This document shows, piece after piece, positions 1-61,829 of a stretch of 61,829 nt of DNA. Below the pieces are notes generated by a model. The model saw only the letters and a program-made list of their open reading frames with translations, had not been told where the DNA came from and did no database searches. A program made the position numbers and the translations under genes. The stretch covers positions 1-61,829 of the forward strand of contig OMZR01000002.1 of NCBI GenBank assembly GCA_900315575.1, in the 5' to 3' direction. Numbering within the stretch: position 1 is the first letter of the stretch; the number at the start of each line of letters is the position of its first letter. This stretch comes from an uncultured Veillonellaceae bacterium. Its GTDB lineage: Bacteria > Bacillota > Negativicutes > Selenomonadales > Selenomonadaceae.

Positions 1-801
1 GTCGTCGAGCTTGCCCGTGCGCAGGCGCTGCGAGTCGATGCCGCCTTCGGAGCAGAGCATGCGCTGCACGAGCTGCTCCTTGCTCATTTCGAGCGAGAAG
101 AAGGCGACGGTCGAGCCGTGCATGGCGGCGTACGTGGCGATGTTCAGCGTAAAGGCCGTCTTGCCCATCGACGGGCGCGCGGCGACGAGGACGAGGTCGG
201 ATTTCTGCAGGCCGCTCGTCATGGCATCGAGGTCTTTGAAGCCCGTGCCGATGCCCGTGAGGCCGCCCTTGCTTTCGTAAATGGACTCGACGTGGTCGAT
301 GGCGTTGATGACGATGTCCTTGATGGGCTCGAAGCCGCCCGTCGACTGGCTGCCCGCGATGGCGAGAATCTTCTTCTCCGCGTCGTCCATGATGTCCGTG
401 ACTTCGTCTGTCGCCTCGTAGGCAGCGCTGGCGATTTCCGTCGCGGCGTCGATGAGATGGCGCAGTTCGGATTTCTCCTTGACGATCTTCGCATGGTAGA
501 CGATGTTTGCGGCCGTCGGCGTATAGTTCGCAAGCTGCGTGAGGAAGGAGATGCCGCCGATTTTCTCGAGAATCTCTTTTTTACGGAGCGCCTCGGTCAG
601 CGTGACGAGGTCGACGGGCTCGCCATTTCCCGCGAGCTCGAGCATGGCGTCATAGACGAGGCGGTGGGCCTCGCGGTAGAAATCATCGGCTTTCAGGAGC
701 TCCTGCGCCTGCGTGATGGCTTCTTTCTTGATGAGCATGGCGCCGAGCACCGACATTTCGGCATCGATGCTCTGCGGCGGAACGCGCTGAGAAATAGGCA
801 T
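1..801 (-). CDS. dnaB: Replicative DNA helicase DnaB (partial, C-terminus beyond left edge)
   Basis: This is the hexameric helicase that unwinds DNA at the replication fork. The first 267 residues are in the window; the rest lies beyond base 1. The N-terminus MPISQRVPPQSIDAEMSVLG is the typical DnaB start. The helical N-terminal domain (about residues 8-110) is followed by the RecA-like domain, which begins with GIGTGFKDLDAMTSGLQ and the Walker A motif ARPSMGKTA (about 228-236). FFSLEMSKEQL follows. The start is ATG at 801. Its Shine-Dalgarno sequence GAAGGAG (812-818) abuts the edge of a dispersed palindromic repeat. It is the last gene seen of the yybS-gdpP-rplI-lonC-dnaB series, all on the minus strand. 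Identity is secure. Confidence 0.97.
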   Translation of the reverse strand, partial: MPISQRVPPQSIDAEMSVLGAMLIKKEAITQAQELLKADDFYREAHRLVYDAMLELAGNGEPVDLVTLTEALRKKEILEKIGGISFLTQLANYTPTAANIVYHAKIVKEKSELRHLIDAATEIASAAYEATDEVTDIMDDAEKKILAIAGSQSTGGFEPIKDIVINAIDHVESIYESKGGLTGIGTGFKDLDAMTSGLQKSDLVLVAARPSMGKTAFTLNIATYAAMHGSTVAFFSLEMSKEQLVQRMLCSEGGIDSQRLRTGKLDD

Positions 802-813
802 GGTGGGTTATCT

Positions 814-930
814 CCTTCGACTGCACAATCGATTATAGATTCACGTCCTACCTTCGACACTCCCACCACCGCTTCGCGGTCCCCGCAACGTCTCCACTGG
901 AGACGTTTGCGTCTCTGAGAGGGAGGCTAA
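814..930. repeat. Dispersed palindromic repeat, copy 1 (long form)
   Basis: This fills the dnaB-lonC gap. It shares the block TTCGACTGCACAATCGAT and then CCTACCTTCGACACTCCC with copies at 18.9 and 55.7 kb, and ends in a CTCTGAGAGGGAGGCT hairpin. An additional hairpin, AACGTCTCC..GGAGACGTT, is inserted in the middle. Confidence 0.8.
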
Positions 931-945
931 TGTTTGAGAGGTCTC

Positions 946-3108
946 CTATTTTGAGGGACGTTGGTCTTTTTCTGGTTCTGGCGGGATCTCGACGGGCGTG
1001 TCATCGGGGCTCGCGGGCGCGAAGATGTACTCGAACGCCTCCTCCGCCGTCTTGACGGGGCGGATGTCGAGGCCGAGCAGGCCGTCCGGGATGTCCTTCT
1101 TGTTTTCCTCCGGGATGACCATGAGGCGGATGCCCGCCTGCTTGGCCCCATAGGCTTTCTCGAAGACGCCGCCGACGGGGCGTACGCGGCCCGCGAGCGA
1201 GATTTCGCCCGTGACGGCGACGTCCTGGCGGATCTTGCGGCCCGTGACGGCCGAGACGATGGCCGAGAGAATCGCCGTGCCCGCGCTCGGGCCGTCGATG
1301 TTGCCGCCGCCGATGACGTTGATATGGACGTCGTAGTCGTAGATGTCCTTGCCCGTGACTTTGCGCAGCACGGATGCCGCGTTGAAGACGGAGTCTTTCG
1401 CCATGGAGCCCGCTGTCTCGTTGAAGCGCACCGTGCCCTTGCCGCGCGTGTGCGCGGGGAACGCAACGGCCTCGATCTCAATGACGGAACCGAGGAATCC
1501 CGCGACGCCGAGGCCGAAGATATGGCCCTGCTCCGCCGTCGGCTTCGCCTTCTTCGTGACGAACTGGTAGAGGCGGCTGACCTGCGCGACCTCGTAGATG
1601 TCCTCTTTCTCAACCGTCAGCGAAGCGGAGGCAAACGCCTCGGCCGCTGCTTCCTGGCGCGACTTGCCAGCCGCTTCCGCCGCGCCGATCGCTTTGGCGA
1701 CGGCCTTGTCCTGCCCGCTGCGCTCAAGCGCGAGCGAGTAGGCGTCGGCGAGGATGTTGATGGCCTTGCGGCCCTCAATCGTGTATTCGGAAATGAGGTC
1801 AGCCACGCCATCCGCGAGCTGCACATGGAGCTTCGCGGCCGCATTGTGCAGGATCTTGACGATATGCGCAGGCGTCAGCGGCTCGAAGTAGATTTCGGCG
1901 CAGCGCGAGCGCAGAGCCGGGTTGATGTGGCCCGCATCGCGCGTCGTCGCGCCGATCAGCACGAAGTCGGCCGGTGCGCCTTCCTCAAAGAGCTTCTTGA
2001 TGTATGGCGGCACTTTGGAATCGGTCGGATCGTAGTAGGCCGAATCGAAATAAGCGCGCTTGTCCTCGAGGACTTTGAGCAGCTTGTTCTGCAGCATCTC
2101 GTCCATCTCGCCGATTTCGTCGATGAAGAGGATGCCGCCATGCGCGTCCGTCACGAGGCCGGGCTTCGGCTCGGGGACGCCGTTGTCAGCGAGCGTCTTC
2201 TGCGCGCCCTGATAAATCGGGTCGTGCACGGAGCCCAGAAGCGGATTCGTGATGTCGCGCGGATCCCAGCGCAGCGTCGTGCCATCCGTCTCGATGAATG
2301 GTGCTTCCTCGCCGAACGGGGACAGCGGCTTCTTCTTCGCGGCTTCGAGCACGAGGCGTGCGGCCGTCGTCTTGCCGACGCCTGGCGGGCCGTAGAGCAG
2401 CAGGTGCTGCGGATACGGGCTCGCGAGCTTCGCCATGAGCGATTTCACGGCGCGCTCCTGCCCGACGATCTCGCTGAAGTCCTGCGGACGCAGGAGCTCC
2501 ATGACGGACTGCGTCAGATGAATCTTGTCCATCTTTTCGAGCTTCTCGCGCTTCTCGGCATCCTGCGGCGACTCCGTCGGGCCTTTTTCCTCTTTGAGCA
2601 CCTGCATGCGGATGTCCTTGACGTAGTCCTGATGCTCCTGCTCGAGCTTGTCATTGACCTTCTTCTCGATGGAGTCCTCGACGTTCTTGCGCGCCATCAT
2701 GTCGGCGACATGCTCCGAAAGCTCGGAAAGCGTCTCGGGGATTTCTTCGTCCGTCGGCGCGGGGCCGAGCGTCGGATTGCCGAGCACGATGCGCTCGAGT
2801 GCGAGCACGCGGTCACCGCGGCTCTGTGAGCGCATGAGCGCAAGCGCGTCGAGCTTGCCCGCCTGCAATACCAGCTTGTCCGAGCCCATCGTATCAACGA
2901 GCACGGCGTAAAACGCCTGGATCTCGCGGTCGAGCTCCTGCGCGATGAGTTCTTCCTCCGTCGGAGCGTCATCATCGCTTTCCGGCGGCTGCGGCGCCGT
3001 GTTCTTTTGCTGAGAGGCCGCAAAAGACGAGGGATGCCCCTCGCCTCTGGTGGTCGATGTAGTCTTCTCCTGATGGAGAATGCTCAAGATATTGTCTAAT
3101 AATCCCAT
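946..3108 (-). CDS. lonC: ATP-dependent Lon-family protease, LonC-like
   Basis: This is a 720-residue AAA+ serine protease of the Lon family, cytosolic. An acidic N-terminal segment (1-60) and a charged helical region (about 60-200) replace the LonA substrate-binding domain. The AAA+ module starts near 205 with Walker A GPPGVGKTTA (240-249) and has ILFIDEIGEMDE as Walker B. The C-terminal S16 domain carries catalytic Ser608 in DGPSAGTA and Lys651 in GGVFEKAYGA. Their spacing of 43 equals that of E. coli Lon S679/K722. It is closest in layout to LonB/LonC, the forms linked to sporulating Firmicutes. It lies between rplI and dnaB. The start ATG 3108 has AAAGGAA upstream. Family is sure; the LonC label is an inference from architecture and gene order. 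Confidence 0.88.
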   Translation of the reverse strand: MGLLDNILSILHQEKTTSTTRGEGHPSSFAASQQKNTAPQPPESDDDAPTEEELIAQELDREIQAFYAVLVDTMGSDKLVLQAGKLDALALMRSQSRGDRVLALERIVLGNPTLGPAPTDEEIPETLSELSEHVADMMARKNVEDSIEKKVNDKLEQEHQDYVKDIRMQVLKEEKGPTESPQDAEKREKLEKMDKIHLTQSVMELLRPQDFSEIVGQERAVKSLMAKLASPYPQHLLLYGPPGVGKTTAARLVLEAAKKKPLSPFGEEAPFIETDGTTLRWDPRDITNPLLGSVHDPIYQGAQKTLADNGVPEPKPGLVTDAHGGILFIDEIGEMDEMLQNKLLKVLEDKRAYFDSAYYDPTDSKVPPYIKKLFEEGAPADFVLIGATTRDAGHINPALRSRCAEIYFEPLTPAHIVKILHNAAAKLHVQLADGVADLISEYTIEGRKAINILADAYSLALERSGQDKAVAKAIGAAEAAGKSRQEAAAEAFASASLTVEKEDIYEVAQVSRLYQFVTKKAKPTAEQGHIFGLGVAGFLGSVIEIEAVAFPAHTRGKGTVRFNETAGSMAKDSVFNAASVLRKVTGKDIYDYDVHINVIGGGNIDGPSAGTAILSAIVSAVTGRKIRQDVAVTGEISLAGRVRPVGGVFEKAYGAKQAGIRLMVIPEENKKDIPDGLLGLDIRPVKTAEEAFEYIFAPASPDDTPVEIPPEPEKDQRPSK

Positions 3109-3137
3109 GAATTGTTCCTTTGGTTCTTTGTCATTCA

Positions 3138-3162
3138 GGCCCCCTCTAGAGGGGGGGCTTCC
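3138..3162. repeat. Dispersed palindromic repeat, short copy 2
   Basis: GGCCCCCTCTAGAGGGGGGGC hairpin in the lonC-rplI gap, matching the terminal hairpin of the longer repeats (compare 25.8 and 54.2 kb). Confidence 0.6.
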
Positions 3163-3174
3163 GTACGCGGGGTG

Positions 3175-3618
3175 TTATTTCGCTACTACGTTGACTTTGA
3201 TCGTGCTCGTGATGGTCGGGTGGACCTTGATGACGGCCTCGTAGACACCCTGGCCCGTCACATCGCCCTTGATGCTGATCTTCTTCTTGTCGATGTCGAT
3301 GTTCTGGGCTTTGAGTGCCTGTACGACATCCTTGCCCGTCACGGAGCCGAAGAGCTTGCCACCCTCGCCGATCTTGACGGGAATCGTGACTTCGACTTTC
3401 TCGAGCTGCTTGGCCATGAGCTTCGCCTCGTCGGCCGCCATGGCATCCTTGCGCGCTTTCGCGCCCTTTTTTGCCTCGGCAACGTTGAGGTTCTCCGCCG
3501 TCGCGAGGATGGCCGCCTTGCGCGGGAGGAGGAAGTTGCGGCCGTAGCCTTCCGAGACTTCGACGATATCGCCCTTGACACCGAGTTTCTTAACGTCCTG
3601 CTGCAGAATCACTTTCAT
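3175..3618 (-). CDS. rplI: 50S ribosomal protein L9
   Basis: L9 binds 23S rRNA and stabilises the large ribosomal subunit. The protein has 147 residues, the usual size. The N-terminal domain begins MKVILQQDVKKLGVKGD and includes GYGRNFLLPRKAA, the family signature. A long charged helix (about 45-80) leads to the C-terminal domain, which has GKLFGSVTGKDV. The start is taken as ATG 3618, because GAGGAG sits 10 nt upstream. The in-frame ATG at 3627 lies only 1 nt from that site. It overlaps the 3' end of gdpP by 29 nt, so the two are probably translationally coupled. Confidence 0.97.
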   Translation of the reverse strand: MKVILQQDVKKLGVKGDIVEVSEGYGRNFLLPRKAAILATAENLNVAEAKKGAKARKDAMAADEAKLMAKQLEKVEVTIPVKIGEGGKLFGSVTGKDVVQALKAQNIDIDKKKISIKGDVTGQGVYEAVIKVHPTITSTIKVNVVAK

Positions 3619-5599
3619 CTTGATCATACTCCTCTATATATGCTTTTGCTTCTTCAATGGCTTCGGCGAACACCGATTCGACCGTGCGGCCCTTGACCTG
3701 CGCACCGGCGACATTCTGGTGGCCGCCGCCGCCGAAATGCTCCATGATGACCTGGACATTGAGCTCGCCTGTCGAGCGTGCCGAAATGCCGACCGTGCCC
3801 TCTTTGAGCGCGAAGACGACGATGCTCATGCGCGCTTTCTCAATGCGCAACAGAGAATCTGCCGTCTGCGCCGCGATGACCTGGATGTTCGGGACGTTTG
3901 ACGGGATGGCCGTCGCAATCAGGCCGCCTGCAAAGAACTGCGCATGCGCCTCGGCGCGCGCGAGCGCGACGGTCGTATCGTAGTCCGAACGGAACAAGTG
4001 CCGGACAACGACGGGATCGGCGCCCGACCGCCTGAGATACGCCGCTGCATCGAACGTGCGCACGCCCGTCTGCACGGCAAAGTTCTTCGTATCGACGACG
4101 ATGCCCGAATAGAGTGCCGTCGCCGCAAGGCGCGAGACGCGCATGTCGTCGCTGAAATACATCAGGAGCTCCGTCACGAGCTCGCTCGTCGAGCTCGACG
4201 CCGGCTCGATGTAAACGAGCAGCGGATTTTTGATGAACTGCTCGCTCCTCCTGTGATGGTCGATGACAACGACCTGGTTCACGCGCTCGAGAAGTGTCGG
4301 ATCGGCGACGAGATGCGGGATGTGCGTATCGACGACGAACAGCACCGGTGACAGCGCATCGAGCGTCGAAACGTCCGACGCATGGACGAGCAGGCCGTCG
4401 TACTCTTCCTTGCTGCGCATGTATTCCTCGATCTTGCCGATGCCCTCGTTCATGTCCGAGAGCACGATGTGCACGGGCTTGTCGAGCGATTTCGCCATCT
4501 CGGCGACGCCGACGGCCGCGCCGAAGCTGTCATAGTCCTCATTGTGATGCCCCATGATGTAGACGGCATCCGACGACTCCATGATTTCCTCGATGGCATG
4601 CGCGACGACGCGCGCCTTGACGCGCGTATGCTTTTCGACCGCCTTTGCGCGGCCGCCGAAGAACTGCGTCTTGCCGCCGATCGAGACGGCTACCTGGTCG
4701 CCGCCGCGGCCGAGCGCGAGGTCGAGCCCCGCCTGCGCCTGCCGCCCGAGCTCGGCCATCGTCTGGCCCTCGGCGACGGCCACGCCCATCGAGAGCGTCA
4801 CAGGCAGGCGGTTCGTGCTCTGGATCTGGCGCACCTTGTCGAGCACGTCGAACTTCTCCGCCATCGCGCGATCGAGTTCCTTGCGCTCGAGCACCGCGAC
4901 GTAAAGGTCTTCATTCACGCGTTTCAAGAAGCCGCCGAGGTTCTTGAGCCATGTGCCGAGCGCCTGGTTGACCGCGAGCAAAAGGCCCGCGCGCTCCGCC
5001 TCCGTCTGGCCCTGCATGACCTCGTCATAATTGTCGATCTGGATGCAGCAGATCACCGTGCGGCTCGCATTGTACTCGCTCCGCAGTTCCTCGACATGCG
5101 TGACATCCTCGACGAAGAGCACCATGTATTCCGGCTGGTGCACGGCGAGCTTCACGGGACGGTATTTCACCTGATAATAGTGATCCTCGTGAGCGAACAC
5201 ATACTCGCCGTCCGTGCCCCAGATCGGCTCAAGGATGACATTCGGCCAATAGTCCTTGATGTCCGTATCATGCTCGGGCGTCTCGCCGAGGAACGTGTCC
5301 GCCTGACTGCTCGCCCACTGGATGCGACCCTCGGCGTCCACGACGAAGATGGCCTGCGGCAGGCGGTCCATCGCATAATTCATGAGCTCGTTGACATTCG
5401 CGATGACGCTCTTGCAATAGCGCTCGAAGCGCACGGAGCGGTCACGGCAGCGCTCGTGCGCAAAGCCTGCGAGGCAGAGCCAGAGCACGAACGATGTCGC
5501 CGCGAGGAACGGATTGTACGACCACAGCACGATGATGAGCAGCAGCATCACGAAGAGCTGGAGCGTCAGGTCGATCCATGCCGACAGATTCCTGGGCAT
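3590..5599 (-). CDS. gdpP: Cyclic-di-AMP phosphodiesterase GdpP (YybT)
   Basis: GdpP hydrolyses c-di-AMP to pApA at the membrane and so tunes potassium and osmotic homeostasis. The 669 residues show two membrane helices (about 9-48), a PAS-like domain (about 75-165), a degenerate GGDEF domain with RGGDQVAV in place of GGDEF, and DHH and DHHA1 domains. Metal-binding motifs are visible: GHHNEDYDSFGAA, VVIDHHRRS and the DHHA1 loop GGGGHQNVAG. The start is ATG 5599 with an excellent AGGAGGTG site, 4 nt after the stop of yybS. The yybS-gdpP-rplI order is standard in Firmicutes. Confidence 0.95.
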   Translation of the reverse strand: MPRNLSAWIDLTLQLFVMLLLIIVLWSYNPFLAATSFVLWLCLAGFAHERCRDRSVRFERYCKSVIANVNELMNYAMDRLPQAIFVVDAEGRIQWASSQADTFLGETPEHDTDIKDYWPNVILEPIWGTDGEYVFAHEDHYYQVKYRPVKLAVHQPEYMVLFVEDVTHVEELRSEYNASRTVICCIQIDNYDEVMQGQTEAERAGLLLAVNQALGTWLKNLGGFLKRVNEDLYVAVLERKELDRAMAEKFDVLDKVRQIQSTNRLPVTLSMGVAVAEGQTMAELGRQAQAGLDLALGRGGDQVAVSIGGKTQFFGGRAKAVEKHTRVKARVVAHAIEEIMESSDAVYIMGHHNEDYDSFGAAVGVAEMAKSLDKPVHIVLSDMNEGIGKIEEYMRSKEEYDGLLVHASDVSTLDALSPVLFVVDTHIPHLVADPTLLERVNQVVVIDHHRRSEQFIKNPLLVYIEPASSSTSELVTELLMYFSDDMRVSRLAATALYSGIVVDTKNFAVQTGVRTFDAAAYLRRSGADPVVVRHLFRSDYDTTVALARAEAHAQFFAGGLIATAIPSNVPNIQVIAAQTADSLLRIEKARMSIVVFALKEGTVGISARSTGELNVQVIMEHFGGGGHQNVAGAQVKGRTVESVFAEAIEEAKAYIEEYDQDESDSAAGR

Positions 5600-5603
5600 C
5601 GTG

Positions 5604-6572
5604 TCACCTCCTGCCAAACCGCCCCGCAAAGCGCGAACGGTAGTCAAAGAACATGTCGATGAGCCCCGTGAATGCCACGATCTGCAGCAGGAGCCCGTTC
5701 AGGCAGACAAAGATATAGATGCATGCGCGCACGACGCCGCGCACATGGAAATGCGAAAGAAGAACATGCAGGAGTGACAGCCCCTGCACGAGGCCGGCAA
5801 AGAGCGCAATCATGTTCGCATTGAGCCCCGCCTGCCGCAGAACCGGCATATCGTGGCCGCCGCCCCAGTAGAGAGCGACGAGCGAAAAGCCAAAGAGATA
5901 GAGGAATCCCACGGGGAGACGCCACTCTCCAAACGGCGGCAGCGCCGACGGCACTCTTTGGCCGAGTCTTTTCAGCACGCGCCCGCCGAGGAAATAGAGC
6001 ACGACGGTATCAAAAAGCCCCATGAGCAGCAGGACGAGCGGTGCGAGCTCCGCGAGCATCGTGATGGCCTGATCGAGCTGCTGCGTCGACTGCTGAATGT
6101 CCGCCGAATTGGCGCCGATGTCTTCATACATCTGCGTCGTCGCCGAAAACGCCTCGCGCATGCCGTCAAGCTGCGTCTGCCACGGATCGATGCCCATGAG
6201 GAAGAAGATCAGCGCAAAGCCGAGAAGCTTCCCTGCAATCGAGGCTGCAAGCCCTGAGAAGAAGATGCGCGTACCCGAAAGCTCCGCGCGGATCGCCCAG
6301 CCGAGCGCAAGCCCCGTCGGCGCGAATGCGAGGAACAGACGCACGGCCATCGGCGGCCCCGCAAAGAGCGAGAGCACCGCCGTCGCGGCGACAGCCGCCG
6401 CCACGCCATAGCGCAGCCCATGCCGCACCGTCAGCACGACAAGCGGCAGCGCCCAGATCATCACGGCGATGACGCCGACCACGGGCAGATACACCGCCAT
6501 CAGGCCCAAGACAACAGAAAGAGCGGCGAGAATGCCGCTCTCGGTGAGTGGGGCCAGTCGATTGGAAACCAT
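5604..6572 (-). CDS. yybS: YybS-like DUF2232 multi-pass membrane protein
   Basis: This is a 322-residue integral membrane protein with about eight hydrophobic segments, beginning with SGILAALSVVLGLMAVYLPV. Its size, hydrophobic profile and position directly before gdpP identify it as the YybS/DUF2232 family, whose biochemical role is not settled. The family resembles ECF-type S components in topology. The start ATG 6572 follows AAAGGATG. It is the first gene of the operon that runs through gdpP, rplI and lonC to dnaB. In many Firmicutes rpsF-ssb-rpsR lie just upstream; here they are absent and an EAL gene sits there instead. Confidence 0.88.
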   Translation of the reverse strand: MVSNRLAPLTESGILAALSVVLGLMAVYLPVVGVIAVMIWALPLVVLTVRHGLRYGVAAAVAATAVLSLFAGPPMAVRLFLAFAPTGLALGWAIRAELSGTRIFFSGLAASIAGKLLGFALIFFLMGIDPWQTQLDGMREAFSATTQMYEDIGANSADIQQSTQQLDQAITMLAELAPLVLLLMGLFDTVVLYFLGGRVLKRLGQRVPSALPPFGEWRLPVGFLYLFGFSLVALYWGGGHDMPVLRQAGLNANMIALFAGLVQGLSLLHVLLSHFHVRGVVRACIYIFVCLNGLLLQIVAFTGLIDMFFDYRSRFAGRFGRR

Positions 6573-6602
6573 GATTTCATCCTTTCCATAGTCAAGACCA
6601 AC

Positions 6603-6614
6603 CCTATTATACCA
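6603..6614 (-). promoter_or_regulatory. Extended -10 promoter of the yybS operon
   Basis: On the minus strand TGGTATAAT (TATAAT at 6606-6611) lies about 34 nt before the yybS start codon. It is an extended -10 element with no good -35. Confidence 0.5.
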
Positions 6615-6644
6615 AAAAAATGCGTAATTGCCTATTCTATTTCC

Positions 6645-9347
6645 TCACGCGTGCGCCTGAAGGAATTCTTCGAACTCCTGCCGCGGCATCGGGCGGCCGT
6701 AGAGGTAGCCCTGGCCGTATTCGCAGCCGCAGTCCATCAGGAGGTCTTCCTGGGCTTCGGTCTCGATGCCTTCGCAGATGACTTCCATGCCGAGCATGTG
6801 GCCGAGCTCGACCATTTTCTTCAGAACGGCGCGCATGCGCTCGGAGCCTTCGGAGGCCAGCAGCAGCGAGCGGTCAATCTTCATGACGTCGAGCGGCAGG
6901 TAGTTCAGCAGCGAAAGGTCGCTGTAGCCGCTGCCGAAGTCGTCCATGTCGATCTTGAAGCCGAGGCCATGCAGGGCGGCGACGACGGCGATGGAATGCT
7001 CGCGCTGCTCGGCACCTGTGAAGGCGAACGCCGTCTCCGTGAGCTCGAGCTCGATGCCGTCCGTCGTATATTTCCCGACGAGCGCGCTCATCTTGCGCAG
7101 GTATCCCTGCTCCTGCATGTGGATGCGGCTCTGGTTGACGGAGATCGGCACGACGGGCAGGCCCTTCGCGCGGCAGTCGCGCTGGAACTGCATGACGTGC
7201 TCGAGGTTATAGAAATCGAGGTTTGAGATGAAGCCGTTGCTCTCGAAGAGCGCGATGAACTTGCCCGGCGGCAAAAAGCCGAGTTCTTCGCTGCGCCAGC
7301 GCACGAGCGCTTCGGCGCCGATACAGCGCTTCGTGATGAGGTCGTATTTCGGCTGGTACCAGATTTCAAATTCCTCGCGCCCGAGCGCGACTTCCTGCAG
7401 GCTCTCCATACGGCTCGTCAAATGCGCTTCGGCGAGCATCTTGTCGTCGTAGACGAGGACGTCCTTCGCCTCGTGCATGGCGAAATCAGCGCGCGCCATC
7501 GCCTCAGAGGCTTTGAGCATCTGCATGCCGTCCGGCATTTTGCCAGCGATGGGCGAAATGCCAGCCGTCAGCGGCACGTGCACAAGCATGCCGCCGACCG
7601 TCGCGAACTCATAGCGCTTGAACGTGACATGCAGCTGCGATTTCAGCGCGGCGAGGTCTTCCGTCTTCGCGAGGAAGACGACTTCGCCGACGCTGCCATG
7701 CGTTGCGACGCGGCGCACCCAATCGGCTTTGGCGAGGACATCGGCGAGGTGCTGCAGGAACGAGATGAGCGTATCGCGCCCATACGTGCTGATGAAGATG
7801 TCCGTGCGCTGGACGCCGATGACGACGACGGAGAGTTTCGGCGCTTCCTCCGGCAGCGCGGCGACGAGCGCATCGGCCTCGCGCAGGAACCAGCTGCGGT
7901 TCGGCTGGTTCGTCGCGCGATCCTCGTCGAGCAGTGCCTGCATTTCGCTGATGTGCGCACGACGCGAGAGGATGTAGTGCGTGACGAACAGGAAGATGAG
8001 GATCAGCGTGACGACGGCGCCGATCATGAAGTATTGCGGGTAAGCATAGAAGACGGAGCGCAGCGAGCGCTCGTTCTCCATGCGCTTGTCATGGCGCGCG
8101 GCGACGTTCGTGATGGTTTCCGGGCCGAGATAGGCGATTTCCTTGTCGAGCACGGTCAGGAGCTCCATCGGCACATCCTCGCGGACACCTGAAGCCATCT
8201 CGAGCGAGAACGCGACCGTGCCGTCCGTCACGAGGTCGGGGAAATCGCCCTGATAGATATTGTACTGCGCAGCTTCCTGCCGCAGGAACGTGACGTCGGC
8301 CTCGCCGTTTTCCACGGCTTTCAGGCAGTCGACGACGGTCGGATAGATGCGGATCTGGTCATCGTCGTAGCGCCGGCGCAGCACGCGGTCCGTCGTGCGG
8401 TTGTCGACGGACGCGACGATGGGATGCTCGCCTGCGCCTTTGCGGCGCGTGACGGCCGTATAGTTGCTGACGTAGAACGGCGCCGTGAGCCAGAGGCCGC
8501 GGTCTTCCGCCCAGCCGAGATCCCAGCCGATGTCGAGGAGCACCTGCGCGCGGCCGCTCTGGAGCTCTTTATCAGCCGCATCGAAATCAGGCACGGGAAT
8601 AATGCTCACTTTGACGCCGAGATCCTGCTCGATGCGGTCGACGAAGACGCGCAGCGTCCCCTGGAATGTGCCGTCATCATCGACGTAGGCAAACGGATGC
8701 TCACGCGCGACGACGACGATGGGGATGACGGGATGAAGTTTCAGATAACTCTGTTCCTCAGGCGTCAGCCGCAGGCCGAAGCGGCGGCCGTGCTCGGCAT
8801 AGACCTGCTCGAGCGTCGTCAGGAAGCCGGGGCGGTTCTCCGTCAGGCGGTCGGCCGCGACGTCGAGCTTGTGCAGCAAAGCTTCATTGCCCGGCCGCAC
8901 AGCGAAGTAGAGCGGGTGCGCATGGTAGTCCGGCGCCTGCGGCAAAGGCGGCGTGCCTTCCGGCGTCCGCTGCCAGCCGACAGGCAGGCGCGAGAAGACG
9001 AGGCCCTGCATGTCCGGCCCGCCCGGCATGACGCCGAGCACGACGTCGATCGTGCCCGCCATGAGACGCGTGCGGCAGCCTTCCCACGTATCCGGCACGA
9101 ACGTGATTTCCATGCCCGCATAGTTCGCGATGGCCTGCATGTAGTCCGTCTCGCGGCTGTAGAAATTGCCAGAGCCATCCTGCACGCGCTCCGTCGCTTC
9201 TTTCGCCATGCCGGTATCGCCGAGCGTATGGACGCCGACGCGCAGCATGGAACGGGCGTAGGCAGACGGGGCGGAAGCCATCATCTGCGCCATAATGGCA
9301 AATGCAAGCAACACAGGCAATAGCCAGCATTTTTTCCAAACGTTCAT
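6645..9347 (-). CDS. Membrane c-di-GMP phosphodiesterase with two periplasmic substrate-binding domains (EAL copy 1)
   Basis: The predicted role is hydrolysis of cyclic-di-GMP under control of a periplasmic ligand. The 900 residues contain a signal peptide (1-32), two tandem SBP_bac_3-type domains (about 34-190 and 205-430), one membrane helix (about 440-462), a GGDEF-like domain and an EAL domain (about 650-890). The GGDEF motif is lost (HGSVGEVVF), so cyclase activity is unlikely. The EAL residues are all present: GAEALVRW, SVNQSR, ELELTETAF, DMDDFGSGYSD, MKIDRS and CEGIETEAQ. The start ATG 9347 is chosen because it begins the signal peptide and has AAGGGG upstream. It is the first of four tandem paralogues; the ligand is unknown but is probably amino-acid-like. 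Confidence 0.93.
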   Translation of the reverse strand: MNVWKKCWLLPVLLAFAIMAQMMASAPSAYARSMLRVGVHTLGDTGMAKEATERVQDGSGNFYSRETDYMQAIANYAGMEITFVPDTWEGCRTRLMAGTIDVVLGVMPGGPDMQGLVFSRLPVGWQRTPEGTPPLPQAPDYHAHPLYFAVRPGNEALLHKLDVAADRLTENRPGFLTTLEQVYAEHGRRFGLRLTPEEQSYLKLHPVIPIVVVAREHPFAYVDDDGTFQGTLRVFVDRIEQDLGVKVSIIPVPDFDAADKELQSGRAQVLLDIGWDLGWAEDRGLWLTAPFYVSNYTAVTRRKGAGEHPIVASVDNRTTDRVLRRRYDDDQIRIYPTVVDCLKAVENGEADVTFLRQEAAQYNIYQGDFPDLVTDGTVAFSLEMASGVREDVPMELLTVLDKEIAYLGPETITNVAARHDKRMENERSLRSVFYAYPQYFMIGAVVTLILIFLFVTHYILSRRAHISEMQALLDEDRATNQPNRSWFLREADALVAALPEEAPKLSVVVIGVQRTDIFISTYGRDTLISFLQHLADVLAKADWVRRVATHGSVGEVVFLAKTEDLAALKSQLHVTFKRYEFATVGGMLVHVPLTAGISPIAGKMPDGMQMLKASEAMARADFAMHEAKDVLVYDDKMLAEAHLTSRMESLQEVALGREEFEIWYQPKYDLITKRCIGAEALVRWRSEELGFLPPGKFIALFESNGFISNLDFYNLEHVMQFQRDCRAKGLPVVPISVNQSRIHMQEQGYLRKMSALVGKYTTDGIELELTETAFAFTGAEQREHSIAVVAALHGLGFKIDMDDFGSGYSDLSLLNYLPLDVMKIDRSLLLASEGSERMRAVLKKMVELGHMLGMEVICEGIETEAQEDLLMDCGCEYGQGYLYGRPMPRQEFEEFLQAHA

Positions 9348-9415
9348 GACGACCCCTTCTTCTCTGATGGCGTGACAAGACTTTAGATACGACATAAAAA
9401 TTTGTTTGGCTATCG

Positions 9416-9474
9416 CATCCTACTACTCCCCCTGCCACTTCGTGGCCCTCCCCCCTCAATGAGGGGGGCTGACT
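9416..9474. repeat. Dispersed palindromic repeat, copy 3
   Basis: CATCCTACTACTCCCCCTG, then a CCACTTCGTGG hairpin and a CCCCCCTC-AATGAGGGGGG hairpin. It separates EAL copies 1 and 2. Confidence 0.75.
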
Positions 9475-9485
9475 CTTAAAAGTCT

Positions 9486-10857
9486 TTATGCATGCTGCCG
9501 GAGGAATGTTTCAAACTCGGCGCGCGGCATGGGCTTGCCGTAGAGGTAGCCCTGCCCGTACTCGCAGCCGCAGCGGCGCAGGAGGTTTTCCTGCGCCTCC
9601 GTCTCGATGCCTTCGCAGATGACCTTCATGCCGAGCGCGTGGCCGAGATCAATCATCTGCTGCAGCACGATGCACATGCGCTCCGAGCCTTCGGATGCGA
9701 GCAGGAGCGACCGGTCGATCTTCATGACGTCGAGCGGCAGCTGGTTCAGCAGCGAGAGGTCGCTGTAGCCGCTGCCGAAATCGTCCATGTCGATGGCAAA
9801 GCCCATGGCATGGAGCGCGGCGACGACGGCGACCGAATGCTCGCGGAGGGCGTGATCGGCGAAGTCAAATGCGGTCTCCGTGAGCTCGAGTTCGATGCCC
9901 TGCGTCGTGTAGCGGTCGATGAGCCCCTGCATGCGCGCGAGATAGCCCTGCTCGCGCATGTGGACGCGGCTCTGGTTCACGGAAATCGGCACGACGGGCA
10001 AGCCATTTTCCGCCGCTTCGCGCTGGAACATCATGACCTGCTCGAGATTGTAGAAATCGAGGTCGGAGATGAAGCCGTTGCTCTCGAAGAGCGCGATGAA
10101 CTTGCCAGGCGGCAGAAAGCCGAGCTCGGCGCTCTGCCAGCGCACGAGTGCCTCGGCACCGATGCAGCGCCGCGTCCGGAGATCGTATTTCGGCTGATAC
10201 CAGACCTGGAATTCCTGCCGTTCGAGCGCCTGCCGCTGGAGGCTTTCCATACGCGTCGTGAGCACGGTCTCCTGCTGGAGGCTCCCGGAAAAGAACTGCA
10301 CGGTCTCTTCGCCATGTGCGGCGATGTCGGCGTCATTGATGGCCGCGCGGATGTCTTTTGGCGGCTCGCCGAGGTAGCAGATGCCTGCCTTGAGCGGCAC
10401 GCGCACGAGCATGCTGCCGACTTCGAGATATTCATTGGCGCGCAGGAGGCCAGCGAGGCGGACGCTGAGCTCGTCGCGCGTCACGGGATGCGTGAGGCAG
10501 AGGATCTGCATGTGCGCCTCGTTCTCGCGCCGCATGGCGCGATACCGCCAGAACGCGAAGATGGAGACGAACGCGATGGCAAAGATGGCGAGCACGACAT
10601 ACTGCGGATACGAATAGAAGCGCCTGCAAGCTCGCCGTTTTCATCGAGATAGGCATACGGCCGCTCATTTGCAACGACGAGCACGCTCAGTTTTCCATGC
10701 GTGCGCAGATAGACGCGTTCCTCGCGGTCAAGCAAGAGTGGCGGCCGCTCGCCCTCTTCCTCGCGCTGGTGCAGGATGTCGGAGATGACGGTCGGCCGCG
10801 CGAGTGCCAGCTGATCCTGCGCGCGCTCGAGACGCGCGAGCAGTGCCTCGTTCCCCT
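9486..10857 (-). pseudogene. EAL copy 2, truncated and internally deleted pseudogene
   Basis: This is a paralogue of the gene at 6645-9347 with three lesions. Its signal peptide and first binding domain are missing: homology begins at GNEALLARLERAQDQ near 10857, next to the defence island. Near 10620 the frame jumps from PYAYLDENGELAG of the second binding domain to SYPQYVVLAIF, just before the membrane helix. This deletes most of that domain and shifts the frame. About 95 residues of the GGDEF-like domain are also lost in frame. The reading frame 9486-10595 still encodes a membrane helix and a complete EAL domain (GAEALVRW, DMDDFGSGYSD, MKIDRS, CEGIETEAQ). A short membrane phosphodiesterase could therefore still be made if it is translated. 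Confidence 0.88.
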
Positions 10858-10942
10858 TTTATATTAAATACGATGAACGAGGACGATTTTCCTGCTTCTT
10901 TTGAAAGCTCACGCAAAAAAAGCCTCTCCCGTGCATCAAAAA

Positions 10943-10979
10943 TGCGGCAGCCCGCCAAAATTTCTGACAGGTTGCCGCG
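10943..10979 (-). terminator. Rho-independent terminator of the restriction-modification operon
   Basis: Minus strand GCGGCA (10973-10978) pairs with TGCCGC (10944-10949) and is followed by ATTTTT. It lies 17 nt after the stop codon of the large restriction gene. Confidence 0.65.
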
Positions 10980-10995
10980 TTTGCTATGAAGAATC

Positions 10996-13900
10996 TTATA
11001 TTTGATTGTCACCGAACTGTTCCTGCACAACCTCGTCGAGCTTGCCATGCTTCACGTACTCCATGACATCGAGATCGACAAAATTCCGCTGCGAGATGTT
11101 TTGCGCAGCCTTGTCGAATCCGAAGATGTAGGCGATGGCGATGCTGTAGATGATGTGGCTCGGAGCGAAGCCGTAGACTTGGTGCTCGAGGATGTGGCGG
11201 AGACGCGCGGCGTCATCGGGATAGGCGGCTTTGAGGCCGTCGCTCTTGTAGAGGCGCTTGACGATTTCCGTGATGTAGAGGCCGGACTTCATGTAGAAAT
11301 CAACGAAGGTCTTCTCGGGATCATCAAAGATGCCGGGGTTCTCGGCTTCAAGCGCGTCGACCATCTGCGTGACGACGTTCTTCGGCGTGAAAATCTGGTT
11401 CGTCTTCTGCGGCGGGATGTAGTCGAAGATGTCTTCGTCCTGAGATTCGTCGAAGTAGTCGGCGAGGCGTTCCTTCAGCCGCAAAAATTCTTGGATGGAT
11501 TCGTCGAACACGACCTCGTTGAAGAGGTGGCCGTCGAAATGCTTCCGCTCGCCGGTCTCGGGATCGTCGTAGTCGCCACCGTCGCGCAGGAAACGGAACT
11601 CCGGCTCCGTGATGCCCGTGACCTCGGCGAAGACGTCATCCGGCGTGTAGTCGTCGAAATTCGCGAGCCGCAGGTCTTTGCCGCCGCCGTGCGCCATCTC
11701 GCTATATGCCATGATGAAGCTCGGGATCGTGCGGGAGAAGCCGCGCAGATGCGCGCGGATGTCGTCTTCGACGCCCTTCTTTTTCTTCGCTTCCTGCTGG
11801 CGCTCCAATTCCTCGACGACGGTCTGCTGCGCTTCCTCGAACTTCTTCGTCGCCGTCTCCTGCAAATCCTTTTGGAACGCCTCGGTCGCCTGCTGGATCT
11901 TCGCCTGCACGTCCTCGTTGAGCTTCTGGACTTCCGCCTCGCTCGTCGCCTGCTGCACCTGCTCCTCGTGCTCGGCAAGGATGATTTTTTTCGCCTGCTC
12001 GTGGTCTTCCGCGAGGTGCTGGAACGCTGTCTTGATGTCCTTCTCGACGCGCGTGCTGATCTGCTGCGCCTTGCCTTTCGTGAGGCCGTACGCTTCCTTG
12101 ATGTCCGTGTCGATCGTCGGCTGGAGGTTCGTCACGAGCGTATCGGCGACGGCCTCGGCGACCTTCATCGTCTGAGGAGAATCAAAGGCATCTTCCTTCG
12201 CTGCCGCGTCGATGAGACCTTGCGTCTCTTGCGCGACATCATCGTAGATCTTCTTGCCGAAAAATCCCTCGGATTTCTGGATGACGAGTTCGTTCGGCAC
12301 GTCCACGTCGCCGTTTTCGTCGACGGAGACATCTTCCGCGTCGTTCATCGTGAGGTCGTTCTTCTTGTCGGCTTGCTCCTCGGCGGGCGTGAGCTTTTCG
12401 AGCACGTCGCGCACGGCGGCCGGCGCGGAGAAGATGTTGCCGATGTTCTGGAACAAGAAATTGCTCATGAAGCCGCGCCGGATGACCTCTTTCGCCTTGA
12501 TCGTGCGCGGGATCGTCAGCACCTTCGCCGCATCGAGCTCGACCATCTTGCCCTCGTCGTCCTCAGCGATGACAGGGAAGAAATTCAGCAGCCGCTTGAT
12601 ATGCTCCTCATGCTCCTCCTTCGTCCCGCCGCCGTTTGCCGTCGTCGCATTCAGATTGTTTGCGAAGTCGTCGAAAATCATCAGCGTCCGCTCCGGCGCG
12701 AAGTCGAAGACGTAGGCGTTCTCCTTCTGATAGAGCTTGCCGTCCTCCTCGTATTCGTAAGGGTTCTGCGCGCGGAACGCGGCCTGCATGTACTCGGCGG
12801 GGCTCTTCATGTTCGACAGGATGAAGACCGCCGTCCACGGCTTCACCGTGACGCCCGTCGTGAGCTGCCCAACGGACAGCGTGATCGTGCGGTCGTGGTG
12901 CGCGATGGCATCGAGCACCTTGTCATAGCTCTTCTTGTTTTCCGTGTCATCCGATTCATCGAGCCGTCCGTCGCCCGCCGCGATCACGACCTCGTACTGC
13001 TCGAATACGGGATGCCGTTTCAGCAGCTTCGCCATCGCTTTCACGCTGTCCACGCGGTTAAAAAGCCAGAACGTATGGCGTAGCTCGTTTCGCAGCTCCG
13101 GCGTGCTGAACGGGAATTTTTCGTTCGTCGTCAGCGTATCGAGGAATTTTTCGACATCCTTCTCATAGACGAAGCGCCCTTTGTCGACGCGGAAAAATTC
13201 ATTGAGGTCGAACGCATACTCCGCGTGCTCGTCCTCCGACAGGTCGAGCCCCTTCGCGAGCGTGTCTCGGATCATGTTCGAAAGCTGGTACGTGAACATA
13301 TTGAGGCGCGGCAGCTTTTCGTAGGGGTTCGTGCCCTGCGTAGCCTTCCAGGTCGCTTTCGCCTCCTGCTCGTCCTCGTACGACCAGTTGAAAATCTGCT
13401 CGGGGCGGAACTTGCTGCTCGCAATGGCCTTGAACGGCGTGCCGGAGAGGTGCAGCGTGAACTTGCGCTTGATATTGTCAAACGCCTTGTCCGTCTTGTA
13501 CGTATCGACGCCCTCGTGCGCCTCGTCGATGACGAGGAGATCCCAGTCGGTCTCGGCGATCCATTTGAGCTTCTTGTAGTTGCCGCCAAAATAAATCGAG
13601 CCCTTGAGCCCCTGCAAACTCTCGAACGCGATGAGGCCGGCGCGGTCGATCTCGTCGTCTGCGAGTTTGTCGATATGGTCTTGGTAGGCCGCATAGGAAA
13701 GGACGGGCTGGTCGGCGAGCGCGTCCGTCTCGCTGACGAAGAGGTAGCCCGTCTGCCAGCGGATGAACTGCGCGAAGTCCTGATACCACGAGTTCGCGAT
13801 GCTCGGACGGTTCGTGACGATGAGCACGCGCGCCGCGTCGATGCGCCGCGCGAAGTCGTACGTCGTCAGCGTCTTGCCGAAACGCGGCTTCGCATTCCAG

Positions 13901-14382
13901 AGGAAGGAACGCGCGTCGTCGGTGTAGTCGTCCTTGTGCGCTGCGTAATAGGCCGCCGTCTGCTCCACGGCGCGCTGCTGCTCGGCGCGCAGCACATACG
14001 GGGTGTGCGCCGCGCTGTCCTGCACGTCGCTCGCGTCGCGGTCGCGGAAGTGGTAAAAATAGTTCTTCGACGTCTTGCCGTCGATATGAAACCACTCCGT
14101 CTGCGGCCGCCGCTCGACATGCTTCGCGACGGTCAGATAATCGTGGAACTCGTAATCGGTGAAATACGCGCCGGACCCGTCCGTGTATCGCGCTTCGGAA
14201 GACCATTCGAGATGCGGCTCGACGTCCACGGTATGCGTCTGCTGCCAGATGCGATCTTTCACGCTCTGCTTCGCTGTATAACCGATCTTCGTCCAGCCGT
14301 CATGCGCGGGGACGCCCGGCGTCGTGTAGGCGTAGATCATCGGGACGATTTTGGAGAACGGCTGAATTTTCATGTTGTCCAT
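10996..14382 (-). CDS. Restriction enzyme: T5orf172/GIY-YIG-like nuclease, SF2 helicase and methylase-like C-terminus
   Basis: This is a 1128-residue predicted restriction subunit. The N-terminus (about 15-110) resembles T5orf172/GIY-YIG nucleases, with IYAYTTPG and then GWTKIGYT. The helicase core has Walker A AKPRFGKTL (164-172), DEAH (286-289), SGTPFKA and LTTGVTVKPW. A long glutamate/lysine/glutamine-rich helical region follows (about 700-870). The last 150 residues resemble the front half of an N6-adenine methylase (NQIFTPKNVVTQMVDALE, FVDFYMKSGLYITEI). However, the SAM loop is poorly conserved and no NPPY follows. The gene begins 3 nt after the upstream methylase gene. Assignment to a named R-M type is uncertain; DNA cleavage with ATP-driven translocation is the likely role. 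Confidence 0.8.
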   Translation of the reverse strand: MDNMKIQPFSKIVPMIYAYTTPGVPAHDGWTKIGYTAKQSVKDRIWQQTHTVDVEPHLEWSSEARYTDGSGAYFTDYEFHDYLTVAKHVERRPQTEWFHIDGKTSKNYFYHFRDRDASDVQDSAAHTPYVLRAEQQRAVEQTAAYYAAHKDDYTDDARSFLWNAKPRFGKTLTTYDFARRIDAARVLIVTNRPSIANSWYQDFAQFIRWQTGYLFVSETDALADQPVLSYAAYQDHIDKLADDEIDRAGLIAFESLQGLKGSIYFGGNYKKLKWIAETDWDLLVIDEAHEGVDTYKTDKAFDNIKRKFTLHLSGTPFKAIASSKFRPEQIFNWSYEDEQEAKATWKATQGTNPYEKLPRLNMFTYQLSNMIRDTLAKGLDLSEDEHAEYAFDLNEFFRVDKGRFVYEKDVEKFLDTLTTNEKFPFSTPELRNELRHTFWLFNRVDSVKAMAKLLKRHPVFEQYEVVIAAGDGRLDESDDTENKKSYDKVLDAIAHHDRTITLSVGQLTTGVTVKPWTAVFILSNMKSPAEYMQAAFRAQNPYEYEEDGKLYQKENAYVFDFAPERTLMIFDDFANNLNATTANGGGTKEEHEEHIKRLLNFFPVIAEDDEGKMVELDAAKVLTIPRTIKAKEVIRRGFMSNFLFQNIGNIFSAPAAVRDVLEKLTPAEEQADKKNDLTMNDAEDVSVDENGDVDVPNELVIQKSEGFFGKKIYDDVAQETQGLIDAAAKEDAFDSPQTMKVAEAVADTLVTNLQPTIDTDIKEAYGLTKGKAQQISTRVEKDIKTAFQHLAEDHEQAKKIILAEHEEQVQQATSEAEVQKLNEDVQAKIQQATEAFQKDLQETATKKFEEAQQTVVEELERQQEAKKKKGVEDDIRAHLRGFSRTIPSFIMAYSEMAHGGGKDLRLANFDDYTPDDVFAEVTGITEPEFRFLRDGGDYDDPETGERKHFDGHLFNEVVFDESIQEFLRLKERLADYFDESQDEDIFDYIPPQKTNQIFTPKNVVTQMVDALEAENPGIFDDPEKTFVDFYMKSGLYITEIVKRLYKSDGLKAAYPDDAARLRHILEHQVYGFAPSHIIYSIAIAYIFGFDKAAQNISQRNFVDLDVMEYVKHGKLDEVVQEQFGDNQI

Positions 14383-14385
14383 GCC

Positions 14386-15465
14386 TTAGTCCTCCTCTCC
14401 GTGGCGTTGTGATTTCACACGTTGCTCGATATAGTCAATGTCTTCTTGCGAGAGCTCGAACATTTTGTAAAGTTGCGCATCAATGTCTTGCGAAAAGTTG
14501 ATGAATTTGTTGTTCGCAGTATAATCGCCAATGTCCGGCACACGTTTGCCAAGCGACGTCAACGATTCATCCGTCATCAAGAACGTATAACGAATGAGAT
14601 AGGATTTTGCGTATTTGAAGAAGTTCTGCGCTTCGGCTTTCGTCCGGAATGACTTCAACGCAACACGCGAACGCCCGAACGCAGAATGGTCGTCGATGAT
14701 TTCCATCTGGTTATCACGCTTCTGCCCGCCTGCGTTCGCGCTGGAGACAGCAACTTGCCATTGACGAATGTATTCGCGATTCGAGTCAATGACATCATTG
14801 TTCGCCAAGAACCATTTCGCACGTCCCTTCTTGCCCGCTTGGTCGTTCGTCAAGAGCCGAATCATGCCATCAGGAACAGGCGTTTTCTTCGAGCACGGCT
14901 TCACCTTGTCGGGATTTTCTTCAACGAAGTTGCTTTCGATATGGAACAACGTGCGAGGCAGGATAGCATCGTGAAGATATGCGAGCGGCAACCGTTTGAC
15001 AACGCAATCAATCTTCCCGCAGACAACTTGGTCGATTGGATTGAGAAGAAAGAGCTCATCGCCTGGATTCGGCACTTCGACCATCTTCTCAGTGCCCTTC
15101 GACATATAATGATAGCGGAAGCCCTTCGTGTTCTTGGCCTTGTCCTTGATAACGATAGAAATTCCATCAGCCATCTGAACCGTAGGAAAGACTTCGCTGG
15201 CATCGGGATAAAAGTACAAGTCGGCAAGATGCTTGTCGTTGATTTGATCGAGCCCGAACTTCTTCAGTCCCTTCCCAAATTGATGTATCCATCTCCCCCC
15301 CGGGTATATAAGTACCGTGGTATTAGACACATCATCTGCTCCCTCTTGGAAGAACTGAAAAATATTTTTGACGGGTTTCTGCTTATTTTGTACAGCTTCT
15401 TCTTCCGTTGTCTCTTCCTGATATGGTGGATTCCCGATAGCGACATCAAATTTGAATTTTCCCAT
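14386..15465 (-). CDS. N6-adenine methylase, C-terminal half with NPPY motif and target recognition (Eco57I-like)
   Basis: This 359-residue protein opens directly with MGKFKFDVAIGNPPYQ, that is, with catalytic motif IV (NPPY) of an N6-adenine DNA methylase. It lacks motifs X and I to III, which are in the upstream gene at 15471. The remainder resembles the Eco57I-type methylase tail plus a target-recognition region. The two products most likely assemble into one active methylase. The start ATG 15465 lies 5 nt after the preceding stop, with AAGGAG inside the end of the preceding gene. Base composition is visibly more AT-rich than in the flanking genes, consistent with transfer. Confidence 0.8.
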   Translation of the reverse strand: MGKFKFDVAIGNPPYQEETTEEEAVQNKQKPVKNIFQFFQEGADDVSNTTVLIYPGGRWIHQFGKGLKKFGLDQINDKHLADLYFYPDASEVFPTVQMADGISIVIKDKAKNTKGFRYHYMSKGTEKMVEVPNPGDELFLLNPIDQVVCGKIDCVVKRLPLAYLHDAILPRTLFHIESNFVEENPDKVKPCSKKTPVPDGMIRLLTNDQAGKKGRAKWFLANNDVIDSNREYIRQWQVAVSSANAGGQKRDNQMEIIDDHSAFGRSRVALKSFRTKAEAQNFFKYAKSYLIRYTFLMTDESLTSLGKRVPDIGDYTANNKFINFSQDIDAQLYKMFELSQEDIDYIEQRVKSQRHGEED

Positions 15466-15470
15466 TGAAT

Positions 15471-16175
15471 TTAGCAGAGCTCCTTTCTCCAGACCTGCAT
15501 CAGATCTACTTCCTTGTAACGCGGCGCTGGTTCCTCCGGCTCCGCCGCTGCGAAGAGATCGCCCTCGACGACCATCTCCTCATCGTGGAACATCGAATCG
15601 TACGTGAACGGCACGCGAAGAACTTTGTGGCGGTGCTTCGGATTCTGCCGCCACTCGCTGAACTCGATGAGCTCGCCTGCCGCATCCTTGTGCGTCAGCG
15701 TGTTCCCCTGCACGATGTTCGCTGCAATCACCGTCTCCACCGAGCGCAGGAGATCGGCATCCGTGTCGAGCGCGCGCCCCGTCTTTTCCTCGTAGCACTC
15801 CGCGAAGACGAGCAGCATATTCTCTCGCGCCTCGTTCAAATTGTCCGGCAGAAGCTCGATGCCGTAGATGCTCATGAGCGCCCAGAGCGCTTCATACTTC
15901 CAGTTGCTCCCGCGAATGTTCTTCGCCGCGCTGACGTGCGCGAGCTTCTGACGCAGGATTTCCATAAGGAACGCTCCCACGCCCGCCGATGGCTCGAAGA
16001 ACGTCGCATGGACATCCGCGAGCTTCTCCTGGATCGGCGGATTCGACAGCATCAGCTTCACCATCCAATTCGGCGTGAAGACCTCACCATGCTTTTGCAC
16101 GCGCTCTTTCGACTTGATCAGTCGCTCGCGCAGTGTCTCACCTTCCGCCGCAACATTTTCCTGTTTGTTTTCCAA
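15471..16175 (-). CDS. N6-adenine methylase, N-terminal half with SAM-binding motif
   Basis: About 234 residues carry the front part of an N6-adenine methylase: motif X region HGEVFTPNWMVKLML, motif I FFEPSAGVGAFLMEIL for SAM binding, and IYGIELLPDNLNEAREN (motif II/III). The reading frame ends before any NPPY, which opens the next gene. The start is placed at TTG 16175 because GGAGG lies 7 nt upstream. A longer frame from GTG 16223 would start inside the brnTA terminator hairpin. It is the first gene of the R-M operon, downstream of brnA. Whether this is a natural two-subunit methylase or an old split is not decided by the sequence. Confidence 0.8.
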   Translation of the reverse strand: MENKQENVAAEGETLRERLIKSKERVQKHGEVFTPNWMVKLMLSNPPIQEKLADVHATFFEPSAGVGAFLMEILRQKLAHVSAAKNIRGSNWKYEALWALMSIYGIELLPDNLNEARENMLLVFAECYEEKTGRALDTDADLLRSVETVIAANIVQGNTLTHKDAAGELIEFSEWRQNPKHRHKVLRVPFTYDSMFHDEEMVVEGDLFAAAEPEEPAPRYKEVDLMQVWRKELC

Positions 16176-16202
16176 CCTCTTGCCTCCGTCCCTTACAAAC
16201 AG

Positions 16203-16241
16203 AAAACGCAGCTCCTCTCGCACAAACGAAAAAAGCTGCGC
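16203..16241 (-). terminator. Terminator after brnA
   Basis: Minus strand CGCAGC (16235-16240) pairs with GCTGCG (16207-16212) and is followed by TTTT. It separates the brnTA transcript from the R-M operon. Confidence 0.55.
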
Positions 16242-16252
16242 TCTTCCATTGA

Positions 16253-16567
16253 TTACAGGCAGTCCTTGAGCAATTCCGGATGATCGATTGCCTTGACGAT
16301 CAGACGGCGCAACACGCCCGTGTAGCCCGCACCAAGCATTTTTTTCGCCTTGTCAATCGTCTGCTGTGGGATGCGGATCGTGAGGTTGCTTTTCCGCATG
16401 GAGGCGCGCTGGCTGCGCGCTATCGCCGCTACTTTTTTCAATTCCTCATCCGTGAGCGGCGGAATGTCATCATAATTAATCGGTAATTTGGAAGCTCGCT
16501 CCAAATCCGCAAGTTCTGCGGCCGTCGGTTTCTGTCCCTCATAAACAATCGCTTCATGAATTGCCAT
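16253..16567 (-). CDS. brnA: BrnA-family antitoxin
   Basis: This 104-residue antitoxin of a type II toxin-antitoxin pair neutralises BrnT and, in the known family, represses the operon by DNA binding. The C-terminal part carries the family signature (LTIRIPQQTIDKAKKML and then GYTGVLRRLI), a ribbon-helix-helix-like DNA-binding region. The N-terminal part (PPLTDEELKKVAAIARSQRA) is the expected toxin-wrapping segment. The start ATG 16567 has AAAGGAG upstream and lies inside the 3' end of brnT (14-nt overlap), so translation is coupled. Confidence 0.9.
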   Translation of the reverse strand: MAIHEAIVYEGQKPTAAELADLERASKLPINYDDIPPLTDEELKKVAAIARSQRASMRKSNLTIRIPQQTIDKAKKMLGAGYTGVLRRLIVKAIDHPELLKDCL

Positions 16568-16847
16568 CGTAATACGCTCTCCTTTCTTTCGCGGTCGCAT
16601 ACCGAGCAGAAATCAATCGCACCGCATCGCCACGTTCTGTGTAAACAACAAAAACAATATTGTTGATCATTCCCAGCACCTTGTACCGATCTTCATCGTC
16701 GCTATGTTCTTCGTCAAACCATTCGATACGATATGGATCAGCAAAAACGAGGCGGGCTTCTTCCAAGGTAAATCCGTGCTTTTTCTTATTAAGCTCATTC
16801 TTTTCGTCGTCCCATTGAACGCGACGGCCTAAAAATTCTACTTCCAT
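16554..16847 (-). CDS. brnT: BrnT-family toxin (predicted ribonuclease)
   Basis: This 97-residue toxin of the RelE-like BrnT family cleaves RNA and arrests growth when free. The family pattern is clear: VQWDDEKNELNKKKHGFTLE, then VFADPYRIEWFDEEH, DRYKVLGMINNIVFVVYTER and VRLISARYATAKERRAYY. It precedes the antitoxin, as usual for brnTA. The start codon follows a strong promoter so closely that the transcript would be leaderless or nearly so, and no Shine-Dalgarno is visible. It sits between EAL pseudogene 3 and the R-M operon. Confidence 0.92.
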   Translation of the reverse strand: MEVEFLGRRVQWDDEKNELNKKKHGFTLEEARLVFADPYRIEWFDEEHSDDEDRYKVLGMINNIVFVVYTERGDAVRLISARYATAKERRAYYDGNS

Positions 16848-16853
16848 ATTCTC

Positions 16854-16893
16854 ATTATACCTTCAATGGCACGCAGGTGCAATACATATTGCA
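16854..16893 (-). promoter_or_regulatory. brnTA promoter with palindromic operator
   Basis: On the minus strand TTGCAC (16877-16882), a 17-nt spacer and TATAAT (16854-16859) form a near-ideal promoter. The -10 ends 6 nt before the brnT ATG. The palindrome TGCAATacatATTGCA (16878-16893) covers the -35 and is a plausible BrnA operator. Confidence 0.7.
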
Positions 16894-16906
16894 TTGCCAT
16901 TTTCTT

Positions 16907-18897
16907 TCAGAGATGCGCAGCGAGGAATGCTTCGAATTCTTCCTGCGGCATGGGCTTGCCGTAGAGGTAGCCCTGTCCGTGCTCGCAGCCGCAATCGATG
17001 AGCATCTGCTCCTGTTCTTCCGTCTCGATGCCTTCGCAGATGACGGTCATGCCGAGCGCGTGGCCGAGGTCGGTCATTCGCGCGAGCACGGAGCGCATGC
17101 GCCCGGAGTTCTCACTCGCAAGCAGCAGCGACCGGTCGAGCTTCATGACATCGAGCGGCAGCGCGTCGAGCAGCGTCATGTCGCTGTAGCCCGTGCCGAA
17201 GTCATCCATGTCGATGCGGAAGCCGAGCCGCTTGAGCTCCGTGACGACGGCGAGCGCGTTCTCGCGCTGCTCGCGGCCCGCGAGGTCGAACGCCGTCTCC
17301 GTGAGCTCGAGCTCGACGCCGTCCGTCGAGTAGATGCCGACGAGCTCCTTCATGCGCTGGAGGTAGCCCTTCTCCTGCATATGGAAGCGGCTCTGGTTCA
17401 CGGAGATGGGAACGACGGGCAATCCTTGCGCGTGGCGTCCCTGCTGCAGCTTCATGACGTGGACGAGGTTGTAGAAATCGAGCTTCGTGATGAAGCCATT
17501 GCGCTCGAAGATTTTGCGGCGTTCCTCGGGCGGGAAACCGACAGCCGCGATGCCCGCATGGATGGGCACATGGACGTTCATGTCGCCGACGCGGACGTAT
17601 TCCTGCACTTCTTTCTGATGATGGACGGCCTCGATGAGGATGCCCTCGTCTTTCGCCTGCGCGAGGCAGAACACATGGCCGGCGCTCGCATGGGACGCGC
17701 ATGCCTTTGCCCACGAGACCTCGCTGAGCTCGGCCGTGAAGCGGCGGATCATGTCACTCACGACCTGCTGGCCATACGTGCCGACGATGGCATCGAGGTT
17801 CGCGATGCCGAAGACGAAGCGGATAGGCGTAGATGAGCGAGCGGATGCTGCGGTGGCGCGCCGTGCTGCCTTGCTGCTGCAAAAGATTGCTCTGAGAGAC
17901 GTTCGGGGCAATCACATTGATTTCTTTGTCGAGAATCGGCAGAAGATGTTCCGAGACGCGCTCGGAAACGCCGATGGAATTCCGCTGCAAAAAAGCGACC
18001 GTACCATCGGAAACGAGGTCGGGGAAATCGCCCTGCCAGATGGCGTACTGCGCCGTCTCCTGGCGCACGAACGTGATGTCAGCCTCGCCGGACTGTACGG
18101 CCCGCAGGCAGGCTTCGACATCAGGATAGATGCGGATCTGGTCGTCGGCGTAGCGCGTGCGCAGCATGCGGTCGGTCATGCGGCTGTCGACCGCTGCGAT
18201 GACGGGATGCGTCAGATCGCTGAAACGGCGCGTGACGGTTGTATAGTAGTCCGTCGCATAGCTGATGGTCGCGGCCATGCCCTTTGATTCCGCAAAGGCG
18301 ATATCCCAGTCGATGTTCAGGTACAGGTCGGCACTGCCGTCCGCGATGGCGGCCTCGGCCTCCACATACGACGGGACAGTCCGGATGTCGATGGTGACGC
18401 CGAGGTCTTCTGCAATGCGGTCAGTTCGCGGCCATGGCGTCATTCGCCCGCTCGATGCGGCCGAAGAGCGCATCGTTCCCCTGCCGCATGACATAATAGA
18501 GCGGCGTGACCTGATGGTCGGGAACCGGGAGCTGAACCTTGCGGTTGCCGCGCGCAAAATCAATGGGCATGCGCGAGTACAGGAGCTCGCCCCGGTACTC
18601 CGGCAGCTGCGGGACGCCCGCGATGGCGTCAATCTCGCCCGTGCGCAGGCGCGCGAGATTTTCCTCCCAGCTGCCGGGCACGAACGCGACATCCATGCCC
18701 GCATAGCTCGTGAGCGTCTGCATGTAGTCCGTCTCGATGCCGTAGTAGTTGCCTGCCGCATCGACGGTGATGACGCCGTCACCGAGCGGCCGGATGCCGA
18801 CGCGCAGCGTGTCGCGCGCCTCAGCGAAAGGTGAAAGGGCAGCGAACAGTGACAGGCATAACAAGAGCAGTGCCATTTTCTGCAAAAAATTCTTCAT
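16907..18897 (-). pseudogene. EAL copy 3, multiply deleted pseudogene
   Basis: This is a paralogue of the 6645-9347 gene. It begins at ATG 18897 with a signal peptide and an intact first binding domain (LRVGIRPLGD, IETDYMQTLTSYAGMD). Near 18421 a deletion and frameshift join NDAMAAN to RTDRIAEDLGV of the second binding domain. Near 17823 another joins SIRSLIYAYP to RFVFGIANLDA, removing the membrane helix. Near 17510 an in-frame deletion joins the GGDEF-like domain to NGFITKLDFYNL, removing the YQPKYDL and GAEALVRW segment with the essential EAL glutamate. The C-terminal EAL motifs (DMDDFGTGYSD, MKLDRS, CEGIETEEQ) remain. No active phosphodiesterase can be expected. Confidence 0.88.
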
Positions 18898-18916
18898 ATG
18901 AACACCACTGCCTTTC

Positions 18917-19007
18917 TTCGACTGCACAATCGATGGACGATTCACGCCCTACCTTCGACACTCCCCCAGTCAGCTTCGCTGACAGCCCCCTCTGGGAGGG
19001 TGCCTGA
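18917..19007. repeat. Dispersed palindromic repeat, copy 4 (long form)
   Basis: It has the TTCGACTGCACAATCGAT block, CCTACCTTCGACACTCCC, then a GTCAGCTTCGCTGAC hairpin and CCCTCTGGGAGGG. It lies between EAL copies 3 and 4. Confidence 0.8.
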
Positions 19008-19021
19008 GTGCGATATCTTCT

Positions 19022-21874
19022 TCATGCATGCGCCCGCAAGAAATTTTCGTAGTCCGCACGCCGCATGGGCTTTCCATAGAGGAAGCCCTGCCCGTACTCG
19101 CAGCCGCAGGCGATGAGCAGCTGTTCCTGTTCCTCCGTCTCGATGCCCTCGCAGATGACCTTCATGCCGAGCGCGTGGCCGAGCTCGATCATCTGCCGCA
19201 GGACGGTCTGCATGCGCTCCGAGCCCTCGGACTCGAGCAGCAGGTCGATCTTCATGACATCGAGCGGCAGCTGGTTGAGCAGCGAGAGGTCGCTGTAGCC
19301 GCTGCCGAAGTCGTCCATGTCGATGGAAAAGCCCATGCCATGAAGAGATTTCACGACGTCGAGCGAATGCGTGCGCAACGCCTCGCCGAGCACGTCAAAC
19401 GCCGTCTCCGTGAGTTCGAGCTCGATGCCGTCCGTCGAGTAGATGTCGACGAGCTCCTGCACATGCTGGAGATAGCCTTCCTCGCGCATGTGCTGGCGCG
19501 ACTGGTTGACGGAAATCGGCAGCACGGGCAGTCCCCTCATTTTTGCCTCGCGCTGGAACACCATGACGTGTTCGAGATTATAGAAGTCAAGCTGCGTGAT
19601 AAAGCCGTTGCTCTCGAAAAGAGGAATGAATTTCCCCGGCGGCAGGAAGCCGAGCTCCTTGCTCTCCCAGCGCACGAGCGCCTCGGCGCCCACGCACCGC
19701 TTCGTCTTGAGGTCGTACTTCGGCTGGTACCAGATATGGAACTCGCGCGCCGCGAGCGCCTGCTCCTGCAAGCTTTCCATGCGGCTCACAAGCAGCGTCT
19801 CACGCTGCAGAGCGCTCGAGAAGACCGTGACGGGGCCGACTTCGTGCGCGGCGAGCGCGGCGTTGTTCATCGCCGTCTTGAGGTCGATGCGCGGGGCGCC
19901 GAGGTAGCAGATGCCCGCTTCGAGCGGGATGCGCACGAGCATGCGGCCGACCTGCTGCGACTCATTCTGCCGCAGGATCAGGGAGAGGGCCGAGACGAGC
20001 TTCTTTTCCTCCGCGCAGGCGAGCAGGAAAACCTCCGCCGCGCTCGCGCGCGTGCCGAGGAAATGCGTCCACGAGCTGCCCTCGAATGCGCCCGCGAGGC
20101 GCTTGCAGAGTTCGGCGAGCGCCTCGCGGCCATACGTGCCCGCGATGATGTCCGGGCGCATGGCGCGGATGGCGACGGCGGCAAATGGTGCGCCTTTCGG
20201 CGTCGCCGTGAGCGCCTTCTCGCCCTCGCGTTCGAGCCAGCTGAGGTTGTGCAGGCCCGTATCGGGATCGCTGTCGATGATGGACTGCAGGTGCGCGGCA
20301 TTCTTCTTCTTCATGCGGCGGTAGCGGTAGAACGCCGCCCCAGCGAAGAGAAAGATCACGAGCGCGCCCAAGAGGAAATACTGCGGATAATTGAAGAAGT
20401 ACGACGAGAGCGAGCGGCTGTCAAACAGTTTCTGCCGCTCTTCGGCAACAGCCGCCGCCGCAACATCCTGCCCCATGTGAGCAATCTCTTTGTCGAGAAT
20501 GGAGAGCAGCGCCGTATCCGCCTCCTGTGGCAGGACAATGGCCGTGCGGACGGAAAATGCGACCGTGCCGCTCGCAACAAGATTCGGGAACTTTCCCACC
20601 AGCGTCTGGTACTGCGCGACTTCCTGCCGCAGAAACGCAACGTCGGCTTCACCGTTCTCGACGGCACGCAGGCAGGCGTCCGATGAATCATAGCGCAAGA
20701 GCTTTTCCGTGCCAAAGCGTGGCGCAAGGAATGCCTCCGCGAAGCGCGAATTGTAATAAGCGACGCGCGGACGCGGCGGACGGCCCGCCCGACGCGTGAC
20801 TTCCGTGAAATACGACGTCGTGAAAGGCGCCGTCTGCATGTAGCCATGCTCGCCCGCCCAGCTGGGGCTCCAACGCGAATTGAGCAGCACGTCTGCCGAG
20901 CCGTCCGCAAGGTGCGCATACGCCTCTTCTGCCGAACGAACCGGCAGGATTTCAACGTCGATGCCGAGGTCCGCTCCAATGCGGTCCGTCACAGCGCGCA
21001 AGCCGCCCGCGAAATTTCCATTCTCATCGAGATAGGCATACGGCTGCCCGCTCACGACGACCGCCGCACGCAGCGTCGGATGCTCCAGGAGATAGTCGCG
21101 TTCGCGGCGATCGAGCAGGAGCGGTGCGCCTGCGCCATTCGAATGGTAGAGATCATAGAGGTCGGCAAAGAGCATCGGACGCGTCGTCGCAAGGCGTGCG
21201 GCCGCCTGGTTCAGGCGGTCGAGAAGCTCCGTATTGCCCTTCCGCACGACGAAATAGACGGGGTCGGTCTCAAGCGCGGCCGCTGGCAGCAAGTCTTCCG
21301 GCAGCTGCGTGTCGAGCGAGCAGCCGTCAATGACGCCAGCATCATAGGCCGCGAGGATGTGCTTGCGATCCTCGAACTCCTGCGTCTTATAGGAAAAGCC
21401 CTCGAAATCCAGAACCGCGCCGAGCCGCGGGCTCGTATACTGGTTCCGGATGATGCCGATCGTGAGTGGCCGCGTGCGGTCGGGGTTGTCAAACGTCGCC
21501 ACACCGCCGCGCAGATAGAGCATCGACGTCGAGAGACTCATCGGGATGCGTCCATAGTCGAAGATGGCATGGCGCTCCGGCAGGTCTGTGATGTTCGCGA
21601 TGGCATCGATTTCTCCAGATGCGAGTTTCGCGAGATTGTTCGACCACGAATCCGAGACAAAGACGGCCTGCATGCCTGCATAGCTTGCGAGCATGCGCAT
21701 GTAGTCCTGATTCTGGTCGCGGCTGCCATCCAGCGGCGACTTGAGCGACGGCAGCGTGTTGATGCCGACGCGCAGCGGCTGCCGCTCCTCCGCCGCGCCG
21801 ACACTCGCACAGAGAAAAACGGCGCCCGCGAGAACGAGCGCCGCTGTTTTTTGATAGAACTGCTTCATCTTCAT
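19022..21874 (-). CDS. Membrane c-di-GMP phosphodiesterase with two periplasmic binding domains (EAL copy 4)
   Basis: This 950-residue full-length paralogue of copy 1 has a signal peptide (1-28), two SBP_bac_3-like domains (about 33-260 and 270-490), a membrane helix (about 515-535), a degenerate GGDEF domain (ASAAEVFLLA where GGDEF should be) and an EAL domain (about 690-945). EAL motifs are GAEALVRW, SVNQSR, ELELTETAF, DMDDFGSGYSD and CEGIETEEQ. The conserved MKIDRSLLLASEG of the other copies is shortened to MKIDLLLESEG, losing two residues just after the catalytic lysine loop. Activity may therefore be altered. The start ATG 21874 has AAAGGAG 7 nt upstream. The ligand is unknown. Confidence 0.92.
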   Translation of the reverse strand: MKMKQFYQKTAALVLAGAVFLCASVGAAEERQPLRVGINTLPSLKSPLDGSRDQNQDYMRMLASYAGMQAVFVSDSWSNNLAKLASGEIDAIANITDLPERHAIFDYGRIPMSLSTSMLYLRGGVATFDNPDRTRPLTIGIIRNQYTSPRLGAVLDFEGFSYKTQEFEDRKHILAAYDAGVIDGCSLDTQLPEDLLPAAALETDPVYFVVRKGNTELLDRLNQAAARLATTRPMLFADLYDLYHSNGAGAPLLLDRRERDYLLEHPTLRAAVVVSGQPYAYLDENGNFAGGLRAVTDRIGADLGIDVEILPVRSAEEAYAHLADGSADVLLNSRWSPSWAGEHGYMQTAPFTTSYFTEVTRRAGRPPRPRVAYYNSRFAEAFLAPRFGTEKLLRYDSSDACLRAVENGEADVAFLRQEVAQYQTLVGKFPNLVASGTVAFSVRTAIVLPQEADTALLSILDKEIAHMGQDVAAAAVAEERQKLFDSRSLSSYFFNYPQYFLLGALVIFLFAGAAFYRYRRMKKKNAAHLQSIIDSDPDTGLHNLSWLEREGEKALTATPKGAPFAAVAIRAMRPDIIAGTYGREALAELCKRLAGAFEGSSWTHFLGTRASAAEVFLLACAEEKKLVSALSLILRQNESQQVGRMLVRIPLEAGICYLGAPRIDLKTAMNNAALAAHEVGPVTVFSSALQRETLLVSRMESLQEQALAAREFHIWYQPKYDLKTKRCVGAEALVRWESKELGFLPPGKFIPLFESNGFITQLDFYNLEHVMVFQREAKMRGLPVLPISVNQSRQHMREEGYLQHVQELVDIYSTDGIELELTETAFDVLGEALRTHSLDVVKSLHGMGFSIDMDDFGSGYSDLSLLNQLPLDVMKIDLLLESEGSERMQTVLRQMIELGHALGMKVICEGIETEEQEQLLIACGCEYGQGFLYGKPMRRADYENFLRAHA

Positions 21875-21949
21875 GGGACGCTCCTTTCCCAGATGATTCT
21901 ACAATCCTATCTTAGCAGATTTTTCCTATTCTTGCTTGTATTTTTTTGC

Positions 21950-22981
21950 TCAGACTTCCATCGGCGTGATGTCTTCGGCTTTCATGAACTGCGAGAGCTT
22001 CGTCACGCCTGCCATGACGCGGCGGAAATGCTCCGGCGTCAGCGACTGCGGGCCGTCCGAGAGCGCCTTCTCCGGATTCGGGTGCATCTCGATCATGAGG
22101 CCGTCGGCACCGGCCGCGATGGCCGCGAACGCCATCGGCTGCACCATGCGCCATTTGCCCGTGCCATGCGACGGATCGACGATGATCGGCAGGTGCGACA
22201 GATGCTTGATTGCTGCGACGGCCGAGAGGTCGAGCGTGTTGCGCGTATACGTCTCATACGTGCGGATGCCGCGCTCGCAGAACACGACGTTCGGGTTGCC
22301 CTCGTTCATGATGTACTCAGCTGCATTGAGCCACTCGTTGAGCGTCGCCGCGAGGCCGCGCTTCAGGAGCACCGGCTTGCCCGCCTTGCCAACGGCTTTC
22401 AGCAGGCCGAAGTTCTGCATGTTGCGTGCGCCGACCTGGAGCATGTCCGCATAGGCCGCGACACGGTCGACAGCCTCGACGGTCGTGACTTCCGTCACAA
22501 CGCGCAGGCCCGTGCGCTCGCGCGCCTCGGCGAGGTACTTGAGGCCCTGCTCTTCGAGACCCTGGAACGAATACGGGCTCGTGCGCGGCTTGTACGCACC
22601 GCCGCGCAGGAACTGCGCGCCCGCCGCCTTCACGATGTCCGCCGCCTCGAACAGCTGCTCGCGCGACTCGACGGCGCACGGGCCGCTCATGACGACAGGG
22701 TTGCCGTCGCCGATCTTCACACCCGCGACATCGATGACGCTCGACTGCGGATGGAACTCGCGGCTCGCGAGCTTGTAGCTCTTCGAAATCGCGACCGTCG
22801 TCTCGACGCCCTTCATCGACTCGAAATTCACCTCGCCAAGCCGCCGCTTGTCGCCAATGACGCCGACAATCTGCTGCGCCGCGCCCTCCATGACCTTCGC
22901 CTCGAGCCCCGCGTCGTGGATGACGGAAATGACCGATTTGATGTTTTCGGCAGTTGCGTCGGGATCCATGATGATGACCAT
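21950..22981 (-). CDS. aroF: 3-deoxy-7-phosphoheptulonate synthase (AroF/AroA-beta type)
   Basis: DAHP synthase condenses phosphoenolpyruvate with erythrose-4-phosphate, the first step of the shikimate pathway. The 343 residues comprise an N-terminal ferredoxin-like regulatory domain (1-65) and the barrel domain. Motifs are VMSGPCAVES, LRGGAYKPRTSPYSFQG, VGARNMQNFGLLKA, LLKRGL, CERGIRTYE, IIVDPSHGTGKW and IEMHPNPEKALSDGPQSL. This is the AroA-beta (Bacillus/Thermotoga) type, in which the N-terminal domain gives feedback control by aromatic amino acids. It lies downstream of pheA on the same strand, separated by a palindromic repeat, as an aromatic amino acid pair. Confidence 0.96.
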   Translation of the reverse strand: MVIIMDPDATAENIKSVISVIHDAGLEAKVMEGAAQQIVGVIGDKRRLGEVNFESMKGVETTVAISKSYKLASREFHPQSSVIDVAGVKIGDGNPVVMSGPCAVESREQLFEAADIVKAAGAQFLRGGAYKPRTSPYSFQGLEEQGLKYLAEARERTGLRVVTEVTTVEAVDRVAAYADMLQVGARNMQNFGLLKAVGKAGKPVLLKRGLAATLNEWLNAAEYIMNEGNPNVVFCERGIRTYETYTRNTLDLSAVAAIKHLSHLPIIVDPSHGTGKWRMVQPMAFAAIAAGADGLMIEMHPNPEKALSDGPQSLTPEHFRRVMAGVTKLSQFMKAEDITPMEV

Positions 22982-23034
22982 TGTATGACCTCTTTCATTC
23001 AGTATGTTTTATGAAAAATATGAGCTCTCTCCAA

Positions 23035-23090
23035 CTTCAGCCTCCCTCTCAGAGGGAGGACAGGCGCGGCAGCGCCAGGTGGGAGTCGCC
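23035..23090. repeat. Dispersed palindromic repeat, copy 5 (inverted orientation)
   Basis: CAGCCTCCCTCTCAGAGGGAGG is followed by GGCGCGGCAGCGCC and GGTGGGAGT, the reverse order of the other copies. It lies between aroF and pheA. Confidence 0.75.
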
Positions 23091-23155
23091 TGCACGAACT
23101 GACAATCTGCACGCCGTCTCTTATCGCCGGTGCGCGCACGATAACCAAACGCGTC

Positions 23156-24031
23156 TCAGCAACTTGCCGTCAGCACCGGGAACCGCCCGAGATTCTTCAG
23201 CCACGAGCACTTCGCCCGCACGGCCGCGATAGCCTCCGCGAGCATCTCCTCCCCCGCGTCCGTATCGAGATCGAAGAAGAAGATGTAATCCCCGAGCTGC
23301 GTCCGCGCCGGGCGCGACTCGATGCGCGTCATATTGATGCCGCGCCGCGAAAACTCCAGCAGCACATCGACGAGCGAGCCCGCCCGCGAGCCATCGAGCT
23401 GGCAGATGACGAGCACCTTGTCGCCCTTTGCGACCGCCGCGCCGTCACGCCGCCGCGCGACCTCGAAGAACCGCGTTGCATTCGCCATGTTGTCCTGGAT
23501 TTCGTGCGCGAGCGGCGTCAGCCCGTAGAGCTCGCCTGCCCGCGCCGTGCAGATAGCCGCGATGCCATCCTCTGGCCGTGCGGCCGCCGCGATTTTCGCC
23601 GCCCGCGCCGTCGATGCGACCTTGACGAGCTCCGCCTGCGGGAAATGCGCAGCGAGATAGTCACGGCACTGGCTGATGGGCTGCGCATGCGAATAGATTT
23701 TCCGCACCTCGTCCGCCCGACAGTGCGCCATGAGCTCGTTGTGCACAGGCCAGATGACTTCGCGCACAACCGCGAGGCCGTCCGTGTGCGCCAGCACATC
23801 GAGCGTCACGCGGATGGCCCCTTCGAGCGAGTTTTCCACCGGCACGAACCCCGAATCAATTTCTCCGCGCTCGACGGAAAGGAGCACGTCGTCGATGTCG
23901 GGATACGGCACGAGCTTGCGCACCGGCGCCTCGGTGTCCGCCTCGCGCAACCAGCCGCGCAGCCAAAGCGCCGCCGCTTCGCTATGCGTCCCCGCCGGGC
24001 CGAGGAAGCCCATGCGATGTGGTTTTTGCAT
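23156..24031 (-). CDS. pheA: Prephenate dehydratase
   Basis: This enzyme converts prephenate to phenylpyruvate for phenylalanine synthesis. From ATG 24031 the protein has 291 residues. It has the PDT domain (MGFLGPAGTHSEAA, GFVPVENSLEGAI, IYSHAQPISQCRDYL, ATRFFEVARR) and a C-terminal ACT domain (VLLEFSRRGINMTRIESRPAR, YIFFFDLD) for allosteric control by phenylalanine. No chorismate mutase domain is present. The start is chosen by homology and AGGGGA upstream. The frame stays open for 73 further codons, but that stretch is antisense to a small plus-strand peptide gene and resembles nothing in PheA. Confidence 0.95.
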   Translation of the reverse strand: MQKPHRMGFLGPAGTHSEAAALWLRGWLREADTEAPVRKLVPYPDIDDVLLSVERGEIDSGFVPVENSLEGAIRVTLDVLAHTDGLAVVREVIWPVHNELMAHCRADEVRKIYSHAQPISQCRDYLAAHFPQAELVKVASTARAAKIAAAARPEDGIAAICTARAGELYGLTPLAHEIQDNMANATRFFEVARRRDGAAVAKGDKVLVICQLDGSRAGSLVDVLLEFSRRGINMTRIESRPARTQLGDYIFFFDLDTDAGEEMLAEAIAAVRAKCSWLKNLGRFPVLTASC

Positions 24032-24065
24032 TGGATCGTCCCCTAAATATAGATAGCAGAAAGCC

Positions 24066-24083
24066 AGCACTTGTGCTATAATT
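24066..24083 (+). promoter_or_regulatory. Extended -10 promoter of the 24.1-kb small peptide gene
   Basis: TGCTATAAT (TATAAT at 24077-24082) is preceded by the inverted repeat AGCAC-TT-GTGCT, which overlaps the -10 and could be an operator. The peptide start codon is about 50 nt downstream. Confidence 0.55.
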
Positions 24084-24133
24084 TCTCTTAGTGGCTGATG
24101 CGCCAGCCCCTCGAGACGAGGGAGGTGATCATC

Positions 24134-24211
24134 ATGACGACTTATGAGAAGTTGGCACTTGTACTGGCTTTCTTGCAAGTACTGTTGATGATTCTCCAGC
24201 TCATTCGCTAA
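24134..24211 (+). CDS. 25-residue hydrophobic peptide, putative holin-like (Hol-Tox) type I toxin
   Basis: This 25-codon gene starts at ATG 24134 with a very strong Shine-Dalgarno, GGAGGTGA (24121-24128). The peptide begins MTTYEKLALVLAFLQ and is a single hydrophobic helix with a basic end (QLIR). The pattern MxxYExLxLxxxF matches the small putative holin-like toxins of Firmicutes. Those act by inserting into the membrane and are controlled by antisense RNA. A TGCTATAAT promoter lies 50 nt upstream, and a good convergent promoter lies 110 nt downstream on the minus strand. No clean terminator is seen after the stop. The peptide call is firm; toxicity is inferred. Confidence 0.7.
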   Translation: MTTYEKLALVLAFLQVLLMILQLIR

Positions 24212-24320
24212 TGCGATGAGTGAATCCTGAGCCCAAAGAGGTGATGGCACCTGGCTTGTGCTGCTCTTTCAAACTCAAAATCTTGAAGAGCTGACGGCCG
24301 AAAACATCAGCTACTTCTTT
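24212..24320 (-). ncRNA. Candidate antisense RNA facing the 24.1-kb peptide gene (3' end not defined)
   Basis: A minus-strand promoter at 24327-24355 would start an RNA near 24320. It runs toward, and probably into, the 3' end of the peptide gene, the convergent layout of txpA/ratA-type systems. A GGTG-ccat-CACC hairpin at about 24239-24250 is the only stem near a possible end, and its U-tract is weak. Confidence 0.45.
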
Positions 24321-24326
24321 GTGTCT

Positions 24327-24355
24327 ATTATACAGAGTTACACCATTTTTTTCAA
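24327..24355 (-). promoter_or_regulatory. Strong minus-strand promoter for the antisense RNA
   Basis: TTGAAA (24350-24355), a 17-nt spacer and TATAAT (24327-24332) on the minus strand. No protein start follows for 290 nt (the pheA ATG), so the first product would be the RNA opposite the small peptide gene. Confidence 0.65.
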
Positions 24356-24361
24356 GTCATT

Positions 24362-25021
24362 TCAAAGTTCTTTCGACAGCTTCATGAGCTCCGGGCAGAG
24401 GTCGCCGATCGAGCTCTTGAGATCATCCTGCGGCTGGAGGATGTCGAGCACAGGCTGCATCGTCTTGCGGAACGCCTCGTCGTCCTGCATCAGCGCGAGG
24501 ATGGCGCTCGTATTGATGGCGTCGTCGAGCGCCGTGTGCTGCTTGCCCTCGAAATCGCGATCCATCGCGCCGAGCGCATGCTTCAGCGCGAGGCTGTTGT
24601 GCAGGCCGAGACGGTCGTCAAACTCCTGCTGCAGATCGACCCAGCGGCTGTCGAGCCACTGGACGTCGAACTCCTTGAGCTTCATGCGGCATTCCGACTT
24701 CAGCTGCTTGATGTCCGACATGCTCCACGAATAAATCGTCGTCTCTTCCTCGCCGACCCAGTCCACGAACGCGCGAAAGCTCGGCTCGAACACCTCGCCC
24801 GTATCCACCATCGCCTGCGTGATGCTCGTGAGGCGCGTGATGTGCTTCTTGATGGGCCCGTACTCCGGCTTCACATAGCAGCGGAACGTGCTCTCCTGCA
24901 CATAGTCCTCCCCGAGCTTCACCGCCCCGATCTCGATGACCTCATCGCGCAGCCGCTTGCGGACTTCCCGAAACTCGCGGTCCACCGGATTCATCTCGAG
25001 ATCGACCACCACATGCTTCAT
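24362..25021 (-). CDS. DnaQ/DEDDh-type 3'-5' exonuclease
   Basis: This 219-residue protein of the RNase T/DnaQ exonuclease fold is similar in size to the stand-alone KapD/ERI-1-like enzymes. Exo I motif VVVDLEMNPVD supplies the first D-x-E, Exo II includes IYSWSMSDIKQLK, and Exo III HTALDDAINTSAI supplies the histidine and aspartate of DEDDh enzymes. Its substrate (RNA or DNA end) cannot be told from sequence. The start is taken as ATG 25021 (MKHVVVDLEMN) with GAGAGG upstream; an upstream in-frame start at 25045 adds only eight residues. It has no operon partners. Confidence 0.85.
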   Translation of the reverse strand: MKHVVVDLEMNPVDREFREVRKRLRDEVIEIGAVKLGEDYVQESTFRCYVKPEYGPIKKHITRLTSITQAMVDTGEVFEPSFRAFVDWVGEEETTIYSWSMSDIKQLKSECRMKLKEFDVQWLDSRWVDLQQEFDDRLGLHNSLALKHALGAMDRDFEGKQHTALDDAINTSAILALMQDDEAFRKTMQPVLDILQPQDDLKSSIGDLCPELMKLSKEL

Positions 25022-25136
25022 AAACCTCTCGCCCTTTCCGTTCAATCTTACACTGTAACATTTATTTTACGGCAAAACAGGAGACGTTGCAAGATGCCTA
25101 TGATATACTGGTACTAAAAAGGAAAGGACTATCAAC

Positions 25137-25793
25137 ATGTACCGTTTATACCTCTTCGATTTCGACTACACCCTCGTGAACTCCGAGCAGGGCATCCTCG
25201 GCTGCTTCCACCGCACGATCGACGCCTGGCACCTGCCGCCCGTCACGGACGACACCATCCGGAAGACCATCGGCCTCCCGATGGAGCAGGCCGTCGAAAT
25301 CATCACGGGCATCCACGACGCCGCAGACATCGACCGCTTCATCGACGACTATCGCAAAGACGCCGACATTCACATGACGCCCGGCACGCACTTCTTCCCC
25401 GACACGCTGCCGACGCTCCGTGCCCTGCGCAAAGCAGGCGCCAGGATTGGCATCATCTCGACAAAGACGCGCAGCCGCATCGAGGAAAAATTCGTCGCTG
25501 ATAACTGCACGGACGTCATCGACCTCATCATCGGCTGCGAAGACGTCCACGCGATGAAGCCATCGCCCGAAGGCATCGAACAGGCCATCGCCCGCCTCGG
25601 CATGGAGAAAGCAGACGTCCTCTACACCGGCGACAGCCTCGTCGATGCCGGCGCCGCAAAAAATGCCGGCGTCGCCTTCGCAGCCGTGACTACGGGAACG
25701 ACGCCGGCAAGTGCTTTCGAAGATGTGCCGCACGTAAAAATCATGAAATCGCTGACAGAACTTATCGCACCCGCGGAAGACGCGATCTGCTGA
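25137..25793 (+). CDS. HAD-family phosphatase, phosphoglycolate phosphatase-like
   Basis: This 218-residue cytosolic HAD hydrolase has all four motifs: DFDYTLV (nucleophile Asp), STKTRSRIEEKF for motif II, MKPSPE with the motif III lysine, and GDSLVDAGAAKNAG for motif IV. A helical cap of the PGP/beta-phosphoglucomutase type (about 15-85) follows the first motif, including GLPMEQAVEIITG. Likely substrates are small phosphates such as phosphoglycolate or pyrophosphate; the exact one is not determined. A GGAAAGGA Shine-Dalgarno precedes ATG 25137. It stands alone, transcribed opposite to its neighbours. Confidence 0.88.
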   Translation: MYRLYLFDFDYTLVNSEQGILGCFHRTIDAWHLPPVTDDTIRKTIGLPMEQAVEIITGIHDAADIDRFIDDYRKDADIHMTPGTHFFPDTLPTLRALRKAGARIGIISTKTRSRIEEKFVADNCTDVIDLIIGCEDVHAMKPSPEGIEQAIARLGMEKADVLYTGDSLVDAGAAKNAGVAFAAVTTGTTPASAFEDVPHVKIMKSLTELIAPAEDAIC

Positions 25794-25808
25794 TTGATGC
25801 GCCTTGCA

Positions 25809-25862
25809 GGGGACTCCCCCCGCCGCTCACGCGGCCCGTCCCCCCTCTGGAGGGGGGCTTGC
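25809..25862. repeat. Dispersed palindromic repeat, copy 6
   Basis: GGGGACTCCCCCCGCCG, CGCTCACGCG and a CCCCCTCTGGAGGGGG hairpin. It sits between the convergent HAD phosphatase and ABC ATPase genes and could serve as a shared terminator-like stem. Confidence 0.75.
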
Positions 25863-25869
25863 TCGAAAG

Positions 25870-26626
<757 letters not shown>

Positions 26627-26646
<20 letters not shown>

Positions 26647-27271
26647 AGTGCGCCTCCAGCTTCTTGAATCCCCAGGTCAGCACGGCCGTCATCGCGAGGT
26701 AGAATACCGCCGCCACGACGAACGGCGTCATGTCGAACTCGCGCTGCACGATCGTCCGCGCGACGCGCAAGAGGTCGTTCATCGCAAGGATGTAGATGAG
26801 CGACGTGTCCTTCACGAGGTTGATCGTCTCGTTGCTGACTGGTGGCAGCACCATGCGGATGACCTGCGGCAGGATGATGCGCCGCATCGTCTGCGGATAC
26901 GTCATGCCAAGCGTCTTCGCCGCCTCATACTGGCCGCGCGGCACCGACTGGATGCCCGCACGGAAGATTTCGGCGAAATACGCCGCATAGTTCAGCGTGA
27001 ACGCAAGGAGCGCCGCCGCCATATCCGGCAGCATGATGCCGATCATCGGCAGCGCAAAATAAACGAAAAGCAGCTGCAGCATCAGCGGCGTGCCGCGCAT
27101 AAGCCAGATGTAGAACTCCATGAAACGCGAAAGCACCCGCAACTTCGACAGCCGCCCGAGTGCCGCGAGAATGCCAAGCGGCAACGCGAGCACCAAAGTC
27201 ACGCAGAAAATCTCCAGCGTAATCTCCGACCCCTGCAGCATCAGCACGACCGTATCCAGTAATTTGTCCAT
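26627..27271 (-). CDS. Polar amino acid ABC transporter permease
   Basis: This 214-residue inner-membrane permease of the HisM/GlnP family has about five hydrophobic helices. It carries the conserved loop [20 protein letters not shown]-type sequence (seen as [20 protein letters not shown]) and the coupling-helix region [20 protein letters not shown]. Also typical is [17 protein letters not shown]. The start is ATG 27271 with AAGGGGAG upstream; an in-frame start seven codons earlier has no ribosome site. It is the first gene of the two-gene importer operon. Substrate specificity is not predictable. Confidence 0.93.
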
Positions 27272-27401
27272 ACGGGTCTCCCCTTTTAGCACGATAAAGC
27301 ATTAACTCATTCATTGTACCCGAAAAATGGAACCCTGTAAAGAAAAAAATCCACGCGTCCTTTCATTCCTTATCCTTGCATAAAATTTTTACCCCTCCCC
27401 T

Positions 27402-27427
27402 TAATTTTTCTGGCATTTCGACGATAA
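27402..27427 (+). promoter_or_regulatory. Sigma-28 (SigD/FliA)-like promoter of the flagellin relic
   Basis: TAATTTTT (27402-27409), a 10-nt spacer and GACGATAA (27420-27427) match the flagellar consensus TAAAGTTT-N11-GCCGATAA at 6 of 8 and 7 of 8 positions. The flagellin start codon is 35 nt downstream. Confidence 0.65.
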
Positions 27428-27461
27428 TATAGGTAGAAAGCTTTCAAGGGAGGGAACCCGC

Positions 27462-28449
27462 ATGCAGATTATGAACAACGGCGCAATGATGGCGGCGCTC
27501 GGCGAGCTCAAGAAGAACGACACGACGCTCGGCAAAGAGCTCAAGAAAGTCGCATCGGGGATGAAAGTCAACGACGCGGGCGATGGCGCGTCGGAATATG
27601 CCATGTCCGAAAAAATGCGCGTGCGCCTGCGGTCGCTCGACCAGGACATCGAAAACGCGCAGACCGGCCGCTCGCTCGTCAAGCGCATTATCTAATGTCG
27701 GATTTCGTAGACAATTCTTCGTATGGTATCAAGGGACCGACAGATTCCGTTTGTGGCGACATTACAACAAACACCTCGAAAATTCGTGCCGTTTCCATCT
27801 ATGCAGAAGCGCTCGGAAGTGGCAAGGGAGAAGGTGGCAAAATGGTTCCTACCGTAGATAAATACGGTATGAACTACTGGGAAAAAATGGGTTTGACGCT
27901 ACACATGGCACAATTACTGCCTCTGGATGTACATACAAGCAACCATTCACAGCAACAGACGGCTCTACACACTACCACGAATATAGCGGCTCTGATTTTT
28001 CCGAAGACCCTCTTATCATGTTTTCGACACACCAAGCTGCAAAATCCACAGACGGCAATCCCCTCATCATCCACACCGGCACGAAGTCGAACCAGCACCT
28101 GCGCCTCTACATCGACGACATGCACACAAAGGCCATGGGGCTCGACTCCGCCACCATCGTCACGCGCGAAGACGCGCACGCCGCCCTCGACGTCCTCGAC
28201 AATGCCGTCAACTACGCCCTGAACGAAAACACCCGCATGGGTGCCTACGCCCAGCGCCTCGACTACACCGTCCGAAACCTCACGACGAGCCGCGAAAACA
28301 CCCAGTCGAGCGAATCCACCATCCGCGACGCGGACATGGCGAAGGAAATGACCGCCTACACGAAGGCAAACGTCCTCGCCCAATCCGCCCAAGCCATGCT
28401 CGCGCAGGCCAACCAGAACGCGTCGAGCGTGCTGTCGCTGCTCCAGTGA
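27462..28449 (+). pseudogene. Flagellin (FliC/Hag-like), broken by deletion and frameshift
   Basis: The N-terminal 75 codons (27462-27695) show the D0/D1 flagellin start (MQIMNNGAMMAALGELKKND, LKKVASGMKVNDAGDGASEY, EKMRVRLRSLDQDIENAQTG) and then stop. A second frame from about 27695 continues with a non-conserved central region. A third frame, reached through the A6 run near 27882, encodes the C-terminal flagellin domain (NPLIIHTGTKSNQ, IDDMHTKAMGL, STIRDADMAKEM, VLAQSAQAMLAQANQNASS). One extra A in that run would join frames two and three. The first junction needs a larger loss. The usual helices after the NAQ motif are absent. GGAGG precedes the ATG. Motility by this flagellin is not expected. 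Confidence 0.85.
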
Positions 28450-28452
28450 AGG

Positions 28453-28481
28453 TTGACGATTCATCCGCAATCGCGTATAAT
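28453..28481 (+). promoter_or_regulatory. Strong promoter for a small plus-strand RNA
   Basis: TTGACG (28453-28458), a 17-nt spacer and TATAAT (28476-28481), immediately after the flagellin relic. The only downstream product before a terminator is a short RNA. Confidence 0.7.
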
Positions 28482-28492
28482 ATCCATAGAAA

Positions 28493-28524
28493 TAAAAAAG
28501 AGCGAACCGCAACAGCAGGTTCGC
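28493..28524 (-). terminator. Terminator of the 28.5-kb small membrane-protein gene
   Basis: On the minus strand GCGAACC (from 28524) pairs with GGTTCGC (ending 28502) and is followed by TCTTTTTTATT. The stem is a perfect 7 bp. Confidence 0.75.
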
Positions 28525-28548
28525 CAGCCGATAACACATGACTAGTTG

Positions 28549-28794
28549 TTAGCTAGAAAGGCCATCGTCATTGGAACTGGGATGGTCTTTTTTGCTGTTT
28601 GGAGTTTTTTCACCTCGGAAGTCCAGCCGGATCTTCAAGAGCCCCTTCAAGACCACTCCGAAACCAAGGCCGATATTTTCTGGTGGTGCGGCGCGGTCGA
28701 AGTACCTTGCTATCGAGCAGCAAAGCAGGAAGAGCCCGAGAGCTCCAATCGACACAGAAGCCGCAACCAGAATCTGCAAGCAGCTATTCGTCAC
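28549..28794 (-). CDS. 81-residue small membrane protein, possible toxin of a type I module
   Basis: The start is GTG 28794 with GAGGTGA upstream (28801-28807). Residues 6-28 form one hydrophobic helix (ILVAASVSIGALGLFLLCC), followed by SIARYFDR, a basic stop-transfer similar in style to the WLDR end of the peptide at 29.1 kb. The remaining tail is charged and not recognisable (DFRGEKTPNSKKDHPSSNDD). It has its own promoter (28946-28974), a 145-nt leader, its own terminator and a convergent antisense RNA over its 3' end. This is the layout of bsrG/SR4- and txpA/ratA-type modules. No homologue is recognised; the function is inferred from layout only. Confidence 0.5.
   Translation of the reverse strand: MTNSCLQILVAASVSIGALGLFLLCCSIARYFDRAAPPENIGLGFGVVLKGLLKIRLDFRGEKTPNSKKDHPSSNDDGLSS
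28560..28593 (+). terminator. Terminator of the 28.5-kb antisense RNA
   Basis: GGCCATC / GATGGTC stem with a G-U pair, followed by TTTTTT on the plus strand. Confidence 0.7.
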
Positions 28795-28917
28795 AGGGCA
28801 TTCACCTCGCTTTCTCTGAAACCACCGCCTTGAGGCCGCGCCTCTTGGCGGCTCTTGAAACGGCGCAGAGCGAGTGCATGCGCTATGGCAGGCAAAGACC
28901 ATGCTGTGATGTTCGCT

Positions 28918-28974
28918 TGGGGAAACATGTTCCCCGCATAATATCAGTATACTGTAGGGCTACGTGCACGTCAA
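28918..28974 (-). promoter_or_regulatory. Promoter of the 28.5-kb membrane-protein gene with adjacent palindrome
   Basis: Minus strand TTGACG (28969-28974), a 17-nt spacer and TATACT (28946-28951). About 10 nt downstream lies the inverted repeat GGGGAA-N5-TTCCCC (28918-28935), either an operator at the transcript start or a 5' hairpin of the mRNA. Confidence 0.6.
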
Positions 28975-29076
28975 TCTGGTGAACCCCAAATACTTTGATT
29001 TCATAGAAAAAGGCCAGCCGAAGCTGACCCTTCCTGCTCGGTTTGCGACTCCGAGACTTTTTGTGCTTTTGCTGCG

Positions 29077-29163
29077 TCAGTGCCGATCAAGCCACTTGCA
29101 AATGTAATAGCTGGTTACACTTGCTGCGACCGACACAAAGAACGTGAGAAGATACGGCGTCAT
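29077..29163 (-). CDS. 28-residue Fst/Ldr-style membrane peptide, putative type I toxin
   Basis: The start is ATG 29163 behind a very strong Shine-Dalgarno AGGAGGAGGTG. The peptide has 28 residues: MTPYLLTFFVSVAAS begins a single membrane helix that ends in YYICKWLDRH. A short hydrophobic helix followed by a W-L-D/N-R/K tail is characteristic of Fst- and Ldr-type type I toxins, which depolarise or perturb the membrane. The gene has its own extended -10 promoter. A divergent small RNA with long complementarity to its ribosome-binding region lies 100 nt away. It is far too short to be scored by gene finders. Toxicity is inferred from form and context. Confidence 0.75.
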   Translation of the reverse strand: MTPYLLTFFVSVAASVTSYYICKWLDRH

Positions 29164-29212
29164 GCTGAACACCTCCTCCTACCGCGCACAGAGGATGTTC
29201 CACAGCAACGTC

Positions 29213-29241
29213 ATTATAGCAAATTCTTGCATTTCCTGCAA
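29213..29241 (-). promoter_or_regulatory. Promoter of the Fst-like peptide gene
   Basis: Minus strand TGCTATAAT (TATAAT at 29213-29218) is an extended -10 element with TTGCAG 17 nt upstream. It interleaves with the divergent sRNA promoter. The shared palindrome TTGCA-tttcc-TGCAA (29227-29241) lies in the -35 region of both. Confidence 0.65.
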
Positions 29242-29254
29242 AATATGGTAGAAT
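29227..29254 (+). promoter_or_regulatory. Promoter of the divergent antitoxin-like sRNA
   Basis: TTGCAT (29227-29232), a 16-nt spacer and TGGTAGAAT with -10 TAGAAT (29249-29254), extended -10 form. Confidence 0.65.
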
Positions 29255-29260
29255 ACAAGT

Positions 29261-29325
29261 AAGCTAAGACGTGAGAAGATGTCATGCTGAACAAAGCCCC
29301 CGGGATTGCAACCCAGGGGCTTTTC
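29261..29325 (+). ncRNA. Candidate antitoxin sRNA, about 65 nt, complementary to the Fst-like toxin start region
   Basis: It is bounded by the promoter at 29227-29254 and the terminator at 29293-29324. Its 5' part contains ACGTGAGAAGAT directly followed by GTCATGCTGAACA. These are complementary to 12 nt inside the toxin reading frame and 13 nt spanning the toxin ATG and the base of its ribosome site. In the toxin mRNA the two blocks are separated by only five extra bases (GCCGT), so a 25-bp duplex with one 5-nt bulge is possible. Confidence 0.7.
29293..29324 (+). terminator. Terminator of the sRNA
   Basis: AAGCCCC-C-GGG, loop ATTGCAA, CCC-A-GGGGCTT and TTTT on the plus strand. Confidence 0.8.
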
Positions 29326-29337
29326 CATATCTAAACA

Positions 29338-29376
29338 GAAAAGAACCGCCCCCGTGATGAGAGCGGTTCTTTTTTC
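29338..29376. terminator. Terminator of the ATP synthase operon (both strands)
   Basis: AAGAACCGC (29341-29349) pairs with GCGGTTCTT (29363-29371), with T-runs on both strands. It lies 7 nt beyond the atpC stop. Confidence 0.8.
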
Positions 29377-29382
29377 ATGCAA

Positions 29383-29811
29383 TCATTCGTATTCCGTTTC
29401 CGTCGCCTGCAGGCGCGCGATGGCGCGGTGCAGGGCGAGTTCGGCGCGCTCGAAGTCGATGTCTTCGCTTGCGGGCGGGCCCTGGTGGAATTTCTCGATG
29501 CGTTCCTTGGCGCGGGCGTAGGCCTGCTTGGCGCGATTGACGTCGATGTCGATCGGCTGTTCGGCGGCACTCGCGAGGACGGAGATCTTCTCGGGCGTGA
29601 CTTCCATGAAGCCGCCAGCGACGGCGATGAGCTGCTCGTCGCCCTCCGGCATCTTCACGCGCATCGCATGCGGCACGAGGCCCGTGACGAGCGGTGCATG
29701 ATGCGGCAGGATGCCGAGCTCGCCGCCCGTCGAGCGGACGATGAGCATGGCAATGTCGGCTTCGTAGACGACTTTGTCCGGGGAGACGATCTGAAGCTGG
29801 ATGGTGGACAT
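29383..29811 (-). CDS. atpC: F1Fo ATP synthase epsilon subunit
   Basis: Epsilon sits on the central stalk of F1 and inhibits ATP hydrolysis. The 142 residues include the beta-sandwich domain (IQLQIVSPDKVVYEADIAML, GELGILPHHAPLVTGL, IAVAGGFMEV) and the two C-terminal helices (about 88-140). It is the last gene of the operon, 3 nt after atpD, and is followed by a strong terminator. No unusual features. Confidence 0.97.
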   Translation of the reverse strand: MSTIQLQIVSPDKVVYEADIAMLIVRSTGGELGILPHHAPLVTGLVPHAMRVKMPEGDEQLIAVAGGFMEVTPEKISVLASAAEQPIDIDVNRAKQAYARAKERIEKFHQGPPASEDIDFERAELALHRAIARLQATETEYE

Positions 29812-29814
29812 AGA

Positions 29815-31248
<1,434 letters not shown>

Positions 31249-31285
31249 CTACCTGAACTCTAGAAACGTGGTCAGGCATTTGGCA

Positions 31286-32140
31286 TTACTTCAGGCCTTC
31301 GGCGCCCGCGACGATTTCGTTGAGCTCCGTCGTGATGCCGGCCTGACGTACCTTGTTGTAGTGCAGGTTCAGCTGGTCGATGAGCTCCGTGGCGTTGTCC
31401 GTCGCGTTGCTCATCGCGTTCATGCGGGAACTCAGCTCGCTCGCTGCGGACTGCAGGAGCGAGGCGTAGATCGTCGTGTAGAGATACTGCGGGAGCAGGA
31501 AGCCGAGGACGGTCGCCGCATCCGGTTCATAGATGTACTCGGCATGCACGCCCTTAGCTTCCTCGCTGTCCATCGTGAGCGGCAGGACCTTCTCCGTCTG
31601 CGGCTCGCAGCTGATGGCCGAGATGAATTTCGTATAAATCATCACGACTTCGCGATACGCGCCGGATTTGAAGAGGTCGATGAGCTCGAGCGCAATCGTG
31701 CGCGCATGCTCGAACTGCGGTCGCTCGCTTAGCCCTGTATGGGATTTCACGATGTGGTAGCCGCGATTCTTGAAATAGGCTTCGCCCTTGCGGCCGACGA
31801 CGAAGAGGTCGGTATCGGCCTTATTTTCGGCAAGGGCGTGTGCCGCCTTGCAGGCATTCGAGGAATACGCGCCCGCGAGGCCTTTGTCCGAGGTGATGAC
31901 GAAGACGAGGCGCTTTCCGTCCGGATGCGTCTCAAGGAGCGGATGTTGGAAATCAGCCCCGGCATTCGCCGCGACTTCCTGCACGACCTCGATGACTTTC
32001 TTCGCGTAAGGCGCGTTGGCATTCGCCGCTTCCTTGGCATGGCGCAGGCGGCTCGTCGCGACCATGTTCATGGCGCTCGTGATCTGCTTCGTGCTCGTCA
32101 CGCTTTTGATGCGATGGCGGATATCCTGTAAACTAGCCAA
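31286..32140 (-). CDS. atpG: F1Fo ATP synthase gamma subunit
   Basis: Gamma is the rotating central shaft of F1. The 284 residues begin MASLQDIRHRIKSVTSTKQI, giving the N-terminal coiled-coil helix, and end in the matching C-terminal helix (SRMNAMSNATDNATELIDQL, NKVRQAGITTELNEIVAGAE). The Rossmann-like middle includes VFVITSDKGLAGAYSSN. It is standard in length and lies between atpA and atpD. Confidence 0.98.
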   Translation of the reverse strand: MASLQDIRHRIKSVTSTKQITSAMNMVATSRLRHAKEAANANAPYAKKVIEVVQEVAANAGADFQHPLLETHPDGKRLVFVITSDKGLAGAYSSNACKAAHALAENKADTDLFVVGRKGEAYFKNRGYHIVKSHTGLSERPQFEHARTIALELIDLFKSGAYREVVMIYTKFISAISCEPQTEKVLPLTMDSEEAKGVHAEYIYEPDAATVLGFLLPQYLYTTIYASLLQSAASELSSRMNAMSNATDNATELIDQLNLHYNKVRQAGITTELNEIVAGAEGLK

Positions 32141-32155
32141 AAAGAATCACCTCGC

Positions 32156-33673
32156 TCATGCCATCTTGTACGGAATGGTTTCCTTGAACTCCTTGATGGC
32201 CGCCGTGATCTCTTTTTCGAGCGCATCGTCGAGCTTCTTCTGCTCGGCGATCTTCTTCGCCACTTCCGGGTGTGCCGTGCGCATGAACTTCAGGAAGCTC
32301 TCCTGGAACTCGACGACTTTTTCCGTCGGGATGTCGGCGAGGAAGCCATGGACGGCCGTGTAGAGCACGAGCACCTGCTCCTCGACGAGCAGCGGGCTGT
32401 ACTGCGGCTGCTTCAGCGTCTCGACCATGCGTTCGCCGCGGTCGAGCTGGGCCTTCGTGGCCTTGTCGAGGTCGGAGGCGAACTGCGAGAATGCTGCGAG
32501 CTCGCGGTACTGTGCGAGGTCGAGGCGCATCGTGCCCGCGACCTGCTTCATGGCCTTGATCTGCGCCGAGCCGCCGACACGGGAGACCGAGAGGCCGACG
32601 TTGATGGCCGGGCGGACACCGGAGTTGAAGAGGCCCGTCTCGAGCATGATCTGGCCATCCGTGATGGAGATGACGTTCGTCGGAATGTACGCGGAAAGGT
32701 CGCCGGCCTGCGTCTCGATGATCGGCAGGGCCGTGATGGAGCCGCCGCCGAGCTCATCATTGAGCTTCGCAGCGCGTTCGAGCAGACGGGAATGCAGATA
32801 GAAGACATCGCCCGGGTATGCTTCGCGTCCAGGCGGACGGCGGAGCAGCAGGGACATCGCACGGTAGGCGGCTGCATGCTTCGTGAGGTCATCATAGATG
32901 CAAAGGCAGTGCTTGCCCTGATACATGAAGTGCTCCGCCATGGCGACGCCGGCGTACGGTGCGAGGTACTGCAGCGGCGCGCTCTCGGCAGCCGTCGCGG
33001 CGACGACGATGGAGTACTCCATGGCGCCGTGCTCTTCGAGCGTCTTGACGACGCGCGCGACCGTCGAAGCCTTCTGGCCGATGGCGACGTAGACGCAGAT
33101 GCAGTCCTGGCCCTTCTGGTTCAGGATCGTATCGACCGCGATGGCCGTTTTGCCGATGCCGCGGTCGCCGATGATGAGCTCGCGCTGGCCGCGGCCGATC
33201 GGCACGAGGGCGTCGATGGCCTTGATGCCCGTCTGCAGCGGCTGCTTGACCGGCTGGCGGTCAGCGATGCCCGGCGCATGGAACTCGACCGGACGCGTCT
33301 CCGTCGTCTTGATGGCGCCCTTGCCGTCGATGGGGCGGCCGAGTGCGTCGACGACGCGGCCGATCATGTTCTCGCCGACCGGCACCTGCATGATGCGGCC
33401 CGTGCGCTTGACCTCGTCGCCTTCTTCGATTTTCGTGTCGCCGCCGAGGATAACGGCGCCGACGTTGTCCTGCTCAAGGTTCAGGACCAGACCATAAATA
33501 TCATGACCGAAATCGAGCAGCTCGCCGGACATGGCCTTGTCGAGGCCATGGATATGCGCGATGCCGTCGCCGACTTCGATGACCGTACCGACATCATCGA
33601 CGTTCAGATCGACATTGTAGTTCTTGATCTGATCCTTGATGATGGCGGTGATTTCCTCAGGATTCATTTTCAT
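32156..33673 (-). CDS. atpA: F1Fo ATP synthase alpha subunit
   Basis: This is the regulatory nucleotide-binding F1 subunit. The 505 residues contain the P-loop [16 protein letters not shown], the stretch [19 protein letters not shown] and the arginine-finger region [19 protein letters not shown]. The N-terminus ([20 protein letters not shown]) binds delta. It sits 16 nt after atpH. No anomalies are seen. Confidence 0.99.
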
Positions 33674-33689
33674 ACCTAGCAGTCACCCC

Positions 33690-34232
33690 TCATTTCGTTG
33701 CCATCAGCTCGCCCGCCAGTGCGGAAAGCTTGCCGGTGACGCTTCCGTCGATGCGCTTGTCCCCGATGCGGACGATGACACCGCCGATGATCTTCGGATC
33801 TTCGTGCAGGCGGACCTTCACAGTCTTGCCCGTCACGACTTCGAGCTTGTCTTCGAGCTTGTCCTTCTGCGCCTTCGACAGCGTGCGTGCCGTCGTCACA
33901 TCCGCGACGACGATGTGGCGCGCCTCGTTCGAGAGCTCCTCATACTGGCTCACGATGGCCGGGAAGAGGCTCATGCGGCGCTTGTCGACGAGCAGCAGCA
34001 GGAAATGGTAGACGTCCTCGGAGAGCTCCCCTTCGAAGAGCTTCTTGATGAGCGCCTTCTTGTCGCTGCGCTGGAGCTCCGGATTCGAGAAATAGCCCCA
34101 GATGCCCGGGACGCTTTCGAGGTCCTTGTAGACGCCTGCGAGCTCCTCGCCGTACGGGACGAGCTTTCCCTCGTCCTGCGCCAGCTCGAAGATGGCGCGG
34201 GAATATTTGCGTGCAAGTTGCAGGTTCAGCAT
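33690..34232 (-). CDS. atpH: F1Fo ATP synthase delta subunit
   Basis: Delta links the peripheral stalk to the top of alpha3beta3. The 180 residues show the helical N-terminal domain (LARKYSRAIFELAQDEGKL) and the C-terminal domain (VTTARTLSKAQKDKLEDKLE, KVRLHEDPKIIGGVIVRIGD, IDGSVTGKLSALAGEL), both typical. The gene overlaps atpF by 7 nt. Confidence 0.97.
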   Translation of the reverse strand: MLNLQLARKYSRAIFELAQDEGKLVPYGEELAGVYKDLESVPGIWGYFSNPELQRSDKKALIKKLFEGELSEDVYHFLLLLVDKRRMSLFPAIVSQYEELSNEARHIVVADVTTARTLSKAQKDKLEDKLEVVTGKTVKVRLHEDPKIIGGVIVRIGDKRIDGSVTGKLSALAGELMATK

Positions 34233-34729
34233 GACAGATCACCAATCTTATCTTTGTCAAGCGTGTCGATGAATTTGCCAACTTCCTCTGCGTCCGCGTC
34301 CGCCGTCATCTTGTCGCTGACGATCTTGCCGGCGGCCTGGATGGAGAGCGCGACGACCTGCGCCCGGATCTGATCCTGGGCGCGCTCCTGGTCGCGCTGG
34401 ATTTCGGCACGGGCAGACTCCTTCATCTGCTCGACCTCGCGCTTTGTCTCCTGGAGCTTGTCCTCGCGGAGCTGGCTGGCGACCTTCTCCGCCTTGTCCG
34501 TGATGGCCTGTGCCTGCTCGCGGGCTTCGGCGAGCTGCGCCTGATACTTCGCCTTGAGCTCTTCGGCGGCTGCCACATCGGCGTCCGCTTTCTCGAGGCT
34601 TTCCGCGATCTTGTCCTCGCGGGCCTTGATCATGCGCACGACCGGCTTGTAGCACAGCGCGCGCAGGATGGCGACGAGGATCAGGAAGTTCAGGATCTGC
34701 GCGAAAAACGTCATGTTCAGATCAATCAA
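34226..34729 (-). CDS. atpF: F1Fo ATP synthase b subunit
   Basis: This is the peripheral-stalk subunit. The 167 residues have one N-terminal membrane helix (FFAQILNFLILVAILRALCY, about 8-28) and a long alanine/glutamate/lysine-rich coiled coil to the end (KADADVAAAEELKAKYQAQL and following). There is a single copy, so b probably forms a homodimer. It lies between atpE and atpH and overlaps atpH by 7 nt. Confidence 0.97.
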   Translation of the reverse strand: MIDLNMTFFAQILNFLILVAILRALCYKPVVRMIKAREDKIAESLEKADADVAAAEELKAKYQAQLAEAREQAQAITDKAEKVASQLREDKLQETKREVEQMKESARAEIQRDQERAQDQIRAQVVALSIQAAGKIVSDKMTADADAEEVGKFIDTLDKDKIGDLSC

Positions 34730-34768
34730 TTCCTTATGCCTCCCTTCTGGGCATCAAATAACACGAAA

Positions 34769-35020
34769 TTATTTGATGAGCGGGTTCGCATAGAGCATGA
34801 TGAAGGCGATGACGATCGCGATGATGGCCATAGCCTCGATGAGGCCGACGGAGATCAGCGTATTCGTGAAGAGCGTGTTCTTCGCTTCCGGCTGGCGCGT
34901 GATGCCCTCGATGAAGCGGCTCGTGACGAGGCCGTCACCGAGACCAGCGCCGACAGCTGCGAGACCTGCCGTGATACCTGCACCGATGAGGGCTGCGGCT
35001 ACCATGATTGCGTTTTCCAT
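34769..35020 (-). CDS. atpE: F1Fo ATP synthase c subunit (proton type)
   Basis: This is the rotor-ring subunit. From ATG 35020 it has 83 residues in two membrane helices joined by the polar loop TRQPEAK. The ion-binding carboxylate is Glu62 (VGLIEAMAI). The sodium signature (Gln in helix 1; Glu-Ser-Thr in helix 2) is absent: helix 1 has Asp29 (AGLGDGLV) and helix 2 has Glu-Ala-Met, so proton coupling is expected. Asp at this helix-1 position is also found in mycobacterial c subunits. The start is set by AAGGAGGA upstream and by the family N-terminus MENAIMVAAAL; an in-frame ATG nine codons earlier has no ribosome site. Confidence 0.97.
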   Translation of the reverse strand: MENAIMVAAALIGAGITAGLAAVGAGLGDGLVTSRFIEGITRQPEAKNTLFTNTLISVGLIEAMAIIAIVIAFIMLYANPLIK

Positions 35021-35091
35021 TGAAAAAATCCTCCTTAAAGATTGCAAAAACCTTTTTTCTGAAATAACTACGGAATTTACAGCGAGTCGCC

Positions 35092-35766
35092 TTACTCCCC
35101 GCTATCCTCTTTCACGGCGTTGGCAAGGTACGCCATCGAAAGCATGGTGAAGATGACGGCCTGAACACCGCCGATGAAGATGCTGAACGCGAGCCAGCAG
35201 ACGGCTGGGATCGGCATCCAGATCGGCATCAGCATCAGGAGGACGACGATCAGGATTTCGCCCGCGAGGATGTTGCCGAAAAGACGGCAGGCCAGCGTGA
35301 TCGGCTTGGCGATTTCCTCGATGATGTTGATGACGACAAAGACTGGCGTCGGCTGGAAGAAATGGGCCAGATAGTGGAACCCTTTCTTGTAGACGCCCAG
35401 GAAATGCACCATCACGATGACGGTGAGCGCAAGCGCCAATGTGGTGTTCAAGTCATTCGTCGGCGACGACAACGTGGGGACGAGGCCGATCCAGTTGCCC
35501 ACCAGCAGGAACATGAAGAGCGACACGATGAAAGGCGCGAGGAATCTCCCGCTCTTCCCCATCATCGCATCGATCTGGCCATGCAGCCAGCCGATGATCA
35601 GCTCGACCACCATCTGCCATCCGCGCGGCACGAGCGAAAGGCTCCGCGTCGCGAGAAAAGCAATCAGGATGACGATGGCCATCGTGAGCCAGGTCATCTC
35701 GAGTGTCTCCCAGTTGAAGGTAAAGCCGGCGAGCTGCACTGTTTCGCGAACACCGATTTCATGCAT
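35092..35766 (-). CDS. atpB: F1Fo ATP synthase a subunit
   Basis: This is the proton-channel subunit of Fo. The 224 residues have five to six membrane helices and the essential arginine in LACRLFGNILAGEILIVVLL. Also conserved are PRGWQMVVELIIGWLHGQID and the C-terminal AFSIFIGGVQAVIFTMLSM. It precedes atpE, with a short gap of 71 nt that shows no further gene. Confidence 0.98.
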   Translation of the reverse strand: MHEIGVRETVQLAGFTFNWETLEMTWLTMAIVILIAFLATRSLSLVPRGWQMVVELIIGWLHGQIDAMMGKSGRFLAPFIVSLFMFLLVGNWIGLVPTLSSPTNDLNTTLALALTVIVMVHFLGVYKKGFHYLAHFFQPTPVFVVINIIEEIAKPITLACRLFGNILAGEILIVVLLMLMPIWMPIPAVCWLAFSIFIGGVQAVIFTMLSMAYLANAVKEDSGE

Positions 35767-35807
35767 ATTACCTCAACCTCCCTCCCCCAGAGAAAATTCC
35801 CCGGGTA

Positions 35808-36176
35808 TCATTTCTTCGCATGCTGCAGGATGAGCTGTCCGAGTGCCACGAAGTACGTCGCGACGAAGCCTGCGGCAGCGGCGAGCATGACCTCCGAAGA
35901 GGCCAGCGCTGCCGCGAGCAGGACGAGCGCGAGCACCGCGAGGCGCAGGAACATGCCCCAGAGCATCTGCCTGTGGGCGGTCTTCGCGTCCGTGGAAAGA
36001 TTCCAGAGACGGAAGGCCATGTTCCAGACAAACACGAGCGCTGCGACGAGCCCGAGCAGGAACGCGAACGCGAGGCGCCCTTCTCCCCTTGCCAGGAGCA
36101 GGGCAACCGCGACGATCACGAGCACGGCGAGGCTCTTTCGCAGCCGCTTGCGGTATGCGGACAAAATGTCTTTCAT
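35808..36176 (-). CDS. atpI: ATP synthase I-like membrane protein
   Basis: This 122-residue protein has four membrane helices (starting SLAVLVIVAVALLLA and FAFLLGLVAALVFVWNMAF). It matches the AtpI/ATP-synthase-I family (assists c-ring assembly in studied bacteria) by size, topology and position before atpB. The start ATG 36176 is preferred because GGGAAAG precedes it; an ATG six codons upstream has no ribosome site. Confidence 0.85.
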   Translation of the reverse strand: MKDILSAYRKRLRKSLAVLVIVAVALLLARGEGRLAFAFLLGLVAALVFVWNMAFRLWNLSTDAKTAHRQMLWGMFLRLAVLALVLLAAALASSEVMLAAAAGFVATYFVALGQLILQHAKK

Positions 36177-36279
36177 AAACACTTTCCCAAGCATTACATT
36201 TCGACAGGGCTCTTGAAAAAACCTTTCCCGAAAACCCTATTTTTTCTTAATGATAGAATTAATAAAGGTTATCCCACGC

Positions 36280-36576
36280 TCAGACGAGGCCGCCTTTCTT
36301 GAGCTGGCGATAGAGCGAGTACATCGCGGCCGGAAAGCCGAACACGATGCCGGCGAGCCGTCCCGTGTGGCCGAGGCCGAACGCCTCGTCAGCCTCATAG
36401 CCGAGGAAGACGCAGATGCCGACGAAGACGACGAAGTAGACGCCGACGCCGCCGAGCATCGAGAACGCCTTCATCGCCTGCCGGACGCCCTCATGCTTGT
36501 CCTGCTGCCACGGGTCTTTGCGGCCCTGCGGCGCTGGTTTTTTCGGCGTCTTGCCGCCCGCATCTTCGGCGCTCAT
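36280..36576 (-). CDS. atpZ: AtpZ/AtpI-family small membrane protein
   Basis: This 98-residue protein has a polar N-terminus (1-30) and two membrane helices (GGVGVYFVVFVGICVFLGY and RLAGIVFGFPAAMYSLYR). Together with the neighbouring atpI it matches the AtpZ/AtpI pair. In alkaliphilic Bacillus that pair affects magnesium uptake and assembly. Its ATG overlaps the wecB stop (ATGA), so expression is coupled to the epimerase. The function here is inferred. Confidence 0.8.
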   Translation of the reverse strand: MSAEDAGGKTPKKPAPQGRKDPWQQDKHEGVRQAMKAFSMLGGVGVYFVVFVGICVFLGYEADEAFGLGHTGRLAGIVFGFPAAMYSLYRQLKKGGLV

Positions 36577-37736
36577 TTCGCTTCGAAGCGGTCAGGCCGA
36601 CTGTCCGCGAGGCCGTAGTGATAGAGGATGGCCTGGATGATGCGGCGCGACGCCTCGCCATCGCCGTACGGATTGCACGACTCGGCCATGCGCTTGTATT
36701 CCGCTGCATCCGTCAGCAGGCGCTTCGCCTCGCTGTAGACGCGCTCGCGATCCGTGCCGATGAGCTTCACCGTGCCGGCCTCGACGGCCTCCGGGCGCTC
36801 CGTCGTGTCGCGCAGCACGAGCACGGGCTTGCCGAGCGCCGGCGCCTCCTCCTGCACGCCGCCCGAGTCCGTCAGGATGAGATGGGCGCGGTGCATGAGG
36901 TTCGCGAACGGCTCATAATCGAGCGGCTCGATGAGGTGGACTTTCTCTAGTCCGCCGAGCTCTTCATTGACGACCTCGCGGACTTTCGGGTTCTTGTGCA
37001 CGGGGAAGACGATTTCGACATCGTCAAACTCCTCCGTCAGCTGCTTCAACGCCTTGTAGACATGGCGCATCGGCTCGCCGAGGTTCTCGCGACGGTGCGT
37101 CGTCACAAGAATCACGCGCTTGTGCGCGAAGTCGATATGCTGCAACAGCTCGTCCTCGAACGCGAAATCATCCTGCACCGTGTGATGCAGCGCATCGATG
37201 ACCGTGTTGCCCGTGACGAAAATGGACTCTTTCGGCACGTTTTCCGAGAGCAGATTCGCCTCGCTCGTCGCCGTCGGCGCGAAGTTGAGGTCTGCAATGC
37301 AGCCCGTGAGCTTGCGGTTCATTTCCTCCGGGAACGGCGAATACTTGTTGTGCGTCCTGAGGCCCGCCTCAACATGGCCGACCGTCGTCTGATGGTAGTA
37401 CGCCGCGAGAGCGCCCGCGAACGTCGTCGTCGTGTCGCCATGCACGAGCACGATGTCCGGCTTTTCCTTCGCCAGCACGCCATCGAGGCCGTTCATCGCC
37501 TTCGTCGTGATGTCGAAGAGCGTCTGCCCTTTCGCCATGAGGTTCAGGTCATAGTCCGGCGTGATGTGGAACAGTCCGAGCACCTGATCGAGCATCTCGC
37601 GATGCTGCGCCGTGACCGCCACGACCGGCGTGATCGTATCCGGATGCTTCTGGAGCTCCAGCACGATCGGCGCCATCTTGATGGCCTCCGGACGCGTTCC
37701 GAAGACCGTCATGACTTTGATTTTCTTCTTTTCCAT
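36573..37736 (-). CDS. wecB: UDP-N-acetylglucosamine 2-epimerase (non-hydrolysing)
   Basis: This enzyme interconverts UDP-GlcNAc and UDP-ManNAc for cell-surface polysaccharide. The 387 residues form two Rossmann halves of the GT-B fold. Motifs include VMTVFGTRPEAIKMAPIVLE, LVHGDTTTTFAGALAAYYHQ, VGHVEAGLRTHNKYSPFPEE, LVTTHRRENLGEPM and LTDSGGVQEEAPALGKPVLV. It overlaps atpZ by 4 nt, making it the entry gene of the ATP synthase operon. That link is common in Negativicutes and Clostridia but functionally unexplained. AAGGAG precedes the ATG. Confidence 0.97.
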   Translation of the reverse strand: MEKKKIKVMTVFGTRPEAIKMAPIVLELQKHPDTITPVVAVTAQHREMLDQVLGLFHITPDYDLNLMAKGQTLFDITTKAMNGLDGVLAKEKPDIVLVHGDTTTTFAGALAAYYHQTTVGHVEAGLRTHNKYSPFPEEMNRKLTGCIADLNFAPTATSEANLLSENVPKESIFVTGNTVIDALHHTVQDDFAFEDELLQHIDFAHKRVILVTTHRRENLGEPMRHVYKALKQLTEEFDDVEIVFPVHKNPKVREVVNEELGGLEKVHLIEPLDYEPFANLMHRAHLILTDSGGVQEEAPALGKPVLVLRDTTERPEAVEAGTVKLIGTDRERVYSEAKRLLTDAAEYKRMAESCNPYGDGEASRRIIQAILYHYGLADSRPDRFEAK

Positions 37737-37764
37737 AAGGATCTCCTTTTTGCAAAAGATATAT

Positions 37765-37791
37765 GAAAAAAGAGCAGGGTTCGCCTGCTCT
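37765..37791 (-). terminator. Terminator between wecA and wecB
   Basis: Minus strand AGAGCAGG pairs with CCTGCTCT (37771-37778) and is followed by TTTTTT, 7 nt after the wecA stop codon. wecB and the atp genes lie 30 nt further on, and no other promoter is obvious in that gap, so read-through or attenuation is likely. Confidence 0.7.
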
Positions 37792-37797
37792 AGTCAT

Positions 37798-38850
37798 TCA
37801 ATTCTCATGTGCCTGTTCTTTCAAATGGAAGATGCCGATTTTTTTCGCGCCGAAGAGCACCACGAACACGACCACGCAGACGATGAGGATCGCGAACTGG
37901 CTGCTGACCTCCGTGAGCGCGACGGCCGAGAGACCGAGAAGCGCACTGATGACATACATCAGGAGCACGGCCTGCCGCTGCGTGAAACCGAGGTCGAGCA
38001 GGCGGTGGTGAAGATGCCCCTTGTCCGGCTTGAAAATCGGCACGCCGCCGCGATACCGGCGGATGATGGCAAACGTCGTGTCGAGAATCGGGAGGCCGAG
38101 CGCGAGAATCGGCACAATCAGTGCAATCGTCGCCGCCGACTTCACCGCGCCGATGACGCTGATGCCCGCGAGCATGTAGCCAAAGAACATGCTGCCCGAA
38201 TCGCCCATGAAGATGCGCGCGGGGTTGAAATTGTAATAGAGGAATCCGATGGCCGCGCCCGCAATCGCCGCGCAGAAGACCGCGACGACCATGATGTCCT
38301 GCTGGAGCGCGACGAGGAAGATCGTCGTCGACGCGATGCACGACACGCCAGCCGCGAGGCCGTCGAGGCCGTCGATGAGGTTCACCGTATTTGTCAGGCC
38401 GACAATCCAGAAGACCGTCGCCGGGATGGCGAGCCATTCGAGGAACAGATAATCGCCGAACGGATCGGTGATGAAGTCGATGCGCACATCGAACCCGATG
38501 ACGAGCACGCAGGCCGCGACAATCTGGCCGAGCAGCTTCACCTTCGCGGGCAGATTCGTGTAATCATCGATGAGCCCGAGAATCACGATCAGCGTGCCGC
38601 CAACGCCGAGCCCCGTGAGCTCGAACGCCACATCCGGCTCGACTGGCACGGAATTCACGATCGTGATCATCGCCGCCATGAATGCCAGATAGATGCCGAG
38701 CCCGCCGATGCGCGGAATCGGCCGCTTGTGGACCTTGCGCGGATCCGGCGCATCCATCGCGCCCGTCTTCTTCGCGAAAAAAATAACGCCTGGTGTCACT
38801 AAAAGCGCCACGCCGGCAGCAATGACGAACGCCAAAACGTAATCTGGCAT
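37798..38850 (-). CDS. wecA: Undecaprenyl-phosphate GlcNAc-1-phosphate transferase (WecA/TagO/MraY family)
   Basis: This membrane enzyme starts lipid-linked polysaccharide synthesis by moving GlcNAc-1-phosphate to undecaprenyl phosphate. The 350 residues have about ten membrane helices. Motifs are HKRPIPRIGGLGIYLAF, GLIDDYTNLPAKVKLLGQ, NLIDGLDGLAAGV, FMGDSGSMFFGYMLAG and the catalytic loop DKGHLHHRLLDLG. It is transcribed from a consensus promoter 50-80 nt upstream and is followed by a terminator and then wecB, its pathway partner. The start ATG 38850 is followed by a helix typical of the family. Confidence 0.95.
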   Translation of the reverse strand: MPDYVLAFVIAAGVALLVTPGVIFFAKKTGAMDAPDPRKVHKRPIPRIGGLGIYLAFMAAMITIVNSVPVEPDVAFELTGLGVGGTLIVILGLIDDYTNLPAKVKLLGQIVAACVLVIGFDVRIDFITDPFGDYLFLEWLAIPATVFWIVGLTNTVNLIDGLDGLAAGVSCIASTTIFLVALQQDIMVVAVFCAAIAGAAIGFLYYNFNPARIFMGDSGSMFFGYMLAGISVIGAVKSAATIALIVPILALGLPILDTTFAIIRRYRGGVPIFKPDKGHLHHRLLDLGFTQRQAVLLMYVISALLGLSAVALTEVSSQFAILIVCVVVFVVLFGAKKIGIFHLKEQAHEN

Positions 38851-38900
38851 AAAATGGTCGCACCCCTTTGGTTTAGAAATTTCTATTCAAAAACAGTTTC

Positions 38901-38929
38901 ATTCTACAACAAGGCCATAACGGTGTCAA
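38901..38929 (-). promoter_or_regulatory. Consensus promoter of wecA (and probably the wecB-atp operon)
   Basis: Minus strand TTGACA (38924-38929), a 17-nt spacer and TAGAAT (38901-38906). Confidence 0.8.
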
Positions 38930-38968
38930 TCAAAGAAAGAGCGCTTCTCGCATTTCTCAGGGCTTTCA

Positions 38969-38977
38969 TGATATAAT
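38969..38977 (+). promoter_or_regulatory. Extended -10 promoter of tex
   Basis: TGATATAAT with TATAAT at 38972-38977, about 47 nt before the tex ATG. It is divergent from the wecA promoter. Confidence 0.55.
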
Positions 38978-39023
38978 GTTCTTTATCACAGAAATGAACG
39001 ACAGACACGGAAAGGAAAACAAC

Positions 39024-41249
39024 ATGCTGGTATCAGATATCGACAAGATCATCGCAGGCGAGCTCGGCGTGCGGCGGGAGCAGGTGGCAAAGGCGATCGA
39101 GCTCCTCGACGACGGCAACACGGTGCCGTTCATTGCGCGCTACCGCAAGGAGGCGACGGGATCGCTCGAGGACGAGCAGCTGCGGACGCTCGCGGAACGT
39201 CTCGACTACCTGCGCGGCCTCGCGAAGCGGCAGGAGGAAATCACGCAAAAAATCGACGAGCAGGGCAAGCTGACGCCTGAGCTCCGCGCCGCGATCGAGC
39301 GCGCGACGAAGCTCCAGGAGCTCGAAGACCTCTACCTGCCATACAAGCAGAAGCGCCGCACGCGGGCGCAGATGGCACGCGAAAAAGGACTCGGGCCGCT
39401 CGCTGACGCGATGATGGCGCAGGAAGCGCAAAGCGGCACGCCGCTCTCGGCCGCGGCCGCCTTCGTTGACGCAGAAAAAGGCGTCGAGACCGCCGAAGAC
39501 GCTCTCGCAGGCGCGCGCGACATCGTCGCCGAAGTCGTCAGCGAAGACGCAAAGCTCCGCCAGCAGCTGCGCAAAAAACTCTGGCAGACAGGCACGCTCC
39601 AAACAGAACTCACCTCCGACAAGGACGGCAAGCAGCCCGAGGACGCGCAGACGTTCCTGATGTACGCGGACTACAGCGAGCCCATCCGCACGCTGCCGTC
39701 GCACCGCGTGCTCGCCATCAACCGCGGCGAAAAGAAAGGCTGCCTGCGCGTCAAGGTCGCCTTTGACCACGAGGCGGCCGTCGACCAGATGTTCGCACAT
39801 GTCTACCGCCACAAATGCATCTTCACGGACGAGCTCCGCGCCGCGCTCGAGGACGGCGAGAACCGCCTGCTGTTCCCCGCGCTCGAACGCGAAATCCGCA
39901 CGCAGCTTACGGAGAATGCCGAGGCGCAGGCCATCCATGTCTTTGGCGTGAACCTGCGGCAGCTGCTCCTGCAGGCGCCGCTCGGCGGCCATGTCGTCAT
40001 GGGGCTTGACCCCGGCTACCGCACGGGCTGCAAGATGGCGGTCGTCGATGCGACGGGCCGTGTCGTCGACCACGGCGTGCTCCAGCTCACGAAGAGCGAT
40101 GCCGAGCGCGAAGCCTCGGCCAAGAAAGTCCTCGCACTCATCAAGAAGCATCATGTCACGCTGCTTTCCATCGGCAACGGCACGGCAAGCTACGAGACGG
40201 AACAGTTCGCCGCGAACCTGATTGCCGAACATCACCTCACGAACGTCCATTACCTCATTACGAACGAAGCCGGCGCCTCCGTCTACTCGGCCTCGAAACT
40301 CGCAAAGGAAGAACTGCCCGAGTACGACGTCACGATCCGCGGCGCCGTCTCGATCGCGCGCCGCGTGCAGGACCCGCTGGCCGAGCTCGTCAAGATCGAC
40401 CCTCAGGCCATCGGCGTCGGCCAGTACCAGCACGATGTCAACCAGAAGGAGCTCGCGCAAGCGCTCGACGCCGTCATCGAGGCCGCCGTCAACCATGTCG
40501 GCGTCGATCTCAACACGGCGAGCCCGGCCCTGCTTTCGCATATCGCAGGCATCACAGCGGCCACGGCGAAGAACATCGTCGCCTGGCGCGACGAGAACGG
40601 CCGTTTCACGGGACGCCGCCAGCTCCTCAAAGTGCCGCGCCTCGGCCCGGCCGCATTCACGCAGTGTGCGGGCTTCCTGCGCATCCACGGCGGCACGTCG
40701 CCGCTTGACGACACGCCCGTGCATCCCGAATCGTACGCACTTGCCGAAAAGCTCCTCGACCACCTCGGCTTTTCACTCGAAGACCTCAAGAGCAAAGATG
40801 ACCTCGCCCTGCTCGCCGCGAAGCGCAAGCTGCTGACGAAGGACAAAGAAGCCGCGCTCGCCAAGGAGCTCGGCGCGGGCCTGCCGACCGTCCATGACAT
40901 CCTCGACGCCCTCGTCGCACCGGGCCGCGATCCGCGCGAAGACCTGCCCGCACCGCTGACACGCCAAGCCATCGTGAAGCTCTCCGACATCCAGCCCGGC
41001 ACGATCCTGCGTGGCACGGTGCGCAACATCACGGATTTCGGTGCCTTCGTCGACATCGGCATCAAGACGGCCGGCCTCATCCACATCTCCCAGCTGTCGA
41101 AAAAACGTGTCAAGCACCCGCTCGACGTCGTCTCGGTCGGCGACATCCTGCGCGTCAAAGTCATCAGCGTCGATGAAAAGCGCGGCCGCATCGGCCTTTC
41201 GCTCAAAGACGTCCCGCAAGAGGAAACCCGAAAGGAGGCGCGGGCATGA
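39024..41249 (+). CDS. tex: Tex-family transcription accessory protein
   Basis: This is a 741-residue cytosolic RNA-binding protein. It has an N-terminal helix-turn-helix-rich Tex domain (FIARYRKEATGSLEDEQLRT, YLPYKQKRRTRAQMAREKGL) and a YqgF/RNase H-like domain (VMGLDPGYRTGCKMAVVDAT, about 325-450). Tandem helix-hairpin-helix motifs (VGVDLNTASPALLSHIAGIT) and a C-terminal S1 domain (LRGTVRNITDFGAFVDIGIK) follow. Tex proteins affect transcription and virulence genes; the exact activity is unresolved. The start is ATG 39024 with GGAAAGGA upstream. Its last codon overlaps the cobT start (ATGA), so the two are translationally coupled. Confidence 0.96.
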   Translation: MLVSDIDKIIAGELGVRREQVAKAIELLDDGNTVPFIARYRKEATGSLEDEQLRTLAERLDYLRGLAKRQEEITQKIDEQGKLTPELRAAIERATKLQELEDLYLPYKQKRRTRAQMAREKGLGPLADAMMAQEAQSGTPLSAAAAFVDAEKGVETAEDALAGARDIVAEVVSEDAKLRQQLRKKLWQTGTLQTELTSDKDGKQPEDAQTFLMYADYSEPIRTLPSHRVLAINRGEKKGCLRVKVAFDHEAAVDQMFAHVYRHKCIFTDELRAALEDGENRLLFPALEREIRTQLTENAEAQAIHVFGVNLRQLLLQAPLGGHVVMGLDPGYRTGCKMAVVDATGRVVDHGVLQLTKSDAEREASAKKVLALIKKHHVTLLSIGNGTASYETEQFAANLIAEHHLTNVHYLITNEAGASVYSASKLAKEELPEYDVTIRGAVSIARRVQDPLAELVKIDPQAIGVGQYQHDVNQKELAQALDAVIEAAVNHVGVDLNTASPALLSHIAGITAATAKNIVAWRDENGRFTGRRQLLKVPRLGPAAFTQCAGFLRIHGGTSPLDDTPVHPESYALAEKLLDHLGFSLEDLKSKDDLALLAAKRKLLTKDKEAALAKELGAGLPTVHDILDALVAPGRDPREDLPAPLTRQAIVKLSDIQPGTILRGTVRNITDFGAFVDIGIKTAGLIHISQLSKKRVKHPLDVVSVGDILRVKVISVDEKRGRIGLSLKDVPQEETRKEARA

Positions 41250-43138
41250 GCCTGCTCGAAGAAACCATCGCCAAAATCCAGCCCGCCGATCATCCCGCCG
41301 CCATGGAGGCCGCCGCGGCGCTCGACCAGCTCTTTCCCGAGCAGCAGCCGAGCGCACTCCAGAGCCTGCTGCTGCGCTACCTCCGCGCGACGGGAAAGCC
41401 TGCAAAAAAAGACCTGCGCTGCTGCACGATCATCTGCTGCGCTGACCACGGCGTCGCCGCGCAGGGCGTCAGCGCCTACCCGCCCGAAACGACCGTCCAG
41501 ATGACGGCGAACTATCTCATCGCGCAGGGCGCGGCCGCCAATGCGTTCGCGGGCTTTGCTGGCTCCGACCTGCTCGTCGTCGACATGGGCATTGCGGCTG
41601 ACACGACGGGCATCCCCGGCCTCGTGCGCCACTACCGCATCGCGGCCGGCACGCGCGACATGACGCAGGGCGCAGCCATGACGCGCGCGCAGGCGCAGCA
41701 GGCCGTCGAGACGGGCATCAAGCTCGCCAACGCCATCGCCGCGCAGGGCTACACCTGCTTTCTGCCCGGCGAGATGGGCATCTCGAACACGACGGCGTCC
41801 GCCTGCATCGCGGCGACGCTCTGCGGCCTGACGGCCGAGCAGGCCACGGGCCGCGGCACGAACATCTCCGACGAGCGCCTGCAGAAAAAAATCCGCGTCG
41901 TCAAAGAGGCGCTGCTCGTCAACCAGCCAAATCCCAGCGACGGCCTCGACGTCCTCGCGAAAGTCGGCGGCTTCGAGCTCGGCGCGATTGCCGGCCTCAT
42001 GCTCGGAGCGGCTGCGAGCCATGCCGTCACGATTCTTGACGCCTTCAACTCCAGCGCCGCCGCGCTCATCGCACAGGCGCTCGCGCCCGCCGTCACCGAC
42101 TACCTGCTGCCGTCGCACCAGGGCGGCGAACGCGCGCACGGCGCGGCGCTTGCCAAGCTCGGCCTCACGCCGCACCTCTTCCTCGACATCAAGCTCGGCG
42201 AAGCCTGCGGCTCGTCCATCACGGCCCGCTTCCTCGCGCTCGCGCTCGACGAGCTCGACGCCCTGCACGCGGAAAACGGCGACAAGGACATCGACTCCGA
42301 CCTCTACCTCGAACGGATGCCCGCCAAAGCGCCGAGCGTCACCGACAAGACCTTCAACTTTTACTTCCAGAGCATGCCTGCACCCGACCATGCGAGCATG
42401 ATGGCCTGCCTGAAGCGTCTCGACCACCTCGCAAAGCCTCTCTACAGCCTCGGCCATCTCGAGAGCATCGCCACGGAGTTTTCTGGCATCGCCTGCGAAG
42501 GACGCCCCGAAAAAGAGCAGGAACTGGCGCTGCTGCTCTTTTCCACGCAAAAAGAAACCGCACCTCGCCAGCGCATCCTTTCGGCTGCCGCGCACACCAT
42601 CGAGATGCCTGTCACCATCGGCCGCCTGCGCACAGGCCTGCCGCCGACGGCGGCGTTTGACTTCGCCCGCGTGACGGCCGAAGACATCACGCTCGACGCG
42701 ACGATTCTCGGCCTCGGCCTGACGGAAGACATCGCCGCGCCGCTCGCCGATGCGCTCATGGACGACGACGGCGAACTGCTCTACGCACCTGAGGACTTCC
42801 TCGCGCATGTGCCAAAGGACCTCCAGCTGCCCGTCTCCGCGCTCATCGGCGCCATCATCGCCGCTGCGCACAACAGCACGATGATCCTGCCGTCCGACGC
42901 TGCGACCGAGCTCGTCTCGCGCTACACCGAGCGCCTCGCGCCCGACGTGCGGCCGTACCTCCTGCACCTCGACGGCACGCTGACGAACCTCGGCGACACA
43001 CTGCCCGGCATCACAGCCTGTGCCGGCGCCCTCATCGTCGAAGCCGCACTGACCGTGCTCAACGACATGAAGACATTTGAAGAAACAAAAGTCGCCATCG
43101 CCAACGACGGGCCGGGAAAAGAAAAACAAAAACACTGA
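41246..43138 (+). CDS. cobT: Double-domain CobT: nicotinate-nucleotide-dimethylbenzimidazole phosphoribosyltransferase
   Basis: CobT activates the lower-ligand base for cobamide synthesis. The 630 residues are nearly twice the usual 350. The first half (about 1-345) is a complete CobT: CADHGVAAQGVSAYP, PPETTVQMTANYLIAQGAAA, GEMGISNTTASACIAATLCG, GRGTNISDERLQKK, PSHQGGERAHGAAL and the catalytic-region LGEACGSS. The second half (about 360-615) is a degenerate CobT fold: DHLAKPLYSLGHLESIAT at its start, GAIIAAAHNSTMILPSDAAT and ALIVEAALTVLNDMKTFEE at its end. It lacks the DHGV, ERAH and GEG motifs. It overlaps tex by 4 nt and faces the cobalt transporter genes, fitting a cobamide context. Confidence 0.9.
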   Translation: MSLLEETIAKIQPADHPAAMEAAAALDQLFPEQQPSALQSLLLRYLRATGKPAKKDLRCCTIICCADHGVAAQGVSAYPPETTVQMTANYLIAQGAAANAFAGFAGSDLLVVDMGIAADTTGIPGLVRHYRIAAGTRDMTQGAAMTRAQAQQAVETGIKLANAIAAQGYTCFLPGEMGISNTTASACIAATLCGLTAEQATGRGTNISDERLQKKIRVVKEALLVNQPNPSDGLDVLAKVGGFELGAIAGLMLGAAASHAVTILDAFNSSAAALIAQALAPAVTDYLLPSHQGGERAHGAALAKLGLTPHLFLDIKLGEACGSSITARFLALALDELDALHAENGDKDIDSDLYLERMPAKAPSVTDKTFNFYFQSMPAPDHASMMACLKRLDHLAKPLYSLGHLESIATEFSGIACEGRPEKEQELALLLFSTQKETAPRQRILSAAAHTIEMPVTIGRLRTGLPPTAAFDFARVTAEDITLDATILGLGLTEDIAAPLADALMDDDGELLYAPEDFLAHVPKDLQLPVSALIGAIIAAAHNSTMILPSDAATELVSRYTERLAPDVRPYLLHLDGTLTNLGDTLPGITACAGALIVEAALTVLNDMKTFEETKVAIANDGPGKEKQKH

Positions 43139-43144
43139 CATGCG

Positions 43145-43194
43145 AAAAGCCGCCCTCTGCTTGCTGCAACCTGCAAACAGAGGACGGCTTTTTT
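43145..43194. terminator. Bidirectional terminator between cobT and cbiQO
   Basis: AAAAGCCG-C-CCTCTG pairs with CAGAGG-A-CGGCTTTT, with T-runs on both strands. It is shared by the convergent genes. Confidence 0.85.
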
Positions 43195-43201
43195 GCACCT
43201 C

Positions 43202-44809
43202 TCACAAATTTTCAACGGTAACCGTATGATCTTTATGAACGTGAAGAATCTTCGTAGCAAAGCTGTGTGCAAATGCCTCGTCGTGCGTGGAAAAGATGAT
43301 GGTTTTGCCCGCCGCCCAGAGCTCGCGCAGGAGCGACTGCAGGCTTTCAAGGCCATCATCGTCGAGATTCGCCGTTGGCTCGTCAAACGTCCAGACAGCG
43401 GGATTCACGGTGAAGATGGCCGCCATGGCGACGCGCCGTTTCTCGCCACCAGAAAGCGTGTACGGCGCGCGGCCGCGCAGGTGCGCGATTTTGAAAAAGC
43501 CGAGCGCAGCCGCGACGCGTTCCTGCACCTGCGCATCCGCAAGCCCCATCTGCCGCGGGCCGAACGCGAGCTCCTCCTCGACGGTCGGGCAGAACAGCAT
43601 CGCGCCGGGGTCCTGCCAGATGAAGCCCACGCGCTGGTGAAACCATTTGCTGTAGCGGTGCTCGCGCATCTTTTCGGCCGTGATTTCCGTGCCCTCGAAG
43701 AGGTAGCGGCCCGTTTCAGGGAAATGGATGCCGTTCAGCAGGGAGAGCAGCGTCGATTTGCCTGCGCCATTCGGGCCGAGGATGGCGACCGTGTCGCCGC
43801 GGCGGATGGTGAAGGTGACATGAACGAGAGAAGGAACGTTGTCGTAGGCAAAGCAGACGTCGGTGAAGGTCAACAATTCTTTCGAGCTCCTATCTGTTAT
43901 TCCCATGGCTCCCCCTTTGGGGGAGCTGTCACCCACAAGGGTGACTGAGAGGGTGGGGGCGTTTGAAAACTTCGATACGTCGTTACCCTCTCCGCCCCTT
44001 CGGGGCACCTCCCCCAACGGGGGAGGCATGGGGAATCGCAAGCCATAATTCCCCCGCTTCTGCGAGGGGGGCTTGTAGGTACCTACAAAGCCGCGGCAGC
44101 GCATGGCTTCGTACGTCGCCTGCGAGAGGCGGCCGGCCTGGAGGTAGAGGCTGCCGAGCACGCCGCCCATCGCGCGGCTTTTCTGACGGTTGCGGCCGAT
44201 GGAACGGAGCTTCAGGGCTACGAGCAGGCGGCCGGCTTCTTCGCCCAGCATGTAGAGCGAGCGGAGCATCGTGTCGAGCAGGAAGATGACGGTTTCCGGC
44301 ACGCGCAGCCGCGCGAGCGCCCGCGTGACGTCGTGCCACATCAGCGACTCCGCAAGCATCATGACGCCCGCCATCGTCAGGAACGATTTCCACGGCAAGA
44401 AAAGCGCGCGGCCGCCACCCGTGCTCAGGAAGAAGGCCGGCAGCACGAGCAGGAGCGAGAACAGCGCCGCTACGAGCGCCCCGCCGAGGACGCGGCGGAT
44501 GGCACGGCCGGAAAAAGCCGCAAGGACAGCGAACGCCGCAACTGTCGCGATGAAAAGCAGCGTCGTCGTCTGCGCAAGAACGATAAAGAGAATCCACGCA
44601 AAGAGCAATAAAAGCGCAACGAGCGCGGGAATCCTGCTCGTGCGTCGTCCCTGCGCGCGCAGGGAGAAAAGAATATCCATGACACGCAAAAGAGACCGGG
44701 ACAAAAATGCGTCACGGTCTCGCGAGGGATGATAGTCTTCGTCGTGTCTGGCCCAAGTGGGAAATATCGGTTCTACCTTCGCAGAATCCAATCGTTCAAA
44801 TAGATGCAT
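43202..44809 (-). CDS. cbiQ/cbiO: Fused cobalt ECF transporter CbiQ-CbiO (permease and ATPase joined by a repeat-encoded linker)
   Basis: The energising module of a cobalt importer. Residues 1-245 are CbiQ: membrane helices plus the coupling motifs MLRSLYMLGEEAGRLLVALK and YEAMRCRGF. Residues from about 310 to 535 are CbiO: Walker A GPNGAGKSTLLSLLNG, FIWQDPGAMLFCPTVEEELAFG, LSGGEKRRVAMAAIF, TFDEPTANLDDDG and STHDEAF. The 55-60 residues between them (PMPPPLGEVPRRGGEG, VTLVGDSSPKGGAMG) are translated from palindromic repeats at 43905-44075. CbiO might also start independently at ATG 43907, or at TTG 43876 behind AGGAG. The start ATG 44809 is chosen because the longer frame reads through another repeat. 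Confidence 0.85.
   Translation of the reverse strand: MHLFERLDSAKVEPIFPTWARHDEDYHPSRDRDAFLSRSLLRVMDILFSLRAQGRRTSRIPALVALLLLFAWILFIVLAQTTTLLFIATVAAFAVLAAFSGRAIRRVLGGALVAALFSLLLVLPAFFLSTGGGRALFLPWKSFLTMAGVMMLAESLMWHDVTRALARLRVPETVIFLLDTMLRSLYMLGEEAGRLLVALKLRSIGRNRQKSRAMGGVLGSLYLQAGRLSQATYEAMRCRGFVGTYKPPSQKRGNYGLRFPMPPPLGEVPRRGGEGNDVSKFSNAPTLSVTLVGDSSPKGGAMGITDRSSKELLTFTDVCFAYDNVPSLVHVTFTIRRGDTVAILGPNGAGKSTLLSLLNGIHFPETGRYLFEGTEITAEKMREHRYSKWFHQRVGFIWQDPGAMLFCPTVEEELAFGPRQMGLADAQVQERVAAALGFFKIAHLRGRAPYTLSGGEKRRVAMAAIFTVNPAVWTFDEPTANLDDDGLESLQSLLRELWAAGKTIIFSTHDEAFAHSFATKILHVHKDHTVTVENL
43905..44075. repeat. Composite of palindromic repeats (copy 7) inside the cbiQ-cbiO reading frame
   Basis: Three hairpin units lie in a row: GCTCCCCCTTTGGGGGAGC with TCACCCACAAGGGTGA; GCCCCTTCGGGGC with CCTCCCCCAACGGGGGAGG; and CCCCCGCTTCTGCGAGGGGGG. 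Two units are head to head around TTTGAAAACTTCGATACG. The composite is read in frame as protein. Confidence 0.8.
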
Positions 44810-44872
44810 CCTACCTTCGACACTCCCCCCGCCGCTCACGCGGCCCGTCCCCCCCTCTGGGAGGGGGGCTGA
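44810..44872. repeat. Dispersed palindromic repeat, copy 8
   Basis: CCTACCTTCGACACTCCCCC, CGCTCACGCG and CCCCCTCTGGGAGGGGG, between cbiM and cbiQO. Its CCTACCTTC edge, read on the minus strand as GAAGGTAGG, is the only ribosome-site-like sequence before the cbiQ ATG. Confidence 0.8.
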
Positions 44873-44888
44873 TTTTAAAGCAACGTTT

Positions 44889-45902
44889 TCAGTTTTCCGC
44901 AGAAACGTCATAATTCGTTGTTTTCTTCTTGAACGATGCAAGCACCTTGAACGCGATGATGAGCATGGCTGCGCCGAGGATGGCGGAGAGGACGTACCCC
45001 GTCACGTCGGGCATGCCTTCGACAGCATAATCAGGGAACAGTGCGTCAAATGAAAAGCCAGTCTCCATGCCCTGCGGCGTGTAGCCGAGCGCCGCACCGG
45101 ACGCTGTTGTCTCCGCGATTTCGTCCGCGCCCCATTCGCCCCAGGCCGTGCCTTCGGCGAGCAGGCCGAGCGGCGTGCCGACGATCAGGAGCGCGACGAG
45201 GGCATAGACGGCGCGGCTCGTCTTCGTGGCGACATGCGCAGTCCCACGCACGACGTCAGGCGCGGTTTTCGTCAGGTAACCGAGCACGGCCGTCGTGAAA
45301 ACGACTTCGGCGAGGCCGAAGAGCGTGAGATGGCCGAGCATCATGGCGGGAATGGAGACGCTGAGCGGATACGGGCAGTAGAGCGCCTGCCCCGCCGCGT
45401 CCTGAAAGAGCAGCGGCTGGACGCCGAACTCGACGGCCGCGCAGAACGCCGCGCCATTGATGCCGACGTAAGCGCCGATGCCCGCCGCCGCGATGGCGTG
45501 CGCAGGCATGAGCTTTTTCACGAGCGAATAGATGCCATAGCCCGCAAATGGCAGCACGAACGCCATGTTGAAGCAGTTCGCGCCGAATGCGAGGATACCG
45601 CCGTCGCCGAAGAACACGGCCTGCACCAGCAGAGCGACGCTGATGGCGAGGCACGCCGCCCACGGACCGAACAGCACGGCCAGCAGCGTGCCACCGACCG
45701 CATGCCCCGTCGTGCCGCCCGGCAGCGGGATGTTGAACATCATCGCGAGAAACGCGAACGCCGCGCCAACGCCGAGGAGCGGCAACCGCTCCTTCGGGAT
45801 TTCTTTCTTCACCTTTGCAACCGCCATGTACCAGGCCGGTGCCATCGCGAGCGTCATGACGGCGCACGTCTCGGGGCTCAGGTAGTTTTCGGGAATATGC
45901 AT
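44889..45902 (-). CDS. cbiM: Cobalt ECF transporter substrate-binding component CbiM with CbiN/PDGLE-like tail
   Basis: This is the S component of the cobalt (or nickel) importer. From ATG 45902 it has 337 residues. The start is certain because CbiM/NikM proteins use their own N-terminal Met-His to hold the metal; here it is MHIPENYLSPETC, with AAAGGAGG upstream. CbiM membrane domain motifs are NIPLPGGTTGHAVGGTLLAV, FGANCFNMAFVLPFAGY and VGINGAAFCAAVEFGVQP. The C-terminal 110 residues add two helices and an extracytoplasmic loop (SGAALGYTPQGMETGFSFDA, FPDYAVEGMPDVTGYVLSAI), the CbiN/PDGLE role fused on. It is followed by a repeat and cbiQO. Confidence 0.93.
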   Translation of the reverse strand: MHIPENYLSPETCAVMTLAMAPAWYMAVAKVKKEIPKERLPLLGVGAAFAFLAMMFNIPLPGGTTGHAVGGTLLAVLFGPWAACLAISVALLVQAVFFGDGGILAFGANCFNMAFVLPFAGYGIYSLVKKLMPAHAIAAAGIGAYVGINGAAFCAAVEFGVQPLLFQDAAGQALYCPYPLSVSIPAMMLGHLTLFGLAEVVFTTAVLGYLTKTAPDVVRGTAHVATKTSRAVYALVALLIVGTPLGLLAEGTAWGEWGADEIAETTASGAALGYTPQGMETGFSFDALFPDYAVEGMPDVTGYVLSAILGAAMLIIAFKVLASFKKKTTNYDVSAEN

Positions 45903-45923
45903 AGGGATGGCCTCCTTTGGGTC

Positions 45924-45958
45924 AAAAAAATCGGGTACGCTGTTATCGTACCCGATTT
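45924..45958 (-). terminator. Strong hairpin with T-run in the cbiM leader
   Basis: Minus strand AAATCGGGTACG, loop ATAACAG, CGTACCCGATT followed by TTTTT. It lies 22 nt before the cbiM ATG and about 140 nt after the ahbD stop. It is either the end of the ahbCD transcript or an attenuator for cbiM. Confidence 0.75.
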
Positions 45959-45971
45959 CTTGTGTTGTTGG

Positions 45972-46046
45972 AAGCCCCCTAGGGGGTAAGAAAGCGCGGA
46001 GATCCGCAAACTCCAGCCTCCCTCTTTGAGGGAGGGGGACCGCAAT
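45972..46046. repeat. Dispersed palindromic repeats, copy 9
   Basis: AGCCCCCTAGGGGGT followed by CAGCCTCCCTCTTTGAGGGAGG. It fills the ahbD-cbiM gap; no riboswitch consensus is recognised there. Confidence 0.6.
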
Positions 46047-46096
46047 ATAAGGTACAATCGCAACAGCCCGAAAAGCTGGCAAAGGCAGAAACGCAT

Positions 46097-47092
46097 TTAT
46101 CCCTTCCTGCCGTGGTACAAGCACCAGGGCTCTTCGGCCATGTAGTCGCCGTCGTGGTAGATGGCCGCACGGGCGCGGCAGCCGCCGCAGACGCGCTGGT
46201 ATTTGCAGGTGCCGCAGCCGCCGTCGTATTTCATTGTGCGGAGCTTCTGCAGCACGGGATTGTTCTTCCAGATTTCATCAAATGGCGTGTCGCGGACGTC
46301 GCCGAGGTATTCTTTGAGATACGCGCACGGCTGGACTTTGCCTTTCGGGCTGATGATGCAGTACGAGAGGCCTGCAAGACAGCCGCGATGGAAGCGGCTC
46401 TTCAAACCGAGCTCGGCCGCGATGCGCAGGAACTGCGGCGCACACGTCGGCTTGAGCTCGATGGGGACAGTCTGCTGCTTTCGCATGATGCGCGTCAGGA
46501 CGTCTTCATACTGCTCGGCGCGCAGGCTTTCCTCCTCGATGGTCGCGGCGCGCCCTGTCGGCACGAGGAAGAAGAAGTGATGCGCGCGCGCACCGATCTC
46601 GACGGCGAAATCGATCATGTCCTCGAGTTCGGGCGCGTTCCAGTCCATAACGGTCGTGTGAATCTGGAACGGCAGGCCGGCCGCCTTGCAGTTCTTCATG
46701 CCATCGACCGCACCCTGCCAGCCGCCCGGAAACGAGCGGAACTTGTCGTGCTTTTCCGCGTCGAGCGAGTCGAGCGAGATGCCCATGGCCCGTGCGCCGG
46801 CCGCTTTGAGGTCTTTCGCCATCTGCGGCGTGATCAGCGTGCCATTCGTGCCGAAGACGGGGAACAGGCCGAGGCTGTCGGCAAATTTCACGAGCTCGAG
46901 GATGTCGGGCCGCATGAGCGGCTCGCCGCCCGAGAAAATCATGATCTGGAAGCCTGCGCGCTTGATTTCGGTCAGGAGCTTTTTCGCGTCGGCCGTCGAG
47001 AGCTCGTCCTCGGCCTTGCAGCCAGCATCGCGGTAGCAGTGGGCGCAGTACATGTTGCAGGCGTTCGTCACATTCCAAGAGACAATATTCAT
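46097..47092 (-). CDS. ahbD: Radical SAM heme synthase-like protein AhbD (NirJ2-like)
   Basis: This 331-residue radical SAM protein has a SPASM-type C-terminus. In the siroheme-dependent pathway AhbD decarboxylates iron-coproporphyrin III to heme b. The [4Fe-4S]/SAM motif is CNMYCAHC (about 12-19), followed by IFSGGEPLMRPDI and GISLDSL. The C-terminal cysteines for auxiliary clusters appear in KPTCAPQFL, HRGCLAGLSYCIISP, VQPCAYLKEYLGD and CGTCKYQRVCGGC. It overlaps ahbC by 4 nt. The pairing of two different radical SAM genes, one with the AhbC-type N-terminus, is what supports this assignment. A role in another tetrapyrrole or peptide modification is possible. Confidence 0.75.
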   Translation of the reverse strand: MNIVSWNVTNACNMYCAHCYRDAGCKAEDELSTADAKKLLTEIKRAGFQIMIFSGGEPLMRPDILELVKFADSLGLFPVFGTNGTLITPQMAKDLKAAGARAMGISLDSLDAEKHDKFRSFPGGWQGAVDGMKNCKAAGLPFQIHTTVMDWNAPELEDMIDFAVEIGARAHHFFFLVPTGRAATIEEESLRAEQYEDVLTRIMRKQQTVPIELKPTCAPQFLRIAAELGLKSRFHRGCLAGLSYCIISPKGKVQPCAYLKEYLGDVRDTPFDEIWKNNPVLQKLRTMKYDGGCGTCKYQRVCGGCRARAAIYHDGDYMAEEPWCLYHGRKG

Positions 47093-48264
47093 AAGCCGAT
47101 CTCCTCATCCGTCAGGTAGCAGGCGGGGTCGGACGCCCAGAAGTCGCCCGTGACCGCCTCGGCGCGCGTGCGGAAATTGCCATTGCAGCGGTCCAGCCAC
47201 TTGCATTTTGCACAGCGCCCTTTGAGCAGCGGCTTGCGGTCTTTGAGGCCCGCCATGATGGGGTTCGTGACGTCCTGCCAGATGTCGCCGAACGCGCGCT
47301 CGCGCACGTTGCCGAATGTATGATGCTGCGTGAACTGGTCGGGATGGACGTAGCCCAAGGGATCAACCTCGCCGAATGCGATGCCGGAGCGGTTGCCGCC
47401 GTTCATCGAAAGATACTTCATGATTTGCTCGGCGGCCGCGTCGTCGCCCGCTTCCTTTGCTTTCAGATACATATAGATGCCGTCGCAGTGGTTGTCGACA
47501 GTCAGGATTTCTTTCTGGAGGCCGCGCGCCTCGTAGTCCTTCGTGCGGCGGATGATCGTGTCCATGGCCGCGCGTGATTCCTCATGCGTGAGGTCGTCGT
47601 GCACCATCGCCTCGCCGCGGCCGCTGTAGACGAGATGGTAGAAGCAGACGCGGTTGATGTTCTCGGCCTCGATGAAATCGAAAATCTTGTCGAGCTCGCG
47701 CGCGTTGTGCTGGTTGATCGTGAAGCGCAGGCCGACGCGCTGGCCGACGGCCACGCAGTTCTCGATGCCCTTCATCGCCTTTTCGTAGGCGCCGGGGGCG
47801 CCGCGGAACTTGTCATTGACATCGCGCAAGCCGTCGAGCGAGATGCCGACGTAGCCGACGCCGATGTCCTTGATGCGCTGCGCGACATCACGCGTGATCA
47901 GCGTCCCATTCGTCGAAAGCGTCGGCCGCACGCCGGCCTTTGCCGCATAGTCCGCGAGCTCGAAGAAATCGGGCCGGATCAGCGGCTCGCCGCCCGAGAA
48001 CAGCAGCACGGGCACATGGAACGCCGCGAGGTCGTCGATGAATTTCTTCGCCTCGTCCGTCGTGAGCTCGTCCTTGTATTTTTTCGCATCGGACTTCATG
48101 TAGCAGTGCATGCACTTGAGGTTGCACGTCTTCGTCGAGTTCCAGACAACGACGGGGCCGACGCCCTCGGACGCGCCATTCTTCATGCTATGCGCGGATT
48201 TCGTATAGCGCAGGCGGTCGCCGAAATAGTCCCGCGCGAACAGCAGTTTCGTCACACTGATCAT
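47089..48264 (-). CDS. ahbC: Radical SAM protein AhbC (12,18-didecarboxysiroheme deacetylase; NirJ1-like)
   Basis: This 391-residue radical SAM enzyme would remove two acetate side chains from 12,18-didecarboxysiroheme on the way to heme. The N-terminus ISVTKLLFARDYFGDRLRYT and GPVVVWNSTKTCNLKCMHCY is the AhbC/NirJ pattern, with cluster motif CNLKCMHC. LLFSGGEPLIRPDF and YVGISLDGLRDVND follow. The C-terminal region binds further iron-sulfur (GRCAKCKWLDRCNGN, PACYL). It is the first gene of the ahbCD pair, downstream of a TetR regulator on the same strand. The ahbAB genes are not in this window. Confidence 0.8.
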   Translation of the reverse strand: MISVTKLLFARDYFGDRLRYTKSAHSMKNGASEGVGPVVVWNSTKTCNLKCMHCYMKSDAKKYKDELTTDEAKKFIDDLAAFHVPVLLFSGGEPLIRPDFFELADYAAKAGVRPTLSTNGTLITRDVAQRIKDIGVGYVGISLDGLRDVNDKFRGAPGAYEKAMKGIENCVAVGQRVGLRFTINQHNARELDKIFDFIEAENINRVCFYHLVYSGRGEAMVHDDLTHEESRAAMDTIIRRTKDYEARGLQKEILTVDNHCDGIYMYLKAKEAGDDAAAEQIMKYLSMNGGNRSGIAFGEVDPLGYVHPDQFTQHHTFGNVRERAFGDIWQDVTNPIMAGLKDRKPLLKGRCAKCKWLDRCNGNFRTRAEAVTGDFWASDPACYLTDEEIGL

Positions 48265-48288
48265 AAAAAGAAAACTCCCCTATCATTA

Positions 48289-48314
48289 ACTTCAAGCTCC
48301 CCTTCTGGGGAGAC
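48289..48314. repeat. Short palindromic repeat, copy 10
   Basis: AGCTCCCCTTCTGGGGAG between tetR and ahbC, similar to the terminal hairpin of the larger elements. Confidence 0.45.
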
Positions 48315-48968
48315 TCATCTCGCTTTCATGCCTTCAAGCAGCAGGCGGAACTTCTGCTCGAAATTCTCACGGAACGGCACGCCCGCGCGGCTGAACGCCG
48401 CCGACTGGAACGTCGAATGCAGCATCTCCGCGATGATGGGCGCGGAGACGTCGCTGCGGATCGAGCCCTCGGTCTGCCCTTCCTCGATGATTTTGAGGAA
48501 CAGGTCTTTCACCTGCGGCGCGCGGCTCGGCGCTCCGCCTGTGCCTTCCGGCTTCGCCGCCGGCATTTTTCCTGCCGCCTTGCCCGCCATCATCGGATGG
48601 CCGCCTTTTCCGCCATGGCCGCCGACGGAGAGGAACAGCGCAAGCACGTACTGGTTTTCATCGAGCAGCCGTGCCATGAGGTGGCAGCCTTCCGTCAAGC
48701 GCTTGCCCGCAGACTCGCCCGCGCTCTTCTTCTGCGCAAGCTCGTCCGCGACCTCCTGCAGGAGATTCGCGAGCAGGTGCATGAGGATTTCCTCTTTCGA
48801 CGAAAAATAATTGTAGAACGTCCCGACGCCGAGCTGCGCCGCTTCCATGATCGCCGCAACGGACGCTTCCTTGTAGCCCTTGCGGATGAATTCCTGCTTC
48901 GCCGCTTCGAGAATCGCCTTGCGATAGACGATTTTCTTCTGCTCGCGCGTGAGCTTTTTCTCTGCCAT
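48315..48968 (-). CDS. TetR-family transcriptional regulator
   Basis: This is a 217-residue dimeric repressor. The N-terminal helix-turn-helix (about 14-60) is typical: ILEAAKQEFIRKGYKEASVA, AAIMEAAQLGVGTFYNYFSS, KEEILMHLL. The ligand-binding domain (about 70-217) contains an unusual glycine/lysine/proline-rich insertion (GGHGGKGGHPMMAGKAAGKM, about 130-160) of unknown meaning. The start ATG 48968 has AAAGGAG upstream. It precedes ahbC-ahbD on the same strand and may control them or its own gene. The effector is not predictable. Confidence 0.92.
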   Translation of the reverse strand: MAEKKLTREQKKIVYRKAILEAAKQEFIRKGYKEASVAAIMEAAQLGVGTFYNYFSSKEEILMHLLANLLQEVADELAQKKSAGESAGKRLTEGCHLMARLLDENQYVLALFLSVGGHGGKGGHPMMAGKAAGKMPAAKPEGTGGAPSRAPQVKDLFLKIIEEGQTEGSIRSDVSAPIIAEMLHSTFQSAAFSRAGVPFRENFEQKFRLLLEGMKAR

Positions 48969-49075
48969 GGGATGCGCACTCCTTTCTCGTTCGTGAATGC
49001 TATTCATATTTTACCCTTTCCCGTCCGTCCGCGCCACCCCCTTGAACAAATTTTTTCGCGCCTGCATATTTTTGC

Positions 49076-49104
49076 TTGACAAACGGCGCGGCGACGGATA
49101 TACT
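49076..49104 (+). promoter_or_regulatory. Consensus promoter of tRNA-Arg
   Basis: TTGACA (49076-49081), a 17-nt spacer and TATACT (49099-49104), 33 nt before the tRNA. Confidence 0.85.
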
Positions 49105-49137
49105 ATTTATTGTTGATTGCAGAGATGCGAGAGACAT

Positions 49138-49215
49138 GGCCCAGTAGCTCAGCTGGATTAGAGTATTTGACTACGAATCAAAGGGTCGAGGGTTCGAATC
49201 CCCCCTGGGTCACCA
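49138..49215 (+). tRNA. tRNA-Arg(ACG)
   Basis: Acceptor arms GGCCCAG and CTGGGTC pair fully (one G-U), and CCA is encoded. The D arm is in TAGCTCAGCTGGATTAGAG. The anticodon stem TTTGA/TCAAA holds loop CTACGAA, so the anticodon is ACG, read as ICG for CGU/CGC/CGA arginine codons. The T arm GAGGGTTCGAATCCCCC is normal. Confidence 0.97.
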
Positions 49216-49225
49216 TTTGAAAATG

Positions 49226-49258
49226 AAACCGCCACGGCAGATGTCGCGGCGGTTTTTT
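49226..49258 (+). terminator. Terminator of tRNA-Arg
   Basis: AACCGCC (49227-49233) pairs with GGCGGTT (49248-49254), followed by TTTT, 11 nt after the tRNA. Confidence 0.85.
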
Positions 49259-49268
49259 CGTATGCGCA

Positions 49269-49342
49269 GAGAGGGCAGGCGCATCCAACGGAACCCACGG
49301 ACGATTCCTTAACGGGTTCCTTATGGATGCGCCTGCCCTCTC
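49269..49342. repeat. Long near-perfect inverted repeat
   Basis: Arms at 49269-49287 and 49324-49342 are complementary over 19 bp. After a small internal loop, GGAACCC (49290-49296) pairs with GGGTTCC (49314-49320), with a 17-nt loop. No T-run follows on either side. It lies between the tRNA terminator and the heptose kinase gene and is unrelated to the other palindromic repeats. Confidence 0.8.
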
Positions 49343-49368
49343 CGAAGTTCGGAACGATGCACGCGAAG

Positions 49369-50376
49369 TCAGGCTTCACCGATGGTTCCTTCCGGCAGCT
49401 GCGCGAGCGCGGCCAAAAGTTCTTCCTTGCTCACAGCGTATGTGCCAAGCTTCGCGACGACGACGCCGGCGGCGAAGTTCGCGAGGAACGCGGCTTCGCG
49501 TGCCGGCAGGCCGCCCGCGAGGCCCATGGCGAAGACGGCGATGACGGTATCGCCGGCGCCCGAGACGTCGAAGACTTCCTGTGCGCGCGTCGGGATGTGC
49601 ATCGTGCGCTCGTCCTGCACGAGCGAGAGGCCGGCTTCCGAGCGCGTGACGATGATGTTGCGGAGCTTGTATTTGCGCATGGCGTAATGCGCGGCGCGCT
49701 CGACGGCCTCGTCCTTGTTGCGGATGGGCTCGAGCAGCACTTCGTTGATTTCCTTGAGGTTCGGCGTCAGATAGTCCGCATGCGCATACTTCGACCAGTT
49801 GCTGCCTTTCGGATCGATGAGCACGGGCACGCCGTGCGCATGCGCCGTCTTGATGAGGTACTGGCAGAACGACTCCGTGCACGTGCCTTTGTCATAGTCC
49901 GAAAGCACGATGGCGTCGAGGCTCTCGCTGAGCTTCTGCGCGATGTAGTTCTGCAAGCGCGCGATGTAGACGACATCCGGCGGCGTCGTCTCCTCGAAGT
50001 CGAGGCGCAGCATCTGCTGGTGGCCGCCGATGACGCGCAGCTTCGTTGTCGTCGGGCGGTCCGTGTGGACGAGCCCGCGGAAGTCGATCCCGCGCGCCGT
50101 GAGCTTTTCCTCGAGGCTCTGACAGTGGTAATCCTCGCCGACATAGCCCGCAATCGACGTGCGGCAGCCGAGCCGCGCGAGGTTGTGCGCAACGTTCGCC
50201 GCACCGCCGAGCGTCTCTTTCTGCGACGTGACGTGCGTGATCGGCACAGGCGCCTCGGGCGAGATGCGGTTGACTTCGCCATAGTAATACTTATCAAGCA
50301 TGACGTCGCCGACGACAAGGATGTTGCACTTTGCCGCGCGCTCCGTGACGAATGCGCTGAGTTCTTGTTTGTCCAT
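49369..50376 (-). CDS. hldA: D-glycero-beta-D-manno-heptose-7-phosphate kinase (HldE kinase domain / RfaE1)
   Basis: This PfkB-family kinase phosphorylates heptose-7-phosphate in ADP-heptose synthesis for LPS inner core. The 335 residues cover only the kinase domain: GDVMLDKYYYGEVNRISPEA, LGGAANVAHNLARLG, DPKGSNWSKYAHADYLTPNL and the catalytic DVSGAGDTVIAVFAMGLAGG. The nucleotidyltransferase half of HldE is absent, so the adenylyltransferase must be a separate gene elsewhere. Its presence supports a heptose-containing outer-membrane lipopolysaccharide. It stands alone on the minus strand, with the long inverted repeat after its stop. Confidence 0.9.
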   Translation of the reverse strand: MDKQELSAFVTERAAKCNILVVGDVMLDKYYYGEVNRISPEAPVPITHVTSQKETLGGAANVAHNLARLGCRTSIAGYVGEDYHCQSLEEKLTARGIDFRGLVHTDRPTTTKLRVIGGHQQMLRLDFEETTPPDVVYIARLQNYIAQKLSESLDAIVLSDYDKGTCTESFCQYLIKTAHAHGVPVLIDPKGSNWSKYAHADYLTPNLKEINEVLLEPIRNKDEAVERAAHYAMRKYKLRNIIVTRSEAGLSLVQDERTMHIPTRAQEVFDVSGAGDTVIAVFAMGLAGGLPAREAAFLANFAAGVVVAKLGTYAVSKEELLAALAQLPEGTIGEA

Positions 50377-50442
50377 GAAAATCGAAAACCTCCGTACAAG
50401 TCAGTTTCCTTCATTTTATTACAGGAACGGCTTTCACGCAAT

Positions 50443-50482
50443 AAAAATCGCTCCCCATGATGAAAGAATGGGGAGCGATTTT
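50443..50482 (-). terminator. Terminator of the gal operon
   Basis: Minus strand AAAATCGCTCCCCAT pairs with ATGGGGAGCGATTTTT. The stem begins directly at the stop codon of the LacI-family gene. Confidence 0.9.
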
Positions 50483-51510
50483 CATTTCTGAGGTGCCGGG
50501 CCCGTCGATTCGCGTTCGACGAGGGTGTTGTCGAGCGTGATGCGCTTGCTCTGGCCCGTCTCGATTTTTTCGATCAGGAGCTGGGCCGCGTTGCTGCCGA
50601 GGCGGAACATGTTCTGATCCATCGTCGTGAGCTTCGGCGAGACGTAACGCGAGAGCGCGATGTTGTCGAAGCCCATGATGGAGAGTTCCTGCGGCACGCG
50701 GATGCCGAGAGCATTTGCAGCGTTGATCGTGCCGACGCCCATGAGGTCGTTGCAACAGAAGACGGCGGTCGCGTCGGTCTCCGGCAGGACGCTCATGAGC
50801 GTCTGCATCGTGTCATCGACGGTCTCGACGCTGTTGCCCTCGCCGATGTTGACGATGTAGGCGTCGGGGTCGATGCCGCGGCCGCGCATGACAACGCGGA
50901 ACGTGTCTTCCTTGATCTGGTACGAGTCGGAGTTCACGCCGCGCACGAAGAGGATGCGCTCATGGCCGAGGCCCATGAGGTGCCGCAATGCCTCCTGCGT
51001 GCCGAGCGCCTCGTCGTTGCCGACGTAGGAAACGTCAGGGATGTAGTGGTAGGCGTTGATGAAGACGAGCGGCGTGCGGCGGACGAGCTGCGTGTAGAAC
51101 TCTTCCTTGATGTGCGCTGTGTTCGGGCTGATGACGATGATGCCCGAGACGTTGCGCGCGACGAGCGCCGTGATGCAGCGCATCTCCTGCTTCGGGTCGT
51201 TCTTCGCGCAGTTCAGCAGCAGCGAATACTGATCCTGACGGACGTAGTCCTCGATGCCGTCGATGACCTGCGCGAAGAACATGTTGTAGAGGCCCGGCAC
51301 GACAACGCCGATGGTCGAGGAGCGTTGCGTGTTGAGTTCGCGCGCCTGGACGTTCGGTACATAGTCGAGTTCTTCGATGGCCTTCTTGACTTTCTGACGG
51401 GTTTCTTCTTTGACGGGATAGTTGGCGTTGACGACGCGGGAGACCGTCGCGACGGACACCCCCGCGAGCTTCGCCACGTCCACGATGGTTGCCTTGCGTT
51501 TCTGTTCCAA
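50482..51510 (-). CDS. galR: LacI-family transcriptional regulator of the galactose operon
   Basis: This 342-residue repressor has an N-terminal LacI helix-turn-helix and hinge (ATIVDVAKLAGVSVATVSRV, VNANYPVKEETRQKV, YVPNVQARELNTQRS) and a periplasmic-binding-protein-like sensor domain. It is the last gene of galK-galE-galT-galR, 17 nt after galT. Two LacI/GalR-type operators with core GTAAACG lie near the galK promoter. Autoregulation and induction by galactose or a derivative are therefore likely. The effector itself is inferred from the operon. Confidence 0.9.
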   Translation of the reverse strand: MEQKRKATIVDVAKLAGVSVATVSRVVNANYPVKEETRQKVKKAIEELDYVPNVQARELNTQRSSTIGVVVPGLYNMFFAQVIDGIEDYVRQDQYSLLLNCAKNDPKQEMRCITALVARNVSGIIVISPNTAHIKEEFYTQLVRRTPLVFINAYHYIPDVSYVGNDEALGTQEALRHLMGLGHERILFVRGVNSDSYQIKEDTFRVVMRGRGIDPDAYIVNIGEGNSVETVDDTMQTLMSVLPETDATAVFCCNDLMGVGTINAANALGIRVPQELSIMGFDNIALSRYVSPKLTTMDQNMFRLGSNAAQLLIEKIETGQSKRITLDNTLVERESTGPAPQK

Positions 51511-51527
51511 AATTATCCCTTATCTCT

Positions 51528-53033
51528 TTATTTCGTCACGACCTGCATGAAGCGGTCGAAGGCTGCCATGCCTTCGGGGGTGCGCTTGTAGACGCCGGCG
51601 TGCGTGAGGACGGTCTCGAAGACTTTGCCGATCTCATACTTGAGCACTTTGTCGAGGTCTTCAGGCTTTGCCTCGGGGTTCTTCGCGCGGATTTCTTTGT
51701 ACCATGCGGCGTGGCTCTTGATTTCCTCGATGCCGCTGATGTCTTCCGTGCCCTTGATCCACTCCTGCTTCAGCGCGGCCATTTCTTTCTTGAGGCGTGC
51801 CGGCAGCACGGCGAGACCCATGACTTCGATGAGGCCGATGTTCTCTTTCTTGATGTGGTGGACTTCCTGATGCGGATGGAAGATGCCGAGCGGATACTCG
51901 TCTGTCGTGCGGTTGTTGCGCAGCACGAGGTCGAGCTCGTAGCCCTCGCCCTTGCGGCGGGCAATCGGCGTGACCGTGTTGTGCGGCGTGCCGTCCGTCT
52001 CGGCGAGGACGCCGACGGATTCGTCGCTGTAGGCGCGCCATGCATCCATGATCTTCGTCGCGAGATCGACGAGCTGGTCACGGTCGATGCCCGAGAGGCG
52101 GATCGTCGACATCGGCCACTTGACGCGGCCGACCTTGACATCCGGGAAACCGGGCACCGTGTACGACTTCTCGACCGGTGCCTTTGCCATGGCAAACGTG
52201 TAGCGGCCGCCCTGGTAGTGGTCATGCGAGAGGATGGAGCCGCCGACGATCGGCAGGTCCGCATTCGAGCCGAGGAAATAATGCGGCAGGATCGTCACGA
52301 AATCGAGAAGGTTCTCGAAGCTGCGGCGGCTGACCTTCATCGGGATGTGCTTGCGGTTCAGCACGATGCAGTGCTCGTTGTAGTACGTGTACGGGCTGTA
52401 CTGCATGAACCAGCGATGACCCGAGAGGCGGATCGGGATCAGGCGGTGCGTCTCGCGCGCCGGATGGCCGATATGGCCGGCATAGCCTTCGTTTTCGCGG
52501 CAGAGCAGGCACTTCGGATATTCCGTCGATTTCTGCTCGCGCGCCTTTGCGATGTCGCGCGGATCTTTTTCCGGCTTCGACAGGTTGATCGTGATGTCGA
52601 GGTCGCCATATTCGGTCGGCGTCTTCCAGATGATATTCTTGTCGATGCGATCCTTGCGGATATAGTTCGACGCGATGGACATCTTGTAGAACTGATCCGT
52701 CGCGGCCTTCGGGCTGCGCGCATAGTCAGCCTGCCAGCGGCGAATGACTTCGGAAGGGCGCGGCATCACGCAATCCATGATGCGCGTATCAAAGAGGTCG
52801 TGCTGCTCCGTCGTATCCTCGATGATGCCTTTCTCGGCCGCATAGCCGAGCATTTCCTCGAGAATCGGCAGTGCCGTCGGCAAAGCCTCTTCGATGTCGT
52901 CTTCCGGCGTGAACTCGTCGACTTTCAAGAGGTCGATGAGGCGGTTCGCCGCATAGTAACGGTCCTCTTCCTTCATGAGCTCGCGCTGGACGGCGAAATG
53001 AAGGAGGCGGTTGATTTCATGATTGATGGACAT
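51528..53033 (-). CDS. galT: UDP-glucose-hexose-1-phosphate uridylyltransferase (GalT, Firmicute class II)
   Basis: GalT exchanges galactose-1-phosphate with UDP-glucose in the Leloir pathway. The 501 residues match the longer GalT type of Firmicutes, not the 350-residue E. coli type. Motifs include YPKCLLCRENEGYAGHIGHP with its zinc-like cysteines, ARETHRLIPIRLSGHRWFMQ, YSPYTYYNEHCIVLN and the active-site SHDHYQGGRYTFAMAKAP. It lies between galE and galR in the gal operon, with short gaps of 29 and 17 nt. Confidence 0.96.
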   Translation of the reverse strand: MSINHEINRLLHFAVQRELMKEEDRYYAANRLIDLLKVDEFTPEDDIEEALPTALPILEEMLGYAAEKGIIEDTTEQHDLFDTRIMDCVMPRPSEVIRRWQADYARSPKAATDQFYKMSIASNYIRKDRIDKNIIWKTPTEYGDLDITINLSKPEKDPRDIAKAREQKSTEYPKCLLCRENEGYAGHIGHPARETHRLIPIRLSGHRWFMQYSPYTYYNEHCIVLNRKHIPMKVSRRSFENLLDFVTILPHYFLGSNADLPIVGGSILSHDHYQGGRYTFAMAKAPVEKSYTVPGFPDVKVGRVKWPMSTIRLSGIDRDQLVDLATKIMDAWRAYSDESVGVLAETDGTPHNTVTPIARRKGEGYELDLVLRNNRTTDEYPLGIFHPHQEVHHIKKENIGLIEVMGLAVLPARLKKEMAALKQEWIKGTEDISGIEEIKSHAAWYKEIRAKNPEAKPEDLDKVLKYEIGKVFETVLTHAGVYKRTPEGMAAFDRFMQVVTK

Positions 53034-53062
53034 GATATTCCTACCTTTCTAAAAAGCTAGTT

Positions 53063-54052
53063 TCAGTCCTGATACCCGTCCGGATGCTTCTGATGCCACG
53101 TCCATGCCGTGCCGATGACCTGCTCGACATTCGTGTAGCGCGGCTTCCAGCCGAGGATTTTCTTTGCCTTCTCGCTCGACGCGATGAGCTGGGCCGGGTC
53201 GCCGGCGCGGCGTGCGCCCATCTCGACCTTGATGTCCTTGCCCGTAGCCTTCTTGGCTGCCTCGATCATCTCTTTGACCGAGAAGCCCTGGCCGTTGCCG
53301 AGGTTGAAGATGTTGCTCTCGCCGCCCCTCCTCAGGTATTCGAGCGCGAGGACGTGGGCGTCGGCGAGATCGATGACGTGGATGTAATCGCGCAGGCACG
53401 TGCCGTCCGGCGTCGGATAGTCGTCGCCAAAGACGGTGATGTGGTCGCGCTTGCCAAGGGGCACCTGGAGGATCAGCGGGATGAGGTGCGTCTCGGGATG
53501 ATGATCCTCGCCGATGGAGCCGTCATCGAGTGCGCCTGCTGCATTGAAGTAGCGCAGCGACACGTAGCGGATGCCGTCCGCACGGCTGACCCACTTCATC
53601 ATCTTTTCCATCGTGCGCTTCGTCTCGCCGTATGTGTTCGTCGGGTTCGTCTCGTCATCCTCCATGATGGGGATGCGCTTCGGCTCGCCGTAGACGGCAG
53701 CCGTGGACGAGAAGACGATCTTGTCGACGTGATGGCGCACCATGGCCTCAAGCAGCACCTGCATACCGTAGACGTTGTTGTTGAAATACTTCAGCGGCTT
53801 TTCCATGCTCTCGCCGACGAGGGAGTTCGCTGCAAAGTGGATGACAGCCTCGATCTTGTTCTCCGTGAAAATCTTGTCGAGGACCGCCGCGTCGCGGATA
53901 TCACCCTCGTAGAACTTCGCTTTCGGGTTCAGCGCCCCGCGATGGCCGGTCTGGAGGTTGTCGACGATGACGACGTCCTCGCCTTTCGCCACAAGCTGAT
54001 GAACCGCATGGGAACCGATGTAGCCGGCACCACCGCAAACGAGAATTGACAT
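53063..54052 (-). CDS. galE: UDP-glucose 4-epimerase
   Basis: GalE interconverts UDP-galactose and UDP-glucose with bound NAD. The 329 residues form a Rossmann-fold SDR protein. NAD site: LVCGGAGYIGSHAVHQLV. Catalytic serine and YxxxK: VFSSTAAVYGEP and NTYGETKRTMEKMM. Substrate loop: SLRYFNAAGA. The start is ATG 54052 with AAGGAA 9 nt upstream; another ATG three codons earlier is too close to that site. It is the second gene of the gal operon. Confidence 0.97.
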   Translation of the reverse strand: MSILVCGGAGYIGSHAVHQLVAKGEDVVIVDNLQTGHRGALNPKAKFYEGDIRDAAVLDKIFTENKIEAVIHFAANSLVGESMEKPLKYFNNNVYGMQVLLEAMVRHHVDKIVFSSTAAVYGEPKRIPIMEDDETNPTNTYGETKRTMEKMMKWVSRADGIRYVSLRYFNAAGALDDGSIGEDHHPETHLIPLILQVPLGKRDHITVFGDDYPTPDGTCLRDYIHVIDLADAHVLALEYLRRGGESNIFNLGNGQGFSVKEMIEAAKKATGKDIKVEMGARRAGDPAQLIASSEKAKKILGWKPRYTNVEQVIGTAWTWHQKHPDGYQD

Positions 54053-54187
54053 GGATACCATTTCCTTTCCTTGGTATTTTCTATTGTAACATCATTTGAT
54101 ATGTTTTTCTAGTAAATTTTCAGTAAATCGGTACAGAATTTTCTTTTCGCACCCGCGGAAGTTTCGTCCTGCATTTTGATGGGACAT

Positions 54188-54246
54188 GCAGGGGACTCCC
54201 CCCGCCCTTCGGGCCCGTCCCCCCCCCCCTCTAGAGGGGGGGCTGA
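54188..54246. repeat. Dispersed palindromic repeat, copy 11
   Basis: GGGGACTCCCCCCGCCC, CCCTTCGGGCCC and a CCCCCCTCTAGAGGGGGG hairpin, between galK and galE inside the operon. Confidence 0.75.
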
Positions 54247-54254
54247 CTGCGGGG

Positions 54255-55442
<1,188 letters not shown>

Positions 55443-55493
55443 GGATGTTTCCTCCTCATTCTCACTCTGCCGGTGATTCCATCGGCTTTGAAG

Positions 55494-55509
55494 TTGTAAA
55501 CGTTTTCCG
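55494..55509. promoter_or_regulatory. LacI/GalR-type operator 2 (in the galK leader)
   Basis: TTGTAAACGTTTTCCG, a near-palindromic site with the GTAAACG core, 52 nt before the galK ATG and downstream of the promoter. Confidence 0.65.
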
Positions 55510-55524
55510 ATAAGGGCTGAAAGA

Positions 55525-55554
55525 AAAGCAACGCCGAAGAGCGGGTTGCTTTTT
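55525..55554. promoter_or_regulatory. Terminator-like hairpin in the galK leader
   Basis: AAAGCAAC pairs with GTTGCTTT, with an inner GCCGAAGAGCGG. On the plus strand a T-rich run follows. On the minus (galK) strand the stem is followed by CTTTC, a weaker T-tract. It may act as an attenuator or as a block to antisense transcription. Confidence 0.45.
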
Positions 55555-55576
55555 CTCTCTTTATTTCCTATTTGTT

Positions 55577-55605
55577 ATTGTAGAACATCGTGCACCGTTT
55601 GTCAA
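55577..55605 (-). promoter_or_regulatory. Promoter of the gal operon
   Basis: Minus strand TTGACA (55600-55605), a 17-nt spacer and TACAAT (55577-55582). Confidence 0.85.
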
Positions 55606-55612
55606 TCAAAAA

Positions 55613-55629
55613 TCGTAAACGGTTTCCAC
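55613..55629. promoter_or_regulatory. LacI/GalR-type operator 1 (upstream of the gal -35)
   Basis: TCGTAAACGGTTTCCAC shares the GTAAACG-TTTCC pattern with operator 2. It lies 8 nt upstream of the -35. The two operators are about 120 bp apart and flank the promoter, which allows looping. Confidence 0.65.
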
Positions 55630-55659
55630 TTTTTTTCGTATTGAAGAAACCATCTTTTC

Positions 55660-55750
55660 TTCGACTGCACAATCGATAACAAATTCACGTCCTACCTTCG
55701 ACACTCCCACCACCGCTTCGCGGTTCCCCTCCCTCTGAGAGGGAGGCTAA
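55660..55750. repeat. Dispersed palindromic repeat, copy 12 (long form)
   Basis: TTCGACTGCACAATCGAT, CCTACCTTCGACACTCCC, ACCGCTTCGCGGT and CCTCCCTCTGAGAGGGAGG. It is almost identical to copy 1 next to dnaB. Confidence 0.85.
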
Positions 55751-55759
55751 AGGGGTACG

Positions 55760-57177
55760 TTACTCCTGGCGGTAGAACTCGAAGTTGTCGAGCGAGCCCC
55801 AGAGCCCCGGCGCTGCCTTCATCGTCACGCCGATCGTGGCCTTGCCGCCTTTGACTTCGACATCCTTGATCGTCACGGTATGCCACTCATTCCATTTCGT
55901 ATCCGTGATTGGAGCTGTCAGACGCTTGCCATTCGATTCAGCGAAAAGCTCATAGCTCTCCTGGCCGCCACCGCCCTGCGTACTGACAGCCACGGTGTAC
56001 TTGCCATCCTTGAGCCCCGTGAACGTCTGGCTCGCCGTGAACGCGAATGCCTTGTCGCTCCAGTAATGCATCGCGCCCTGTCCGAGCGCGTCGCCGGCTT
56101 TCGAAACAGCGCTGACTGCACCCGTGTCGCCCGTGATCGTCCAGCCATCGAGGTTCACGTTCTCGAAATCCGGATTCTTTACGAGGTTGACTTTCTTCAC
56201 AACCGTAACCTTGCCTTTGACGGGCACGTCCTTGCCATTCACGGCCACAGTGCCCTTGACATCGTACGTGCCGACCTTTGCAAATGTCGGAGCTGCATTT
56301 TTCCACTGGATCGGCAGATTCTCCGCATGGTCGTCGGAGAACGTCACGCGCACGGTCTCAGGCAGCTGGATGGGAGCGCCTGCACCGCCTTCCGCCGTGA
56401 CATCGTCCACGGGAGACCGATGACGTCGAAATCCGTCACGCCATTCTTCTTCATCGAATCGAAGAAGCTGCGGTAAAGTGCGTTGTCGCCACCATCCGGC
56501 AGATGTACCATGAGCTTGATGCTGCGGTCGGCGTCATTGTCGCGCACGGCCTTGAGGCCGGCGCCCAGAAGACGAGAAAATGCCTTGTCGCCGTCCGTCG
56601 ATGGCAGCTTGCCAATCGGCCAGAGCATGCCATTCTTGACTTCGTTGCCGATCTGGATCATCTCGGGCTCGCAGCCCTCGTTCTGGAAATCCTTGACGAC
56701 TTTCGCCGTATAGTCATAAACATCTTTGACGAGCTGGTCTTCGTCATCCTTCTCCCAGGCTTTCGGCGTGACCTGCTTGCCGGGATCTGCCCAGAAATCA
56801 CTGTAATGGAAATCGATGAGCACCTTGAGGCCGAGCGCATGGGCGCGTTTCGTCATCTCGATGGCGCGCGCCTCGTCCGTGTTGCCGCCGCCGCCCGGGC
56901 CGGATTTCGGATCGTTCCAGATGCGCAGGCGGATCCAGCCCACGCCATGGTTCTTCATGATCTGGAGCTCGTCCATCTCTTTTCCATCAACATCATAGAA
57001 CTTCGCGCCAAGCTTCTCGAGCTCGGGCAGCATCGACACATCTGCGCCCTTGATGAAGTTCGCCGGCAGATTCGGAATCGGGTTCACCTGCACAGCGGCA
57101 TCGGCCGAAGGGGCCAGCGCAAACGTGCCTGCCGCAAGCGCTGCGAGAACCAGAGACTTTAACGTTTTCTTTTTCAT
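55760..57177 (-). pseudogene. Secreted endo-beta-1,4-galactanase (GH53), internally deleted
   Basis: The 5' part (57177 to about 56415) encodes a signal peptide (MKKKTLKSLVLAALAAGTFA) and the first half of a GH53 barrel: FIKGADVSMLPELEKLGAKF, GVGWIRLRIWNDP, VLIDFHYSDFWADPGKQ and IQIGNEVKNGMLWP with the acid/base Glu. After VTDFDVIGL, a deletion and frameshift lead into PVDDVTAEGGAG, an Ig-like linker, and a carbohydrate-binding-like domain (VNLVKNPDFENVNLDGWTIT, GLKDGKYTVAVSTQ, GLWGSLDNFEFYRQ). The second half of the barrel with the nucleophile Glu is missing, so no galactanase activity is expected. It lies between galK and ompM; it was once the depolymerase of a galactan locus. Confidence 0.85.
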
Positions 57178-57197
57178 GAAAGTTTCCCCTTATTGGC

Positions 57198-58622
57198 TCA
57201 GAAGCAGTACGACAGCGCGACATAGCCGACCGGGTCGTAGTTCGAGAAGCCTGCGCGGTTCTTGTCATACGGCTTCAGCCAGTAGCACGTTGCTTCGAGG
57301 TTGACGTTGTCGGCGAGCATGCGGCCCATGCCGAGGCCCCAGCCGCGCGAGCCATGTCCATTGAAGCCGTCACTGCCAGCAATATTCAGGCGATGCGGCC
57401 AAGCCGAGCTCTCGATGGAGCCGCCGCCGAGGTTGAAATACTCGCCATAGATCTGGAACGTGCCATTCTTGACCCAATAGCCCTCGGGACTGCCATACGT
57501 CACGCGCGTCCAGAAGCCATTCTTATCCTTCACGCAGCCAGCATTGTTGCGCACATACTCGGCAATGAGGTTCCAGCGCGGCTGGAACTGTGTATTGAAG
57601 CCGATTGCGTACTGGTTGAGCTTGTAGTCCGGACGCGGCGCTACCGTCGTATCCGTGTTGACCGACGTGCCATCGACCGTCATGGTTTCGCTCGTGCTCG
57701 TGTTACCCGTATTCGTATGCATGAATGCGGCCGTCAGCTGCGTGGCCTTGCTGGCCTGGACCTTGAGGTTGCCGAACGTCGTCCAGATATTGCTGTCCTG
57801 CCAGCCCTCGGCCGAGATGTCACCATAACCGAGCATGAAGCTCGTCTTCGGACCGAACTGATGCTCGACATAGAGGCCGTCGACTGGGTTCTCCCAATAG
57901 AGCAGGCCCTGGCCGAGGCTGATCTGCGTGCGGCCAACGGACGTCGTCGTGCCCGCATTCTTCCAATTGAGGCTCATCTTGTCCAGCCGGAAGGAATTCT
58001 GGTTGTCATAGCTGTTGTCCCAGCTGTTGAAATTGTGGTTGCCATCAACGCCGCCATTATACTGGCCGCTCTTGTCATCATACTTGAGGCGGCCATCAAC
58101 GGTCAGGTTCTTCGCAGGCTCACCATAGATGCCGAGACGCACGCGTTTCTCAAATTTTCCATACTTATGGTCGGAGCTCTCGTCATGCCCCTTCATATCC
58201 TTGTTCCAAAGATAGCGAACACGCGCGTCGCCATACATCTTGAAGCTGGACTGTTTCGCCTTGAGGTCTTTCACATCGCTCTCCACAGCGTTGAGACGGA
58301 CCTCCATGTCCTTGAGCTCCTGCGCGTACTCGCGTTCGAGCTTGTTGATGACGCCCTTGTCCTGCAGTGCGGCCGTGCCGTATTTCTCGGCCGCTTTCGC
58401 GACGATGGCCGCCATCTCGTAGCGGTTCATTGTCTTGTTGCCCTGGAACGTGCCGTCGCCATAGCCATCGATGACGCCGTCACGGGCGAGCATCGCGAGC
58501 GCATCATACGACCAATGATCTTTCGGCACGTCCGTGAATGGATTGGCCTCGGCAGCAAAGGCCGTCGATGCGGACAGCGTCGTGGCAGCGAGCACGGCAG
58601 CGATCAGAGTCTTCTTTTTCAT
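57198..58622 (-). CDS. ompM: OmpM-type outer-membrane porin with SLH domain
   Basis: This 474-residue major outer-membrane protein of Negativicutes tethers the outer membrane to peptidoglycan and forms a channel. The signal peptide is MKKKTLIAAVLAATTLSAST (cleavage after AFA). One S-layer-homology domain (FTDVPKDHWSYDALAMLARD, GVIDGYGDGTFQGNKTMNRY) is followed by a short coiled coil (about 88-125). A porin-like beta barrel (from FKMYGDARVRYLW to the C-terminal VALSYCF, ending in Phe) completes it. In Selenomonas the SLH domain binds cadaverine-modified peptidoglycan. AGGAGG precedes the ATG. It follows the PTS gene and precedes the GH53 relic, suggesting uptake of galactan oligosaccharides. 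Confidence 0.92.
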   Translation of the reverse strand: MKKKTLIAAVLAATTLSASTAFAAEANPFTDVPKDHWSYDALAMLARDGVIDGYGDGTFQGNKTMNRYEMAAIVAKAAEKYGTAALQDKGVINKLEREYAQELKDMEVRLNAVESDVKDLKAKQSSFKMYGDARVRYLWNKDMKGHDESSDHKYGKFEKRVRLGIYGEPAKNLTVDGRLKYDDKSGQYNGGVDGNHNFNSWDNSYDNQNSFRLDKMSLNWKNAGTTTSVGRTQISLGQGLLYWENPVDGLYVEHQFGPKTSFMLGYGDISAEGWQDSNIWTTFGNLKVQASKATQLTAAFMHTNTGNTSTSETMTVDGTSVNTDTTVAPRPDYKLNQYAIGFNTQFQPRWNLIAEYVRNNAGCVKDKNGFWTRVTYGSPEGYWVKNGTFQIYGEYFNLGGGSIESSAWPHRLNIAGSDGFNGHGSRGWGLGMGRMLADNVNLEATCYWLKPYDKNRAGFSNYDPVGYVALSYCF

Positions 58623-58668
58623 TCTTGTTTCCTCCTATTTTCCCCATATTCTTTTGAAAAAAGGCATA

Positions 58669-58717
58669 GAAAAAGCAAGCATCGCATGTAGCCATGTTTC
58701 CAGTCGGTGCTTGCTTT
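58669..58717 (-). terminator. Terminator of the PTS gene
   Basis: Minus strand AAGCAAGCA pairs with TGCTTGCTT across a 26-nt loop and is followed by TTT. ompM starts about 50 nt downstream. Confidence 0.6.
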
Positions 58718-58736
58718 GTTCTATTCTTGGTTCAGC

Positions 58737-60479
58737 TTAGTTTGCCATCAGAGCGAGGGCGAAGTCGAGAGCCTTGTCCGGATCGCGGGTCAGGCCGACG
58801 TACTCGCGGCCGCTCGTCGTGGCGCTCTTGACGCCTTTCTCGTCGCAGTCGTGCTTGAGCTCGTCATACATCGAGGCCATCTGCGGTGCGAGGACGATGA
58901 GGTCGTAGTCCGTGATGACGTCCTTGTGCTGGCCATACGCCATGGCGATGGATTCGACCGGCGCGTGACGCTTCTCAGCGCCCTTCGTGATGGCTTTCGC
59001 GAGCATGGAGCTCGTCGCGCCCGAGGCGCAGAGGACGAGGACGCGCTTTTCGCCATCTTTGCCATCTTCGCTGGCAGACGCATCAGCAGCAACGGCAGGA
59101 GCTTCTTCCTTCTTCTCTTCCGGCTCGCCAGCCTCAGCTTTTTCCGCAGCGGCATAGGCATCGGCAGGGATTTCGGCCGTTTCATCGTCAGCGGAGATTT
59201 CGCCATTCGCGATGGCCGTCTCACGGGCGACGAGCTGCGTGTCATAGACGCGGAAGAACGGATAGTAGAGAACAGCATCCACGATGAGGAGCAGCGGTGC
59301 GAGCACGAACGCGAGCTTTGCAAAGCCCGTTGCAATCACGAGGCCGATCGGAGCCGGCGTCGTCCACGGCAGGATGTAGAGGAACGAGTTCATGCCGAGG
59401 TTGTCAACGAAGAATTTGAAAATCCAGACATTTGCAATCGGTGCTGCGATGAACGGGACGAAGAGAACCGGGTTCAAAACGATTGGCGCGCCGAAGAGGA
59501 TTGGCTCGTTGACGGCGAAGCAGACCGGGATGATCGATGCGCGGCCGACCGCCTTGAGCTGTTTCGACTTTGCGATGAAAGCGCACATCGCGCAGAACAT
59601 GAGCGTTGCGCCCGTGCCGCCGAGCGTGGCGACGAAGTAAGAAGTCGGATGCGTGAGGATATTCGTGGCATGGCCGCCTGCCGTTGCAATCTGCAGGTTG
59701 GCCTCGATGTTGGCGATGTAGATGGCCGTGACGGCAGGCTCAACGATGGACGGGCCGTGGATGCCGACGAACCAGAACATGGCCATAGCGCCATAGATGA
59801 TCGCGATGCCGATGTAGCCATCCGCGGCAACAAACAGCGGCTTGAAGAGTTCGAGAATCCAGGCGGAGAACAGGATGCCCGTCACATTCTTGAAGACGAT
59901 GGAGACGAGCCAGAAGATGAAGACCGCAACGGACAGCGGGATGAGGTCAGCAAACGTTTGCGCGATGAAGTGCGGAACTTCGTCCGGCAGCTTGATCGTG
60001 ATGTCGCGGGCAACGAAGAACTTGTAGATGTTCGGCACGGAGAACGCGACGACGAACGCGGAGAGCAGGCCTTTCGAACCCATGAAGTCCGCGGACCAGC
60101 CGCCCTTGATCGGCTCGACCGCGAGAAGCACGAGGCAGATGATCGAGACGATCATGACCGACGTGTCATTGATCTGGCGCAGCTTTGGCAGTTTGTGATT
60201 GATACTGCCGGTGAGGCTTTTCGCAATTGTCGCAACCATTAAGAGCGACAGAATGCCCATGGACGCGTTGTACGCGAGCCAGAGGACGCTCGAGATGTTG
60301 TCCGGCCACTTGAAGCCGAAGATTTCCGGCACGCAAGCAACGAGGATGAACAGTGACGAGAACAGGATGACCGGGATGCAGCTGACGAAGCCGTCTCGGA
60401 TCGCCCGCAGGTACGGGTTGTTGGAAACCTTTTCGAAGAATGGCTTCATGGTTTCCACCATTTTGATGAGCTTTTCCAT
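58737..60479 (-). CDS. PTS EIICB component, lactose/cellobiose family
   Basis: This sugar permease of the phosphotransferase system has 580 residues from ATG 60479. The EIIC domain (about 1-425) has ten hydrophobic segments and the family motifs GIHGPSIVEPAVTAIYIANI and CFAVNEPILFGAPIVLNP. A long acidic alanine/glutamate-rich linker (about 435-485) leads to EIIB with the phosphorylated cysteine in VLVLCASGATSSMLAKA. This EIIC-EIIB order is that of LacE. No EIIA and no phospho-beta-galactosidase are in the window. The neighbouring gal genes make galactosides the likely substrate, but cellobiose-type sugars are possible. AAGGGAG precedes the start; longer upstream frames lie in the leader. Confidence 0.88.
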   Translation of the reverse strand: MEKLIKMVETMKPFFEKVSNNPYLRAIRDGFVSCIPVILFSSLFILVACVPEIFGFKWPDNISSVLWLAYNASMGILSLLMVATIAKSLTGSINHKLPKLRQINDTSVMIVSIICLVLLAVEPIKGGWSADFMGSKGLLSAFVVAFSVPNIYKFFVARDITIKLPDEVPHFIAQTFADLIPLSVAVFIFWLVSIVFKNVTGILFSAWILELFKPLFVAADGYIGIAIIYGAMAMFWFVGIHGPSIVEPAVTAIYIANIEANLQIATAGGHATNILTHPTSYFVATLGGTGATLMFCAMCAFIAKSKQLKAVGRASIIPVCFAVNEPILFGAPIVLNPVLFVPFIAAPIANVWIFKFFVDNLGMNSFLYILPWTTPAPIGLVIATGFAKLAFVLAPLLLIVDAVLYYPFFRVYDTQLVARETAIANGEISADDETAEIPADAYAAAEKAEAGEPEEKKEEAPAVAADASASEDGKDGEKRVLVLCASGATSSMLAKAITKGAEKRHAPVESIAMAYGQHKDVITDYDLIVLAPQMASMYDELKHDCDEKGVKSATTSGREYVGLTRDPDKALDFALALMAN

Positions 60480-60609
60480 TCTTTCTCCCTTCCTTTTCGG
60501 AACCGTGGTAGTGTGGAACGTGTCTTTGGATTGATGGGATTCAATCATGATTGCTATCGCAGGGAAATCGCTTTCTTTGTTCCGTTCGCTTTCTCCCTTT
60601 GATGGTTTC

Positions 60610-60662
60610 ATTATACTTTGCATCCATTCCCTCTTGTTTTCATAGTTTGAAAATGTTTTCAT
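60610..60662 (-). promoter_or_regulatory. Candidate promoter and direct-repeat regulator site of the PTS gene
   Basis: Minus strand TATAAT (60610-60615) has no good -35. Instead the 9-bp direct repeat ATGAAAACA occurs twice (plus-strand positions 60635-60643 and 60654-60662), 19 bp apart and on one DNA face. The nearer copy occupies about -30 to -40, as for an activator. Confidence 0.45.
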
Positions 60663-60683
60663 GAAATGGAACAGATCGATGCA

Positions 60684-61595
60684 TCATCCTGAGAGTCCAA
60701 ACATCGCAAGCAGGCGCCGGAAAGTATCCTGACCATCCAGGCAGGTGTCGATCAACCAGCCATGTTCCTGTGGCCAGTTGGCAAGCCCGCGGTAATAGAA
60801 TGCTTTCTTGCTGTCCTCAATCAGAAATGGCACGATGTGAAATCGAAGGCACTCTTTGAGCGCAATCAGCCTTCCGACGCGCCCATTGCCATCCTGGAAC
60901 GGATGGATGCGTTCGAATGCCGCATGGAATGCGATGATGTCCTCGATTGTGACAGAAGATTTCGCTGCGTAGTCCGCCAGCAGGCGCTGGAGCTTGGCGG
61001 CAACTTCCTCCGGTTTTGCCGTTTCGCGGCCGCCGACAACATTCGAGCGCTTCTTGTAGTCACCGACCACGAACCATGGCAGCTGCGCATCCTTGGTGTC
61101 ATGCTTCAGGATGTAGTGCAAGTGCTTGATGATCTCCTCGCTGAGCTCCTCTTCGGCAACATCAATCACATAGTCGATCGCGCGAAAGTGATGAATCGTT
61201 TCGACAATGTCATCGACAGGGATTCCATCTCCGGCGTTGATGGTGGCCGTTTCAAAAATCATGCGCGTCTGGTCTTCCGTCAGCCGGCTACCCTCGATAT
61301 GATTGGAATTGTATGTCATGCGCACTTGGAGCTCATGGTAAATTCCGCCCGAAATCCGTGCATCCTTTTCTTCGCGCAGCTGCTGGAGCAGCGGATTCGC
61401 CGAAATCTCGCGGCAGAGCTCTTCCGGCTGACACTGGAAATAGGCCGCGATCTTCTGGAGAACGCGGGAAGAAAGCTTCTCTCCGCGCGCAATCTTGGCA
61501 ATCGTGCGCGATGAAATCTTCAGTTCCTTGGAAAGGCGCGTCTTTCCAATCCCCGCTTCTTCCAGCTTGCGGTTCAAGCCGTCATATGCGTACAT
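60684..61595 (-). CDS. XRE-Fic protein (AMP-transferase with N-terminal helix-turn-helix)
   Basis: This 303-residue protein joins an XRE-type DNA-binding domain (about 3-60: GIGKTRLSKELKISSRTIAK, IARGEKLSS, YFQCQPEELC) to a Fic domain. The catalytic motif HPFQDGNGRVGR is complete. An inhibitory helix motif S-N-H-I-E-G lies N-terminal to the Fic core (class II), so it is probably autoinhibited. Fic enzymes transfer AMP to a hydroxyl of target proteins; the target here is unknown. The DNA-binding domain and the 9-bp inverted repeat around its promoter suggest autoregulation. The start ATG 61595 has GAGGAGG upstream. Confidence 0.92.
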   Translation of the reverse strand: MYAYDGLNRKLEEAGIGKTRLSKELKISSRTIAKIARGEKLSSRVLQKIAAYFQCQPEELCREISANPLLQQLREEKDARISGGIYHELQVRMTYNSNHIEGSRLTEDQTRMIFETATINAGDGIPVDDIVETIHHFRAIDYVIDVAEEELSEEIIKHLHYILKHDTKDAQLPWFVVGDYKKRSNVVGGRETAKPEEVAAKLQRLLADYAAKSSVTIEDIIAFHAAFERIHPFQDGNGRVGRLIALKECLRFHIVPFLIEDSKKAFYYRGLANWPQEHGWLIDTCLDGQDTFRRLLAMFGLSG

Positions 61596-61614
61596 CGGCC
61601 AGCCTCCTCTCATG

Positions 61615-61652
61615 CTTTACTTTATTATATAGAATACGGTGAAAAAGTAAAG
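61615..61652 (-). promoter_or_regulatory. Promoter and inverted-repeat operator of the XRE-Fic gene
   Basis: TATAAT on the minus strand (61624-61629) is flanked by CTTTACTTT (61615-61623) and AAAGTAAAG (61644-61652), perfect 9-bp inverted arms 20 bp apart. TTTACT in the distal arm serves as a -35 at 16 nt. Confidence 0.65.
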
Positions 61653-61829
61653 GTTTCTCCTGCGCTCTTCACGTCAGCGAATCATCCGCACGCGATCTAC
61701 CCATCTTGCGAAGCACAATTGGGAGAACATTTACAAACTTCGCAGGTGCAAAACACTCACAAAGCCTTGTAAAATCTAGATTCATGGCTAAATAAATAGC
61801 ATGAGTCACACCAGTTTGGTATAATTAAG
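61653..61829. other. Right-edge region without a convincing gene
   Basis: A 38-codon minus-strand frame (61669-61785) has no ribosome site and resembles nothing known. The last bases include a plus-strand GGTATAATT, possibly a promoter (TATAAT at about 61819-61824) for a gene beyond the window. Confidence 0.35.

What the first reader, a model, noticed from the sequence alone, without database searches (positions are those of the whole stretch)
10996..16175. Unusual R-M operon: adenine methylase split between motif III and NPPY, plus a nuclease-helicase with a vestigial methylase end
Gene A holds motif X and the SAM-binding loop (EPSAGVG); gene B begins with the catalytic NPPY. Neither alone can methylate. 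The third protein joins a T5orf172/GIY-YIG-like domain, a DEAH helicase and a C-terminal region resembling another methylase front half (IFTPKNVVTQM, FVDFYMKSGLY) without NPPY. That front half might in principle pair with gene B instead of gene A, giving two alternative methylase combinations. The exact system type is not recognised.
Basis: partly seen in the sequence, partly recalled or inferred. Interest (0 to 1): 0.55.

Follow-up and report, generated by a model that had tools for sequence, protein, structure and literature searches.

The report
Split methylase with swappable specificity half
This is a bacterial DNA-defence operon whose protective enzyme comes in two halves, one of which looks exchangeable and also fits a disabled half-enzyme built into the DNA-cutting protein, so one part may set the target for both protection and attack.

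Summary
Gene A (motifs X-III) and gene B (NPPY onward) are two halves of a gamma-class m6A methyltransferase. Gene C is a T5orf172/GIY-YIG-like nuclease-translocase ending in a second methylase front half (F2) without NPPY. The split is no sequencing error: dozens of relatives share it. The type is known: the DrdVI-like 'split methylase/RM' family, whose members DrdVI (GCAGCC) and MaeIV (GCACY) were cloned by others and make m6A. The window is a variant: in DrdVI F2 is fused to B, here it sits on the translocase. F2 is as conserved as the helicase but has K for the first SAM glycine (99 of 101) and no motif-II acid (0 of 101), so it is probably SAM-dead. In 111 complete loci there is one B for two front halves; B is fused to A in 51, to F2 in 18, free in 42. 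B is exchanged: in sister genome G176, A and C keep about 95% DNA identity while B protein identity is 25-29%. Favoured mechanism, inferred: B is a shared specificity half, pairing with A to methylate and with F2 to guide restriction.

The parts
15471..16223 (-). Gene A: front half (motifs X, I, II, III) of a gamma-class N6-adenine methyltransferase; start either GTG 16223 or TTG 16175
   Evidence: A1 profile 400 bits (the profile includes this sequence)
16059..16088 (-). A motif X, GEVFTPNWMV
   Evidence: sequence
15969..16001 (-). A motif I (SAM loop), FFEPSAGVGAF; G-x-G kept in 32 of 32 A1-type sequences
15840..15869 (-). A motif II, IYGIELLPDN; acid in 32 of 32
15696..15722 (-). A motif III, ANIVQGNTL
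   Evidence: sequence
14386..15465 (-). Gene B: back half, catalytic motif IV (NPPY) onward plus the presumed target-recognition part; the exchangeable module
15421..15432 (-). B motif IV, NPPY
14384..15404 (-). Stretch of B without any blastn match in the sister genome G176 although both flanks are about 95% identical: the exchanged cassette
10996..14382 (-). Gene C: T5orf172-like nuclease, SF2 (ResIII) translocase, variable linker, pseudo-methylase front half F2
14053..14340 (-). C N-terminal T5orf172/GIY-YIG-like domain (approximate limits)
   Evidence: T5orf172 in 7 of 13 homologues, MUG113 in 4 of 13; window's own copy below threshold
13432..13995 (-). C ResIII helicase core match (aa 130-317)
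11005..11517 (-). F2: conserved second methylase front half, SAM-binding residues replaced, no NPPY
11362..11394 (-). F2 motif X, IFTPKNVVTQM
11275..11307 (-). F2 motif I, FVDFYMKSGLY: K in 99 of 101 where A has the first SAM glycine
11146..11178 (-). F2 motif II, VYGFAPSHIIY: no acid at the motif-II position in 101 of 101

Best explanation
The operon is a DrdVI-like split-methylase restriction-modification system in which B is a shared specificity half. A (SAM-binding front) plus B (NPPY catalytic back and target recognition) form the m6A writer. C is the ATP-driven translocase-nuclease; its end, F2, is a methylase front half that has lost SAM binding. B docks on F2 through the same face that A uses, making a SAM-dead copy of the methylase on C that recognises the same site when it is unmodified and licenses translocation and cutting. 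One B thus sets the target for writer and cutter, so exchanging B re-targets both at once. Shown here: anatomy, family, conservation of F2, replacement of its SAM residues, natural A::B and F2::B fusions, repeated exchange of B. Shown by others for relatives: m6A by the paired M1-M2 subunits.
For: (1) Parts. Of 137 loci scanned (window and several duplicates included; the profiles were built from some of them) 111 hold all of A, F2, B and helicase; B is fused to A in 51 (one of them, L091, carries F2 in the same chain), to F2 in 18, and free in 42 (my tally; a few genes are broken into two or more ORFs, and extra helicase scraps under 60 bits were ignored). (2) Both fusions join just before the NPPY strand. 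(3) AlphaFold models of natural fusions, F2::B (L169; pLDDT 72.8, pTM 0.73) and A1::B (part of L091; pLDDT 82.4, pTM 0.75), both align to M.TaqI from its residue 21 on: F2::B Z 18.1, rmsd 4.1, 326 aligned; A1::B Z 14.9, rmsd 5.8, 323 aligned. (4) F2 matches the A1 profile (hhalign probability 95.6%, score 58.7; 60 column-shuffled controls at most 21.3). (5) F2 keeps K-S-G (K 99/101, S 99/101, G 101/101) and no motif-II acid (0/101), while A1 has G-x-G in 32/32 and the acid in 32/32, and A2 the first G and the acid in 68/68 each. (6) F2 is not decaying: it follows helicase identity, Mantel rho 0.96 in A1-type loci. (7) B exchange: among 40 locus pairs (not independent of each other) with helicase identity of 90% or more, B is under 60% in 33, A in 0 and F2 in 0; the window against G176 shows breakpoints within about five codons after NPPYQ and at the C start. 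(8) Relatives: pDrdVI carries A, F2::B and helicase, its only methylase-type genes by annotation and by my profiles; M1-2.DrdVI was cloned and gives m6A at GCAGCC (PMC6430315, whole text); M1-2.MaeIV gives GCACY (PMC10113651, passages).
Against: No binding or activity data for the window. In the commonest arrangement (A::B fused, F2 on C) B is tethered to A, so F2 would have to displace a covalently linked partner; in A|C::B and DrdVI, A would have to displace F2. A stable three-part complex without exchange would explain the same fusions. L091 puts F2, A and B in one chain. In DrdVI, on my assignment, the cloned pair includes F2 fused to B, so that experiment does not separate the roles of A and F2. 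On the helicase tree F2::B needs only one change of label, so it may be one ancestral state, not repeated fusion. F2x, the F2 of three A2|C::B loci, matches F2 only weakly (probability 15%, score 26.7; 60 shuffles at most 18.9). The F2::B model has low-confidence stretches (113-155, 164-169, 171-185) between F2 and NPPY, and rests on the DrdVI-type F2, not the window's. A2 itself has A instead of the second SAM glycine in 67 of 68, so an altered motif I alone does not prove loss of SAM binding. In A2-type loci B still follows the helicase weakly but significantly (rho 0.23, p at most 0.002).
Confidence: 0.5

Rival explanations
1. Stable three-part complex: A and B always form the methylase, and F2 is a dead half-domain that docks C onto a different surface of A:B, as the Res subunit docks on Mod. 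No partner exchange; modification or restriction is decided by the state of the site.
For: A::B fusion is the commonest arrangement (51 of 111) and arises repeatedly on the helicase tree (14 changes, at least 10 forced), natural if A:B is a permanent unit; one protein carries helicase::F2::A1::B (L091).
Against: F2::B fusions have B directly behind F2 as in a normal methylase and one models as a gamma-methyltransferase fold; F2 stops where B begins, so it lacks the second half of its own fold unless B supplies it.
Confidence: 0.3
2. F2:B is a second, active methylase (two writers sharing B).
For: F2 keeps motif X and matches the A1 profile; the F2::B model has the methylase fold; the DrdVI pair that was cloned contains F2 on my assignment; A2 also has a non-canonical motif I.
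Against: K in place of the first SAM glycine in 99 of 101 and no motif-II acid in 101 of 101; A is kept beside F2::B in 18 complete loci where F2:B would suffice; the MaeIV motif is modified on a single strand.
Confidence: 0.08
3. F2 is a functionless relic of an ancestral single-chain methylase, and C finds its site by contacts elsewhere.
For: F2::B may be the ancestral order (one change on the tree).
Against: F2 is as conserved as the helicase (median 95-96% in pairs with helicase at or above 90%) also where B is no longer attached to it; its odd residues are nearly fixed.
Confidence: 0.07
4. The A/B break is a sequencing error or a recent frameshift in a dead operon.
For: A and B are in different frames only 5 nt apart.
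Against: Separate A and B in 36 plain A|B|C loci and in same-genus genomes; intact motifs in all three genes; a ribosome-binding-like AAAGGAG before B.
Confidence: 0.02

Closest known systems
DrdVI (Deinococcus wulumuqiensis NEB 479, plasmid pDrdVI; M1-2.DrdVI, listed as Type IIG, GCAGCC)
   Same: Front-half subunit (M1/A), NPPY-bearing subunit (M2), separate GIY-YIG translocase-nuclease; all match the window-family profiles (A1 E 3e-52, F2 1e-16, B 1e-70, helicase 6e-81). PMC6430315 read whole.
   Different: In DrdVI F2 is fused in front of B and the helicase protein lacks F2; in the window F2 is on the helicase and B stands alone. That M1=A and M2=F2::B is my assignment from the plasmid map and a passage of PMC4996451.
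MaeIV (Methanococcus aeolicus; [quoted passage not shown]
   Same: Named by its authors as the same split family; m6A at GCACY after cloning of both subunits, motif modified on one strand (PMC10113651, passages).
   Different: Gene map not examined here; archaeal.
Type ISP enzymes (LlaGI, LlaBIII)
   Same: Nuclease-translocase-linker-methylase-recognition order, seen in the C::B fusions of relatives (L061, L062); LlaGI is tied with CamA at the top of the fold list of the A1::B model (Z 17.2, rmsd 7.8, 379 aligned).
   Different: One chain with a complete methylase and an Mrr-like nuclease (PMC3874165, passages); here separate genes, T5orf172 nuclease, a probably SAM-dead cis front half and a trans front half.
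OspHL35III-type Type IIG-like systems
   Same: GIY-YIG nuclease and translocase with a single recognition module (PMC4752239, passages).
   Different: Described there as three proteins: an MmeI-like methylase/specificity protein, a translocase and a GIY-YIG nuclease.
Naturally split methylase M.AquI
   Same: Two subunits make one methylase (recalled, not read here).
   Different: Cytosine-C5 enzyme; no second front half on the nuclease (recalled).

Membership tests
DrdVI-like split methylase R-M | Front-half methylase subunit without NPPY | tested here: met
   Gene A: motifs X-III, no NPPY; DrdVI M1 matches the A1 profile, E 3e-52
DrdVI-like split methylase R-M | NPPY/recognition subunit of the same family | tested here: met
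   Gene B; DrdVI M2 matches the B profile, E 1e-70; both hit PADLOC PDLC03375
DrdVI-like split methylase R-M | Separate GIY-YIG nuclease fused to a translocase | tested here: met
   Gene C ResIII; T5orf172 in 7 of 13 homologues; DrdVI helicase E 6e-81. The window's own nuclease domain is below Pfam threshold
DrdVI-like split methylase R-M | F2 fused N-terminal to B, as in DrdVI M2 | tested here: not met
   In the window F2 lies at the end of C. I treat fusion order as variable within the family, hence 'variant'; my reading, not a published definition
DrdVI-like split methylase R-M | m6A on one strand of an asymmetric site, needing both subunits | not testable with these tools
   Needs methylome data
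Type ISP | Single polypeptide with complete methylase | tested here: not met
   Three genes; neither half complete
Type ISP | Mrr-like N-terminal nuclease | tested here: not met
   T5orf172 (7 of 13) or MUG113 (4 of 13) instead in homologues, no Mrr family listed
Type III | Beta-class Mod (NPPY before the SAM motif) and Res | tested here: not met
   Motif order X-I-II-III then IV, i.e. gamma class
Type I | HsdS subunit with two recognition domains | tested here: not met
   No such Pfam match among A, B, C and the two genes upstream, the only proteins scanned for it
MmeI-like Type IIG | Nuclease, methylase and recognition domain in one chain | tested here: not met
   Separate genes and an added translocase

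The most novel reading that the evidence does not exclude
A writer and a reader share half of one enzyme: the same B half-methylase is completed either by a live front (A) to write m6A or by a SAM-dead front carried by the motor-nuclease (F2) to read the unmodified site, perhaps with the conserved lysine of F2 filling the SAM pocket. Swapping this one half-domain changes modification and restriction specificity together.
Probability: 0.42. Interest if true: 0.8.

Novelty: new variant of a known kind. Interest (0 to 1): 0.55.

Why it matters
A restriction system whose modification and cutting arms have separate recognition domains cannot change target without a harmful mismatch. Sharing one recognition part solves this in Type I (HsdS) and MmeI-like enzymes (established knowledge). 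Here the shared, exchangeable part appears to be half of the catalytic domain itself, used by both a live and a dead front half. If true, it would be a new way to couple specificity, a natural pseudo-enzyme made from half a Rossmann fold, and a modular platform (constant A and C, variable B) for retargeting m6A and restriction. The family spans at least Bacillota, Bacteroidota, Actinomycetota, Pseudomonadota, Deinococcota, Spirochaetota and Myxococcota by the record titles seen.

Tried and rejected
Sequencing error between A and B: rejected by independent genomes. Close relatives of B in genome contigs with the single protein: none found; the alignment of C worked. Solved structures by sequence: none for A or B, and one weak match to a hypothetical protein for C (E 0.012). 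NCBIfam gave nothing above cut-off. Alignments A2 and A4, meant for a model of the F2::A1::B protein L091, were misaligned and not used for prediction; only its A1::B part was modelled. LlaFI as a possible characterised member: only seen in a table of Type III enzymes in PMC3874151 (passage), not followed.

Incomplete loci: 26 of 137 lack at least one part; I looked closely at 8 of them. Five (L063, L107, L164, L172, L176) begin at the edge of the stretch held, within the operon. L153 is a C::B gene lacking its 5' part, with 5.7 kb of other genes upstream and no A. L136 (0.9 kb upstream, no A or B) and L077 (1.4 kb upstream of B, no A) are undecided. In the exchange test, duplicates (helicase and B both over 99%) and loci failing length filters were dropped: 18 A1-type, 67 A2-type and only 3 DrdVI-like loci stayed.

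Print status: no paper found that describes the second front half or sharing of B; searches were made, in an open-licence library only.
Full report
What is there. On the minus strand of the window, genes A (16223-15471), B (15465-14386) and C (14382-10996) follow each other closely. A carries methylase motifs X, I, II and III and no NPPY; B starts with NPPY and matches the back part of the Eco57I family; C is a ResIII-type helicase with a T5orf172-like start (Pfam finds that domain in 7 of 13 homologues, not in the window's own copy) and a C-terminal stretch, F2, that again shows motif X, a motif-I-like loop and a motif-II-like strand, and stops before NPPY. The window lies in a 3.16-Mb genome of 221 contigs, 98.96% complete, with one match to B; its same-genus neighbour G176 appears in the named collection as an uncultured Selenomonas (L066 = L042).

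The split is old and shared. I searched relatives by B in 189 genomes of the order (60 matched at E 1e-6, own genome included), by C in 398 genomes of the phylum (8 matched at E 1e-20, own included), in plasmids (83 records) and phages (5 records), and with an alignment of 13 C proteins in genome contigs and viral contigs (80 and 31 loci kept). I then mapped profiles for A1, A2, B, F2, F2x and helicase on 137 loci, window and a few duplicates included. A comes in two related forms (A1 as in the window; A2 with EITCGEAP; hhalign 99.6%).

Arrangements. Main classes: A2::B | C 49; A1 | B | C 18; A2 | B | C 18; A1 | F2::B | helicase 12 (DrdVI-like); A2 | helicase::F2x::B 3; A1 | C | B 2; A | C::B in two plasmids; and one protein with helicase::F2::A1::B (L091). 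In the 111 loci that hold all parts I count one A, one F2 and one B (some broken into two or more ORFs); B is joined to A in 51, to F2 in 18, free in 42. The other 26 lack a part; see Tried and rejected. A tree of 104 helicases (quick method, labels assigned by me) needs 14 changes for the A::B label, at least 10 forced by well-supported branches, but only one for F2::B. So F2::B may well be the ancestral order, with B later freed and repeatedly fused to A.

F2 is a conserved, probably SAM-dead front half. It matches the A1 profile (95.6%, score 58.7, against at most 21.3 in 60 column-shuffled controls; F2 against B 19.1) and the DrdVI-type F2 (99.2%); the F2x of three C::B loci matches only weakly (15%). 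In 101 F2 sequences the first SAM glycine is K in 99 and the motif-II acid is absent in all; in A1 both are kept in 32 of 32, and in A2 the first glycine and the acid in 68 of 68, although A2 has A for the second glycine in 67 of 68. DrdVI's own second subunit shows the same K-S-G. F2 follows helicase divergence closely, so it is under selection even where B is no longer attached. This argues against 'vestigial'.

Both fronts fit the same back. The model of a natural F2::B fusion (L169, 14 sequences, pLDDT 72.8, pTM 0.73) matches CamA best (Foldseek E 3.5e-15; Z 19.5, rmsd 4.5, 377 aligned) and M.TaqI (Z 18.1, rmsd 4.1, 326 aligned). The model of a natural A1::B fusion (part of L091, 19 sequences, pLDDT 82.4, pTM 0.75) matches LlaGI (Z 17.2, rmsd 7.8, 379 aligned), CamA, and M.TaqI (Z 14.9, rmsd 5.8, 323 aligned). 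Both alignments begin at M.TaqI residue 21, so each front appears to take the same slot before B. The listings give only first and last residues, a shared fold does not show function, and these are single-chain predictions.

B is exchanged. Window and G176: 95.4% DNA identity over 10900-14383 and 94.5% over 15405-16866, no match between; G175, whose contig ends inside C, shows 95.4% over 14210-14383 and 94.9% over 15416-16900 with the same gap. The breakpoints fall within about five codons after NPPYQ and at the C start; the three B proteins are 25-33% identical. Across loci, 33 of 40 pairs (not independent) with helicase identity of at least 90% have B under 60%, none has A or F2 under 60% (17 of 21 A1-type, 15 of 18 A2-type, 1 of 1 DrdVI-like). 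Mantel rho of helicase with A, F2 and B is 0.95, 0.96 and 0.24 in A1-type loci (the last with permutation p 0.08) and 0.40, 0.53 and 0.23 in A2-type loci (all at p 0.002, so B there is not wholly free of the rest). The window's B is closest to B of a viral contig with split A1 (L147, 60%) and of Bifidobacterium choerinum fused to A2 (L114, 57%), so related specificity halves occur with both A types and in two phyla.

What is known. pDrdVI of Deinococcus wulumuqiensis NEB 479 has 15 listed genes (the plasmid gene table can be incomplete), of which two adjacent ones are methylase-like, followed by the helicase; they match the window-family profiles, and no other ORF of the plasmid did. The paper (whole text) lists M1-2.DrdVI, GCAGCC, 6mA, IIG, cloned and expressed in E. 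coli ER2796. [quoted passage not shown] PADLOC holds models for pieces of it under Type II/IIG names. So the kind is known; the arrangement with F2 on the translocase, the SAM-dead front half and the sharing of B are not described in what I could find (searches listed under Tried and rejected).

Mechanism and limits. I favour a shared-half model: A:B writes; F2:B on C reads. Steps shown are anatomy, family, conservation, fusions and exchange. The main rival is a stable complex in which F2 docks C on A:B. Sequence data alone cannot separate them; competition binding or a structure would.

Noticed in passing
window 16253-16847 (-): BrnT/BrnA toxin-antitoxin pair (Pfam BrnT E 5.6e-26; BrnA 0.0014, below cut-off) ends 29 bp before the GTG start of gene A and may share its transcript; 98-100% identical in G175 and G176 while B is replaced. 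No tblastn match in the other loci then held.
   Followed up: partly
window 6645-21874 (-): Paralogous periplasmic-binding (SBP_bac_3) plus EAL-domain proteins on both sides of the operon; the copies directly beside it (9486-10595 and 16907-18945) look truncated or broken.
   Followed up: partly
L036:9376-9753, L041:8112-8564, L095:4413-4817, L110:5254-5658, L145:3357-4104: Toxin-antitoxin-type genes (PIN; HEPN with nucleotidyltransferase) nested between A and B or, in L110, between A::B and C; also GmrSD (L135:2963-4942), KilA-N (L098:4081-4974) and Bro-N (L081:3105-3971) genes between A and B. The gap may be an insertion hot spot; no control was made.
   Followed up: partly
L091:5965-10743: Single 1593-aa ORF with helicase, F2, A1 and B in one chain.
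   Followed up: partly
L065:2624-4953: Bifidobacterium plasmid where an annotated IS256 transposase gene sits at the start of B; the B ORF has no NPPY.
   Followed up: no
L064 and L152: In the A|C|B form the F2 loop reads STAG instead of KSG; these fit the two exceptions among 101.
   Followed up: no
L161, L163, L169, L173, L174: DrdVI-type F2 has a CxxC zinc-finger-like insert before NPPY in all five printed, absent from the window's F2.
   Followed up: no

Follow-up and report, generated by a model that had tools for sequence, protein, structure and literature searches.

The cbiQ and cbiO genes of the bacterium studied here lie in one stop-free reading frame of the minus strand, which runs from 44809 to 43202 of the window (the whole stretch of 61,829 nucleotides that was analysed) and encodes 535 amino acids comprising CbiQ, a linker and CbiO. 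We consider it probable that this frame represents a genuine T-A fusion in a group I ECF metal transporter, joining the CbiQ coupling protein to the CbiO ATPase, and that its history, as read from sequence comparison, was one of helix loss in CbiQ, joining of cbiQ and cbiO, and growth of repeats in a disordered tether.

The Fused Reading Frame and Its Parts

As the sequence-only reading had reported, the frame is open from its ATG to its stop codon. Pfam domains matched CbiQ at residues 57-243 and ABC_tran at residues 330-480. The features of this region are as follows.

43202 to 44809, minus strand: fused cbiQ-cbiO frame, ATG at 44809 and stop at 43204-43202.
44087 to 44764, minus strand: CbiQ part alignable with unfused CbiQ (residues 16-241), ending in CRGF; last transmembrane helix absent.
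43892 to 44086, minus strand: linker (residues 242-306), translated for the most part from hairpin repeat and predicted to be disordered.
43205 to 43891, minus strand: CbiO ATPase part.
44889 to 46124, minus strand: upstream gene, a frame with cbiM and a C-terminal PDGLE (CbiN-like) part; its Pfam match starts at residue 76.

The CbiQ part matched nearly the whole Pfam CbiQ profile (62.5 bits, profile positions 5-210 of 216), and the two Arg signatures of the CbiQ coupling helices, LRS and CRG, were conserved with all relatives. These are two of the hallmarks of a group I ECF T subunit; the third, the final helix, was missing. The CbiO part has an ABC ATPase domain with a CbiO-type match, as is found in CbiO ECF ATPases, and its top NCBIfam match was cbiO, yet under the curated cut-off (176 of 212 bits). 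In an AlphaFold model of the fusion, the CbiQ helices and CbiO were predicted with confidence, and residues 226-303 had a pLDDT below 50 and were disordered. The dN/dS ratio was 0.10-0.24 in both parts, which indicates that purifying selection acts on CbiQ and CbiO alike. Because the fusion gene follows cbiM with its PDGLE part, it most likely encodes a cobalt or nickel importer whose T and A subunits share one chain.

The Fusion Is Shared by Three Species

We searched 60 relatives and then the whole family (189 genomes). This CbiQ was present in 45 of the 189 genomes and fused in only three, namely the window species (G000), G001 (RUG12578), and G006 (same contig as Selenomonas sp. SUG490). 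The three fusions come from independent assemblies, all derived from metagenomes, and the fused CbiQs formed one clade in the CbiQ tree (support 100/100). Elsewhere in the family, CbiQ frames did not exceed 331 amino acids and were too short to include CbiO, except in G004, G005, G060, and G061, all four of which proved on checking to have a normal separate CbiQ. In G004 and G005, unfused members of the same genus, the cbiQ stop and cbiO start share a few bases, the two genes lying in different frames. G060 and G061, with their long frames, were considered as fusions and rejected, being unfused with a normal last helix. In a class-wide CbiQ scan, no frame longer than 418 amino acids was found among the best 150 matches listed, and no paper on a CbiQ-CbiO fusion was found in the literature searched.

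The span from CRGF to LTF was 29, 58, and 78 residues in the three fusions, in frame in each case, and no stop codon separated CbiQ from CbiO in any of them despite linker changes of 20-49 codons. When the 191-nt linker of the window was shuffled at constant composition, the given frame stayed open in 13% of cases, so an open linker in one genome is weak evidence. The strong evidence for the fusion is its retention in frame by three species with differing linkers.

The sequence-only reading had named a sequencing error hiding a stop codon as one thing that could overturn it. Hairpin repeats are hard to assemble and all three fusions were assembled from metagenomes; however, the same fusion appears in three independent assemblies, in one of them without a linker repeat, and each lacks the helix. 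It is thus highly improbable that the two frames were joined by an assembly or sequencing error.

Two neighbouring loci also differ from expectation or between species. The CobT frame (window positions 41246-43138) encodes 630 amino acids with two stretches matching the phosphoribosyltransferase family (Pfam), for an enzyme usually about 350 amino acids long. Between the window and G006, the two radical SAM proteins adjoining cbiM (46097-48264) show 98% identity, whereas over 43202-46124 the identity is 84% for CbiM and 82% for CbiO, a contrast that suggests patchwork exchange or uneven constraint.

Hairpin Repeats in the Linker

In the window species, the linker between CRGF (which ends at residue 241) and RSSKELLTF consists of two facing halves of a hairpin repeat and a third hairpin.

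About 44040 to 44076, no strand assigned: first hairpin of the linker (CAAGCCCCCCTCGCAGAAGCGGGGG...GGCTTG), found in the window species alone.
43985 to 44027, minus strand: left half of the linker repeat core (GCCTCCCCC...GGAGAGGGT), also in the G006 linker, not in that of G001.
43907 to 43954, plus strand: right half of the core, of the same family but facing the other way; neither the G006 nor the G001 linker has it.

Only one half-element is therefore present in G006, and the linker of G001 (...CRGFTGTYGPQPAPPVFSFDRSSKDMLTF) has no hairpin repeat. The predicted RNA fold of the window linker had an energy of -106 kcal/mol (z = -5.9 against shuffles). In a similarity search, relatives of the linker repeat turned up at more than 40 further sites of the genome. 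A stringent 40-base pattern allowing 3 mismatches gave no second copy, and Rfam contained no family for the repeats. The linker had earlier been described as a composite of the hairpin repeats that occupy intergenic space. Its origin in such repeats was borne out; however, within the window the linker type occurs only in the linker, and the other repeats belong to a second, related type.

The Fused CbiQ Lacks Its Last Membrane Helix

In unfused CbiQ, CRGFTGEYP is followed by a hydrophobic helix with a nearly invariant Glu at its end. This final helix was present in 28 of the 29 unfused CbiQs examined (a count that includes L125, whose tail was read from a separate comparison) and absent from all three fusions, so that CbiQ, previously taken to be complete in the fusion, is not. 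The Arg signatures of the ECF T subunit lie in its cytoplasmic region (PMC3246461). By analogy with ECF topology, the last helix of CbiQ would take the C-terminus across the membrane, and its loss would leave the end of CbiQ in the cytoplasm, beside CbiO.

The unfused CbiQs of two other genomes, G208 and G031 (L103:1465-2193 and L010:2151-2834, respectively), also lack the last helix; there, the cbiO start falls within the end of cbiQ or directly behind it, and no repeat is visible at the junction. In the CbiQ tree, G208 fell outside the group made up of the fusions, G004/G005, and G060/G061, the unfused members of which have the helix, and G031 was placed elsewhere. Given these positions, the helix was probably lost independently in G208, in G031, and in the fused clade. 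Helix loss can thus occur without fusion, which leaves this route to the fusion open, although G208 and G031 are not its ancestors.

A Possible Internal Start of CbiO

The former start region of cbiO can still be recognised within the fused frame.

43887 to 43891, minus strand: AGGAG, conserved in all three fusions and possibly the ribosome site that served the former cbiO start.
43874 to 43876, minus strand: TTG at the ancestral cbiO start position, where G001 and G006 have ATG.

The alternative start described earlier is therefore real as a sequence feature (TTG 43876 behind AGGAG), with the correction that the in-frame ATG of the linker sits at 43906, not 43907. These signals raise the question of whether the long frame is nominal, CbiO being made mainly as a separate protein from AGGAG and TTG 43876 or from ATG 43906, with the fusion as a minor product. 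ECF modules contain two A subunits (ATPases) per T subunit, a need that a separate CbiO would serve; AGGAGCTCGAAAGA is invariant across the three fusions and the linker before it hardly alignable; and the former cbiO ATG was kept in G001 and G006. However, the start codon in the window is TTG, and no stop has appeared between the two parts in any of the three species through all the changes in linker length. In-frame 15-nt windows without any change account for 5% of positions in CbiO and 15% in CbiQ, so the conservation of the internal site is suggestive only, not decisive. We regard a mainly separate CbiO as unlikely. Within the preferred reading of a translated fusion, some free CbiO could still be made from the AGGAG and the former start codon, and this would help to reach two ATPases per T subunit.

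Related Repeats in Other Genes

The same repeats were found in frame within other conserved genes of the genome: between the two domains of CbiA, after the G domain of MnmE, between the DNA-binding and aminotransferase domains of a MocR-type regulator, and in a CydD-CydC fusion. In-frame insertion of the kind known from Rickettsia, proposed from the linker, is thus a recurrent event. At the same sites, orthologues within the genus have no repeat, a repeat, or one of different length.

MnmE, CbiA, and MocR-type loci: L134, L144, and L154, with orthologues L135-L140, L145-L150, and L155-L160; strong length variation among seven related genomes.
CydD-CydC loci: L173 (G000:C64:22500-31000), L165, L166, and L167.

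CydD and CydC are fused in G000, G001, G002, G006, and probably G003, and apparently separate in G004 and G005. Their linker carries one repeat in G000, G002, and G006 and none in G001, so that, by sequence comparison, this fusion parallels the CbiQ-CbiO case in occurring with or without a linker repeat.

A repeat also overlies the start of cbiQ.

44771 to 44888, minus strand: second dispersed repeat type, supplying ATG 44809 and about 13 codons (MHLFERLDSAKVE).

This repeat-derived start, as annotated, is common to the three fused species, and the CbiQs of G004 and G005 begin with MELPAWAC without a repeat. Y1 transposases were considered as movers of the repeats but gained no support, since no repeat was found beside the Y1 genes in the flanks examined (G000, G001, and G003).

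A broader proposal would make dispersed hairpin repeats general suppliers of linkers and N-termini that promote fusions (CbiQ-CbiO and CydD-CydC), lengthen tethers and provide start codons, the fused gene yielding both the fusion and free CbiO for a 1:2 stoichiometry. As a whole, we find this proposal distinctly doubtful.

Origin of the Fusion and Role of the Repeats

Of the other two fused species, G001 is the closer to G000 in CbiQ, MnmE, and CbiA; the MocR-type regulator places G001 nearer to G006. The CbiO tree pairs G001 with G006 (98/75), in conflict with the CbiQ tree, which suggests recombination or uneven rates. G000 and G006 share their half-element at the same place in the linker, and near it ATTCCC.ATG and ACGACGTATCGAA resemble repeat ends. 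From this resemblance, a shared origin of the half-element is likely and independent insertion possible. If the origin was shared, G001 lost the element yet kept the fusion; its closeness to G000 in CbiQ, MnmE, and CbiA suggests that such a loss may have taken place.

The sequence-only reading had proposed that the repeats themselves fused the two genes. In the alignment with relatives that it suggested as a check, the repeat-free cbiQO locus of G001 was found to be fused, so the repeat is unnecessary for the fusion, and repeats are not what holds CbiQ and CbiO together. A fuller version of that proposal would have a repeat inserted between cbiQ and cbiO or at the end of cbiQ, read through so that both were fused, and later lost from G001. 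The half-element at the same place in G000 and G006 fits this sequence of events, as does the position of G006 outside G000 and G001 in CbiQ, MnmE, and CbiA, by which the ancestor may have had a repeat; the CydD-CydC fusion of the same clade likewise has a linker repeat. However, that repeat is also missing from G001 with the fusion still there, insertion alone does not explain the loss of the last CbiQ helix, and no repeat is visible at the junction in G208 and G031, which also lack that helix. A fusion made by the repeat therefore seems rather unlikely, although a repeat may have had a part in the original joining, since the common ancestor of the three species could have carried one.

In the account that we favour, CbiQ would first have lost its last transmembrane helix in one Selenomonas clade. 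The coupling-helix end of CbiQ would then have stayed in the cytoplasm beside CbiO, and the cbiQ and cbiO frames could have joined. Short hairpin repeats would subsequently have entered the joint in frame, so that a flexible tether of about 15 residues grew to about 65, and would be tolerated in this disordered tether, as they are in linkers of several further proteins that these genomes encode. We infer both the order of these steps and translation as a single protein.

Palindromic repeats that lie in frame within genes are most familiar from Rickettsia and some other genomes rich in REP elements. Across the seven related genomes studied here, at least five proteins have orthologues both with and without a repeat, which makes it possible to follow directly how linkers grow when repeats are inserted. 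The CbiQ-CbiO case shows how loss of the last T-subunit helix can open the way to an ECF T-A fusion, and the fusions offer a natural test of whether the last helix and separate ATPases are needed.

Comparison with Known Systems

The in-frame spread of the repeats appears to be a process in Negativicutes resembling that of Rickettsia palindromic elements (RPE) and REP elements, the likeness being one of process only. RPE are palindromic repeats of about 150 bp, found in frame in many protein genes and translated (PMC10969869). The Selenomonas repeats are likewise palindromic and dispersed, and they sit in frame in several unrelated genes that also have orthologues without a repeat, but they are GC-rich, occur in Negativicutes, and were found mainly in interdomain linkers, including those of fused proteins. 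A limited literature search found no in-frame palindromes in linkers of fused proteins with repeat-free orthologues in Negativicutes.

Intragenic REP elements are short palindromes, often in opposed pairs, with clusters inside ORFs coding for 43-82 residues, and it has been argued that their insertions may fall in flexible linkers or loops (PMC3733652). The Selenomonas repeats are also short palindromes with halves facing each other inside ORFs. Unlike in REP/RAYT systems, the Y1 transposase genes of G000, G001, and G003 show no such repeat in the flanks examined.

The cobalt ECF transporter CbiMQO (PDB 5x3x, 5x41) provided the best match to CbiO by sequence and fold (40% identity), and the LRS and CRG signatures of CbiQ are kept in the fusion. 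CbiQ and CbiO are separate chains in CbiMQO, whereas in the Selenomonas fusion they form one chain and CbiQ lacks its last helix. BioN is a T subunit with four membrane helices instead of five (PMC6828968), so a final helix is a usual, not a universal, mark of T subunits. Both BioN and the fused CbiQ have four helices, but BioN is a separate protein of a biotin transporter, with no fusion.
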